The notes below the pieces were generated by a model, which had not been told where the DNA came from, made no database searches, and was given only the letters and a program-made list of their open reading frames with translations. The position numbers and the translations under genes were made by a program. Shown here piece by piece: positions 1 through 64,000 of a DNA stretch of 64,000 nt. This stretch comes from Panorpa germanica (Eukaryota > Arthropoda > Insecta > Mecoptera > Panorpidae). The stretch covers positions 2,294,001 to 2,358,000 of the forward strand of contig OY783203.1 of NCBI GenBank assembly GCA_963678705.1, written 5' to 3'. Numbering within the stretch: the first letter of the stretch is position 1; every line of letters starts with the position of its first letter.

Positions 1-813
1 TTCTATAGGTATTAGCACTTATAACAATATATACATTTATAAAAATTTGCAATATTTAATTAACAACTTATAAAAACAAGTATAGGTATTTAAAATAAAT
101 GAATTAAATTTGTTTCATTGAAAAAGTCAATTTGACATTCTCTGTTTTCAAATAATATAACATTTCAAAAAAATCAGTTACATCTAATTCATAATTACTT
201 CGCCAAAATTGTATCGAAGGCACGTCACCTAAACCATGGTTAATAACACCCAGTGTTTTTTGACAAAACTAGAATTAAAAATTCAAATTTTAGGATTTTT
301 TTTTAGGATCAAACTTCAGGTATGAACTGAACTAAAATTTAACTGACTACTGAAAAGATGCCATTAAATTACGTTGTTCACAATTACACAAAATAAATCT
401 TTAAATAAAGTATAAAAAAATAAATTCAAATAAAAAAATAAGTACAATGATATTGAATGATCGCAACTTCTATTTGCAACAGTAAAATAGTGCAGATCAT
501 AATACCAGATAGGGTCCAGCAAGGCAATCCTACAATCCAGCATCTAACAAATGTATAGATTACTTCTAAATCCTAACACAAATAAAGTCAGTGGCGCGAA
601 AAATTGCGTTAACTTTGAACGAAGAAGAAATCCACCACCCGGTTTAAGTCTCTGAATGGGAATTGATGCAACCATGGATCGGAAGCTGGGAGGGGGTCCA
701 TGAAGGTGATTTAACAACGTACGAGTATCAGCAGTCAGTATGGTCAATGGAATGCTGGTGATACTATTTTGGGTATTGAATATTATTTGAATTTAATATA
801 CTAGTTCAAGCTT
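1..813. other. no recognised feature
   Basis: AT-rich DNA. A lone hAT-like end (CAGTGGCGCG at 589) has no partner with a matching flank. The short frame at 544-747 has no recognisable product. Confidence 0.5.
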
Positions 814-817
814 TTAA

Positions 818-1140
818 GGGGAGGTAAGGTTTCAACTTTCTTTTTATTTATTTATATTAATGTACAACATATTATTATTTATTGTGTGAAAATTTGAAGT
901 TGATTGAAGTAAAACTGTCGAAGATATAGAGGTTTAAGACTTCACATCTCTGGTCTGGTTTCGGCATTCTTTGAAACTTTTAAACGCGTTTTCTCACACT
1001 TAGTTTTTTTACAGGTGGTGCCCTCTCTAACTCAAAATCTTCTGCACCGATCCTTTTGAAATTTTGCACACTCTTTCTTTACATAAATGCCGAGGTAACG
1101 TTGTCGAGTTTTTTTTAATTTTAATTTTAACGTATTTTAA
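818..1140 (+). mobile_element. family D element copy 1 (5' part)
   Basis: It begins GGGGAGGTAAGGTTTCAAC directly after TTAA (814-817), continues with the shared AATGTACAACATATTA and TGCCGAGGTAACG blocks, and stops after CGTATTTTAA. The 3' half is missing. Confidence 0.8.
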
Positions 1141-4100
1141 GTTTGTCAATTAACGTATGAATTTCATAATTGAAAATTCTAACGAAATAGAAAACTCCTT
1201 AGAAAATAAAGCAATATTTATTTTTCAACTTATTCAATTTTAATTATTTGTGCAAATATATTTAAAATCATTTAAGCGTCCTGCTCCCCTTTAATTCTTA
1301 ACCAGTAAAGCAAAAGATTGAAAATCGATTTACTGATTAGCTGTCACATAATCCGTCACAATGTTTTGTTATCCCCCGATTCACTGAGATTCACCCCGAT
1401 TCCCGTGATAGCATATGATCGGTTTGTGTATTCTTGCGTTATTCACTGTTCAATTGAGGCTTAAAACGAGTGCCTTGATCTGACTTGACTGCATCCACAA
1501 GGGAGCAGAGTATTGATGCTGGTAATGTAGTCAAACGAATAGTCAGAGAGCTAGTGAATTTTTGTTTACGATTTGAAACAAATAAATTTTAGACCTATCC
1601 TGATCTTAAAATGGATCTTTGCCCCTCTCTTTTCATCCTAAAAACAGTAAAGTGACCCTCGCCTCATCCTAAATGAAATCCGTGAGCCTCGTCTTATTTT
1701 AAGTGAAACTGTGTAAACCTCATTTGAACCTCAGATGGTCGAAAATTTAATCGTTAAAGTAGTAGATATACAAAATTAATTTCTTTTACATGATAATAAA
1801 TAAAATAAAACTATTTTTTCTTAAATTCACCATTAAAACTTAAATACACATAACTATATGTGTATATAAATCTCGACAAATGCATTTTAACTTCACAGTT
1901 CATCTTTCCTATTTAGCTCTTATCAACTGCAATGCTAGTTATACTTTTGTTAGTTGAAATTGCGCGTGTAAATATATTCATCCAGTCTCCAGACAAAGTT
2001 TTACCTTCTATATTTAGGCAGTCTGGTCCTTTGTTCATTTTTTTGTTTATAATTGGTATTTTTGTTAATCTCTGATTAAACAGACAGATATACTTTTGTC
2101 ATTGTGCTGAGAGCTGGCTATTACGTTGAATAACAATATACTTGTTCTATTAATAGAGTAAATGTTATGGTTATGAATAATGAATTTATTTTTTTTATCT
2201 TTGAGTACACATTGAAGTCTTTTAAAAAGAATTACATCCTTTCTGCTGTAAAATTGTATAATTTCTAAATGGTGAAAGATTGTCATAAATCATATATAAA
2301 TGGCATTCCTGTTGTTATCTACATTTCAGAAGACTCTTCACTTCTCTATAAAATTTGATAAAATTTTGCGCGGGAACTTTTCTATTTTAAAAAATCGTAA
2401 AACGAAAAGTATTCGAGATATAATTTGTGTTCTTTTTTCCTTTACATAGAGGGACATTTATAGCTTTTTTTAATTACTTTTTGAAAATGATATCTTGAAT
2501 GGTGGTTTCCGTTCTTGTTAATCCATTTGGAGAGTCGAAAACCGAAGTAAAATTAATATTATTGTGACAAAAATCCACTGATAACTTGCAAAATGTAAAA
2601 ACACAAAAAGCAATTTCAAAAGACCATAACAGATGATTCGGTTGACATTGAAACCTGGTTCTAAATAAATAAATAAATCTGAAACAAACTTATTTTCACA
2701 TAACAGTTTATTAAATGTACTCTGGTGCAGGGTTGCCCACCCCGTACCGGAAACTCAGAAGTACTAAATAACTCTGTAATCCAGCATACTACTATATTTT
2801 TTAGGGCTTTGTACTTAGTTTGTATGAGTAACACTACGGCTATATTGTTGCGTTTGCAGTTGGATATGTTCGACAATGTTACACCTGCTCCAACAAATTA
2901 AAAAAATATCTACTCATACTTTCGAAGTTACCTACCTGTTTCAAAATGTAAGATTATTACATATAAAAAATAAAAGAAGTTTTTTTATTAAATTTAACAA
3001 AATGATTGAGCAATTTTTTCTCTTTACTCTTGATTAAATATAAAAATATTTTGTTAAAAAGTTGTTGACATTTATGTGCACTTAACGCTAATTTAATAAT
3101 GAGTGGACATAATTGAATTTTAATTAAGAGATCAAGAATAAAAAGTAGAGTTTTTGATTTGACATACGGTATGCACTCGCACGATAAATAGCCGCGGGTT
3201 TAATCTGACTCGCTCCACTCAATATGTAAACATTGCCTGGAATTATGGTTTTGCGTAAATTTAAAGTAAGATAACCTATAGACTAAAGTTCCCATCTGAC
3301 ATCTCAGAAAAGTGTTTTTAAATCTGTTGCAATTTGGTGGAAAAGCAAATCTAAAAAACTATCTAGCACTATCTTGGACGCCAGGCTTGCATTAGCATAG
3401 AACGACAACCCTGTTTTTGCCCACTTTTTCATTTGAATAATGTAACATACTTTTATCATTTATTTTACATATGATTTCAGTCAATTTCCTTAAACTTAAG
3501 TATTTATAGTTACTTTCATTCACGTTCACGTTTGTCACTATCTTCACTTTGTAAGTAGAACATGTCTTTTCGCAGTTAATTTGCTTTTAATGCGATATTT
3601 ACCTGTGGGAATGCTTTTCCTATGTTGACCTTTGCAATACACATTACTCCCTTTATACACCCTTGGAAAATTCCACCCCTATACACCTTACATCCTTCTT
3701 TCCGAGACATTTTACTAATTTGCAATTTCACTACATGTTGTCCCAAGAATCTGGATCAAGCTGACGCAAAAGGAGACGCTGAAAATTAGTCTTATAAAAA
3801 ATCCTGCAAGAGAGGAAGAAGGTAATAAAATGGATGAATGAGGTTAGAAGCAAAAGAATGGAAAATAAAAACAAGTAAGATGAAGAGGCGTTAGGAGAAA
3901 GTGAAAAATCGACCAGGCCGGGAAGAGATATTGCAGAAACGTGGAAAGAAAGAGTATTATCAACGGAAGTAAAGAGAAAGAGTAGAGAGAAGGAAGATAA
4001 ACGAGAGATGGATTGTAATAGAAAGAAATGAATTAAATTAGATTGTTAAATTTTGTTAACTTGAAGAACGTAATGAGAAATAAATGTAAACAGATTGTAA

Positions 4101-4807
4101 GGTAAAAATACATACATATATGTTCGTATAATTGTTGAAATATCCATATAAATTGTTTATTCCTCAGATAACATATTTTCAGTATTCTGTATAGAAAGAC
4201 ATGACATAGTTTGATTACAATAACAGATGTAGGTACATCACAATTGTTTTGTGTTAAGTCAAAATATTTATCAACCGTTGTTATAACCTGTAGCACGTCA
4301 ATAAATTAATTAAAAAAACTTAAAATTGCAGGTTAATTTGCAACTTAATACCCTGTACATTTCCTGTTGCATAAAGTTAAACCCTAGCCTGGCCTGGCCT
4401 GGCACACGAAGAGGATCACATTCGATACACCACACTCTCCTGCATGCTCCAGCTATGAGCTCAGAAATTTGTATGCGATGCATCATTGATTAATGCTATA
4501 AACGATATTGATTACGTACAAGTACAGGAAAGTATAATCGTAATAAACGAACAATCGCCGAGCAGTTTGCCACTCGGCTTCTAAGCTCACCTGCGTGGCG
4601 TGCAGCGTGCAAAACGAATGCCCTAAATATTTGTATGTAGATGTGTACGTTTACAGGTTTAACATGAATCATTAAAATTTTACTGCAAATTAAAATGTTT
4701 TATGTAATTATTAATTAATTGATCTTAATTACATTTTCTTACAATGAAAATTTTGATACAAACATAATTTTTAAAGATTTTTTCTTTATGTATAAACATT
4801 TACTTTA
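1141..4807. other. unrecognised AT-rich DNA
   Basis: It holds a degenerate series of about 30-bp CCTCGTCTTATTTTAAGTGA-like units (about 1617-1735), hAT-like ends at 2728 and 3413 that do not share flanks, a purine-rich block (3760-4030) and three CTGGC units near 4386. No gene. Confidence 0.5.
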
Positions 4808-5473
4808 AGCATATTTTCGATAATATTTTTTGGCGACACAGTTAATATATAATTATTTCTATAATTACTACATGATAAAATAACATTTGAATAATACTTT
4901 GTGAAATTTTCATAAATAAATATAATAAAATGAGGCATTGACAGCGAATTTCCGCTGACGTCACAAAAAGAAGTTTCATTACCCTGCCACTTATAACTCA
5001 TCACTGGATTATTTGAATCAAAAAACCAAAATGATTTCATTAGTTGCTAAGTTTCTGCAGATAACCCTGTCGAGTTTTTTTGTTTTTTATATATTTTCCA
5101 AATTTTTACAGCACTTAGAAGTCAAAATACCGATTTTTCATGTAAAAAAATAGAAACTCTGTTATTTTAAAATACGTTAAATAAAAGAATAAAAAATAAA
5201 AGAACTCGACAGCGTTACCTCGGCATTTATGTAAAGAGAGAGTGTGCAAATTTTCAAAAGGATCGGTGCAGTTGACTTTGAGCTAGAGAGAGCACCGACT
5301 CTAAAAGTGCTAAGTGTGAGAATAACGCGTTTAAAAGTTTCAAAGAGAGATGACACCAGACCAGAGAAATGAAGATTTAAAACTCTATATCTCCGACAGT
5401 TTTAGTCCAATCGACTTCAAATTTTTACACAGTAAACTTCATATGTTGTACATTAATATAAATAAATGAAACC
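4808..5473 (-). mobile_element. family D element copy 2
   Basis: A near-complete copy in reverse orientation, from the 3' block ATTATCGAAAATATGCTT to the AACATATGAAG 5' block. It keeps an 84-codon open frame (4786-5040), also seen in other D copies. Confidence 0.85.
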
Positions 5474-6184
5474 ATTACGTTATATATTCTTAAAAGTGTA
5501 ATTAATAAACCTAAGCAAAGAAAAATTGATTTCTTCAAAATCTCAAGGTGGGCTAACCTCTTGAAATAAACACTACGTATATAATTTTATAAATATAATC
5601 ATGCTTGTCTTGATACAATGTTTAAAACATAAAACAGATTTAAAAAAACATTGATTCATTCAGATTTAACCAGCCCGTTAAGTGTAACTAACCGATTGCC
5701 TTGCAACCCTGAATAACTTAATTTACAATGTATTCTGGGTCGTACGTCCTGTATCTAACTGCATGAATGCATAGGGTTCTATTTATGCCTGTCATTAATT
5801 GTTACAGAGTCCTAAACTATTTCTAACCTATATCGTTACGTTACACTTTTTCACTTTTTATATTCTAATGCTATTTATCCCCACCATTGGAAACCGATCG
5901 AACTGATTGAAATGATTGATTGATTTCTGTCTCACGCGTATCAGACCACGAAATTCTGATTAACCACAATATTTAGTTCTAGAAATTAAGGATCATTTAA
6001 ATTGGACGCGAATCAAAATTGATTTGTGTTACGTTACTTTTTTTTACTCACTTTGTTGATTTATGGAGGTGTTTATTGATTTCATTTCGTCGATAATTAA
6101 TTTATTTTTATTTGAATTTGTTTGCTCTTCTTTATATATATTTTGTATAAAAGAATCAGGAAGTCCGGGTTACTTGGTAATGGA
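5474..6184. other. no recognised feature
   Basis: AT-rich DNA. An inverted hAT-like end (GCAACCCTG near 5712) has no partner. Confidence 0.5.
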
Positions 6185-6660
6185 AGAAGGGAAAACGAAT
6201 AACCTTTGAATAGAGGCAGGGATGAGGGCGATGAGATGGGAAGAGAAAAGCAAGAACGCAGAGAACGGAAGAGTGAGAGTGAGGGCGAAGCAAATAAGGA
6301 AGAAAGGGAATGCAAGATGGAAGAAGGAAAGGGGAACGTATTATGAAGGAAGAGGGATAACACCGTTGGAAGTGGATAGACTAAGGGCAGAGGGAGGTAG
6401 GTAAGAAGCATGATAAAAGAAAGAGACGCGTAGATTCAACAATAGGAGATGCTGAGGAAGATACAAGATACAGAAGATTATAGACTGAGGGATAGCTACA
6501 GCATCTGGAAAATCAAGAGGGAAAGAACCTGAAAATAATTGCTAGATTTAGGCTGGAAATGAAGACAGAGGCAGTAGGTATTGGAGAACAGTAGAAGATA
6601 AATTATGCAGCATATTCGGGAAGAAAGAAAAGTCAAGTATAGATAAAATAATAGTAGACT
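6185..6660 (+). pseudogene. non-LTR retrotransposon C-terminal fragment
   Basis: 6222-6404 is open and contains YYEGRGITPLEVDRLRAEGG, then KERDA-like and, across frameshifts, KNLKIIARFRL and NEDRGSRYW...LCSIFGKK. This order matches the region after the reverse transcriptase in insect non-LTR elements, ending in a Cys-rich knuckle. Several frameshifts make it inactive. Confidence 0.65.
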
Positions 6661-8289
6661 TTATGAAGTTCTCAGCTTTATATATTCTTTACTACAAAAT
6701 TTGCGGGGACCTAAGAAAAGAAAGTTAATTTCTGTAAAAAAATATATAGGAAAAATAAATGAACTTAGAAAAAAAGCTATTTCTTAAGAGGAGTATTAAA
6801 AAAGGAGTACAAGGTACAAACGAGTACTGACCATAAAGGAGTGCGGTTACTACAGTTAATTTATTTATCGGCACATTCATTTAACACCATTAACATGTCA
6901 AACGATATCTCTTAAAAAAAAGTCAATTGAACAAATATCTATAATAATAGTCAGAAAAAAAACCAACAAACGGTTTTCTTCATTATTATTAAATATAATT
7001 CAAGAAATAAAACGTCTTTTAAAATTCGTTAGTGCAGGTGAAACACAGTTCAGACCCTCGCAGCATAATCTTATTATCGTTTTTTGATAATTAACTTCAA
7101 AACTTACACGCGAGTAAAGCAGTGTGTTGGACGATGCAGCCGGGCATTTGATCATGGTTGGAATGGGGAGGGGCAGGGGGGGGGGACAAGAATTACAAAT
7201 GCAGAGAATAAGACGCAGCAGACGTACCCGTAACAACTAACGAGCAACAAGAACAATCGGAGCAGCTGGACTTGAGAATATGAGTATGTAGGAAATATTA
7301 TTGTTAATAATTATAATATTTAGTTTTTAAACTTGTTTTATTCACAATTCATTAACGTTATAAATGATGATGGACATTTTTTTACATATATTTATGCGTT
7401 TTCACACTAATATTATTTTTGATAAGATTTCTTAATAAAAAATAAGCTGTGGAGTCAGAAAAAAGTACCGAGGGGTTGATGTGTTTACCATCCTAATCGA
7501 CCGCATACCCTGGACCTTTAATCCTAATTCGGTACTGTACACTACTTCTCATTCTTAAAACTCAAGACCAGTAAATACCAAAATCCTCATTACTTCCTGA
7601 AACATTACGCTAATTTGATTTGGAAGCACTTCACTAGTCTTACTAGATAATAAGTTCATCAGGCTTTAAACGTATATCTTCGATTCTCTTAAATGCTCTC
7701 TAAATTTTTATAAAAAAATTTGCCAATTTTTCCAGCACACACACCACTGCATTAACAGAATAAAAACAGACTAAAAAAAATAGATGGAATAAATTTATAT
7801 GGTAGGCAGAAGCGTACAGATGAGAGGAGGTTGTGTTCCGTTCCCAAAGAAATATAGGCTTCCAAAAATGACTTCTGACTGAAATGAATTATAACTAGAT
7901 AAAATTGATTTTGAGTAGGAGCTAACTGACTACAGGTCTCAAATTGATTTAACTAATAATTCTTAAAAAAATTTAGGATAGTCTTAAATGTTTTTATGAA
8001 ATTCTCAAGTTAGGCTTACCCCTTTGGATTGTGATACACCATCTAATCAATTTCTTATTCATAGTTTAATGCTTTCTTAAATGAAAAGAAACCTGTGGAA
8101 AACGTAGAAGTTTCCGATATACCTGTCTTCAACAGTTTTTTGTATTACATACTAACCTTACGTTAGATCCTGTTTCCAGTTTGCAATAATGTTATATAAG
8201 TACACTAGAAGCTGATGAGTTGGAAAGTGTTTGACCCAATGTCTAAATACTAAAGAACCCAAGATGCCCAAACATTGAACACTCTTGGG
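6661..8289. other. no gene; contains the G-run
   Basis: AT-rich DNA apart from the G-rich run at 7165. Frames are short and unrecognised. Confidence 0.5.
7165..7185 (+). other. G-quadruplex-like G runs
   Basis: GGGG, AGGGG, then a run of ten Gs within 21 bp: enough closely spaced runs for an intramolecular quadruplex, and very unusual in this AT-rich window. Confidence 0.7.
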
Positions 8290-8686
8290 CAGTGCCGTAG
8301 CTAGAGCTTTTGCCAACCGGGGCGGTCTCCAATTTTAGAACATTTCTAAAGCATATTTTTAAACCAGGTATTGAATAAAAATTAGATCCTAGACTATTAA
8401 TTTTCATAACATATACAATGTATTTTAATAGAATTGTTTAACAAATTCAGACAAAAATTCGTTCTAAATTATGAATAAACAGTTCTTAACTTTATTACAC
8501 ATTTGTCTATTAAATTTATATTAAAATTAAGATATATAATAGTATAAAAGTAGTATTTATATATACTTTTGCTACGATTGTCACTAGTGAACTACTTTAA
8601 TAATAATGGTACATAATTTATGTTTATTAATTATTGTCTTATGTTCTCGCACGTGTCGTGGACCCCTTAAAGACCAGCCGCCACTG
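8290..8686. mobile_element. possible decayed hAT-type MITE
   Basis: CAGTGCCGTAGCTAGAG at the left and AGACCAGCCGCCACTG at the right are hAT-like inverted ends, but the 8 bp flanking each end do not match. The two ends may not belong together. Confidence 0.4.
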
Positions 8687-10127
8687 TGAGAGACAGGTGG
8701 ATCTTATAAGCACATACTACACCGGCACAACGGCACGCGCCTAAATATATATTTGTAAATTAAATTACGGAATACATAAGCCAAGAACCATGGGCTTTCG
8801 TTTAGGATATCACATACAATTTTTTAAGAAAAAAATTAATATATAATAATAAATAAATAAAATTTAAAAAAATATATAAAGAACAATTACATCTGCCGCG
8901 ATTAACTCAAGAGTGAGGTCTTCCAATAAGATGTTCATTATATACTAATTAGTACCTTAATAGTTTTACGAAGATACCTTCCTTCACTGATATTGTACAC
9001 TGCACTCACAATAAAATACTGTCAGTTACGTGTTTTTAAGGTTTATTAAACATAAGAGAAGTTACATTTACCAGGAATGTGTGATAAATAAAGTAATAAT
9101 TAAGGAAGGTGTAGAATATAAGGACGGACATGACATTAAATGTTCTTCAATATTTTGTAGGGTATTGCTCCATTAATTATCCTGGTTCTTTAAATAACAT
9201 TCTGAAAAATATATATATATACTAAAGTTTATCCCCGTCGCAAGCGACGACTGTCTTTTGTGTGTCTATAGGATTTCATTTCAAATTTTAATTCCATTTT
9301 GAAATCGAAATATTAAATTCGTTCCATATTTATTTTACATATAAAAACAAATAATTTTTCATATAAACTGACTAAAAAAATATATTTGACCAACTTTTTT
9401 TCAAAATTTGTGATTCTTTTTTTCGATTTGTAAATTAGGTACCAAAGTAAGCCCATAGATAAAATTTCAACTTTCTAGCACAATTTTTACCCTCGGCAAA
9501 AACCGCACCCGTGCCCCCAAATAAAATTTTTGATTTTTTTTTTAATAACATATTTCATTATTAAATAATACAAAATTGTAGTTTTCTACTGGGGCCCCTA
9601 CTATTCTCAGCGCCCCCTTTTCCAATTTTTCAATTTCTAATTTTTAAAAAATGTTAGCATTGAACAGCGTAACACACATGCAAAATTTCAACTTTCTATT
9701 TTTTATGAATTAAAAGTTATAGAGCAAAAAGTAAAAGAAATTTTTTCTGTTTTTCCAAAATTATGGGATATTAAGTTATGAGATAAGGGGTCGTTCCTAA
9801 ACATCCCTTTCAAGATTGACATTGGTGTATCGAACACCCTGTACGTTGGTTAATGTACTAGTGTATCAATTGACAGAAACATCCGAGTTCGTACGAGTAT
9901 TATGTATATTATAACAGACCTCACGTATATTTAGCAGGTGAAACAATAACCAAACTCAAAGGCGTCACTGGCATGGGGTCTCACACACACATATAAGCCC
10001 TCACACACACATATAAGCCCGATATTAGTAACAACAATAGCTAATACAAACAGTCTAGCGTATCATTTCAAATATTTAAATAATTCAAAAGAAAGAAGTA
10101 AATTAATGTGCCAATATTAATATTTAG
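8687..10127. other. unrecognised AT-rich DNA
   Basis: The stretch 9230-9840 has CCCCCAAAT- and GGGGCCCCTA-type clusters and ends in ACACCCTGTAC, an end motif seen in many insect transposons, but no inverted partner was found. A perfect 20-bp tandem lies at 9981. Confidence 0.45.
9981..10020 (+). repeat. perfect 20-bp tandem duplication
   Basis: TCACACACACATATAAGCCC occurs twice in immediate tandem with no differences. Confidence 0.97.
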
Positions 10128-10345
10128 ACAACGGCACGGCACATTGGTCGAAAACAATTATGCTTATGTCAGAACTCAGAGTGTTCGGGTTCGATCCTTG
10201 GATCAGGCAGATCCTTGATTATTGTGCACAGATAATTATTCAAACCAATGAGAGCCAGCTGTGTTGTTCACATATATGAGGCTATAACACCATAAAATGA
10301 TAAGAGGTGTCAGCGTTGTAAATGAGCCAATATTAAAGGAAATAA
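10128..10345 (+). mobile_element. tRNA-derived SINE, diverged copy
   Basis: The head has GGTTCGATCCTTGG and the body CACATATATGAGGC and CACCATAAAATG, ending in AAATAAACAAAC. The central part is divergent. Confidence 0.75.
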
Positions 10346-10893
10346 ACAAACAAAACCAATTAAACTATATCCAGTGAATCTGAAATGAATGTAATAATAT
10401 ATATTATTACATACGAAATAAAAAAAATCATATAAAAATAATATTTTAATATTGTGATTTTTGTTAAAAATTTACCAATTTAGAGAGATTCGGTTCTGTT
10501 TTTACAGTTCAGATTTGTCCTATTTTTACACTCTTTTATATAGTTTTACACGCATTTTACAAAACACAATGTTTGGTTAAACTGTTTTTTCTTAAAAATG
10601 GTTCATAAATAAAGTTTGAACCAGAGTTATATTTATTTGTTTGGCGTTATTAAGTTAAATTTATTATGTACATACATAATCGTAAACTTATTAGGCAGCA
10701 GTTGAAATCACTTCCGTTATCTTTGGATCAAATTTAGTTATGGTATTTGACAATATTACGCATCTAGAATAACGTATCAAAAGGATTAATTAATTACTTT
10801 TAGCACTACAAAATCAAAATTTCCCAGAACCCCTTGCAGCCATAACGCGCCACTGAGGGTAAGGCCCTCTGCGACTGTTTGGGCGACTGTTTG
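10346..10893. other. no gene
   Basis: A short SINE-body-like fragment (AATCGTAAACTTATTAGGCA at about 10679) and otherwise AT-rich DNA. Confidence 0.45.
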
Positions 10894-11376
10894 GGGCGAC
10901 TGGTTGCAAACCTTAGCCCCGAATCTACTCGAACCGAATGTGATTGCAACTGTGTTATTAGTGAGAGAACGAACGTGTATACGAGTGAGATAAGACACAC
11001 GGCACGAATGTAACTAAACTGATTTCAAACTGGTTTTGAGTACGTTTACCGCGAGTTAATTTCTCGGTCGGAGAGCATCCTTGGTTTCATGTGGTTGCAT
11101 GGTTTTGATAATGACATCATCAACAGAGATGTTTACGAATACTATTGAAATGTATTTAAATACATACATACAATCAAATACGACATAATAAAATCTCCTA
11201 TTATGCTATTGTTAAAAATTCTATAGAGTCACGAAACACGGCTCGACTACAGTTTAGTTTCATTCGTGCATTATGTTTTTTTTAATCGTATACTCGTTCG
11301 TTCTCTCACTAACGACACAGTTTCATTCTCATTCGGTTCGGGTAGATTCGGGGCTAAGGTTTGCAACCAGTCGCCC
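10894..11376. mobile_element. element F with about 126-bp terminal inverted repeats
   Basis: 10894-11020 and 11251-11376 are inverted copies starting GGGCGACTGGTTGCAAACC. The left end is preceded by two further partial copies of GCGACTGTTTGGG. No clear target duplication and no transposase; the interior is AT-rich. Confidence 0.85.
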
Positions 11377-12492
11377 AATGTGCGGAGGACTTAAGTGTAT
11401 TACAATTTAAAAATATATTATTAAGTTATTATAAGTAATCCTCAAGTATGCTTTGTCTTGGAATACGGCTTGGTAATTGTCGTACAGGTGATGGCCATTT
11501 AAGATACACCTGTAAGTCTTCAGGTCTTCTATGACGTAGACTCAGTAGACTGACTGGACTGTTCGATTCAACATTCGGGGCATAAATGCACATGTGGAAG
11601 TAACATGATTCAGGCCACGCTCAAGCTATTTAAAGAGAACCTTCTTTGACGGAGACCAATGGGGGGATCAATGCACATCGATTCTTAACACAGCCGATTC
11701 AAACAAGCTGCAGGCATATTACGACTTTACCAGGGCTACAGTTAATGGGTTCACGAAATGTATGGGCCTAAAAAATGTGGCATTTAAGTACAAGTAACCT
11801 TCACATCGATTAAAAATATCTTACACATGTTTCTTTGTATGTACGAGAATTATTTTATAATTTTACGATATCCTTGTTAAACGATACAGGTTAATAGGTT
11901 CATATTGTTGGAGTTTTATATTTTAAAGAAAATTAGGTAAGAAGAATTCGTTTTATTTTTAATTTTATACCGGATATGCACCGCCTCCTATTTATTCCAG
12001 CACCATATTTATGGTGGCTATATGCAAAAAAAAGTCAGAGAGGCTTTTGCGCAGGTCTTGAAAGTCTAGGAGACCTCCAGCTTAGTAAACTGAACGTAAG
12101 ACCGAAAAGAAAGGTTATTTTCTAAAAGTTGGTAAATTTGACAAAATATGATAGAATTCGGCAACTTTTGTAGTGTATTGGATTCCTCTGACAAACATAC
12201 AACTTGTGTACAAACATTTTAAAGTACTTTTGTCTCAACTACATAAATTCTTAAGGATAAGAAATTGTTGTATTTGTTTGCATATTTGTTATTGTTTTTT
12301 TATAATATTATGTATTATTAAATGAAGTGAGACTCCTGGAATAACTTTTAATATTCATATTATTTATATGCAAAAGATATTGTTCTAATAAAAGAATAAT
12401 ATACTCTAACTAAGAAATGTGTTTTAAAACTAATATCTATTACCTATAAAATAAAATACCAGATCAGTTAGTTACTGCAACTAATACGAAAA
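11377..12492. other. no recognised feature
   Basis: No long ORF and no repeat shared with the rest of the window was seen. Confidence 0.5.
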
Positions 12493-12746
12493 CCCAGTAA
12501 ACATTTAGTGAAGTGTCTCTTTTTGTGGCGTTTCTATCACTATTTCACTTCAATTATAGTTCGCATCAACTTTATCTTCATTTGTATTCCGACAGGTGGA
12601 GTGGTTCCGTCATTTGTAGCCGATAAAACAGACATTTCATATGAACGATTGTGAGAAACTGATCTATAAATGAACTCTTTCATGACAAAAAAATCATACG
12701 CATCTCCAATATGATGTCAAAGTGACTCCAAAATGCTCCAAAATGT

Positions 12747-12976
12747 ACGTCGCTGAAGTTGGCGAAAAGTTTCAGCGAAAATATCGAAAATGAGCAGTAC
12801 TAGTGGTGTCCAACTGACATTCGCGCAAAAGTCTATATACTTGTTGGATTTAATATTTGCAAGTGTATTATGTCTTCTATTTAAATAATTACATTACAAT
12901 GTGTACGAAAAAAAATAAAAAAACATAAATAATAATAATATGGTAAAAATACCATATATTTGAATCGGTCAAAAAG
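12747..12976 (+). repeat. left terminal inverted repeat of the 5.6-kb element
   Basis: It matches the inverse complement of 18139-18366 with only a few differences, then diverges just after the shared GGTCAAAAAG. Unlike the right end it has no second inner TIR copy. Confidence 0.9.
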
Positions 12977-12995
12977 TGTTTATAACACACATGGC

Positions 12996-13322
12996 AAATG
13001 TCAATTTTCTCTAAAACAAGGAAAAATAAACTGTTTAAATTTTGCAGGGGGCTTATTAATATTACAACTAATTAAATAAATACAATTTTATTGACGCTTA
13101 ATATATTAATCAAAAAACTACAGACATCAGAATTCCCCCAACTCAAATTCATTCCTTGCATATGAACAGTGTTTGTAGTAACTTCGAAAATGTCAATTTT
13201 CTCCAAAACAAGGAAAAATAAACGGTTTAAATTTTGCAGGGAGCTTATTAACATTACAACTAATTAAATAAATACAATTTTATTGACGCTTGATATATTA
13301 ATCAAAAAACTACAGACATCAG
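12996..13322 (+). repeat. 135-bp direct repeat, two copies
   Basis: Copies at 12996-13130 and 13188-13322 start near AAATGTCAATTTT and end near CAGACATCAG, with few differences and a 57-bp spacer. They lie just inside the left TIR of the 5.6-kb element. Confidence 0.85.
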
Positions 13323-14631
13323 ACATCGATTGCCATTTATGTGAAAAATTGCACGTCAAATTTAAGTTCAAATAAATGTGCAACCGATAGCATTAATAAA
13401 GTAGATATAGGTAGGAAGTACATTAAATCAATAATTACATGTCAAAAATTTAACTTAAAACTATTCTAGATTCTAGTTATACTTAAGCTAATAACATCTA
13501 TTCCTTCTTCCCTTCATGTCATCTTCTTCCTTCCAGCTGCTATTTTCCTGACATCACTAATTTCTGTACAATAGAAGGAGATAAACTTAAGTGTTGATTA
13601 CTCCTTTATAAGAGAGTACTTTTAAATTTGCAGAAATGCTACGCACTCAGACCTGACCGCGCTATACATGCAATGAGGTTAGTGGTAAACAACAGATACT
13701 TTAGAAATATAAAGATGTCTATAGTTACTCTGTGAAATTAGAGAGTTTCTTAATTTAGATTTTATTTAAATTTGATTCAACTTTTGTAATAAGTTTTCTT
13801 ATTGATCAAAAATGAGAGATAGAAAATAATATTTTGTTTCAAAAATTATGAAAATTGAAAAGTAATTTTAAATTTAATCCGTAAACATTTTGAATTTTAA
13901 GACGGCTTTTATTAAAATATATTTAACATTTTTACGGAGCTTACTTTTAAGAATGTGGTACTCTTGCTTTAACATAAGTATCATCTTCTATTGTCTAATT
14001 ATTTCTAATATTGTCTATATATATTTTAAGGATAGTATATGTATTATCCTACCTATCAACTTAAATATAAAATACTTTTTTAGGCATGGTGCATAATCAT
14101 CAAAACTAGAAGGATCAGCATCTATGTCATGAAGCTTGAAAAATAAACAGCAAACCCGATCAAAATTACAACACTATCAAGATTCTCATCGAGATATGTA
14201 TCGTCAACAAACTATGCAAGGAGAACAATCGGCGAATAACAAAAGAAGAGTTTATTAAATTAAATTTGAATGCATAAATTATAGTGAACAAAGATTAAAA
14301 TTTAATAGGGAAATATTAGAAACATTTCCGAATAATACCAGATTTTTGTTAAGTGATTCAAAATTAATTGGTGAAATATTAAAATATTTAGACAATACTA
14401 AAATAAAATTATAAGTATAAAAAAAAATTTGATGCTTATGGCAAATACAAGTCAAGGCCAAATAAATAAATAAAATAAAAAAATTAGAAGAAATCAATTG
14501 TAGTATATTTATTATAAAAATGTATAATTAAAAATATATGAAAATAAAAACTATCTGAAATATAATTTTAATTCTTTTAATTATGCATATAAGTAAAAAA
14601 AAATTATTATACTTTAGGTAAATAGAAAATG
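13323..14631. other. unrecognised interior of the 5.6-kb element
   Basis: AT-rich DNA between the direct repeat and the satellite. The longest reading frames are about 70 codons of low complexity, and none resembles a transposase or another known protein. Confidence 0.5.
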
Positions 14632-17600
14632 TAGATATTTAAAAATCGATTTAACACAGTGTCAAAGTAGTTGCACATTATTAAAATTTCAAATGTTATA
14701 CTCTTGTTAATTTCATAAAAATCGTAGTTTGAATTTCATAAAACGGGGTGCACTAAGTACGGCTGCAAAATTTCTATTAGTTGTTCTCTTTTTACTTTCT
14801 AAATATAGAAAGTATTAGGGATATTTAAAATTAATTCTCATTTTTAAAATCAGAATAAAAAAGTACGTTAGAATACATCTTTTATTTGTCAAAACAAAAA
14901 ATTGATTTTTTATCAAATTTTTAAAGGTTATATATACTCTTGTTAATTTCCTAAAAATTCGACTTTTGATTTTGTTAATTTTAGAATGGTTATTAACGTA
15001 CTTTTTTACGCTGATTTCAAATCTGCAATTTGTTTTTTTCTAAGTGTCCCGGTTTTCGAGACATCGACATGATTAGGCATAAATAATAGAGATATTTAAA
15101 AATAGATTTCATTTTTGTAATCAGCATAAAAAACTACGTTCGAGTACATCTTTTATTTGTCAAAACAAAAAATTGACTTTTTATCAAATTTTTAAAGGTT
15201 ATACTCTTGTTAATTTCATAAAAATTCAACTTTTGATTTTGTTAATTTAAGAATGGTTATTAACGTACTTTTTTACGCTGATTTCAAATCTGCAATTTGT
15301 TTTTTTCTAGGTGTCCCGGTTTTCGAGACATCGACCTGATTAGGCATAAATAATAGAGATATTTAAAAATAGATTTCATTTTTGTAATCAGCATAAAAAA
15401 CTACGTTCGAGTACATCTTTTATTTGTCAAAACAAAAAATTGTTTTTTTATCAAATTTTTAAAGGTTATACTCTTGTTAATTTCATAAAAATCGCAGTTT
15501 GAATTTCATAAAACGGGGTGCACTAAGTACGGCTGCAAATTTCTTATTAGTTGTTCTCTTTTTAGTTTCTAAATATAGTAAGTATTAGGAATATTTAAAA
15601 TTGATTTTCATTTTTGTAATCAGCATAAAAAAGTACGTTAGAATACATCTTTTATTTGTCAAAACAAAAAATTGATTTTTTATCAAATTTTTAAAGGTTA
15701 TACTCTTGTTAATTTCCTAAAAATTCAACTTTTGATTTTGTTAATTTTAGAATGGTTATTAACGTACTTTTTTACGCTGATTTCAAATCTGCAAATTGTT
15801 TTTTTCTAGGTGTCCCGGTTTTCGAGATATTGACATGCTTAGGCATAAATAATAGAGATATTTAAAAATGGATTTCATTTTTGTAATCAGCATAAAAAAC
15901 TACGTTCGAATACATCTTTTATTTGTCAAAACAAAAAATTGATTTTTTATCAAATTTTTAAAGGTTATACTCTTGTTAATTTCATAAAAACTCAAATTTT
16001 GATTTTGTTAATTTTAGAGTGGTTATTAACGTACTTTTTTACGCTGATTTCAAATCTGCAAATTGTTTTTTTCTAGGTGTCCCGTTTTTCGAGATATCGA
16101 CATGATTAGGCATAAATAATAGAGATATTTAAAAATGGATTTCATTTTTGTAATCAGCATAAAAAACTACGTTCGAATACATCTTTTATTTGTCAAAACA
16201 AAAAATTAATTTTTTATCAAATTTTTAAAGGTTATACTCTTGTTAATTTCATAAAAATCGCAGTTTGAATTTCATAAAACGGGGTGCACTAAGTACGGCT
16301 GCAAATTTCTTATTAGTTGTTCTCTTTTTAGTTTCTAAATATAGTAAGTATTAGTAATATTTAAAATTGATTTTCATTTTTAAAATCAGCATAAAAAAGT
16401 ACGTTAGAATGCATCTTTTATTTGTCAAAACAAAAAATTAATTTTTTATCAAATTTTTAAAGGTTATACTCTTGTTAATTTCATAAAAATCGCAGTTTGA
16501 ATTTCATAAAACGGGGTGCACTAAGAACGGCTGCAAAATTCCTATTAGTTGTTCTCTTTTTACTTTCTAAATATAGTAAGTATTAGGAATATTTAAAATT
16601 GATTTTCATTTTTGTAATCAGCATAAAAAAGTACGTTAGAATACATCTTTTATTTGTCAAAACAAAAAATTGATTTTTTATCAAATTTTTAAAGGTTATA
16701 CTCTTGTTAATTTCCTAAAAATTCGACTTTTGATTTTGTTAATTTTAGAATGGTTATTAACGTACTTTTTTACGCTGATTTCAAATCTGCAAATTGTTTT
16801 TTTCTAGGTGTCCCGGTTTTCGAGATATTGACATGCTTAGGCATAAATAATAGAGATATTTAAAAATGGATTTCATTTTTGTAATCAGCATAAGAAACTA
16901 CGTTCGAATACATCTTTTATTTGTCAAAACAAAAAATTGACTTTTTATCAAATTTTTAAAGGTTATACTCTTGTTAATTTCATAAAAATTCAACTTTTGA
17001 TTTTGTTAATTTTAGAGTGGTTATTAACGTACTTTTTTACGCTGATTTCAAATCTGCAAATTGTTTTTTTCTAGGTGTCCCGTTTTTCGAGATATCGACA
17101 TGATTAGGCATAAATAATAGAGATATTTAAAAATGGATTTCATTTTTGTAATCAGCATAAAAAACTACGTTCGAATACATCTTTTATTTGTCAAAACAAA
17201 AAATTTATTTTTTATCAAATTTTTAAAGGTTATACTCTTGTTAATTTCATAAAAATTCAACTTTTGATTTTGTTAATTTTAGAGTGATTATTAACGTACT
17301 TTTTTACGCTGATTTCAAATCTGCAAATTGTTTTTTTCTAGGTGTCCCGTTTTTCGAGATATCGACATGATTAGGCATAAATAATAGAGATATTTAAAAA
17401 TGGATTTCATTTTTGTAATCAGCATAAAAAACTACGTTCGAATACATCTTTTATTTGTCAAAACAAAAAATTAATTTTTTATCAAATTTTTAAAGGTAAT
17501 ATTTGAAATTGATTTTCATTTTTAAAATCAGCATAAAAAAGTACGTTAGAATACATCTTTTATTTGTCAAAACAAAAAATTAATTTTTTATCAAATTTTT

Positions 17601-18091
17601 AAAGGTTATACTCTTGTTAATTTCATAAAAATCGCAGTTTGAATTTCATAAAACGGGGTGCACTAAGTACGGCTGCAAATTTCTTATTAGTTGTTCTCTT
17701 TTTAGTTTCTAAATATAGTAAGTATTAGTAATATTTAAAATTGATTTTCATTTTTGAAATCAGCATAAAAAAGTACGTTAGAATACATCTTTTATTTGTG
17801 AAAACAAAAAACTGATTTTTTGTCAAATTTTTAAAGGTTATACTCTTGTTAATTTCCTAAAAATTCAACTTTTGATTTTGTTAATTTTAGAATGGTTATT
17901 AACGTACTTTTTTACGCTGATTTCAAATCTGCCATATGTTTTTTTCTAGGTGTCCCGTTTTTCGAGATATCGACATGATTAGGCATAAATAATAGAGATA
18001 TTTAAAAATGGATTTCATTTTTGTAATCAGCATAAAAAACTACGTTCGAATACATCTTTTATTTGTCAAAACAAAAAATTGACTTTTTATC
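14632..18091 (+). repeat. two-monomer satellite array (232 and 267 bp)
   Basis: Monomers were phased on the motif GTTATACTCTTG. Starts are 14695, 14927, 15198, 15465, 15697, 15964, 16231, 16463, 16695, 16962, 17229, 17496, 17605 and 17837. Spacings are 232 bp (type X) or 267 bp (type Y; one is 271), except one 109-bp deleted X at 17496 and a truncated last Y. X and Y share their start and their 3' half and differ in the middle (X: ACGGGGTGCACTAAG; Y: TTTTTTCTAGGTGTCCCG). The order is X Y Y X Y Y X X Y Y Y X' X Y. A partial monomer precedes at 14632. There is no coding potential. Confidence 0.95.
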
Positions 18092-18366
18092 ACGTCGCTG
18101 AAGATGGCGAAAAGATTCAGCGAAAATATCGAAAATATCTTTTTGACCGATTCAAATATATGGTATTTTTACCATATTATTATTATTTATGTTTTTTTAT
18201 TTTTTTTCGTACACATTGTAATGTATTTATTTAAATAGAAGACATAATACACTTGCAAATATTAAATCCAACAAGTATATAGACTTTTGCGCGAATGTCA
18301 GTTGTACCACTAGTACTGCTCATTTTCGATATTTTCGCTGAAACTTTTCGCCAACTTCAGCGACGT
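18092..18366 (-). mobile_element. element B: right end of the 5.6-kb unit, itself MITE-like
   Basis: This 275-bp block has the ACGTCGCTGAAG terminus at both of its own ends (18092 and, inverted, 18366). It abuts the truncated last satellite monomer. The DNA next to its inner end does not match the duplication next to its outer end, so the outer end pairs with 12747 rather than with 18092. Confidence 0.8.
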
Positions 18367-18383
18367 CCAAAATGTTTACTGGG

Positions 18384-18500
18384 AAGGCACAGTGACCGAG
18401 AGTATTTATATGTGACGCCAGACTGCTGTATCCTTCCAGTTCGATTCCCCCGGACCAGTGCTATTTATTCTTGGTTTGGTTGTTATCAAAATTAATTTTC
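18384..18500 (+). mobile_element. tRNA-derived SINE, 5' fragment
   Basis: It starts immediately after family A copy 1. It has the SINE words GACGCCAGACTGCTGTATCC, AGTTCGATTCCCCCG and TTGGTTTGGTTGTTAT. The 3' half is absent. Confidence 0.8.
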
Positions 18501-18791
18501 GTATTTTTTGAATTTGTATTTATTGTTTTTTGGCTTGTCTTAAACATCCTGCCTTCTACCTCTTCATATTCTATTCCCGGTTCAGCTCTGGCTAGTTCTT
18601 CATTTTATGTATTTGCGTCTTCACCACCTCTCCCTATTGTTACGTGTCCTTCTTCTTCTCTGCACTTCCACCTCTATCATTCCCTGTTTTCTTTCAACAA
18701 TTCTTTTATTTCCTTTTCACACCCAATTCCTTTCATATATGTTGCATCGTCTCCTTTGCTCCTTTACAAATTCTTCCCCTTCATTAATAAT

Positions 18792-18973
18792 CAGGGCTGC
18801 ATTTAGATGTGTGGAGGCCCTGGGGCACCGAAGGAGCGGAAGCCCCTAATTATTTTACGAATAAAAGGAACAACTTTTTTACGTCAAATCTTTCAAAATA
18901 TTATTGTTTTTATCTCTATTGTGGCGGCCCCGGGGGCAGAAGCCCCGCCTGCCCTCCCTCAAATCCGGGCCTG
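18792..18973. mobile_element. hAT-type MITE, GC-rich, with 8-bp duplication
   Basis: Termini CAGGGCTGCATTTAG and the inverse of AAATCCGGGCCTG. Flanked by exact TTAATAAT (18784-18791 and 18974-18981). It is only 182 bp and strikingly GC-rich at both ends compared with its surroundings. Confidence 0.88.
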
Positions 18974-18981
18974 TTAATAAT

Positions 18982-19773
18982 AAAGAAAAACGTTATTACT
19001 GGTATTTATTTATGGTACACGAAAATAAAATAGCTGTTTTCAACGACGAAAAAAAAGCAAAAACAAAAACAACTGTTTATTATAGTATTATTATAAATTA
19101 TGTTTAGATACAATTAATTTTGTGTTAGATCTAAAAACAGACATAATTTCAGATAGGTTGGAAGGCAATTGCGTCTGGTAAACCACTGCAAATAGATTTA
19201 GAAAAGAAATATGAATAAAAAAAAATTCCCGTATCAAAATCCATTTGTTAAAAACAATTGTTCAATGTTTTGTTTTAGAAAACATTTGTTTTTACCTTGA
19301 GAAACGACTCGTACAAGTATATCTTACACTGTTGGACAGTAGTGATATCACTTTTGTTGATAACACCAGTACAATACATGCTCGGATTATGGTATCAATA
19401 ATTTATTGTTTTCTTATCACCCCTGAGTTATGGTTTCTATAAATATGCCATGAGATAGACTGGGTGCTGGTTGCTCTAAGGATGGTACTATCGAAACACG
19501 AATGGAACGGGGGAACTGCCCGAGGGTCGGGGAAATATTCTTATAGCCGTGAATAAATCCATAGAAAACTGTTGCAGTGACTCTTAAGGATTTGTTCGAG
19601 CACTAGAGGCAGTCGACTGCAATAGACGAACGGGCGGTGATCAAATTGTAAGCTATATAAATAAATAAATAAAATATTTTCAGCGTGGCCAAGGTATTTT
19701 AGTCGTTGACAATAATACTTTGTGCATGTTAATACTTGGTGAACAAGGGGAACACTTGGACAGATTGTGATTG
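18982..19773. other. no recognised feature
   Basis: AT-rich with short accidental frames. Confidence 0.5.
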
Positions 19774-20035
19774 CCCAGTAAACATTTTTGAGCATTTTGG
19801 AGTCACTTTGACATCATATTGGAGATGCGTGTGATTTTTTTGTCATGAAAAAGTTCATTTATAGTTCAGTTTCTTAGAATCGTTCATATGAAATGTTTGT
19901 TTTATCGGCTACAGATGAAGGAACCACTTCACCTGTCGGAATACAAATGAAGATAAAGTTGATGCGAACTATAATTGAAGTGAAATAGTGATAGAAACGT
20001 CACAAAATAGGACACTTCACTAAATGTTTACTGGG
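19774..20035 (-). mobile_element. family A MITE copy 2
   Basis: A complete 262-bp copy in reverse orientation with CCCAGTAAACA / TGTTTACTGGG termini and the conserved interior (TTCACTTCAATTATAG and TATCTTCATTTGTATTC on its sense strand). It has the same internal end duplication as copy 1. Confidence 0.92.
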
Positions 20036-20170
20036 TGTGGTGGTATGCGAATGAGGGTTTCCGTTGACATTGCACTTCCCTCATGCCACGGTGTAACAGC
20101 GTTCGGTTCACTTATTTTTATAGATAATTTCATGATCTACAACTTTTGTCTAATATATTTTTATGATAAG

Positions 20171-20447
20171 CCAGTAAACATTTTGGAGTGAATTCTATTT
20201 CATTTCTATTACTTTTCATGAGTTTTTTGTCATGAACGCGTTTATTTTCTATTCTATCGTTCATAGGGAATGTCTCTTTTATGAGCTACAGACGGCGCAA
20301 CGACTGCTCACTGTTGAATAAAAGCGCCTCCTGAGGTAGGGAATCAATTTGAACTAAACTTGCAACAACTTGTAAAACGTTAGAATTGAAATGTACGAGT
20401 GACTAGAACTAGACGTAGCCATTCTATTTCACCAAATGTTTACTGGG
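20171..20447 (-). mobile_element. diverged relative of family A
   Basis: The termini CCAGTAAACATTTTGGAG and CACCAAATGTTTACTGG match family A. The interior is largely different, with its own ATTCTATTTC subterminal inverted motif. Probably a sister MITE family mobilised by the same enzyme. Confidence 0.7.
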
Positions 20448-22725
20448 AAAACTTACTGTTTACCTTAAAAATTTGAAAAACCATTTTCTTTGACATCGAA
20501 TAACTTTTTTTGCAGATGTGTGATCGGTGGGGACTTTTAGTATTTTATTTGTAATAATGTCCTCAAGGTCCGTACCAACTTTCAGTTCTATGCTAATTAT
20601 TGTAACCCCTATTTTATCGTCTATTTTGACCGGGCTATTGTCATACTGTCACACACAATCATAAACTTATTAGGCTGCGGTGTTATCGAAGACGATACTT
20701 TTTGCAGATAGATGCATGATACCACGCAAAAATTATTTTTGTATTTGAATTACTTTTCATAAATAATCAGGTGATGTACTCTCATGAATAATATAAATTC
20801 ATTTAAAAATATATGACAGATGGTTGAACAGACGTATGATGGATGAACGATGGTTCAACAGACGTATGTACAAGTGTGTAATATATTGGTTAAATACTCA
20901 AGTCCAGCTTTATAGGAAATTGAAAATAAAATCTGGTCGAACCCCGAACCCCGAACACGTACTGTAAGCGTCACATTCTATCTTAAGACAGGGATATCCT
21001 TGTGTAATGGAAAATTCTCTTTATGCTGGATGCTGGGTCCTCGTGTCCATGAGACGCGTCCAGTGCATTTCATTTCTCAGGTCATTAAATTCTGAGCTTA
21101 TAGGGAGCTCGACTCCAGAGTAACAACTAGCTATTGATATTACTAAAAACTTGGGCGCCAAATCTCACTTAGATTGGGGATCAAGAATGGAGACTGGAGA
21201 TTACCATAAAAGTCCAACAAATAATCTTATTAGATTGTTGTTCGGGTCATTCATATCGGATCAGAATCGGATCAGCATCGGATTGGACGATGGATGATTA
21301 CTCTGACCTGGATTTATGTTGAAGTGTTTTATAACACTTGAATTTTATTCAATAAAAAAGAATTAGATCTCAGTGTCGCGTTCTAGTGTTTGCAGGCTAA
21401 ATCTTGTACATTTTTAAAATGTATTATTACCTAATTATCATGAAAATTTGAATGCGATATTTATATACGCTAAAGAAAATATTGCATATACATGAAATGA
21501 ATAAACATGACAGTATATACTATGTACAAACAGCAATGGTTTAAATATGCACATACCTTATATGAAATATATATTCCATGGATATACTTATTTTGTAAAT
21601 ACATGTAGCAATGTAATTCAGTTGCGTTTGCACATAAATTTCATATGCCATGTACGTGTAATTTATCGCTAATGTACATACATGGTATGTATATAGAATA
21701 TATTATTTTGTTGGATTAAAATCGGGCGAGGGTAAATTCTAGTATAAATATATAATTGTATTGTAGTTAATCTTTAATAAATTAAGAATGTTATAATCAA
21801 GATGTTGACAACTACAACTAATAAGCAATCAGTTACGCCAATAGATTTGCTTGATTTCATTTTTAATAACAGTAATTATAGAAACGAAGCCGCGAACATT
21901 AAAACAACCGAACAACACCGCTGCGGATTGCCAACATGAAAATAAAACAATCAAATCATTCTAGTCATTCTCTGATATATTTTAATTGTATATATTATTC
22001 TATGGATAACATTTATAAAAACTTAAAACAAAAATATTATTAAATACATTAATGTACTCATACCTGAAGAACTGTAGCCGTTTCCACCTTGAAGGAGCAA
22101 GAGTGAGGCTGTAGCTAGACCTGGAGCTGGACCTGGACCTGGAGTACATGTATTATTATAATTAAACATTTAGTGTTCAACTTATAAGAGGTTACATAAG
22201 GTGAACTTTTTTACAAATCATTTGTATCAATTAACAAACATAAAAGATTTCTTTAAATTCCAAATCACATATTCAAAACTTATATTTATAAATTAAAACA
22301 AAATCCTCAAGTCATTGTTAAGAAATAGAGTTCTATTCATATCCGATTTTTTTTTTTTTTTTGTTGATTAATTTTTTTTTAAATATTTTTTAATATATAA
22401 TTCTTGTAAGTATCGATTTGAAATAATCGTTTGATTAATGAATGAAAAATGACTAGGCAGATTGTAAAAGTTTTATTAGGCTTATTTGTAAATGTTAAAT
22501 ATACCAATGTGCCCGGTTGTCTGTATATTTGGGGTCTTGAACCCCATCCCAATCCTTGTTCCCCTGGCTTATTGGTTATTGGTTTATGTTGACGATACAA
22601 AGTATACAGGTTCCAAATCCTTGATAGAGTCCTGGAGGAACAATTCAAGAAGGTGTTACCTCAAAATAAATATTTTGCCTATTGCTCTTAGTAAATGAAA
22701 AATATAATTAGAAGATAGGATACAT
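20448..22725. other. unrecognised DNA with small direct repeats
   Basis: GATGGTTNAACAGACGTATG occurs at 20819 and 20849. ATCGGATCAG-type units lie at about 21258-21291, and GACCTGGA units near 22115. A SINE-body-like fragment lies near 20650. No gene. Confidence 0.5.
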
Positions 22726-22751
22726 CTAACTGCCTGGACAGAAGGATCGTT

Positions 22752-23000
22752 CCCAGTAAACAATTTGGTGAAGTGCCCTATTTAGTGACGTTTCTATCAC
22801 TATTTCACTTCAATTATAGTTCGCATCAACTTTATCTTCATTTGTATTCTCGCCAGTAATTTCGCCATTTCTAGCCGATAAAGTAGACATTTTATATGAA
22901 AAAATGTGAGAAACTGAACTATAAATGAACTCTTTAATGACAAAAAAATCATGACGCATCTTCAATATGATGTCAAAGTGACTCCAAAATGTTTACTGGG
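22752..23000 (+). mobile_element. family A MITE copy 3
   Basis: A full-length 249-bp copy with both termini. It is flanked by an unusual 24-bp direct repeat (22726-22749 and 23001-23024, one mismatch). Confidence 0.92.
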
Positions 23001-23024
23001 CTAACTGCCAGGACAGAAGGATCG

Positions 23025-25172
23025 ATTCAGTGACTTTCTTTTTGAATACCATGATATATATTTGTTTCGGAAAAACACCGCTTTATTTATCAACATCCAA
23101 ATTCCAATTTTTTTAATATCTTCCAAATAATAGGTTTATCTTTTAGTGATTTCAATGATTTTTAGGTTAGTAATTTTTAGGTTATGTGGCCAGTCATTAA
23201 CAGAGACATGAATTTTATATATTTATTTTATACAATTTGTATACAAAAATATTAAATATGAACATTAAAGTAATGACTCCCTGGAGACTTCTGTTTGTTG
23301 TCTCCAGGATCTCCTGTAGGATGTTTGGGGATTTAGATAACTACACATGTTTACAGTTTGTGCATTGGTTTGCAGTAACAACATACAATTAACAGTACTT
23401 AAAGTGACAACTTTACCCAGTTGTTATTACAATCGAATCCTTACATATCGCAAAGCAAGAGGCAAGAGCCTAAAGAAAATAACAGAACAATAAGTTAGGC
23501 AGTGTGCTGCGTAAAGATAATCTGTTTGTTATGAAACAGTTCCAGTGGATAAGGGTGTTTTATGAAAATAAAAGATTACAAATTATGGAAATTTTAGGAT
23601 TTTGATTTTTCAGTTGTATAATTCTTAGTTATGTTCTATGTAGATAAAACATGTTAATGACAAGATAAACAAAAATACTAAATATTATTGAAATAGCAAA
23701 ATATTTTATCATACTCAACAAAGAACTAAGAGGCGGTGTCTTTTTGGGTAATAATAATAATAGTAAAATTGACAGCATGTTGTAGTAGTATAGTATATAT
23801 TTATTTAATATTTCTTGCCGTTAGCTACGATTACGTTTAAAATCGTCTTGTTTCCGGAAGAACAGCTTTTTTTTATTGTTGGGAAACATATTTTGTCCAT
23901 CATTCGAATTTTTATTTGATTTAACATGTTTTTATTTATGTGCCAAAGCTTTTGTTTAGGTCTTTCAACAATTTCTTGACATCAAAGTTTATTTAACATC
24001 AAAAAGTTAACCCTTTACATACATTTGTTTAGTTTAATATAGTGTAAGATTACATAAAAAAAAGTGACTAAAATTTATAAAAGTTTATTTTTTATTTATT
24101 TATTATATTAAGTGTGTGCCTTTCGGCTTTACAATCCACTGTATTATATTTCCTAATACATTTCATTCTGATATACAAACTTACAACTAAACTTAAACAA
24201 TTTTAGACTTTTATTACTTCCAGAACTACTTTCTGCTTGTTCTTCTCTTGACCCCTCTCTCTTCATATTCTCTAGTCCTCCTTCATTCTCAACGTTTCTT
24301 CACCTCTTGTCTTCTTTGTCTCCTCTCGACAAACCCTCTATTATCTTTTCACAATCCTTCTTCCCTTCTGTCTTCATTTTCACTTCTCCCGCCTTTTACG
24401 TCTATCACTCTGTTTTTTTTGTCCGACCATTGAGTTGATATTAGGAAAAATATTCCCTCCACATTTATAAAAGTTTATTATTTTATTAATTGTAATTGTA
24501 ATGAATTTTTAATAAAAATTCCGTTAGTAAAAGATGTGATTTGACCTTCCCTTTACAGGTTCAAACTATATACAGTGTCAGATTTATCACCTTTATAATT
24601 TGATTTTATTATAAAAGACAAGTTTTTTCTTTTGAGCTTTGGGGCTGAGTAGGTATTAAAGAAAATATTGAGCTAACTAATTATTACATGCATCTTATGT
24701 TAGTACATGCCATAACGGAAAGAAAAACAATTCAAAAGTTAAAAGATATTTAATATGTATATTAAAATAAAAACAATCAAAATACTTGAGTTAAATCAAG
24801 TTAATTACGTTCTTCACAGCGCAGCGCAGCGCCACGGTGCTCGGCAACACGGATGACGGTAGGAGGTCGGAGAAGGGGTCGGGGACAAGGAACGAAGGAC
24901 TGCACAGACAAATGTAATTGTCATCTATCCGTCTCGCTCTGTTGGATGCACTGAGTGTAGGTGTAATGACTTTATCATTTAAATGGTCCAATTGGACCTA
25001 CTTTGTACAATCTGTATACGGGTATCAGTGTTATGAAACTGGTAGCTTGCGGGCGCCTAGTCTTGCTGATTCTGTAAAAATATTCTGATAACAACAACAC
25101 CATAACTACTAGGCTAAATTATAGGCTAAGTAATGTAATTTTGCGCATAACAAATACTCGCAAGAGAGGACA
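23025..25172. other. no gene recognised
   Basis: AT-rich. A short GC-richer patch at 24815-24960 (CGCAGCGCAGCGCCACGG) has no recognised function. Confidence 0.5.
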
Positions 25173-25770
25173 GGATGGGGTAGAACTTAGGTTTCAATTT
25201 TCTTTAAATTTTTTTTTATTAAGTTTATTTATTTATTTAAGCGATTGGAGTAAAACTCTCGGAGATATAGAGTTTAAAGTCTTCACCTCTCTGGTCTGGT
25301 TTCGTCTTTCTTTGAAATTTTTCAACGCGTTTTTCTGACACACTTTGTATACTCTTTCTTTACATTAATGCCGAGGTAACGCAGTCGAGATTTTTTTAAA
25401 TTTTAAAATAACAAAGTTTCTGATTTTCATGAAAAATCGGTATTTTGACTTCTAAGTGCTGTAAAAAATTGAAAAATTAATAATAAAAAAAACTCAATAG
25501 GAAACTTGGATGGAAACTTATCAACTAATGAAATCATTTTGGTTTTTCGATTTCAGAAAATCCAGTGATGAGTTATGAGTGGCACCGCAATGTTACTTTT
25601 TTTGTGACATCTACGGAGATTCGCTGTCAATGCCTCATTTCTTGATATTTATTTATGAAAATTCCACAAAATATTCTTCAAATGTTATTTTATCATGTAG
25701 TAAGTAAAAGAAATATTATATATTAACTGTGTCGTCAAAAAATATTAACGAAAATATATTTTTTATCGAT
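25173..25770 (+). mobile_element. family D element copy 3
   Basis: It has the D blocks from GGTTTCAATTTTC to TTTTTATCGAT. The AATGTACAACATATTAAG block is missing, and a 1-nt change shifts the frame that is open in copies 2 and 5. Confidence 0.85.
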
Positions 25771-27455
25771 ATTCGTAAGCGAAAAATAGGCAATGTGGAA
25801 TAGGAAAGAAGAGGATACTATGAAAGAGAGTAATGATGGTGGAAGAAAAGACGATTGAAAGGTACAGATGAAGAACATGAAGAAAGTTAGATATAACTAG
25901 AAATACAGGTAGCAATAAATAGGGAAGCAACGCCATTCGAATGATGTTAGGTAGTATATGTATAAGAAATTAATTTATTAAGTTTAAAAAGATCTCCTCC
26001 GTTATGTTTATTCGTTAAAAAGAAAATTCCATAATTACACAGTTGATGCCGCTGGCTCTATTGACTCATGCTAAAGTATTTACAAAATAGATAATAATAT
26101 TATACACTTGTTATGTTTATTTATTTTATTATTATATAATAATAATTGTTTAAAAAATGTATAACATTATCAGCGCAACAATTCTGTTTCTGATACTGGA
26201 AATACAATAGAAATAAATATATATAATTATAACTTTATTTACATAAATATTACGCAATTATAAATTTTATAGGTTTTTGTTTAACCTTCAAGTAACCTAA
26301 ATAAATATTTATATAAATTTATATAATAATAAGAGGAAAATCTTAATCTGATTTGTTGTAACAATGTAAGAGATTTGGGTCCAACAAAGAAGTCACCACT
26401 GAGACCTACTAATAAACCTAAAATTTGGGAGGAATTATTATAATTATATAATTTGAATTATCAAACTATCCTCGCATAATAAATAAATATCCTGTTATTT
26501 TATTGTTTAGTACCGCATTCTATAAAAACAGTCTCGTTGTACGAACTCGCATTGCACGAACTAAGGTTACTGTTTAATTAAAAAATGAAAAACATATGAG
26601 AATAATGCAATATGACAATCGTCCTTGTCATAAAATCATAAAAAATCAAATCTACTTTAAGTCGTATGACACGGCTGAACGATTTACGATTCATGTCTTT
26701 CTCGATGTGACGCTGTCAATTATGTCGCTGTGTTTGTTTATTCTGAAGTTTGTGTTTTCACTGAAGACTTAGGGTTGTTGTGGGGAAATGAAGTGCCGAA
26801 AAGGAAATAGCAAACAGAAAATAGGAATGAGAAATAAGAAAACCGGAAATAAGAACGACGGTGCGGAAGCAGAGAATGAAACGGAAAATGAGAAAATGGC
26901 ATCATCCAATGACGGCGATGGAGAATTCTAGTACATAAAATATAAATCATAAAAAATGACGGATAAATGCTCTCGAGTAATGCTGGCGAGATTCTTTACC
27001 CATTGTATTGCACATGTAATATTGTCAAAGGGTTCGATTTTACCATTGGTCCTATGTGAACTTAGTCTGACGCATGGTATCAGATTTAAGAAGTAGAATT
27101 ATTAGAAGATGGTCAGAAGAAATTACAAAACCCAAGTGAAAGAAGAAACAGATTACAGTGCCAGATTAACTCATGTTATTTTCAACTTTCATAAGCTATT
27201 AGCAATTAAAAGAATATATACATTTATAAACATTTACAATACATAATTTACAACTTATAAACATACTTAAAATAAAGAGATTAAATTGATTTTATTTATT
27301 AATTCAATAGGAAATAGGTCGACGTTAAATAAATAAAATAAAATACAATTAAATAAATCATATCGTTATTGTATCTTGTCATCATCTTAATTATTTCTTG
27401 TGGAAAGATCTTAGAGCATATATATATATGGAGAATAAATGCTGGACCTGAAAGT
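25771..27455. other. no gene recognised
   Basis: A purine-rich block at 25795-25925 and a 47-codon charged frame at 26788-26931, neither recognised. The remainder is AT-rich. Confidence 0.5.
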
Positions 27456-27899
27456 GTGTCCAAAATGTGTGCGAGAGAGAAAGGTATATGTTCCTATTCG
27501 TTCTCTATACGCATGCGTCGAAAGTAATAGTTGTCCAGTCAGAGCTGTCCAGATATAGTACGTGACAGTTGTTAAATATGACATTATATTGATGTAGAAT
27601 AATGTAGATATGTATAAATATAAATAAACTATATATAAATATAACTAAAAACGTGAGTTCTGTTTACTTCAAATATCAACTGTGTTGGCCATTATCCCTA
27701 CAGTACCATCTATGGAGTTCATGAGTGTATGTATGAGAGTTTCACTGAACGGTTCCTGCTTTTCTTTACATATATTTTATTTTTAATATTTTAATAGAAT
27801 ATTAATATTTATTATATCTAGACAGCTGGTACTTTCGACGCATGCGCATAGAGAAAAATAGGAACATATACCTTTTTCTCTCGCACACATTTTGGACAC
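27456..27899. mobile_element. element G with about 75-bp terminal inverted repeats
   Basis: GTGTCCAAAATGTGTGCGAG at the left and its inverse at the right continue inward through ACGCATGCGTCGAAAGTA. A second weaker inverted pair (AGAGCATATATATATATGG at 27413 and CCATATATATGCTCC at 27936-27950) lies outside, so the true ends may be further out. Confidence 0.8.
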
Positions 27900-28734
27900 C
27901 GTTTTAATCTATATGAAATATAGGCTATTCACACTCCATATATATGCTCCAACTGAAAGACTGAAATGTGTTTTTATTTCATGCATCAATGTAGGTGGAT
28001 GAAGTGAGTTTTCACACAAATCATTTTGAGTCAAACACCGCAGTAAAAAACAAAAATTTTGTTTCTCGTACTCGTATATTAATCTGAACAAAGAGATAAA
28101 TACAAAATAAACTTTTTCTAAACAAACCAGCCCTATAGCTCTGTCTATAGCCAGTATTCGAAGTTCTATGTTATTTTTTTTCTATTAACAATATGTGTAT
28201 GTATCATATTCGTTATAAAAACATATACACAAATAAAAATCGGGAATATTGATAACAAATGAATTCATTTAAAAGGTCTTTTGTATTCGCTATTTTAAAA
28301 CAAATTAAAATGGCGGTAAACAAAAAGCTATTCGACTAAAATTTGCTGATATTTTTAAAACAAAGGAACTCAGTCGTCCGAGTATTTTAATTTAAATTCT
28401 GTGTGATGTTGTACCCAGCCAGTGTACTATGTACTGACTGTGCTGTGCTGTGCTGTGCTGTGCTGCTAGTCAGTTATATGTTTTACATTATATCGAGGAT
28501 GCGCCCGTGTGCTCCGTTGTTCCGTTAAACCGTTAAACGGAGCATTGATGCGACACGACGTAGCAGTGAAAGCTCCGTTACAACTTGACGGGAGCTTTGT
28601 TATCTGGAGGTATGAAAAGTTAGGTAACGACTGTACTGCTACAGGACTATAATCTACGTGATGGGTTATTAGTAATACTAATCGGCAGTGCCCGCTCTTT
28701 AATATTTGTATTGTTTAACTGGAATATCGGAGAT
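27900..28734. other. no gene; contains (TGCTG)5
   Basis: Only the microsatellite and a small inverted motif around AAACGGAGC (about 28530) stand out. Confidence 0.5.
28441..28465 (+). repeat. (TGCTG)5 microsatellite
   Basis: Five perfect TGCTG units, flanked by the inverted words TGACTG and CTAGTCAG. Confidence 0.95.
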
Positions 28735-28930
28735 GAAAGAATAGAAGCAGAAGATAAAAAATAAAGGTGAAAAAGATTTACTATGGAACAGGCAGAAAAG
28801 AGAGGAAGAAGAAATCAGAGGAAGTGATAAAGAAAATAGGAATAAATACTATAAAGAATATGTGAGCTGAGGTAGTATATATTCATGCCGCTAGAGCAGT
28901 GTAAGAAAGAGAAATAGACAATGAAAGAGA
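28735..28930 (+). other. purine-rich block, possible non-LTR remnant
   Basis: A purine-rich stretch with a frame reading RQKREEEEIRGSDKENRNKY, similar in composition to the linker before the knuckle of the non-LTR family. Not diagnostic. Confidence 0.25.
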
Positions 28931-28948
28931 AATGGACGCTTAAACGAA

Positions 28949-29190
28949 CCTAGTAAACAATTTGATGAAGTTTCCTTTTTTGTGACGTTTCTATCACTAT
29001 TTCACTTCAGTTATAGTTCCCATCAACTTTATCTCCATTTGTATTTCAAGAGGTAGAGTGGTTTCGCCATTTGTAGTCAATAAAATAGGCATTGCATATG
29101 AACGACTGTGAGAAACTGAACTCTTTCATGACAAAAAAATCATGCGCAGCTTCAATGTGATGGCAAAGTGACTACAAAATGTTTACTGGG
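28949..29190 (+). mobile_element. family A MITE copy 4
   Basis: A near-complete copy of about 242 bp. Its left end is mutated to CCTAGTAAAC and its right end is TGTTTACTGGG. There is a small internal deletion around the GAAACTGAACT segment. Confidence 0.9.
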
Positions 29191-30557
29191 AAGTGATAGA
29201 TTTCTAGACGAAAAGGCGATTTGATAAAAGAAGAAAGTGAAATACAATTGGTACTACGAGGCAAAGGAAAGAAAGACACACAGAGAGAGAGAAAAAGGGA
29301 AAAAACTAGGTTAATAGTAAAGTATAGTAACCGACATGCTTATAAGATAAGCAGTGTGCAATAGTTAAGTGGTTAGCGTTAAGCGTTTCTACCTTGGTGG
29401 AAAATAACTTTTAAATACATGACATTTCATTGTCACCTAAATATCTTTCTCTCTGTTTATAATAACTGTACAGGTTTGGAAAAATTCAAATTGTAGTTTA
29501 TATTTTAGTAACATTTCTTATCTATTATCTACTTATGTAAATTCGCTACATGATTTCAACATAAAACATAAATTTGCACCTTAATATGAATAGCATATTT
29601 AATTTAATAAACAATTATAAAAGTAGTGTAACATAAAAATAATTTGAATTTATTTAAATATTATTTTATAAGTCGAAATACAAACAAATTGTTCATTGAC
29701 TATAAAAAAAACTGTTAGAATATATTAACATATTTAATTAGATTATGCAATTAAAAAAGAACAAAGAAAACTTAACAACTAGATGGTAGGTGACAGGGAC
29801 CCTCGAAGAGTACCAGGAAAGACTCAGTGCCGGATGAGTTGAGGCGACAAAAGAGAGAGCCCGGAGCAAAAATAAGATATTAAATTTAAAATATAACAAC
29901 AGTAGAAATGAATTTGATTGCAACTAGCAATGTTTAGCAAATCTCTGATTAACGTAAGGATTCGTGCAATCGGTCGGTCGGTCCTCTGGCTCCGAATATA
30001 ACACCAAGCGAACACAAAAGCTTTCCGATTCACTGCGCATGCAATTTGTTTAGTTTACATATACTCCATAATACGTAGCAAATAATACAAGTATTAATAG
30101 AAAAATAAATATTTAAAATAATGTAAGACTTTTATTTATTTTTTATATTAAATGGTTTCAGCTTGCAATAATTATATATCTATAGCTTTTGTTGTAGCGT
30201 ATAAAGGAATATAATAAGAATAAAATTATAAATTCTTCTATTCATAAACAAGTAAAAGATAAAATAACGTGTTCGTGAATGGTCTTGACTCATATTTTGA
30301 TAAGAAATATCATTGTTTGTAGTGTCTTACAAACTGTAGTGGTTCAAAGCAACGGAAACTTTTCACGTGAGAAAATTTAAGATCATGCTTTTATTTACAG
30401 GTGAATTAAAGCCCAGTGGTTTTGCATTTGTTGCGTAGGTAAAAGCTCACTTTTCTTAAGATATTCAGAAGTCTACAGTTTTTATTAATGTTAATTAAAT
30501 TTATAATTATTATAATAATTAAAATTATTAATAAAGATACTTTAATTTACAATTCAG
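29191..30557. other. no recognised feature
   Basis: AT-rich. GTTAAGTGGTTAGCG near 29367 looks like a tRNA A box but no B box follows. Confidence 0.5.
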
Positions 30558-30565
30558 TTCCATAC

Positions 30566-31017
30566 TAGGGATGGTGAGATCTGAGATCGATTAATCGAAG
30601 AATCGGTTTATTAAATCGATTTTAAGCAATGGATCGATCTCAAACACTCGAAAATCGAGATTCGATTATCTTCATTATTTATTATAAGGTTGGACATTAA
30701 ATATTGGGAATTATAATTATTTTATTCTATAAGAAATAACGTACATGATTTTATTGATTAATCAAAAATCACTCTTATTAAAATACACACTTATTCTTTA
30801 ATTAAGAGAAGAGACTTCTATTTTTTTTTACAAATTTAATAAAAATAAAATCGATAAAAGATCGTTTCTTTTTTTTTGGGTTATTATCACTTTTTTATAT
30901 AAAAACTCAAAAACAAATCGATCTTTTAGACTTCCATATTGTTCTGAATCGATTCTTTAGACTTCGATTCGAATCGATTAAAAAATCGATCTTTTTTAAG
31001 AAGAATCGCCATCCCTA
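30566..31017. mobile_element. hAT-type MITE with 8-bp duplication
   Basis: Termini TAGGGATGGTGAG and the inverse of GAATCGCCATCCCTA. Flanked by exact TTCCATAC (30558-30565 and 31018-31025). The interior is rich in inverted AATCGATT words and has no transposase. Confidence 0.88.
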
Positions 31018-31025
31018 TTCCATAC

Positions 31026-32072
31026 CTACTTCCTGTTAATTTTACATTTGTGAAACTTGCTTCTAGACTACCTCTGGCTATCAAAAATGTGCATCTAAAT
31101 CACTGAATGCATTAGATTGATTGAAAAACAAGCAAACAAGTTCCATTTAACCAATTTTGATGTTTTTGACATCCTTCTTGAAAAAATGACAGATATAGAC
31201 ACTTTTTAAGTATCTTTTCTCCTGTGTGTCTTAGAATAAATATTGTTATAATCCATAGAGAACTCAAGTTCTTACAAGTGTTTTCAAATCAGAACTTATG
31301 GTGTTCTCAACAGTATCAAATCTATAAATTTTTCGAACCGGGGCAAGAACTTGATACTGATAATTTATGGAATTTTCATTTTTATTTTCCCTTTTTTATT
31401 AGTGAAAAGAAAGTAACAGGATAGGTTAGTTGTCTCTGACCTTCTCCGTGTTCCCTTGTTGCCTAACCACAACTCTTGCAACATTAACCGTCATTATAAA
31501 AGGTTTCGAAGATGGTGTTTACATTCAACCAACACTGTAAATATAAAAAATAAATATAAATTTAAAAAGTATATAATGTATATAACAGTGTATCTAAATC
31601 TCATTGCAGTTTTTACATACAAAAAAAGCGATGAAAACAAATGACTGTCCCCATATCAGAAACGTGTATCTTTGCATTGTTTTTTGTTTATTTATTTATT
31701 ATATTATTTTGTACCGCATATTTTTATTGGAGAGTTGTGTGGAAAGACTAACAGCAGTAAAATATCTAAAATGGACATTGGACATCCCTCAAAAAACATA
31801 TTTCAGCATTGCTTGGTTATTCCTATTCCTATTCCTATTCCGATTCCTATTCGAAACAACATCTGGAAAGACATTCCGAATATACGATGAGCGGAATTAT
31901 CATAAATTCTTGAAGATGTTAGAACTGTTAACGGTCGACTGTTGCTTAGGCTGTTTGTCCATACACCATACTCCATACACTATAGATTATATTTATTGGA
32001 ATATTATTTTAAGAATAGGCTCACACTTGGGACAAAAGTATCTTTGATGTGATTAACCATGATGTCGAATTA
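31026..32072. other. no gene recognised
   Basis: The 147-codon frame at 31604-32047 runs through the TTCCTA microsatellite and shows no known domain; treated as accidental. Confidence 0.45.
31819..31852 (+). repeat. (TTCCTA)n microsatellite
   Basis: About five copies of TTCCTA with one C-for-T change. Confidence 0.9.
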
Positions 32073-32786
32073 GGGGGGAGGGGGGTTAATGTTTCAACTT
32101 TTTTTTATTTATTTATAATAATGTACATATGAAGTTTATTGTGTGAAAATTTGAAGTCGATTATAGTGAAACTGTCGGAGATATAAAGTTTTAAGTATTC
32201 ACTCACTCTAGTCTGGTTTCGTCTTTCTTTGAAACTTTTAAACGCGTTTTTCTCACACAGAGTAGGTGCTCTCTTAAGCTCAAAATCTACTGGACCGATC
32301 CTTTTGAAATTTTGCATACTCTTTCTTTACATAAATACCGAGATAACGCTGTTGTTTTAAAGTTACAAAGTGTCTAATTTTTTTCATGAAAAATCGATTT
32401 TTTGACTTCTAAGTGTTACATAAAATTGAAAAAGCAATTTAAAGAAACTCGAAAGAGTTACCCGCAGAAACTTATCAACTAATGAAATCATTTTGGATTT
32501 TTAAATTCAGATAATCTAGTGTTGAGTTATGAGTTCTTTGTGACGTCTGCGGAGATTCGCTGTTAATGCCTCATTTCTTGATATTTATTTATGAAAATTT
32601 CACAAAATATTCTTCAAATAGTATTTTATCATGTAGTAATTATAGAAGTTATTATATATTAACTGTTTCGTCAAAAAGCACTATCGAAAATATGCTTTTT
32701 TATCGATTTGCAATTGTCTTTACGTTTTTTCGACTTTAAAGCGTATAAATTGTAAGGACAAGATCATCTTAATAACCTCACCTTAA
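32073..32786 (+). mobile_element. family D element copy 4
   Basis: It begins with the G-run GGGGGGAGGGGGGTTAA and contains all main D blocks up to ATATGCTTTTTTATCG (about 32708). The 3' limit at ACCTCACC before TTAA (about 32786) is inferred from similarity to the inverted 5' end and is less sure. Confidence 0.8.
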
Positions 32787-34645
32787 TAAACAATAAATAT
32801 AATCAGAGAAGATGAAAAGACTCAGAGAAATTGATTTGTCTAGTTTTATCTTTAAATTTGCTCACATTATATCGAGAATAGTTTTTTTGTAAAAGTTGTG
32901 TTTAATTTTATTATCATACAAAACCTAGGGCCTCTTGATAATATACGTTACATGCTCAGCGCTGTCTTAATGCGGCACTGGTTAGAAACAAAACAGAATT
33001 TATTATTTTTCATTCACTAGTTCTGTAATAATCCGCTGACCAAGAAATAGGTATGAAATCCTAACACTTAATGAATGAAATCTGTCACAAATTGGAGTAC
33101 AGAATACCAATGTCGGATAATTCTCGTCCACATTAGAGGGATTAATAGAAACCGCTAAACTATCAATATTGCGGTTTGAAGGGCCGTAGTGGCTAGTGAG
33201 GCTCGTGCAGATAATAACGCACTTTTAACTAAATATAATAAGCCTCAGAGCTGTCAGCGTTAGCGTCAGGTGAGGCCGTGCAGCCCTTTGGCAGCTCCAC
33301 GACACCAGGAGGCAGTGCCTACCACCAGGGGCAGTTGGGGTTTGCGGCCTGCGGTCGAATTAGACCGTCAACACCGGTCTGGTCAATTCAGAATCAATGT
33401 GCAGATGAGTTTATTTCTATATGTAGGTATTATAATTACTATGATAAAAAAAAACACACAATCCTATTGCTTCTGAAGTCCACGTCCACAAAGCAACCAT
33501 ATGTATAATTTACCTTTATGAAAACGGAAATACGTCTCTAACAATACAAAGTTTTATGAAACGATAATAAACAAACGTTTTATAACAATATAACTTTCAT
33601 AAAAATACCATTAATACAAGAACGTATGTCGCATATGATACATAAACACTATATTTTATTATCTTAATCTTTATACTTGAGTAATTTACACTGTTTTTAA
33701 TTAGGTTTGTAATGAAATAAATACATACTAAAATAAACCTTACATATTATTAATATAAAGGTTAAAATTGTTTGAATTTAAAATTACTTTAAAAACTTTT
33801 CATGTATTATTATTCTTCACATATGTATGTTTATATGTATATGTTTGTATTTATATATAAAAATGTTATTTTACACTTTTCCGTTATGTAATACATATGT
33901 AATTACGAATATATGCATTTTAATTAGATGTTGATGATTTTTGGACGACGTATAATGGATATTTTGCGTTTTACGTTTTAAGGTCAACTTATTTTATTTA
34001 GAATATTAATATATTGTCAGAGTCGCAACCTGCAATTAGGGGTAGGTCGCCAAACGAAGGGCCCGGAATAACAGAAACGACTAATCACATATGATTTTTA
34101 ATTGAGTTGAATATTAAGTCTATTAAAGTTTCATTTTAATGTTTATTATCCATGTCCATGCGTCTCGACATCAAAATGTCGCAAAATGATCAACTTCATG
34201 TCACAGAGTTCCGAACAATCTTCGATGCATTCGTATTCGTAAATATCGTGAGCAGTACCAATGTTATCGTTCGGTTTTTATTCTTTTATTGATTGCGAAT
34301 CGGTGAGAGAGGAAAACGATTCAGTCTCTGACAGTAGAGTACAGATGTAGGTGTTCACTGTTGTATTTATAAATATTAAAGTATGTTGGAACTGTCGGTT
34401 TATCTCATGATAAAATGTACCGATGCGAAACAACTTGAAGACACCGTATTCAAAAAGTCTTCGTCGCAAGTAGATAGCTGCAATGTATAATCTATCAAAT
34501 ACGGCACTGTTTGGTATAGAAACAATAATTTATTTTTAAAATTATCATTTATTGTCATTGTATTGGCGTACATTCATTACATTAAATGTTTCTGTCTTAA
34601 GCTTACAAAAATATATTATTTGATTAGTAACTATTTAGAAAATAT
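32787..34645. other. DNA downstream of the RBR gene
   Basis: Apart from the GC-rich island at 33170-33400 it is AT-rich with no recognised coding sequence. Confidence 0.45.
33170..33400 (+). other. GC-rich island, possible exon or old repeat
   Basis: A local GC-rich stretch. From about 33275 one frame reads QPFGSSTTPGGSAYHQGQLG and continues open for about 75 codons in all. CAGGTGAGG at 33267-33275 is a good splice-donor match. No protein family is recognised and no matching acceptor was identified. Confidence 0.2.
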
Positions 34646-34651
34646 TTTATT
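34646..34651 (-). terminator. poly(A) signal AATAAA of the RBR gene
   Basis: A perfect AATAAA on the minus strand, 52 nt after the TAA stop, in a suitable place for a short 3' UTR. AT-rich sequence makes chance matches common. Confidence 0.55.
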
Positions 34652-34703
34652 AGGTATCAATAACGAAAACTGTATTATCTTTTTGTTATCATGTCAGAAT
34701 GAT

Positions 34704-36605
34704 TTATTCAGAGAATTTCCACCACCTTTTATCGAATCCTTCACGAATTAATCCCACTAATTTTTGGCGACGATCAGCACAATAAAGGGAGCCGTTAAAC
34801 ATTTCTGTGTAGTCGTTTATATTCTTCGACATTGCAACTTCATTCAAATACCCGACTAAGCGATCCGTTGCTTCTTCAAGAATATTTTGATTGTATACAA
34901 ATAACATTGAATTAGCATCATTTTGTTCTAAATAAAACGCCAATGCGTAAGTAACCATGAGCGTCTGGCGGCACTGACCTAACACTTTAACTGCTAAACC
35001 AAGTATACTTGTGTTCCCAACATCTATCTTATTTGTTATAATAAGTTTCAGGAGCATTTCCTCTGATATCAGGCATTTGGAATGATGCTTATAAATGTTG
35101 TAATAATATTCTTTCGATTTTCCATCACACGTACCAGGTTCAGTGGGTGATTCATTTTCCTTGTTTTTTTCACATTCACAGGTTTTATTTGAGTACCAGG
35201 TATGTGAGCAATTCCAACAAAACTCATATCCACCATATTTCTTCCCGCATCTAAGATTAGTGTCCAAACAATTAGGGCACTCATTTCGTGTTGTACAAAT
35301 GCTTCCGCGTTCTTCAGAACAATTTGTAAGCCACTTCTTAAATAATTGACAATCTATAGGATCGTGCCAAATTTCATTACATGAAAAACAAAACTTTTTC
35401 CCACAAAGGCATGTTACTTCATTGCTGCGGTTCTTTTCTAATTGAATGAAATTGCTGCAATCGGAAGCAGGACATAGAGTTAGACGATTATTGCTTTTGA
35501 GATAAGTGTTGATGATTAATTGTTGATACATATTTCTGACAGTTGCAGGTACCATTCTCATGATGAACTCGTCATCAACTAGTAACCCACATTTATGTGA
35601 CATGCAAACTATTCCTTCTAAGGAGCCCTCCACCATTATCTTCCGAGTAAGATATTCTCGCCAACAAAACTCACAGGATTGATGGCCACAATTCAACTCG
35701 ATCATCTTTGCGACATCTGAAAAACATATTTTACATTCCATGCTTCCAATTTCTATCGGTATTGATGATTCTTCTGATAGTGTATATTCACGATTCACCA
35801 AGCCGGCTTCTTTGAATAATTTTTCTTTACTTTCGGACAGTCTCTCTGCTACTTCCATTACGTCCCAATCCAAATAATTCAATATTATACGTATTGCAGA
35901 TTTCGGTATTTGAAAAATAGTGTTTATATTTGTAAGACAATCATCCATTTGTTTAACAATTTCTTCGATTGATAAAACTTTGAAATGGTTATATTCCGGA
36001 TCTTGTACTGACATGTTACTAAACTCTTCTATATAACTTTCATTAAAATCATTCGGTTCACTCTCGTCCTCTTCGGTATTAGTTATTTCTGACAATTCTG
36101 ACAGATGTTTATCCTCGTCCTCTTTGGTTTTAGATTCTACTGACAATTTTTCAAAAGTATCGCAAATATCTTTGTTTGAGTTATTAAGTTTATGCTTGTT
36201 GTTTTTAGTTTTGCTTTTTGTTGTCTTTTTAACAAACTGAGATCTGATTCTAGACAGTTTTTCTGCTAACATTCCAACCCTAGACCAAAAATCTTTGTTA
36301 AAGTAATAATATTTGCCCTCTTCCTCTTCGGCTGTAATTTCTGCTGAAATTTTTTCACCATTATCGCAAGTATCTTCGTTAGAGTAATAATGTGTATCCT
36401 CATCCTCTTCGAATTTATTTTTTGGTGACAATTCTTCAAAACTATCACAAGTATCTTTTGCCGAGTAATATAGTTCATCCTCGTCTTCTTCGATTATAGA
36501 TTTAGCTGATATTCTTTCAACACTATCGCAAATATTTATATGCGAGTAATACAGCTCTTCCAATACATCTTCGAAATAGCTGTACACATCGTCATTACTA
36601 TCCAT
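34704..36605 (-). CDS. Ariadne-type RBR E3 ubiquitin ligase with atypical RING2
   Basis: Member of the Ariadne group of RING1-IBR-RING2 ligases, which accept ubiquitin from an E2 on a RING2 cysteine and pass it to substrates, often with cullin-RING ligases. Seen, in order: acidic N-terminus with 27-residue repeats (17-165); UBA-like helices (about 210-272); RING1 with all eight ligands (C291, C294, C306, H308, C311, C314, C334, C339); IBR with all eight (C378, C383, C399, C401, C406, C409, H414, C419); a short RING2 (C443, C446, lone C453, C463, C466, H468, C476/C478); Ariadne domain (about 500-633, with QCRQTLMVTY at 544-553). Length is normal for the family. The ATG sits in AAAAATGG with an in-frame TAA seven codons upstream, which fixes the start. 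It is a single uninterrupted exon. RING2 lacks the usual GGCNHM active-site segment, so transfer activity is doubtful. Family assignment is firm; orthology to ARIH1 versus a lineage-specific copy is not settled. Confidence 0.93.
   Translation of the reverse strand: MDSNDDVYSYFEDVLEELYYSHINICDSVERISAKSIIEEDEDELYYSAKDTCDSFEELSPKNKFEEDEDTHYYSNEDTCDNGEKISAEITAEEEEGKYYYFNKDFWSRVGMLAEKLSRIRSQFVKKTTKSKTKNNKHKLNNSNKDICDTFEKLSVESKTKEDEDKHLSELSEITNTEEDESEPNDFNESYIEEFSNMSVQDPEYNHFKVLSIEEIVKQMDDCLTNINTIFQIPKSAIRIILNYLDWDVMEVAERLSESKEKLFKEAGLVNREYTLSEESSIPIEIGSMECKICFSDVAKMIELNCGHQSCEFCWREYLTRKIMVEGSLEGIVCMSHKCGLLVDDEFIMRMVPATVRNMYQQLIINTYLKSNNRLTLCPASDCSNFIQLEKNRSNEVTCLCGKKFCFSCNEIWHDPIDCQLFKKWLTNCSEERGSICTTRNECPNCLDTNLRCGKKYGGYEFCWNCSHTWYSNKTCECEKNKENESPTEPGTCDGKSKEYYYNIYKHHSKCLISEEMLLKLIITNKIDVGNTSILGLAVKVLGQCRQTLMVTYALAFYLEQNDANSMLFVYNQNILEEATDRLVGYLNEVAMSKNINDYTEMFNGSLYCADRRQKLVGLIREGFDKRWWKFSE
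36111..36557 (-). repeat. 27-residue (81-bp) coding repeats in the ligase N-terminus
   Basis: Residues 17-43, 44-70 and 71-97 are three adjacent 27-residue units of the form xLYYSxxDxCDSxExxS...EEDED. A diverged unit follows at about 98-124, and after a lysine-rich linker another clear unit lies at 139-165. Each ends in an acidic run. The unit is not part of the usual Ariadne architecture and has no recognised domain name. Confidence 0.8.
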
Positions 36606-36690
36606 TTTTTTAATTATTATGACGTTTTAAAATAATTGCAATGACCTGTGATGTAAATTTAAATATTTACGCTGGAACAATGTAAAAGAA

Positions 36691-36698
36691 TATATAAA
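36691..36698 (-). promoter_or_regulatory. possible TATA box of the RBR gene
   Basis: On the minus strand the sequence reads TTTATATA about 90 nt upstream of the ATG. This is a plausible core promoter position, but the whole region is AT-rich and no clear initiator was found, so it is tentative. Confidence 0.3.
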
Positions 36699-37610
36699 AC
36701 GCTGCTGCAATAATCACATTGAACAGTTTTTAAATAATACTAATTATTTTACCTGAATAAAGAGTATATTTTGGTGTGGTATTTTTCAATTTTGGTGATT
36801 TACAAATATATCAGATATTTATCAAGTTAGCAACTTCTTCACTCGTTTTGTTTTTACAATAATCTATCAAATTACAAAATGATTTTACAAAGCAGTAAAT
36901 TAATTGTCACGGAGAACAAATGACTGAATAAAACAATTCAAGTATTTCAGTTTTGGACTAAACTTCTAAACAACATTCCTATTCTAACAATGCGTTAAAA
37001 TGCTATTGTTTACAATGCAAATTAAATTCAATATTTGTTTAGTGATCGCAAAATATAATTATTGTTGGAATTGGACTATTGAATTCGGTTTCCTACAAAT
37101 TACGAGCTGTAAATATTGGTCTTACTTGCCTATTACAAGTAGTTAATGTGAGCCTGTCTACATCAGAGATCTGTTACATGATGCTGGTTCGTGCGATTAT
37201 GGAAGAAATATTTTTAAAAGTTATATACAACGTGTTTGTCGAATAAACAATATTTAATTATAAATATCAATGCTTTAATCAAGTCAATTATCCAATACTT
37301 TTAAAATTCAAAGAGCAACAAATGTCAACAATATTATTACCCCTCATCTTTACATTCCTCCCAAATTTCGTCTTCCCGCTGTATGCTACATATTTTACGA
37401 TAATTTCTAAGATTGATTTTGCAACGACAACATAATACAAATTTATACCGCGTTAAATTGACTCATCCTTTATCTTAAATATAAGAGTTAACTAGTTTCT
37501 TATCTAATAATTAAGATTAGTAAGAAATGTAGTATAATTGATTTTCGATGGAAATACTCCTAAGATTTCTCAAAAAGAAATTTCTTATAGAAGAAGATAC
37601 TACGCTGGGT
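36699..37610. other. upstream region of the RBR gene
   Basis: AT-rich; no repeat family or further gene recognised. Distal promoter elements cannot be called from one sequence. Confidence 0.45.
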
Positions 37611-37805
37611 TTATTTATTTCTTTAATTTTGTTTAACTGTAACCTATTTTCGATACTGTCTCCGATTCGATCTTGCCTCCTAGTCCGTATTTTAGCCTCT
37701 TATATGTGGTCTAATTAGTCACTGTCTAATACCGCTAATCTGGAGATTGAACTCGACGACACAGCAGTCTGAAGTCAACCATAAGTGCTGTTAACCACAC
37801 AACAC
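37611..37805 (-). mobile_element. tRNA-derived SINE, old copy (minus)
   Basis: Recognisable blocks are CGACGACACAGCAGTCTGAAG, split here as CGACGACACAGCAG and GTCTGAAGTC, plus ATATGTGGTCTAATTAG and CCTATTTTCGAT. The B box and central segment are degraded. Confidence 0.7.
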
Positions 37806-38520
37806 TTTGACTTCACTTTATTTCTATTAGGTATATTTCACTTTTCTCTAGTGTGCATCATGCAGCTCTTTGATTTTTACTTTACTCATAAAATGATATT
37901 TCGTTAAATCTTTTGTTAATTTTGGTGCACTATTCTTGCATTTAATGGGTGCAATAAAACGGTACCTCGTAGTCACTCTCCCTCCATCCCTCTCTCACTT
38001 CCATTTGTTCACCTTTAACAATGCACACGGTTGGACTGATTTCATGTAGTAAAGTTAGGAAATAAGCAAAATAAAATTGTTTAACTGATTTGTACTTAAA
38101 TGTGAGTTTGTACCCGTATAAAAAAATCATTGTTTAAAGATACAAGTCGGTTCGTGTTCAGTTAATTCAATTCATTTATGATAAAACATAGATAATGGTG
38201 TAATAAAAATGTTCTTCAAAATAAATTATACAATTTAAAACACTTGAAATAAACAAAAAGAAATAAGTAAACAAAAAATATACTGGGTGTTATGTACTGG
38301 CTTATTCGTAAATCCGGATCGAGAGGCCTTGTCTTGCAGTACAGTTTCACATCTGCTAGCTTGTCACAAGCTAATTCCAGGATTCATTTTCTACTATCTA
38401 TATAGGAAACGACTTGCTGTGCAGCTTCACATTTGCTAACGCTACATTCTCTAAATGAGAAATAAAATTTAACTTTTGAATGTTACAATTAAAGATTTCA
38501 GACAAGACTTAAAATCTTAT

Positions 38521-38790
38521 TTTTTTTTTTTTTTTTATTTAACGTCGGCCTATTTCCGATGCTGAGTCCTATCACCGACGACCTCCTTCAATGTTGGCAG
38601 TATTTATGGTGTCGTGGCCTCATATATGTGGGCTACACCACTGCCTAATAACTGTATGATTATGTATGACCATAATCAATATAAGTTCATAATAACCAAA
38701 CCCAGAAAATATATATCTGGTCCGGGGATCGAACCCGAAGACACAGCAGTCGGCGTCAAGCATCAATGCTCTCGCCCACTGTGTCGTCTG
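38521..38790 (-). mobile_element. tRNA-derived SINE, intact copy (minus)
   Basis: Read on the minus strand it starts CAGACGACACAGTGGGCGAG, has a Pol III B box GGTTCGATCCCC, and ends in a poly(A) tail (the T run at 38521-38536). It is flanked by the exact 12-bp duplication TTAAAATCTTAT (38509-38520 and 38791-38802). Almost identical to the copy at 39592. Confidence 0.93.
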
Positions 38791-38980
38791 TTAAAATCTT
38801 ATACTACTATATATTAGTTTAAAATGTAACATTAACACAATCTGCTAAAACGTATATTTACGTATCATTCTGACTCACTGTTTTAATTTTGTTTTTAATT
38901 TTGTATTTAATTTAAATTGTATTGCATATAGGAATATGTGTAATCATTCTATGCACCATTTTTAATATAGAATTTAATTT

Positions 38981-39040
38981 AAGTACAGGAATACTCTTTT
39001 AAAATGTTTCACTCATATAAATCATATCTGTTCGATCACG
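38981..39040 (+). repeat. single arm of element Q family
   Basis: GTACAGGAATACTCTTTTAA, then AATGTTTCACTCATATAAAT and TCTGTTCGATCACGA match one arm of the element at 49152-49332. Confidence 0.75.
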
Positions 39041-39591
39041 ACAGGTTTTAATATATGCTTTAAAACTATTCTAAATTTTATACAGTTTTTTTGATAGTGT
39101 ATTCATTCATAAGCAATGTCTGTCAAACCTACGATACTGAACAGTGAACGCATTTATTTGAGTAGTAAGAATACTTAATGCGATACATGCAATGAATTCC
39201 ATGGTAATAATGGACGCGTACCTTTAGCCGCATTTAAACAAATCCTTATACAATAAAATACATTTTAATATCAAATAAATTCATAGTCAAATTGACTGTA
39301 GTTTCACGGAATTCCATAGGTTTTTTTTCTTTATTGCATGCTGCTTGAATTTGTGAATTCTTTCCTTTTTACAGATTCCTGCAAGCATTCCACTAGGAAG
39401 TTCAGCTTATCTTCTTCACACTTTAAACTTTGAATAATTTACTTTTATTTACTTTGGAATGCTTTAGCTTACAACGTCTAAGACCGATGTCGACGAAGTA
39501 TACGAAGAATAACATATATGTAATACACGTGTATATATATGTCTGAGTCTGGTTGTATGAATTACTTTATATACATTTACAACAAAGTTTC

Positions 39592-39854
39592 GACGACACA
39601 GTGGGCGAGAGCATTGATGCTTGACGCCGACTGCTGTGTCTTCGGGTTCGATCCCCGGACCAGATATATATTTTCTGGGTTTGGTTATTATGAACTTATA
39701 TTGATTATGGTCATACATAATCATACAGTTATTAGGCAGTGGTGTAGCCCACATATATGAGGCCACGACACCATAAATACTGCCAACATTGAAGGAGGTC
39801 GTCGGTGATAGGACTCAGCATCGGAAATAGGCCGACGTTAAATAAATTAAATAA
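39592..39854 (+). mobile_element. tRNA-derived SINE, intact copy (plus)
   Basis: It has the tRNA-like head with B box GGTTCGATCCCC, the body GGCCACGACACCATAAATAC, and an AAATAAATTAAAT-type tail. It is flanked by the exact 13-bp duplication ACAACAAAGTTTC (39579-39591 and 39855-39867). Confidence 0.93.
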
Positions 39855-39867
39855 ACAACAAAGTTTC

Positions 39868-40402
39868 TTACATATAAGTACATACTAAAAAAAAATTTTA
39901 ATTCAAAAAGTATATTTTCAATAATGTTCCCCAAAATTTAATTTAATAAATTATTTATTATCGTTTCCATTAATGGTTACATTAATGTTATAGTTAGGGA
40001 AAACAACGTTATTTGAAATTTGTCCCTGTTGAAAATACTGCACTGCTTACCTTGAGATCATTAAATTAATAAAAAAAAGAATTAGGAAATAATTATAATT
40101 TTTAATTGACATAATTCATCTTAATTTGATTGATGTTACACGTCTTGCTGTAACGTGTAGATTTACAGGTGAACTAACCAACAAACAGTAGCACCTGTGA
40201 AAGAACATTAGTTAAAAACTAACAACAGAGATACCATGCGCAAGCCCGAAGTATAACACAAGAGGTCAACTCATGTAAAGCTGCACTCAATTTTTTTCTT
40301 AATATGTTGCCCAAATTTATTTGTATGTTTCTAACTAAACATTAATCTCCGAAAACTATAGCAAAAAACTTTTTCTAAATAAACATAATTCAGATGGTAA
40401 AA
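39868..40402. other. no recognised feature
   Basis: AT-rich spacer between the plus-strand SINE and family D copy 5. Confidence 0.5.
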
Positions 40403-41081
40403 TCGATACAAAAAAAGAGTATTTTCGATAATGTTATATGACGACATAGTTAATATATAATTAGTACATGATAAAATATCATTTGAAGAATTCTCTGTGA
40501 AATTTTCATAAATAAATATCAAGAAATGAGGCATTGACAGCGAATCTCCGCTGATGTTACAAAAAAAAGTAATATTGCGGTGCCACTCATAACTCATCAC
40601 TGGATTTTCTGAAATCGAATAACCAAAATGATTTCATTAGTTGATAAGTTTCTGAAGGTTTCGTCAGGTTTTTTTTATTGATTTTTCAATTTTTTACAGC
40701 TCCTAGAAGTCAAAATGACAATTTTTCAAGAAAAAAATCAGAAACTTTGTTATTTTAAAATGCGTTAATATTTAAAAAAAATCTCGACAGGGTTAGCTCG
40801 GCATTTATGTAAAGAAAGAGTGTGCAAAATTTCAAAAGGATCGGTCATGTAAATTTTGAGCTAGAGAGGACACCGACTCTGAAAAAGCTAAGTGTGAGAG
40901 TGAAACACTTTTAAAAGTTTCAAAGAAAGACGAAACCATACCAGGAAGGTGAAGACTTAAAACTCTAGATCTCCGAAAGTTTTACTCCATTCTACTTCAA
41001 ATTTTCACACAATAAACTTAATATGTTGTACATTAATATAAATAAATTAAAGAAATTGAAACTTAACCCCCCTCCCCTTCC
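40403..41081 (-). mobile_element. family D element copy 5
   Basis: A reverse copy whose 5' end (right side) is GGAAGGGGAGGGGGGTTAAG, next to TTAA at 41082-41085. It retains an open frame (minus 40331-40600) with the SYEWHRN and PHFLIFIYENFT words. Confidence 0.85.
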
Positions 41082-41215
41082 TTAATATAAATAAGTTCAT
41101 CTTTTTGATAAATTTATTTTAGGTTAAAAGAAAGTAAGATTACATAAAAGAATTGTCTTTCTTATAAGATTATGATTTATGCGAAATTGTATAAGAGTAC
41201 ATATTAAACTAATAT

Positions 41216-41288
41216 AGATCGAACCTGAAGTGAACACAGTACTCTGGCATCAAGAATTAGTGCTCCCGACTACTGTGTCATCTATTCT
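41216..41288 (-). mobile_element. tRNA-derived SINE head fragment (minus)
   Basis: GATCGAACCTGAAG, GGCATCAAGAATTAGTGCTC and CGACTACTGTGTC match the inverted SINE head. The body is missing. Confidence 0.65.
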
Positions 41289-41702
41289 ATTTAATTTTGT
41301 AAAATTGTTAAATTGAACGAATAGTTTTAAAAATGAATGCATACTATTACAAATGATGTAATCTCTAATTGATTTACGTTGCAAACAAAACACAACACAA
41401 TCATATCTACAATCCTGAATGCAAAGGAATTCATCAAAATTAAAATAAATATTTATAATAAAACGAATATTGTATATAAAAAACTTGAAAAATATGTCAA
41501 GTGACAAGTAGTAATTAATCAGGTTCTTATTAACTGAAAGTGAGGTTACTGAGCGTAGTGAGCAGTCTGTAACTCTTTTAAAACTGTCATTTGATATGAT
41601 TCGATATCATTTATCTTGTAACCCTTATCACATTTATTTAATTCATCGAAAATAAATAGAAAAAATCTTCATTTTTGTAACACACAGTAGTATACTTCAA
41701 TT
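41289..41702. other. no recognised feature
   Basis: AT-rich DNA without repeats seen elsewhere in the window. Confidence 0.5.
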
Positions 41703-42158
41703 CAGTGGCGCACCGAGACTAATCTTAGCCTGTAGTGGTATTCAACATTGTATCTAGTAGTTGCAATTGCTTTTCTTTTTCTAAGCTCCACGCAGAATAA
41801 CTTGCGTCTAGTCAAAATGTATCAATTTCTATAAAACTAAATATAATTGACGAAACTGGCTATTAGAACGTCATATACCCAATTATTTTTTAATAAGTCG
41901 AAATATTATAGAAGGTATTAATAATTAAAATAGCTATTTTTAATTATTATACTTTGAACTAAAAATAAGTAAAATTGAAAAATTTAATTGAAAATTCTGT
42001 GTTTTTTTTCTATTTTTCTACTATGTGCACAAATGTCGTTTGACAGCTGATTGTCAAATTGTGAATCAAGCTCATAGTGATTGACCCGAGCTTTTGGGAC
42101 CCTATATTAAGCCACAGGCCGGACCGACCTGTCCACATACCCACTCGGTACGCCCCTG
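41703..42158. mobile_element. hAT-type MITE
   Basis: Terminal inverted repeats CAGTGGCGCACCGAG and, inverted, CAGGGGCGTACCGAG. The flanks CTTCAATT and CTCCTATT agree at 6 of 8 positions, as expected for an older 8-bp duplication. The interior is AT-rich without coding sequence. Confidence 0.75.
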
Positions 42159-42825
42159 CTCCTATTTAGTTTCATCATATATTAATACACCTAAGTTATA
42201 CAAATATTTCTCCTCTAATTATAAAATGAAAATAACGAAAACAAATGAATAAACTAAGCCACGTTATAAATTATATATTTTTAGACAGTTGGCAACCATC
42301 TGTTTCCTATACCATTATTTTTGCTCCAGGTTTTTGTTTAGTTGGCTATAGTGTAATAATTTTGGACATAGGCCTATAACACTGTATCTTTTGTTTTTAT
42401 TATCTATATGTAAATCTATGATTGTTATCTTTTGCCTTTCGGTTGCTGTATACTGTATACTGTACAGTGTATAGTTGGTTGTTGGTTGTTGTGTTGGTTG
42501 TTGCAGCTCGCAGGGTACTTGCTACTCGCTGTTCTCCGCCCGCTCCCCCCTCCCACATTCACACAATGTTTTGGTTCCGTGGGTTCGGTTTATTTTCCAG
42601 TAATTCTTTTTATTATAATTTGTTCCTTTTTTTTTATTACATTTTAGTAATTTTTTTTGTCATTGCTAGCAATTTTCTTGTTTGGATTATTGTTGAATAT
42701 TCCCACCCTAAAAATGTAAGAGAATCTTCATTAATTGCTTCAAAGTAATATACTCTGTAAATACAAAAAAAACGTTATGTTGCAGATACGTTAAAATACG
42801 AATGTTACGCAAGATTACCAGGTCA
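42159..42825. other. no gene; small TGTATAC repeat
   Basis: A 7-bp series at 42446-42474 and a C-rich patch near 42538. The 108-codon frame there is low-complexity and hydrophobic, without known similarity. Confidence 0.45.
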
Positions 42826-42833
42826 GTTCTAGG

Positions 42834-43176
42834 CAGAGGAGTCCCCGGGGTACCAGATATTTGAGAGGCACTTGTTCTTTGTATAATTTATGTAAATTGT
42901 AAGTAAGTGTTTTTGATGATAATTGACGAGAAATAAAATTTTATATTGGAAGTTTTATAAAAGTTAACAAGCACAAAGACGACAAATATTAATGATGATA
43001 AACTAAGGTACATGAATGCCTTAAAAGATATACGCAGTGATTCTAGTGGGATTTCTAAAGCGCGAGGCGCGAGATTTAAATGCATATATAGTAATGATTT
43101 TTGTATTTGGGTTGTTGCGCGAGAATGCGAGGCTCCGGACGGTTGCCCTGCTTGCCACCCCCAAAGGCCGTCTCTG
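42834..43176. mobile_element. hAT-type MITE with 8-bp duplication
   Basis: It starts CAGAGGAGTCCCCGGGG and ends CCAAAGGCCGTCTCTG. The flanks are exact GTTCTAGG (42826-42833 and 43177-43184). The inverted repeats beyond CAGAG are weak. Confidence 0.75.
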
Positions 43177-43480
43177 GTTCTAGGTACTTGACTGTCGTTG
43201 TCGGTAAAATTATGTTTTAGGATTCAAACAAATTTTATAGTATTTCAACACTTATCACCTCTCACGTCATGACAAACATAGTGAATCCCCATATTTCAAA
43301 TTGCAGCAATATTTATTTTTAAAACAAGTTCAATGTCAGTTTGTCAAAAATTAAAAATTAAAAACAATTAATTGTTACTAAAAATAGCAATTTTAACTAG
43401 AGAACGTGTTAGAGTGAGAGTGTTATTTCTATTGTACAACACATTAAACAAATTTGTAAAATGGTGGACAATATTTATAG

Positions 43481-43613
43481 TTTCTACTTCATTGTTTATC
43501 AATATACCACTGTATTGAAAAAGCCTGTATTTCAGATATCCTAATTCAAAACATGATTCATATATATGTAGATCAAAGTGCTGCCATCTGTTTATACGGA
43601 TGTTGCACATATT
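43481..43613 (+). repeat. dispersed repeat M, copy 1
   Basis: It shares TTTCTACTTCATTGTTT, CCACTGTATTGAA and TGTTTATACGGAT with 47316-47450. Both copies are about 133 bp with scattered differences. Family unknown. Confidence 0.8.
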
Positions 43614-44593
43614 AGAAATATGGATTTTACATTAAATCTGTAAAAGAGACTTAGTTAAGCGTAACTTAGTGATATTTTAACTTAAAAGCTCTTAAAAGTT
43701 AATTAATATAAACATAACTTTATAAACCAATAGTACAAACACCTTACCATTTTATGATTAAATTGTGTAATGTACAATGTGCAATTATTCTTGTTATTAA
43801 GGGTAAGAAAGCGTTATTCTAGGTTAGAGCTACTTCAAGATATCAAATAAGAGGAAATATAGACTTAGAATGCTTATAATTTGAAGCAATTAAGAAAACG
43901 TAATTCATCAGCTTATCTTTGCAATTTCAGACGCAACACAGCACTATCTTCCATTGGCAGTGAAGATTTATTTATTTCCTTTTTATGTAAATAATTTATT
44001 TGTTTTATATTTAAGATAAACTTTCCCGTATAAATTTTCATCCCTGAAAGAAAATCTTATCTATCATCTTGACATTTTTATTCACATAAAATTTTCTCCA
44101 AATATAGCAAGTAACATATTCTAAATTTTTTCACAAGGTGTAAAATAATATATGTATATTTTTTGTATATAGAAAAAAATCATTGAATTCCACCATAACG
44201 AACAAATATATATGTGAAGAAAATCAACACAGTGCATTCAGACGCCTGATACCGCTGCTCTGATAGCACGTATCGCGTATCGCGTATCGTGTATAGCGGC
44301 TCATATATTAAAGAGTGTATAAAAACTGAATCCCAATGCAGTAACACCCAACAGTTAACACTTAAACAAAGTCGGATCTTAAAGAGTTTACAAAATCTGC
44401 ACGTATTTTGAATCGTACGAAGTGTATGGCAATGGTAGATACTAGTGTTAACCGCCAGGGCTTGGCAGCGTTTTTACTTCGAGGACAACGAATGCTTTAT
44501 TGATTTTCCTGCGTCTTCTAACAAAATAACAGAACGATGTAATGTACGGGATAAATATAAACCGATTGAAACCATTTTGTTCAAGATGATAAA
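43614..44593. other. no gene recognised
   Basis: It contains CGTATCGCGTATCGCG repeats at about 44269-44290. The 61-codon frame at 44445 runs into a MITE and has no known match. Confidence 0.5.
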
Positions 44594-45042
44594 CCCAGTA
44601 AACAAGTTGGTGAAGTGTCCCTTTTTATGACGTTTCTATCACTATTGCACTTCAATTATTAGCCCAGTCATTATAGTAAGTTCACCTCGGAATTCGAGAT
44701 ACCCAGCTGTAAGTCTGTAACCTACATATGGTAGGGTGTATAAACCATATGTAGGTTTTGAGACAACTTTAGGGTGTCAATATACAAGTATTTACAGACT
44801 TACAGCTGGGTCTCTCGAATTCCGAGATTCTTACCTAATTTAAGCTTAAATGACTGGACCATATAGTTCGCATCAACTTTATCTTCATTTGTATTCCAGC
44901 AGGTGGAATAGTTTTGCCATTTGTAGACGATAAAAGAGACATTTCATTTGAATAACGTGAGAAACTGAACTGTAAATGAACTCTTTCATGACGAAAAGAT
45001 CATACGCATCTTCAATATGATGTATCCAAAATGTTTACTGGG
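44594..45042 (+). mobile_element. family A MITE copy 5, interrupted by element C
   Basis: Both termini are present (CCCAGTAAAC at 44594, TGTTTACTGGG ending 45042). The conserved TTCAATTATAGTTCGCATC is split by the 202-bp element C at 44660-44861. Part of the GATGTCAAAGTGACTCC segment is lost near the right end. Confidence 0.9.
44660..44861. mobile_element. element C, palindromic MITE nested in family A
   Basis: A 202-bp insert whose arms are inverted copies. TAGCCCAGTCATT pairs with the inverse of AATGACTGGACCA, and the CTCGGAATTCGAGA and ACCCAGCTGTAAGTCTGTAA arms are nearly perfect. The host sequence reads through if TAT is counted as a 3-bp target duplication. Confidence 0.8.
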
Positions 45043-47315
45043 TACGTAACACATTTACGCTAAAATCTTAAATAGATTATGAAAAATTCTGATCCCAGGT
45101 AGAAAATTGTTCTTACTAGCTTGACACAAGCTATTTCAAGCTAATTAAAAACAACAAGATCGAAATATAAAATTTATCTAAAACATTTTGGTAGTAGTAA
45201 TTGAGATACTAGTTTTTCCGAGACTTTCTCATCGTGTTGCAACGATAATTTTTGGTAATTTTGTTAATAAGATAATCGTGCATGTGCTTGTGATTACTTG
45301 TGTTTCAACTTAAAAAAAAAACAAAATCCGAAATAAAGTTACTTAAGGAATAAAGGCATTAGGTTTTAAAAGCAGTCTGTCGTTAAGTTTTAATACCCCT
45401 CTGCGCTCTAGCCCTCTGTGTCGTCAATACTCTGCTTTCTAAACGTTTATATACCCATGAGGCAATACTTGTTACCACTTAACGTTTTACATAATTATAA
45501 TTACATTCAGATGCTACGTGGACAGCATGTTGCCGAAGCCACCATGCAGTTTACATTTAAAACAATATAACGAAATCATATGTCTCAATATAAATAGAAT
45601 TAACGATTCAATTGTCGAATCGGTTGGCGCGGCGGTATTCACATTTGTGGCTCGATCTTTGCAGTTTGCGACTGTTAAGTTTCCCACTTTTAAAGATACG
45701 TTTGTAGTCTGTTATCTCAAAACGATCGAGAATTTAAAATGAGACAACTAGAAATTTTCTATCCTGAATAAACAAAACATCAAAAACATCATGAAAATCA
45801 TTCTAATCTGTAATAGTTACGCTTGCAGCCGACCTTTTTGTAACAACAAAATGTCGGAGTATGAATCAAAGAAGTCTTGAAACAAAGGAATGTTCGATTC
45901 ACTTGGTAAGCATAAGACAAATTAAAGCCGCGTGATTTCTGATAGGAGAGACTGTCAGTGCCGAGTATATACTTATATTTACTGCAGGCGATGCTGTTCC
46001 AGGGCGCATTCGGCTTGCTTTGGAAAGGCGATTGCAACGAATGATTTCCTTTAGAGCTCTTTAGAACTGCAACCATTTTCTTGCAGCTTTTCATTAGGGC
46101 AGAGGAAGTTTTTCACTACGCTCTACTTGGTGTCGCATAGATCCAGACCATAGTGGGATAAATATCGTACATATTCTTACATAACATGAGCAGCGCCAAG
46201 GATGGTTATATTTAAGGTGGCATATATTTAAAATTGTACCTAAAACAAATGTATAAATTTCAATCAAAATTGATTAAAGTTAATTTAAATTAAAAATAAA
46301 ATTAAAACAGTAGCTATGAATCAACAACCCTCGGCACACAGGAGTATGTGATATTTCTGCTGTTTTATTTTTTTGTGTTGAATAGCAGAAATAACTATAT
46401 GCTCATAAATCGCTTTGTTCTATATTTTAAACATATCTCCAACTGTTAGCACTTCGCATGTTAAAATAGTAATAAAATTACAAACGATGTAATTACAAAG
46501 TAGGCACCAACCATGCCCAATGCCCAATGCCTAACAATATAATGTTTAATATATATAAAAGTATTTTAATATAAACAAATACGACCACTCGTAGGACTCG
46601 TACACTTACCAAGTTATTTACGACTAAATATATAATTAATAAGGTTCATTTGAATATTTATTAGTGCTTATTTGAATTTTATAAAAATAAAAACGTAATC
46701 AATTAAAATATTCACGACATTTCCTACATTGTGTGACTATTCACTGCCTCTGCTTCAGTCCTAACAGTCCTTTGTGTGCCTTTGCCTCTGCCTCTGCCTC
46801 TGTGCTACACCGTTCAGAATGTGATATCGTTTTACTAGTAGTGTGTTTGTGAAATCATAATCAAAATCTGCAAGTGAATAAATGGATCATTAACACCGTT
46901 TTGTTATCAAAGATTTAATTACACAAATGTTAATCATATGAATATATTAATAGAGAGAAAGAGCCGTTTCAGGCATGAGGGCCAGAAATCGGGTGCAAGG
47001 AGTGCGCTTTCACTCCCTGCCATTATAGAAACTACACAGAAAAAGATTCAGAACTAAAAAAAGAACTGTCTAAAAATTTAAGGCGTCTAGATTGTTGCCT
47101 AAATTTGTTCAATACCTTGCTAATGATTTCAGTGTCTATCCTTTTCCTAGAAACACTGAGGATGCGCCTTCCTGAATATACAGGCAGTTTGGAAAATGAG
47201 AAAAGTAGGCAACAAGTCGAGGCCAATAATGCTGGTAACCTTTGATTAGGAAATTGCAACATCCCACTTTTTCAATAGGATGTAAGTGCATTAACAGATT
47301 TCGTCCTGAGAGAAG
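45043..47315. other. no gene recognised
   Basis: Frames of 74 to 98 codons at 45518-45742 (+) and 45798-46094 (-) show no recognisable domain. TGCCTC units lie at about 46780-46800. Confidence 0.45.
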
Positions 47316-47450
47316 TTTCTACTTCATTGTTTTACCACTGTATTGAAGAAGTCTGTATTTCATATATCCGAATTCAAAATATGGTTCACATGTATGTACA
47401 CCAAAGTGTTGCCTTATGTTTATACGGATCTTGCACATATCCAATCAGGC
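47316..47450 (+). repeat. dispersed repeat M, copy 2
   Basis: The second copy of the repeat at 43481-43613, same orientation. It lacks the TATCAATA segment. Short frames inside it are accidental. Confidence 0.8.
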
Positions 47451-47537
47451 CTGGGAATCATACAACACCCTTAATACTAAGCACATCTCATACATTTATT
47501 GATAAATACTTTATACGCCTTTCCCCATGATAAAGAT

Positions 47538-47758
47538 CCCAGTAAACAATTTGGTGAAGTGTCCTGTTTTGTGACGTTTCTATCACTATTGCATTTCAAT
47601 TATAGAGAGGTGGAGCGGTTTTGCCATTTGTAGCTGAAAAAATAGACATTTCATATGAACGACTGTGATAAACTGAATTGTAAATTAACTCTTTCATGAC
47701 AAAAAAATCATACGCATCTTCAATTTGATGTCAAAGCGACTCCAAAATGGTTGCTGGG
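47538..47758 (+). mobile_element. family A MITE copy 6, internally deleted
   Basis: The left end CCCAGTAAAC is at 47538 and the mutated right end TGGTTGCTGGG ends at 47758. The TTCGCATCAACTTTATC segment is missing. Confidence 0.88.
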
Positions 47759-48959
47759 ATTCTTAACACAGCGTCACAAACCTATTTTGTAGACCTGACG
47801 CAAAAGCAGAGTCAATTATACCTCGCAAATGCAGCGTCAAAATCAATTGTACCCAATTACAATTGGCCGTCGTCTGAATGAATTATATATTCGCAATTTC
47901 CTTTAGACAAAATTAATTGCATCTAGTAACATAATTGGCCTTCGCCTAAATCAATTGTCTTCAGTCACGATAAGCCATTTTCAAAGTAGACCATTTGTGT
48001 TTAATCCGGCAGTGGTCACAAAATATATAAAAATTACGTAACAGGTAACTTTCTTTATGTTAGTTTTTAGCGGGTAATAAATTTTTAGTAATGTTATATT
48101 TATATTAGTGGTTTTGATAAAGTTTGAACAGACCCTATCATATTTAGCACAGGCGCGGTGCGGCGTCAATGTTTAGGTAGCATTTTCCAACATGCCTTTG
48201 TCTCAATATGTAGAATATCCATGCGCAATATGTTATTTAGAAATGCTAATTATTTATTTTAAAATATACGAGTATGCATTAAATTACAATATTATCAAGA
48301 ATTGAATCTACAAAAAAAATATGTTAGATGTGTAGTTATTAATCGAAGTAAAAGTAATATTTTTTATTTTGCGTGTTTAATATTTAATAAATAATGGTCG
48401 GTTAACGTTGAGGGAATCAACCCCCGAACACCGTCATCCCTCCCCCTTCACCGACACCCCTCGAGCGACGCTTGTTCACACGCACTCAGCAGACCGGTTG
48501 CACAATGTGTGCTTGAATTAGAATTAAAGATAAATCAAGCTTATTCAAAATGTTTTAAGGGAGGGTTGGCACGTGCACACCGTACCCCGAACACCGCGCA
48601 CCCTTAACTGTGGACTGTGGACTGTGGATTGTGTACCGTCGTCCGTCACCTAAATCGTATTTTTCGCATTTATCTGTGGTGATTTTAAATATTGTAGATA
48701 TCAGATATCTAGTTACAAAAATCGGAAGTACAGGGTGGTACAAAACACTCAGTAAACGTAGGTTTTAAAGTGATAATTCGAATAAATATATATGTATATA
48801 AAGGTACTTTATTTTCTTAGTTTAATATTGTTAATTAATAGGTAATAAACCCAATTAGTGTACCTGCATGTTATATGCACAAGTTCAAAGATTTTTTAGA
48901 ATTCATTGGTAAGTAAGTAATAGTTAATTTCATCATACGGAGAACATGGTACCAGAATA
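47759..48959. other. no gene; C-rich patch
   Basis: A degenerate direct repeat around ATTGGCCGTCGTCTGAAT (47861) and ATTGGCCTTCGCCTAAAT (47933). A GC-richer patch at 48415-48660 includes CACGTG and GTGGACT repeats. Function unknown. Confidence 0.45.
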
Positions 48960-49151
48960 TATAGGAGGAAAAGAGGCAAAAAAATTCAAAATCGGAAATG
49001 AAGAGAAAAGCAGTAGGTATTTTAGGAAAAAGTGATGAAAGTTTATGCAGAATGTGCAAGAAAGAGATAGAAACGTGGAAGCATATAAAAGAGACATGCG
49101 AATGTAAAATATACAGAGGAAAGAAGTTAGAGAAGCTCGGCCCGTATTACT
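48960..49151 (+). pseudogene. non-LTR retrotransposon zinc-knuckle fragment
   Basis: KFKIGNEEKSSRYF, then after one frameshift SDESLCRMCKKEIETWKHIK with a following Cys (ETCE). The CxxC...H....C pattern is the C-terminal knuckle of the same element family as 6185-6660. It is interrupted by element Q. Confidence 0.7.
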
Positions 49152-49332
49152 GTGATCGAACAAATCTTCTGTCTATGGGTTAACTTACGTAAACATTTTA
49201 CGAATTGCTTTTAAAGAGTATTCCTGTACTATTCCTGAAGTTTATTTCTAATTGTTATTATAGTACAGAAATACTCCTTTAAAAGCGATTCGTAAAATGT
49301 TTCACTCATATAAATCAGATCTGTTCGATCAC
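49152..49332. mobile_element. element Q, short hairpin MITE
   Basis: Arms starting GTGATCGAACA are inverted copies and continue through AACATTTTACGAAT and TTTTAAAG to TGTACTA. It separates two parts of the non-LTR fragment. A single arm of the same family occurs at 38981-39040. Confidence 0.75.
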
Positions 49333-49344
49333 GATCATTGTGAT

Positions 49345-49562
49345 CGCAAGACTCAGGATTACGGCCCTTGATGAGAGGAGAAATAAACGGAAGAGATGGA
49401 TAGCGGAAGTGCAGAAGACAAGGTACGAAGTAGAGGAAAAAAGAGAGTATCAGTGGTTGAGAAGAGACAAAGAAGGAAGGAGATAATGGCAGTGATAAAG
49501 AGAAAAAGAGGAAAAGAAATAAAAGCGCGGAGTAATGTTGCAAACTAGACAGTACAGTGATC
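49345..49562 (+). pseudogene. non-LTR retrotransposon tail fragment
   Basis: Purine-rich DNA reading EERRNKRKRWIAEVQKTRY and EYQWLRRDKEGRR, plausible as the basic C-terminal tail following the knuckle at 48960, with element Q inserted between them. Confidence 0.45.
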
Positions 49563-50313
49563 GACAAGGAGGAGAGCCACACGAGAAAAAGAATAAACAT
49601 TTTTGGGAAGTTGAAAATGTATTAAATTTAGTTTCTTGTTAGTTAAATTTAAGTAATAAAGGCAATGTAACTGGTAGAATTAATGCCTAAAGACAAAAAC
49701 GTTTCATAAAAATAGAAGTAGTTTATTAGGTGATATACTTATGATATACTTAGGCATTAAAAAAATTAAATGATCAACTGTGTTCAGTAGTTTCGTGTCA
49801 CCCTATTACAATGCGTTTTACCAATCAAAGTATCAGTGTATCACATCCAGCACTTCCCGTGGTTTCACGCAGTTGAAAGGAAAACAGATTAGTTCAGTGT
49901 ATTTTTTAAACGAGCTTAACACTTCGGCGTAAGCAGTGGACTGGTAGCGGATCATGTCACAATGTCTGACGGTCTGACGGTCTGACTGTCTCTCAGGCTA
50001 TCAAAAATTGAAATTCAATATTCTACAATAGGGACAACGATGTAACGCGTTCTAACAACTGAAAGGAGTCAAACCCTGTCGAGTGAACCCTGTCACTCCC
50101 TCTATATCTGTCGTATATCTAACTTTTCATCTTGATTGCTACTTTGTGGCCACATATCGACTTCTCCGCATTTCCGATTCCTGTCCGCTAGACAGGAATC
50201 ATAAGGCTATTTTTTAATTATGTTATTTATTATTTCATTTGGTATGAATAAGAGTTTATTAACTCGTTCTATTTCATGTTTGATGATCTGGCATTGTTAA
50301 AAGACCAGTGGTA
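49563..50313. other. no gene recognised
   Basis: Contains only the 8-bp tandem at 49964. Confidence 0.5.
49964..49987 (+). repeat. (GTCTGACG)3 tandem repeat
   Basis: Three 8-bp units, the last ending in T rather than G. Confidence 0.9.
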
Positions 50314-50902
50314 TTAGGTTTTAACTTTTATATTAATGTACAACATATTAAGTTTATTGTGTAAAAATTTGAAGTCGATTGGAATAAAACTGTCGGAGAT
50401 ATAGAGTTTTAGGTCTTCACCTCTCACACGTAGCTTTTTCAGAGTCTTCACCGATTCTTGTGAAATGTTGCACACTCTTTCTTTACATAAATGCCGAGAT
50501 AACGCAGTCGAGTTTTTTTTAATTTTAACGTATTTTAAAATAACAAAGTTTCTAAATTTTTTCATGAAAAATCGGTATTTTGACTTCTAAGTGCTATAAA
50601 AAATTGAAATATAAATTTTAAAATATCTCGACAGGGTTTCCTGCAGAAACTTATCAACTAATGATATCATTTTGGTTTTTCGATTTCAGAAAATCCAGTG
50701 ATGAGTTATGAGTGGCACCGCAATGAAACTCTTTTTTGTGACGTTTGCGGAGATTTGCTGTTAATGCCTCATTTCTTAATATTTATTTAAGAAAATTTCA
50801 CAAAGTATTCTTTAAATGTTATTTTATCATGTAGTAATTATAGAAATAATTATATATTAACTGTGTCGTCAGAAAACATTATCGAAAATATGCTTTTTTT
50901 AT
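50314..50902 (+). mobile_element. family D element copy 6
   Basis: It has the D blocks from TTTTAACTTTTATATTAATG to TCGAAAATATGC. The middle CTTTGAAACTTTTAAACGCG block is deleted. The shared downstream frame is open except for one stop. Confidence 0.85.
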
Positions 50903-50999
50903 TGTTAGCCTTAATTTTAATATAATTATTATATGGTTGGTATATTTGTTTGTTTTTTTGATTTGTTTATTATTTAGTGAGTTAATTCTTTGCCAGTCA

Positions 51000-51055
51000 T
51001 GGAATAAATTTATTCCATCTCCGGGAATCGAATTCAGACTCAAGCATTTATAGTG
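51000..51055 (-). mobile_element. possible SINE head fragment (minus)
   Basis: CTCCGGGAATCGAATTCAGA followed by CTCAAGCATTTATAG resembles an inverted SINE B box and head. It is short and uncertain. Confidence 0.4.
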
Positions 51056-52950
51056 TCTCTATAAAAAGTCGTAGTACGACTCTTTAAAAAATAGTGTAAC
51101 AACTTATTTTAGGGTTGTGTTATGTTTTCAATATGTTCATAAAATATCATTGACTGTAAATAATGAATGATATTTCGGTATTAATGACATTAGCCATGAC
51201 CCTAAATGGTCCATGGGGAGGGAGGCATACTTGACGGAAGTCTCCACCCTCTCTGTGCTTAGCATTCACACGACACGAGGGCGTGCGAATGGTCCTAATC
51301 CTGTATAATGTGTTATGCTGATTCTTTAATTCGGCTTAAGCGCTATTTGTTTTTAAGTGAATACATGTTGACTTTAAATACAGTAGTAACTTAAATCGCC
51401 TGTGAATTGTTCAACTTCTGCATCATAATACTCAACACGTGGCTTCAATTGTGACTTGACTTAAATTATGAGACGCTGATTCGTAAAGCGGGATTATTAT
51501 TCGTTTGTTCTTTTTTGTAACTTATGTTTGTAGCTTGCGAATATAGCTCCAACTATTCTCCTAAGTAAAAGCAGTAAAATCTTTTGTTCGATGGTGTTCT
51601 TAAATAGGGGTAAGGTGTTTTGCATGCTATCAGGCGCTTAACAGTAGAACACCTTACAACGTGGTTAATTTTATTTTGCAAGCATTATAAATATTGTTGA
51701 CACTACTCAGGCAGATAATTGTCTTGCTATGTAAGCTCCGCATTCGATAGCTTCCCACAAGTTAATTCAAAGGTTCATTTTATACCTCTCACATAGAAAT
51801 TGTTTTGAAGTGCATTTTCACACTTGCTAGCTTACTACTAAGTTATTTAAAGTATACGTAACTTATGCCGGACCAAATATTAACCCGTCACGTTGCGTTA
51901 GTCGTTCTACCTAAGTATAGTTTATTTTTATCGTCTTAAATGAATCCACGTTACAAAAACTCGCGTTATAGAAGGGTCTGTAAATGTTTTCTTTAACTCC
52001 TATTCAAGAAAGTGTTCAAGAACAGCACGTGTTTGATGTATTAATACTGGCAATTACCAGTAATTTATATTTCAACGATTTGGTTTTTTTTTTATAAATT
52101 TAATATTATCTAATAATCATCAATATTTACGTCTCCTTCTCTCCCTGTCTCCCTGTCTCACCTCCCGAATTACATATGTTGCTAGTCTAATGTCTGCTCT
52201 GCTGCTGAGCTTCGGGAGTGCGGCTGGAATTGATGTGCGTGATTACGTTGCCCGTTTATCCATGTTGTTAACAACTCGCAATCTTATTTAATTAGGACAA
52301 AATTCTGAAGCAAAAATCATCTGTAATGTCCAGAATATAAACATGTAAAGAAATTTGAAATGAAAAGTTATATTTCTTTAGTTGGTAACACTAACCAGAG
52401 ATATTACAATTTCATTCTGGTCACATGAGCTAATGGTATACCATATATTAGTTATAGCTACTTTCATTGTAGTGTGTGCCAACGGCCAACAGATTTGTTA
52501 TTTGGAGTCGACAGAACTCACTCACTACAGAACTCACAAGTTAAGTCATTATAAAATTAAATGAAAAGGAATTGACAATTTAAATAATAAACTTTAAATG
52601 TCGTTTCTTTGATTTCAGGTAAGAGAGTATGATTTAAGTTAAATAGTGTAATTATTATAATGTCTATGTAAATTACTAAAATAAAAGTCTTTGATTTTAG
52701 AAGCAACACATAAGTTTGATTAAAAATTTACAATTCCTAAAATGTCTTATAAATATTTAACCTTATATATACATAAGTATGTATGTAATCCGTTAATTAT
52801 TATTGGACATAATTAAATTCGATTTAACTTAGCAAATTGTGACTGAATACAAGTGAATTTTCAATTTGAAAGGACCCTAAAAACATCAGCTGCTCTGGGT
52901 TTCATATTTTCTCTGAAAGGTATTATATACACAATTTATTAATCAGTAAT
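51056..52950. other. no recognised feature
   Basis: No long ORF. A GC-richer patch at 51205-51300 could be the end of an old retroelement but carries no diagnostic motif. Confidence 0.45.
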
Positions 52951-53092
52951 CGACGACACAGAGTATTAATGCTTGACGCCAGACTAGGCAGCGGTGTAGT
53001 TAACATATAGGAGGCCACGACACTATAAAATATTGTCATCATAGGAGGACGTAATCGACGATAAAACGTTCAATGAATAAATTTAAAAACAT
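52951..53092 (+). mobile_element. tRNA-derived SINE, internally deleted
   Basis: The head AATGCTTGACGCCAGACT joins directly to the body GGCAGCGGTGTAG, then GGAGGCCACGACACTATAAA and an AATAAATTTAAA tail. The B box segment is lost. Confidence 0.75.
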
Positions 53093-55124
53093 TAAACTTT
53101 ACTTTTGCTTTAAACAAAAACCAAAGTATTAACATTGAAAGGGATAACAATAAATCTTTTTTTTTGTCGTCGTAAATACGTATAACAACCTAGCTAAAAA
53201 ATAGAAAAATGGGTTTAGAACGATATGATACTTTTATTATATTTCTTTGCTCTTTTAAATTTAAGGGTACAATTCTTATTATATTATACTATACATTTCT
53301 TGTCATCAAATACCATCATTTTTTATTTATAACTCTACTTTATATTATTATATTTAATGATGACTTTAAATTGTACACAATAATAGTCGTATATTCTTCT
53401 GAAATGGTATTGTACCAGTCCTTGGATCTGCTACACTTTTTGTCTTTCTTTGTATGTTGAGTTCACATAGGTAGCATAAATATTCCTTATTCTCAATATG
53501 GTAGATAATATAATTCTTTAATAATATCAACCAAGCCCTCGAAAGTTTCTTGCGACTTATGCGTATTCCACATTAATCAGTACAGGATCTGCCGATATAT
53601 AGAATTGTTTTATATTTTTTAGGTTATATACAAATTAAGTCACATTTCCAACCCAAGTCCAACCTTCTCCGTCTACATAACATTGACTAACCTTCAATTG
53701 TTTAGATTCACTCAACATTAATTTAATTAATGACTTATTGCACCACAAAGAATGAATACTGACAGAGTTGCTATTGCTACCTATCTCTGTTAACCTTAGC
53801 TGGTTGACAAATTCACTGCAAACTTCGAACAACACAAGCACTTGGATTAAATTCTTGTCAGAACGCAGCCATGTTTAATCTCTGTCCATCTTACGTCTCG
53901 TAGCTCAAATCTTACATCGCCTATCATCCATAAACAATATTAATACTTAACTTCAGTAAAACATTAAACGTTTTTCGTTTACAAACAACACTATTCTCGA
54001 TTAATCAATTTTAATTGTTTGTAATAAATGTATATGTCATATTGATATGCATGGAGTTGGCTTCCATGTAAAGACCAGGAGACATTACAGATATCACGTT
54101 ACAAATGACTAAGCCTGGACAAATCTAAATAAAATATATTCTTTAATGTGTTTCTTCTTCACAGTATTAAAACAGAGTTGCCTGCTTAGTTTACGCAGCT
54201 CTAATTATTATAGCAGTATCATATTTAACATATTACAGGTTGGACAAGGTCCCGCCTGGATCTGATTGGACCTAGTCCTTGACTTGACCTTGTCCTAGAC
54301 CTAGACTTGTCTCCTATTTCTTAATTTCCATAAAATACAATATATTAATAAAGTGGGTTACTAGAACCTCAAATGTTCAATTATTTTTTAATAACTCCTT
54401 ATATTTCAGGAGATATTAACAATTAAAAAAGTCATTTTGTCTCTTTAATTATTAAAGGATTCAACGTTGTACAACATTCCAACTGCATGTGAGATATATT
54501 CTTGACAGAACTCTGACAAGTTTACAGGTTACCAACCTTACAGCTCATAAATCTCTGCTATATGTATTTATAAATCAAAATATCAAATATTATTTACAGC
54601 TATTTCGAGAAACAATAAAATTTCAATATTATGTCTTCCGTAACAGGGCTAAATAAAATAAAAACTTATTATTCTTTGACTTGATTTGATTATTTCGACT
54701 ACCAACAGCTACAAAACATTACCACAGCACTGACTTAATCAACAAATAACTGACATATAAAATGCATTTCACGTCATACAAATATGGTCGACCATTTTTA
54801 GCGCTAAAACTACAATTCTAATTTTTAATTACAATATCTTCGTCTTGATTTAGATATTTAATAAAATAGACACACCAATACACATTTATTAACATCAATT
54901 TCAATCAACAATTGATAAATCGACCACTAAAAAATGAGGCAAATTAAAAGTTTAAGAATTTGAATAGTTAAAACTAATAAGATAAATTGATAATTGGTTT
55001 TAATAATCAGATGTGATGTACGTACTTGATAACATTACACCCAAACAGATTTATTTTGTCATTCGCTGACTGAAATAATTTTTGTGGTGGAGATTTTGAG
55101 AGTTTGTAATTACTACATCTCTAT
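53093..55124. other. no recognised feature
   Basis: AT-rich; frames of 68 to 83 codons are low complexity. Confidence 0.5.
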
Positions 55125-55201
55125 TAATAGTGGGCAAGAGCATTAATTCTTGACGCTGACTGCTGTGTCTTCGAGTTTTATCCTCGGAGCAGAGTTATTT
55201 C
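55125..55201 (+). mobile_element. tRNA-derived SINE head fragment
   Basis: AGTGGGCAAGAGCATTAATT and GACTGCTGTGTCTTCGAG match the SINE head, followed by a mutated B box (GAGTTTTATCCTCGG). Confidence 0.7.
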
Positions 55202-56399
55202 AACTACGCCACTGATGAAGGCATATGTTTTTGTATTCTACCACAATATTCAAAAGTACAATTGTTTTTCAAACTATTACATAAATGATAACAAATAAAA
55301 ACAGTGTTTTAAAATTAAATTTTATTTATTTTTCAAATGAAATGAAACTGCATTTGATCATGTGGAAATGAATTGAAATTTGATAAAACTGTAATTTTAA
55401 TTAATATGTACGATGCATTTCTCTTTATAACAATCAGCAGCACTGCAGTGTTCTCGAACCACAGAGTGCATATGTACTCAATGCACCCAATGCACCCAGT
55501 GTACCCAGTTGATTGAGTGCATCGCGGTCCGCCGAATCCTGCGAAACATCACAACCAAAATGTGGCCTATTGTTTAAGCATGATAACAAAAAAACCGTTT
55601 TAACAAAATTCATGTATTGGGGTTAAAATTTATGATTCTATTCGATTGACGTATTATCATTAGGTTTGTTTCTTTTGGTTTCTGCTGCATACAGCACCGT
55701 TGCTGTGCTTTAAATGCTTTGTCTCCATATGCATTACAAAAGCTTCCAAAAGCTTTTCCAAAGCTTAAACTACTGGTCTTTAAAACGCATCTCCATTAAT
55801 ATTCAATTCAAAATTTATGTTAAAACGTTACAAAGACACTTCAAAATATAATTTATGATCCGAAACTAGAAGCTAAAATATTTTAATTTAAAATAATAAA
55901 TAACTGCCATCTATCAATAAGTAGATAAATTATAACAAGTTAACAAGATAGTAAACGCTAATTTAAAATACTTAAAATATAATCGTTAAATAAATATCTG
56001 TATAAAATCCACTAAAACAAAATAACACCTTTAAGAAAATGAAACCCCAGCACTTAGGTTGTTAAATTCAGCAATCACGTTAGGATGAGCCCAGTTCTCA
56101 GTTAATACACATAAAACTTTGTTTGGAAGCATTAAAGCAGTGGCGTAGGCTGTAAGTGGACACTAAGGTAAAACAATTTTTAATTTCTGAGTTGCTGACA
56201 AATGAACTACTTGTAGAATATCACATTTGTTATTATCAGTGCCAGAATAAGATATTGGAGCAAAAATGCGAATTTATTTATTGAGGTGTATAAGTAAAAA
56301 GACCGTGTTCAAAATCTAACTTTATGTCTGAATCACGAAGGAAATTAGAATTAAGATTTACAAATATTTTTTTATTATGTAAACTTAAGATAACTAATT
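55202..56399. other. no gene recognised
   Basis: Isolated hAT-like ends at 55214 (inverted) and 56138 (CAGTGGCGTAGG). ATGCACCCAATGCACCCAGT units near 55481. Confidence 0.45.
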
Positions 56400-56861
56400 T
56401 TTTATTTATTTATTTTAATGTACAACATATTTAGTTTATTGTGTGAAGATTTGAAGTCGATTGAAGTAAAACTGTCGGAGATATGGATTTTTAAGTGTTC
56501 ACCTCTCTGGTCTGGTTTCGTCTTTCTTTGAGTCGGTACACTCTCTAGCTCAAAATCTGCTAAACCGTATTTTAAATTTCAAGTGCTGTAAAAAATTATC
56601 TCGACAGGGTTACCTGCAGAAACTTATCAACTAATGAAATCATTTTCGGTTTGCGGTTTCAGAAAATCCAGTGATGACTCGCCTGCGGAGATTCGCTGTC
56701 AATGCCTCATTTCTTGTTATTTATTTATGAAAATTTCACTAAATATTCTTCAAATGATATTTTATCGGGCAGTAATTATAGAAATAATTATATATTAACT
56801 GTGTGGTCAAAAGAAATTATCTAAAATATGCTATCTTTATTGATTTGACCCTACCCACCCC
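56400..56861 (+). mobile_element. family D element copy 7, with 3' terminus
   Basis: A shortened D copy with several internal deletions. Its 3' side extends to GACCCTACCCACCCC followed by TTAA (56862-56865). Inverted, this resembles the D 5' end, which suggests D has short terminal inverted repeats. Confidence 0.8.
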
Positions 56862-56865
56862 TTAA

Positions 56866-57818
56866 GTCCTCGGTTACAGTGTACCAAATAAAGTTAAACT
56901 GTAAAAAATTTAATACGAGTTGTAATGACAATAAACCTGCAATACCAAGGTAGAAAATTTAATGCAATGTAACACTTTAATTTACTGCATGACAATTTCT
57001 ATATGAAAAGTAGAAAATGAACTCTATAATTAACTTGTGGAAAACTAGCAAGTATGAAAACTTTTAGATTGTGGAAAACGTAACTTTTAGTTATTCCTAG
57101 TAACCTCAAGTTCTAAATAAAACTAGGTACGCCACTGCACAATGTCTTGAATAAAGGCATAAACGCAGCATACAGTGATATAAAGGGCGTAGATCCTGGT
57201 AGAGTCCAGTCTACTATACAACTGTTTTTAAAATGTTAACAGAGATTAAAACAAACATAAAAAGATCTAAAAAAAAGGAAGAATAAAAAAAAGTCACATT
57301 TCTTTGTTTCAGTAATTGACATTTGTGTGGCCAACTTTGTTAAAATGGTTTTTTTGTGTGTCACATTCGACAGAATGGAATTGGTAAGATATATGTATCT
57401 CAAAATAAAACAAATGTTTTAATCTGAGAAACTAATGAATTTGATTGCAAGAAACTGATGACATTGGGTCTATGGTATACGGTCTACCTAAGGACTAGCC
57501 CAATATTTAAATACTCGATTTGGTTCGATCGCCTACACAAAGTCACACGTTATTTTAGAGCCACCATTGATTGCACGCTATCTTGCAGGAGTAATCATTC
57601 ACGATGCAGAAAGGGTTATTTCATTATGCAGTTTCGATATTCTTGAACTGTTCATTAATAGTAGATTTTTATAGATTCTATTTTTTGAAATCAGAGAATC
57701 AGGTTCAAATACTGTTAATATTAAGTTAAAAGTTTGTAATAAAAGTAACTTTGGTTCTCTGCGGTTGTAATATTGGTGCTCGGCCAAATTGCTTCGTGAT
57801 CTGAAACTGGATTACGCA

Positions 57819-57820
<2 letters not shown>
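56866..57820. other. no gene recognised
   Basis: An inverted hAT-like end lies at 57137 (TACGCCACTG). Paired with 56138 it could enclose family D copy 7, but the flanks do not match. Confidence 0.4.

Positions 57821-57887
<67 letters not shown>
57821..57887. repeat. (AT)n microsatellite, about 67 bp
   Basis: An uninterrupted AT dinucleotide run. Length is probably polymorphic and assembly there may be inexact. Confidence 0.97.
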
Positions 57888-57889
<2 letters not shown>

Positions 57890-59375
57890 AGTGTCTGACT
57901 TAGAACTGTTTATATATTTACTGGTAACAGGCGCGAAAATTATATAAAAACCTCACTCACCTGCGTGAAAGTATTGATAAAAATATTGATAAACAACATT
58001 CACTATTTTCAGATCGAATTTCCTCTAGATGCTTTAAAGCTCCTAAAAAATTAGGTAAAATATGTCATACTAGCAAGCCTAAATTATTAGTACCTTACCT
58101 TACATTTAGTACCGCAGTTTACCTAATTTCTTCAAATGGTACGGTATAAAAATATGTAATTAAAGGGACTATTTCACAAAGTCGATTTTACGCGATATTC
58201 TTGCTTTTATGCCCTCTATGTTCAAAAATTACGTTCGTAGTTTAAAAATATACCCAGATATATTTTAATTACAGTAACACAGAAGCAGGTGTTCCTTCAC
58301 CACAATGTCGTTAAATCCTAATTAGTATTGTCATTAAATATCAGGTTCTGGAACATTAACAACTAAGAGATGGCTTTGGAGTGAATTAGAAATGGCCTTT
58401 TTATTATTCGTATACTGTGCTTTTCAGAAGAGTGGTAAACAGGTAAAGGATTTAAAGCCAAAGAAAGAAAGAAATTTAAAGCCAAAATTTAAAGTTTATT
58501 TAGTATATTATTTGAGAGCTCAGCGCTTTTATAAACCATCTCTACACTGTGTTTAGAGTCCATTACGATTAAAATAGTCTCCGTAAGTATGAAATTTGGA
58601 CTAGATATAATTATATTCGCGTTTAAGCTAAAGGGAAATACGGTTTCCATATAAGGTATTACTTCTGGCCACCATTAGTGTTGGTAGACCACTGAACTTC
58701 TTCCCCAATTTTTAGATCGCCTCTGTGAAAGCCAAAATTATAACTTAAAAACTCAATTTCCTGCATCTTTTCTTTTATTTCTGCTTTTAATTAAATCTTC
58801 AATATCTTCTAGATTAGATATTGTTAATTATCAATAATCAATAGATTAAACAATAATCTTATAGATTAGAGTGAAATATTGCAATTCTTAAAAAGTCTTG
58901 TAGAATATTATATGTTTATTATTACTAAAAAGCTGAATAGTAAAGATTTCTGTTCCTAAAAATAAATTAAGAAAAAAATCTATACCCGTGCATATTTTTT
59001 AGTTATTGTTTTGAGGTTAACAAGTTCCACTAAGGGTTAGCCACCATTTCCAAATATTAAAAATAAATATAATAAAAAAAATAATAAAATTATTAACACT
59101 GTACTTAAATTAATTTATTGTTTTCTTTTATTTATAACATTGTAGCGTCTGATTTAACTAGAACAACAAGACTAGTGACATTTAAATAAATCATAAATCA
59201 AAACCAATATCACACAATTTTAATTAAATCTTTCAATTTCAATTTACGTTGTTTCAATATTCTACTGTGCATTGAATAATGCCGACACTTAATCGTATAG
59301 TCTAATAAATTCGACATAGATTTAGGGTAGGCAGTATAATTATTATCATCATGTAAACAACTTGAGGTATGCCAA
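57888..59375. other. no recognised feature
   Basis: AT-rich DNA without ORFs or shared repeats. Confidence 0.5.
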
Positions 59376-59622
59376 CCCAGTAAACATTTTGGAGTCACTT
59401 TGCCATCATATTGAAGATGCACATTACTTTTTTGTCATGAAGAGTTCATTTGCAGTTCAGTTTTTCACAGTCGTTTATATGAAATGTCTATTTTATCGGC
59501 TACAAAGGGCGAAACCACTCCACCTGTCGGAATACAAATGAAGATAAAGTTTATGTGAACTATAATTGAAGTGAAATAGTGAAACGGTACAAAACAGGAC
59601 ACTTCACCAAATTGTTTACTGG
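59376..59622 (-). mobile_element. family A MITE copy 7
   Basis: A reverse-oriented copy of about 247 bp with CCCAGTAAACATTTTGGAG at the left and TTGTTTACTGG at the right. Confidence 0.9.
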
Positions 59623-60572
59623 AAACTGTACTCTGTATTGCGGAAATCTTTGAAAAAACACTGAAGGATATCTGTTTCACTGTTAAAGAGCTATTACAGC
59701 GATTATGTTGATAAGCAAAAGAATAATCTTATTGTTCGAAAACTGTTTTAAAACGTTTTACAAGATTAGAGATTGATCCAAAGGGCCAAACATCCCCTAG
59801 ACCCAATTTTAATTCCACTATGAGTAAGAGCAAGAGGGCATTATCCGTGCGCATGAGAGTGAGTGAGACATAAACCTTGATTACATGATACCTGGAAAAT
59901 GGCCGCGTGGTCAAGTTAGCAGGTAGGCATACGATCATTGTAAATAATAACACTCCTCAATCTTACACATTTTGTTCATCAGAAAATAAGTGATGTCTGC
60001 CGGTCCTGGGATCTTGGACTATTATATTAGTCCTATTAATTCTTAAAAATTTATTATGATTTTATCAAAGTAAGGTCGATTATGATTGTAGTAGCAATTA
60101 AACATTATATTTGAATAACATTTTTTATGTTAAATATATGTGACACACACACACACGCTTATGCATATGTATGTGTTTGTGAGATCACATGTGATTTGGA
60201 GCATGTGTGTGTGTCTGGGGTGGTCAGTCGACAATATGTCCTTTGTGTAACTGAGAGTAGTATTCTGTGAGTATGACGTCACTGCTGTGACTTCAACACA
60301 ACTGTGTCCTACACAACACAGTCACAGGGCACTATGCTGTGAGTTGCTGTGAGAACACTGTCTTGTTTTACGAGTATATGCAGTAGATACGTGAACTCAT
60401 ACCTGTGTACACTGTATACTGTACACTGTATACTGTACACTGTACAGGTACTAAACTAAAACTACTCACAATATTGTTTTTTACAACAGGTAAGAGCCAA
60501 TGAACGCGTTGTTTACGCCCAGAATGTTTAACTATGTTTAAATATTAGCCAATAGGAGTTTCGATTACTATA

Positions 60573-60576
<4 letters not shown>
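59623..60576. other. no gene; CA- and CTGTG-rich stretch
   Basis: Contains short CA/GT runs near 60142 and 60207 and a dense cluster of CACAG/CTGTG words at 60240-60360, before the palindromic tandem repeat. Confidence 0.5.
60407..60446 (+). repeat. 14-bp palindromic tandem repeat
   Basis: GTACACTGTATACT repeated about 2.8 times; each unit is partly self-complementary. A related 7-bp series (TGTATAC) lies at 42446-42474. Confidence 0.85.

Positions 60577-60652
<76 letters not shown>
60577..60652. repeat. (TA)n microsatellite, about 76 bp
   Basis: An uninterrupted TA run followed by a degenerate AATATATAATT tail. Confidence 0.97.
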
Positions 60653-60656
<4 letters not shown>

Positions 60657-60835
60657 TATAATTATAAATATATAATACATTGTTTGTAAAAATGATTTGC
60701 GTAGGAAGCACCATTACATTTGTTTTCAAATTAACGGTATTTATTCATACATTATTTCTTTATGATATAATAATAATTTCATAATTACGATTGAAATACA
60801 TACTGCCTTCCTATATACTCCTTACCAGGGACGGC

Positions 60836-61143
60836 TGTACCTTAAGTGTATTCGTGTGGTGTACTACCAAATATTTATAACTTATTCTATGCCGAATTAA
60901 TTAAAACTTATTTTCGCTCGAAGAAATATTTCCTGTGTGCTCTCCACAACGCACGTAACTGCTCAATATAACTACTATGGAATATGCGATACATCGCCTA
61001 GCGCGAGAGATATCATGTCGGATTGATTTAATATATATTAAAAAAAATGTTAATAATAAAATGTCGTTTTATTGCAACTTTAAGTCATAATTCTCCATAA
61101 GCTAGTAAAGTGCACTAATTCTCGTAGCCAGCAGCTGCCACTG
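60836..61143. mobile_element. hAT-type MITE with 8-bp duplication
   Basis: Starts CAGGGACGGCTG and ends CAGCTGCCACTG. Flanked by exact CTCCTTAC (60828-60835 and 61144-61151). No ORF. Confidence 0.83.
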
Positions 61144-61297
61144 CTCCTTACCATCGTATAATTGAAAACAATTTATACCTCTAGAATAGCAAACTGAATG
61201 AAGTTTTAATGAACGCTATATCCCCACTATGCTTATGTTTGTTGCAATTAACTATCGTTGCAATACTTCACAAAACGTCTCGTTTAATAAATTATAA

Positions 61298-61420
61298 GAA
61301 TGGCACAATGGTCGAGAGCGTTAAGGCGAGGAGATTATGCTGCTATGTCTTCGAGTTCGATTCCTGTACCAAGATTTATTAGGAGTTGATTTTATGGAAT
61401 TACATATCAGGTTATTTAAG
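61298..61420 (+). mobile_element. tRNA-derived SINE, most tRNA-like head
   Basis: ATGGTCGAGAGCGTTAAGGC resembles the D-arm/A box of serine- or leucine-type tRNAs, and GAGTTCGATTCCTG is a good B box. It lacks a closed acceptor stem, so I call a SINE head rather than a tRNA gene. Confidence 0.6.
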
Positions 61421-61884
61421 AAGAACTTTGTTTTTTTAAATAAAATAAAACAGGGAATTTAGATGAAAATGATTCAAATGTTTATTGTGTTAGAAAGAGT
61501 AAGGTTAGGCAATTATTAATGAAAAAAGATATCGGACAAATGTCCACCACGACCACTCTGACAGATGTCGATTCTTTTATCAAAATATTCGGCAAAATGT
61601 GGCTCACGGCCACGCATTGGTGTTGCCATATTATGTACTGAGCTTTTCGACTTAAATTTATCGACCAAATTCTTAATAGGGGTCTCAGAAGGACGATTAT
61701 GTTGACCGAAAATATCACCAATTTTACGAAATGGAACTTTTACGGATTCACCCTATTCATAGTGGATTTTTATTATTTTAATGCGATTTTAGAGCGAAAT
61801 TGAACAATTGTCAAAGCATCTACTACTGATATGTCAAAACTGTCATGTTGTTGGTGTTGTCCCTACTGAAAAAACAAAGTTCTT
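61421..61884 (-). mobile_element. internally deleted Tc1/mariner-type element
   Basis: Perfect 16-bp inverted repeats AAGAACTTTGTTTTTT lie at 61421-61436 and 61869-61884. On the minus strand a frame from about 61755 reads GESVKVPFRKIGDIFGQHNR and then PSETPIKNLVDKFKS, a typical helix-turn-helix of IS630/Tc1/mariner transposases. It then passes without the catalytic DDE core into FDKRIDICQSGRGGHLSDIF, a typical C-terminal tail, with a stop near 61515. A TAG interrupts the 5' side. Confidence 0.75.
61513..61755 (-). pseudogene. transposase remnant: HTH joined to C-terminal tail
   Basis: About 80 codons remain of a transposase that is normally around 340 residues. The DNA-binding helix-turn-helix is present, the whole DDE catalytic domain is missing, and the last 20 residues follow in frame. 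It cannot encode an active enzyme; at most it could make a short DNA-binding peptide. The N-terminus is cut by a stop codon in HYE*GESV. Confidence 0.7.
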
Positions 61885-62014
61885 GTTGAAAAACTCTGTA
61901 TAATCATGAAGTTATAAGGCAGGGGAATTGTTGCCTACATAAGTGGAGATACCACAAAATTCAAAAGCTGAATTGCTTCACAAAAACATACTGCTGTTAA
62001 TTAAGTCTTAACGA

Positions 62015-62200
62015 AGAGAATGGCAACAGATACTTCGAAAATAGAGTGGAAAGTGAAAAGAAGATTGTGCAGTTATTAAATGGAGGCTGTGAAGGGAACA
62101 GATGGATGGCGGAGATAGAGAGAAGGAGAGAAAAGAGAAGGAAGAGTAGAATAGAAACAGTTAAACGTCAGTTCAGAAAATAGAGGATTTGCGGAGAGAA
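62015..62200 (+). pseudogene. possible non-LTR retrotransposon tail
   Basis: A frame reading ESEKKIVQLLNGGCEGNRWM followed by AEIERRREKRRKSR fits the basic tail after the zinc knuckle of the same non-LTR family. It is short and without the knuckle itself. Confidence 0.35.
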
Positions 62201-62340
62201 GATAAGGAAAACAAGATGTAGATGGCGCAGATAGAGCCAAGAAGGAAATAGTAAAGAAAATAGAAATAGTAAAGAAAGAGAGCTAAGAAGAAATAGTAGG
62301 AGAGAGAGAAACAATGAGGAGTAGGGAGCAAGAAAATATA

Positions 62341-63217
62341 GAAATAACAGTATAAAAATCAAATATTGCTGTTGAAATTATTAAAAATGTTAGAATAATT
62401 TTAACTTTAGGTTGACAATGAGATGTAATTACGTGATTTAATATTGAAAGAATGTAAAGTCATTCAAATAAAAGCGACCAAAATTGCCAAATCGCAAAGA
62501 AATTGTGTTTTACCAAGTTGATGCAACTCCTTCTTAACATATTACACGTAGAGTGAAAATGAATATGCGATAATGCTAGGTTCGTTCTAGTCTACTAAGA
62601 ATTGTTCATTTAACGACAGCCAATATAAACATTTAAATATAACAAAGACAAGTAAATGACTATCTATTCGTTTGGACTATAAAAATCTAGTACAATAAAG
62701 TTTAAAAAATGTCAACTTATGAATATGTCGCACTGGTGTGGTCGACGCATTACAGCAATACATATCAATTTATTTAAATCTACGTTGTCAAAATAAATGG
62801 AGATGAATCTAAGCAATAAAAGATTAGATTACTAGAAAATAGTAATCATTTTGTTCTTATCTAGTAATCTAAACAGGGGGATGAGTGGCTATTGAATACA
62901 CTGCAAGGGCAAGGGTAAGTAAAGTTCTAAGCACTTGTAAAACATGACATAACTATTCATAAGTTTAACCAGAAATTTATATTAAAAGTAAAGATTAAAA
63001 TTATCTACAGTTCGGATTCTATGTAAAGTACTTGTTTATTTATTTCTTTGATTAAATCAGGTTTTGTCAAAAGTTATGATAATCACAGACGCCCTAACTT
63101 TGTGGACCATTATTTTCTTACCTTTTTATAGGGCCGCTAAATATATAAATTTGAAGTATTTGCTACTACCACCAACATCTGCACCAATGCTTCATTTCTT
63201 CTCAACCGTACCCACCA
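62341..63217. other. no recognised feature
   Basis: AT-rich. A tRNA-like ACTGGTGTGGTCGACGCATT near 62733 has no B box. Confidence 0.5.
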
Positions 63218-63417
63218 CCCAGTAAATAATATGGTGAAATATTCCTTTTTGTAACGTTTCTATCACTATTTCACTTCAATTATAGTTCGCATCAACTTTG
63301 TCTTCATTTGTATTCCGACAGGTTTGTGGTTTCACAAACTGAATTGAACTCTTTCATGACAAAAAAAGTCATGCACATCTTCAATATGATGTCGAAGTGA
63401 CTCCAAAATGTTTACTG
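63218..63417 (+). mobile_element. family A MITE copy 8, internally deleted
   Basis: The left end is CCCAGTAAATAATATGGTG. The central part around GTAGCCGATAAAATAGAC is deleted, and the right end AAAATGTTTACTG stops where copy 9 begins in the opposite direction. Confidence 0.88.
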
Positions 63418-63418
63418 T

Positions 63419-63669
63419 CCCAGTAAACATTTTGGAGTCACTTTGGCATCATATTGAAGATGCGTCATGATTTTTTTGTCATGAAAGAGTTCATTTATAA
63501 TTCAGTTTCTCACATTTTTTTATATAAAATGTCTACTTTATCGCCTACAAATGGCGAAATTACTCCACCTGTCCACAAATGAAGATAAAGTTGATGAGAA
63601 CTATAATTGAAGTGAAATAGTGATAGAAACGTCACTAAATAGGGCACTTCACCAAATTGTTTACTAGGG
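63419..63669 (-). mobile_element. family A MITE copy 9, head-to-head with copy 8
   Basis: A complete reverse copy starting CCCAGTAAACATTTTGGAG one base after copy 8 ends, and ending in TTGTTTACTAGGG. Together with copy 8 it forms a large inverted repeat. Confidence 0.9.
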
Positions 63670-64000
63670 GGCATATTCCCCACTCTTAAATGCAGTGGTT
63701 TTTTTACATATGGTCCATTCTGGAGGCCAAAGTATCAACTAAAAAATATGAGAGGGTCACTCCTTCACCGCCAGTGTGTATTTATCACGATTAGACCCCG
63801 ATTAACCCCCCCCCCCTCATTTCTAAATCCGGGGTTGCCTCCTATTAATAAGTAGTATTTCGATTTTAAAGTTATATTTATAATATACACTGCTAATTAT
63901 GTATGTTTTAGAAATTAAAATGTCGATGTATTCTTATAGAAGAGTCCCCTATAACAAAGTAGCATATCTCGACAGTATCATTTAAACCATATAGAAATTC
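63670..64000. other. no recognised feature
   Basis: A C-run near 63806-63816 and otherwise AT-rich DNA to the window end. Confidence 0.5.

Follow-up and report, generated by a model that had tools for sequence, protein, structure and literature searches.

A foldback transposon with a satellite array in its loop in the genome of Panorpa germanica

How satellite DNA gets to new loci is an old question. In the window, by which we mean the whole 64,000-nucleotide stretch of DNA analysed here (C21:2294001-2358000 in the 464-Mb assembly of Panorpa germanica), a tandem satellite array is enclosed by the ends of a transposon, and the locus raises the question of where this satellite came from and whether it has travelled with the element. 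The best explanation, to which we assign a probability of about 0.82, is that the unit at 12747-18366 is a non-autonomous foldback element, most likely a Mutator-superfamily member close to Rehavkus, whose transposase region would have been replaced by captured genomic DNA including the edge of a satellite array. The observed basis consists of the ends, the duplications, the foldback arms, the satellite junctions shared among loci, and the transposase-like gene pieces that are found between the same ends elsewhere. The element offers a readable case of spread: carrier, capture junction, candidate pre-capture locus, many deliveries, and possible free-standing products occur within one genome, and each step is therefore datable and testable.

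The unit and its insertion site

The sequence-only reading had described matching ends of about 230 bp (12747-12976 and 18139-18366), an exact 9-bp duplication, a split MITE, and a tandem satellite between the ends. All four were recovered. The inverted arms pair 12744-12807 with 18306-18369 at 98% identity and 12808-12976 with 18139-18307 at 99%. When the window flanks are joined with one copy of the duplication, a MITE is obtained that aligns to the uninterrupted copy at 19774-20036 across 263 bp with scattered mismatches, one of which lies in the duplication site. The satellite array is a mixture of 267- and 232-bp units, which are 96% alike across their first 134 bp. Not noted in the sequence-only reading were the subrepeats that extend the left arm and the short tip copy beside the right end. 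The features of the locus are as follows.

12492-12746, unstranded: left portion of the MITE interrupted by the insertion (the remainder, on the right, at 18376-18383)
12738-12746, plus strand: left copy of the target-site duplication CCAAAATGT, exact 9-bp repeat
12747-12995, plus strand: T, left transposon end, 249 bp, unique (inverted-arm comparison; tip pattern genome-wide)
12996-13323, plus strand: R192, foldback subrepeat of 192 bp, 1.7 copies, extending the left arm, none in the right arm
13326-13636, plus strand: U1, transposon-derived part, 94-95% identical to sequence beyond the 3' end of the transposase-like gene (L058, L041, L027)
13627-13632, plus strand: TTTGCA, 6-bp microhomology common to the transposon and C19:2.139 Mb, putative capture junction
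13633-14677, plus strand: captured non-transposon segment (remaining U1 and U2), by homology to C19:2.139 Mb
about 14259-14490: dispersed repeat in the captured segment
about 14678-18091, plus strand: satellite array, 267- and 232-bp units mixed
18092-18136, plus strand: 45-bp direct tip copy between satellite and right end, with the same satellite/tip junction at four other loci
18139-18366, minus strand: T, right transposon end, 228 bp, without subrepeats (inverted-arm comparison)
18367-18375, plus strand: right copy of the target-site duplication CCAAAATGT, exact 9-bp repeat
19774-20036, unstranded: intact MITE copy, equivalent to the empty site (alignment to the rejoined flanks)

A foldback family and its transposase-like gene

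A 34-base tip pattern, with up to three mismatches allowed, was found at 118 sites in the whole genome (100 of them listed) and at none in a reversed control. For a second tip variant, 67 sites were found genome-wide and again none in the control, and the sites listed for both patterns comprise at least 149 distinct tips. The genome search that had been proposed for the ends returned inverted pairs. The 30 pair records retrieved have lengths of 845 to 24,095 bp, and arm identity across the first 230 bp is 95.6-100%. Mutator duplications measure 8-11 bp; here, the duplication is exactly 9 bp in 25 of the 30 records, 10 bp in one (L027), and 8 bp in one (L033+34), L038 has none, and L029 and L030 represent one insertion mirrored on two small contigs without a duplication. 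The family arms consist of the 249-bp T followed by inverted R192 subrepeats, with up to 45 copies per arm, around a loop, which is clearly a foldback plan. The subrepeat is missing from the right arm of the window unit and from one arm of L028.

It had also been suggested to look for an autonomous copy with a transposase. An open frame of 1170 amino acids, transposase-like, is present at L058 (tips listed at C8:3729214 and 3752109), and fragments of it occur between the ends at L012, L022, L024, L027, L037, L041, L042, and L043 and also in the satellite-bearing copies L020 and L031; a MULE domain was not matched in the 1170-aa protein by Pfam. A 278-aa query taken from it gave 102 matches in the genome, some within long open frames and with relatives at 58% and 30% among them, and listed tips flank such matches at C1:4578337-4597159, C4:4611196-4621751, and C21:23284701-23292577. 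The C-terminal part of the protein matches Pfam Peptidase_C48 (3.5e-8) and SENP1 (1.3e-9), an Ulp1/C48 domain, and candidate DDE, CH, and W residues (D487, D561, C609/H612, W777, and E796) were chosen by eye. The fold predicted for the DDE region from the single sequence had a pLDDT of 35 and yielded no usable model. In a Pfam scan of six open frames located between ends, only the C48 domain of L041 scored above the cut-off. For the L035 frame, zinc-finger and endonuclease-VII matches fell under their cut-offs and were rejected, the L011 frame had no Pfam match, and the L043 frames were judged by eye. Downstream of the L058 gene, 172-bp repeats (seven matches) resemble U1 of the window, and on this resemblance the satellite-bearing elements look like internal-deletion derivatives.

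Rehavkus elements are described from arthropod or annelid hosts; their duplications are 9 bp and their ends 26-400 bp long, a minisatellite precedes the 3' end, and they have a PHD finger (PMC6446971). Here, 9-bp duplications and the 172-bp repeat after the gene are found as well, but neither a Pfam match nor a Cys/His pattern match to a PHD finger was obtained within the 1170-aa frame, which has a C48 protease domain instead. Among Aedes aegypti MULEs, Muta1 included, duplications of 8-9 bp, ends that are mostly long, subterminal repeats, and DDE residues are described, and CH and W are reported in most MULEs (PMC5225508). The present family resembles them in duplication length and in long ends with repeats, and its DDE/CH/W candidates would agree, whereas the second D and the E are 136 residues apart in Muta1 but 235 apart in this family, with residues picked by eye, and a satellite loop, present here, is not described for them in the text available from that source. 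The earlier assignment to a non-autonomous Foldback/Mutator-type group is supported, and the foldback part of it is clear; membership in the Mutator superfamily, near Rehavkus, is the most likely placement on duplication length, end structure, and by-eye motifs, with no profile match found by Pfam.

The satellite lineage and its putative capture junction

The same satellite is present in 8 of the 30 pair records and in a ninth pair (C19:13042020-13059564, duplication ACTCTGATA), in agreement with the earlier idea that the element carries satellite DNA to new loci. The nine pairs are distributed over seven contigs (C4, C7, C8, C17, and C19 with one each, C9 and C21 with two each), and the duplication is exactly 9 bp at eight of them and 8 bp at the remaining one. 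A further listed tip pair, C4:25229377-25253172, encloses U2 and satellite. U1 and U2 precede the array in five of the nine pairs (window, C7, C9:2402k, C4:18535k, and C19), are in pieces in the C8 pair, and are missing at C9:440k, C17:4389k, and C21:5723k. Array length ranges from about 2.4 to 15.2 kb in the eight pairs retrieved whole, the longest array amounting to 15.2 kb of satellite in one element (64 BLAST-matched pieces). The left junction, agttgcaca joined to TTATTAAAATTTC, is base-identical at six loci on five contigs (five of the nine pairs and C21:1.31 Mb), the right junction, gactttttatc followed by AC(G/A)TCGCTGAAGATGG, was found at five loci, and substitutions in U1/U2 amount to 0.4-1.7% across six copies, gaps excluded. 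The base-identical junction argues that the satellite moved along with the element after a single capture; judged by these junctions, the satellite lineage is one of shared descent with movement.

At C19:2138871-2140174, the captured flank is present together with some 0.4 kb of satellite, and no transposon sequence was seen in the 131 bp read ahead of that flank. Homology to the window begins there where transposon homology stops. The junction reads ...AAATTTGCACAAA in transposon copies, ...AACTTTGCAGAAATGC at the C19 locus, and ...AAATTTGCAGAAATGC in the window, with TTTGCA present in both of the sequences joined. The satellite at C19 starts near 2139860 (extrapolated); in the 161 bp read at this place, it amounts to a match of 72 bp plus a short fragment, beyond which other sequence follows. 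With satellite included, the locus is 89% identical to the window, compared with 97-98% for six carried copies in one search. For the flank only (BLAST, full-length rows), it is 95% identical, and the carried copies are 96-99%, or 95-99% with that row counted, with 96% at C7 and at C19:13.06 Mb. Since this flank identity is hardly under that of some carried copies, divergence alone makes no outgroup of the locus, and its 5% divergence (BLAST, gaps counted) is not comparable with the 1.7% among carried copies (substitutions only). The position of the join inside the microhomology suggests that C19:2.139 Mb may be the donor or the donor's sibling, with array growth after capture.

In the mechanism we propose, a single capture would have been joined at TTTGCA, the satellite would then have changed in length inside the element and reached tens of units, and the ends would have been recognised by transposase from other copies, by which the block was moved to new sites. 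Arrays with the same left junction were not found to be collinear, their equal-register identity swinging between about 79 and 98%; this result comes from block identities, and the marker string misses units (C7 has 19 units of the 267 type, hardly any of them marked). The movement of each array at its present length can therefore not be deduced. For 73-77% of monomers the nearest one lies within their own locus, compared with 10% with shuffled labels, and since monomers mostly resemble their own locus, many arrays appear to have changed locally. Exceptions include the 232-type units of the window (4 of 4) and those at C4:12737k (6 of 6), whose nearest neighbours are in another locus.

The satellite had no match in 11 retrieved satellite-free loci (10 copies), where U2 gave only short matches in L011, the longest being 134 bp at 76%. 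T and R192, used as queries against the window array, had no match except the 45-bp tip at the array end. By these comparisons, the satellite is foreign to the arm subrepeat, unlike a Tetris-type source.

The 45-bp tip at 18092-18136 is read as a remnant of a GATGG-variant tip. At C21:1313368, C4:12736983, C11:5383943, and C21:45615184, the satellite meets a direct tip of this variant at the same base, and the arrays at C9:2402k and C4:18535k stop within one to two bases of the same place without the tip. The opposite end of this second element was not seen in the sequence read at the four GATGG-tip loci. The second element probably entered the array of one ancestor, within one sublineage, and was later cut back, the window tip being the remnant of its inner end. 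A composite origin from two elements flanking an array would also fit the satellite/tip junction at the five loci and predicts a second duplication.

At least 28 satellite loci were counted (20 with an exact 91-mer, plus six, plus two). Seventeen of the 20 have a listed tip no more than 15 kb away, compared with 0.7% of the genome, and a family tip or end is listed or was read nearby at 23 of the at least 28. No family tip or end was listed or read near five loci (C10 twice, C12:1.6 Mb, C18:3.05 Mb, and C19:2.139 Mb). For the C12 and C18 arrays a single edge was read, without family end or subrepeat, and the left edge of the C4:12737k array has no transposon end. The C10, C12, and C18 arrays may be sources or products of the element. 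A tentative extension, somewhat doubtful as yet, is that the foldback served as a satellite incubator, in which a short seed was captured once, tens of units were grown in the mobile loop, and more than 20 deliveries followed, some losing their ends to become the free-standing arrays on C10, C12, and C18.

Rival origins and related systems

We consider it unlikely that the satellite originated, or underwent its first amplification, within the transposon, with C19:2.139 Mb and the C10, C12, and C18 arrays as relics without ends. Tetris-like foldbacks are described as producing satellites from their own subrepeats (PMC4079207), and the 23 loci at or near transposon ends, together with a C19:2.139 Mb flank whose divergence is a little above that of some carried copies, would suit such a birth. 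It is opposed by the satellite-free loci, in which the satellite is unmatched and U2 leaves only the short L011 pieces, by homology at C19:2.139 Mb that starts where transposon homology ends, and by the satellite-inclusive match there of 89% against 97-98%.

Capture and carriage by the element was weighed against three further readings. Independent insertions into or beside satellite arrays already dispersed would agree with the satellite/tip junction at five loci, which resembles insertion into an array, and with the arrays without ends in the part read; such a history is very improbable, because six base-identical inner junctions with differing outer duplications (four among the pair records, plus C19) need shared descent and movement. 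The window and C21:1.31 Mb, which are on the same chromosome, have both satellite junctions in common, and the latter copy has no left end at the expected place, as might result from segmental duplication or ectopic recombination between elements without transposition. Target duplications nevertheless differ among complete pairs and the MITE shows an empty site, and we give this route a very low probability. Repeats of this kind assemble poorly, and one insertion is indeed mirrored on two small contigs, but exact duplications at eight satellite pairs, along with the empty site of the MITE, would not result consistently from misassembly, and its probability is close to negligible.

Drosophila FB/NOF elements and FB-flanked macrotransposons have foldback arms, and DNA between two copies can be carried; FB/NOF is not known to have a comparable satellite cargo. 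That transposons contain satellites or give rise to them is well documented (Tetris, PMC4079207; Helentrons, PMC7492417; reviewed in PMC12628747). Tetris of Drosophila virilis is described as a foldback with tandem arm subrepeats of about 220 bp and 8-10 bp duplications that is linked to satellite arrays (PMC4079207). The present element is like it in its foldback arms with tandem subrepeats, its target duplications, and its association with a satellite; however, the Tetris satellite is the arm subrepeat, whereas the satellite here is unlike the end and R192 and lies in the loop beside captured DNA. Cg_HINE Helentrons of Crassostrea gigas are non-autonomous and have spread satellite-like arrays through the genome, according to the available text without target duplications and with a longest array of 29 monomers (PMC7492417), in contrast to the 9-bp duplications and the 15.2 kb in one element found here. 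Among the titles and abstract openings of the best 3 to 15 hits of each literature search, none describes a foldback whose loop contains a satellite of foreign origin. Three features are new here: a satellite foreign to the arms is found in the loop of a foldback, it is as long as 15 kb between intact duplications, and its capture junction can be read. Elements with arrays of about 15 kb and intact duplications are also relevant to a proposed link between long arrays and low mobility (cited in PMC7492417).

Satellite unit, captured segment and satellite loci

The 267-bp unit of the satellite array (window 14678-18091) is a diverged inverted repeat that is 70% self-complementary over positions 14-206. 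The captured segment, read as non-transposon DNA between the transposon part and the satellite, includes a dispersed repeat of ~230 bp (window 14259-14490), to which many places match at 76-80% identity. Seven of the at least 28 satellite loci lie on the contig of the window (C21), which makes up approximately one-tenth of the assembly, is the longest among the contigs seen, and is perhaps, at a guess, a sex chromosome.

Foldback pairs and copies elsewhere

The 24-kb foldback pair L035-L037 (C7:16547543-16571637) is flanked by an exact 9-bp duplication and encloses two mutually inverted copies of a 1280/1284-aa frame. In a Pfam scan, this frame gave C2H2-like and endonuclease-VII-like matches, both under the cut-offs; by eye, it also seems to contain polymerase-like motifs. 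L029 (C221) and L030 (C239) represent one 3184-bp insertion mirrored across two small contigs and lacking a target duplication; they are perhaps haplotype duplicates. Between the foldback arms of the pair L043 and L044 (C7:9481988-9494828), frames resembling LINE gag and reverse transcriptase were seen by eye.

A 640-aa frame in the window

On the minus strand, window 34704-36626 holds an open frame of 640 aa, which gave matches to IBR, RING and ARIH1-type UBA.

This frame, which we guess may be a retrocopy, overlaps an 81-bp tandem repeat at window 36291-36535.
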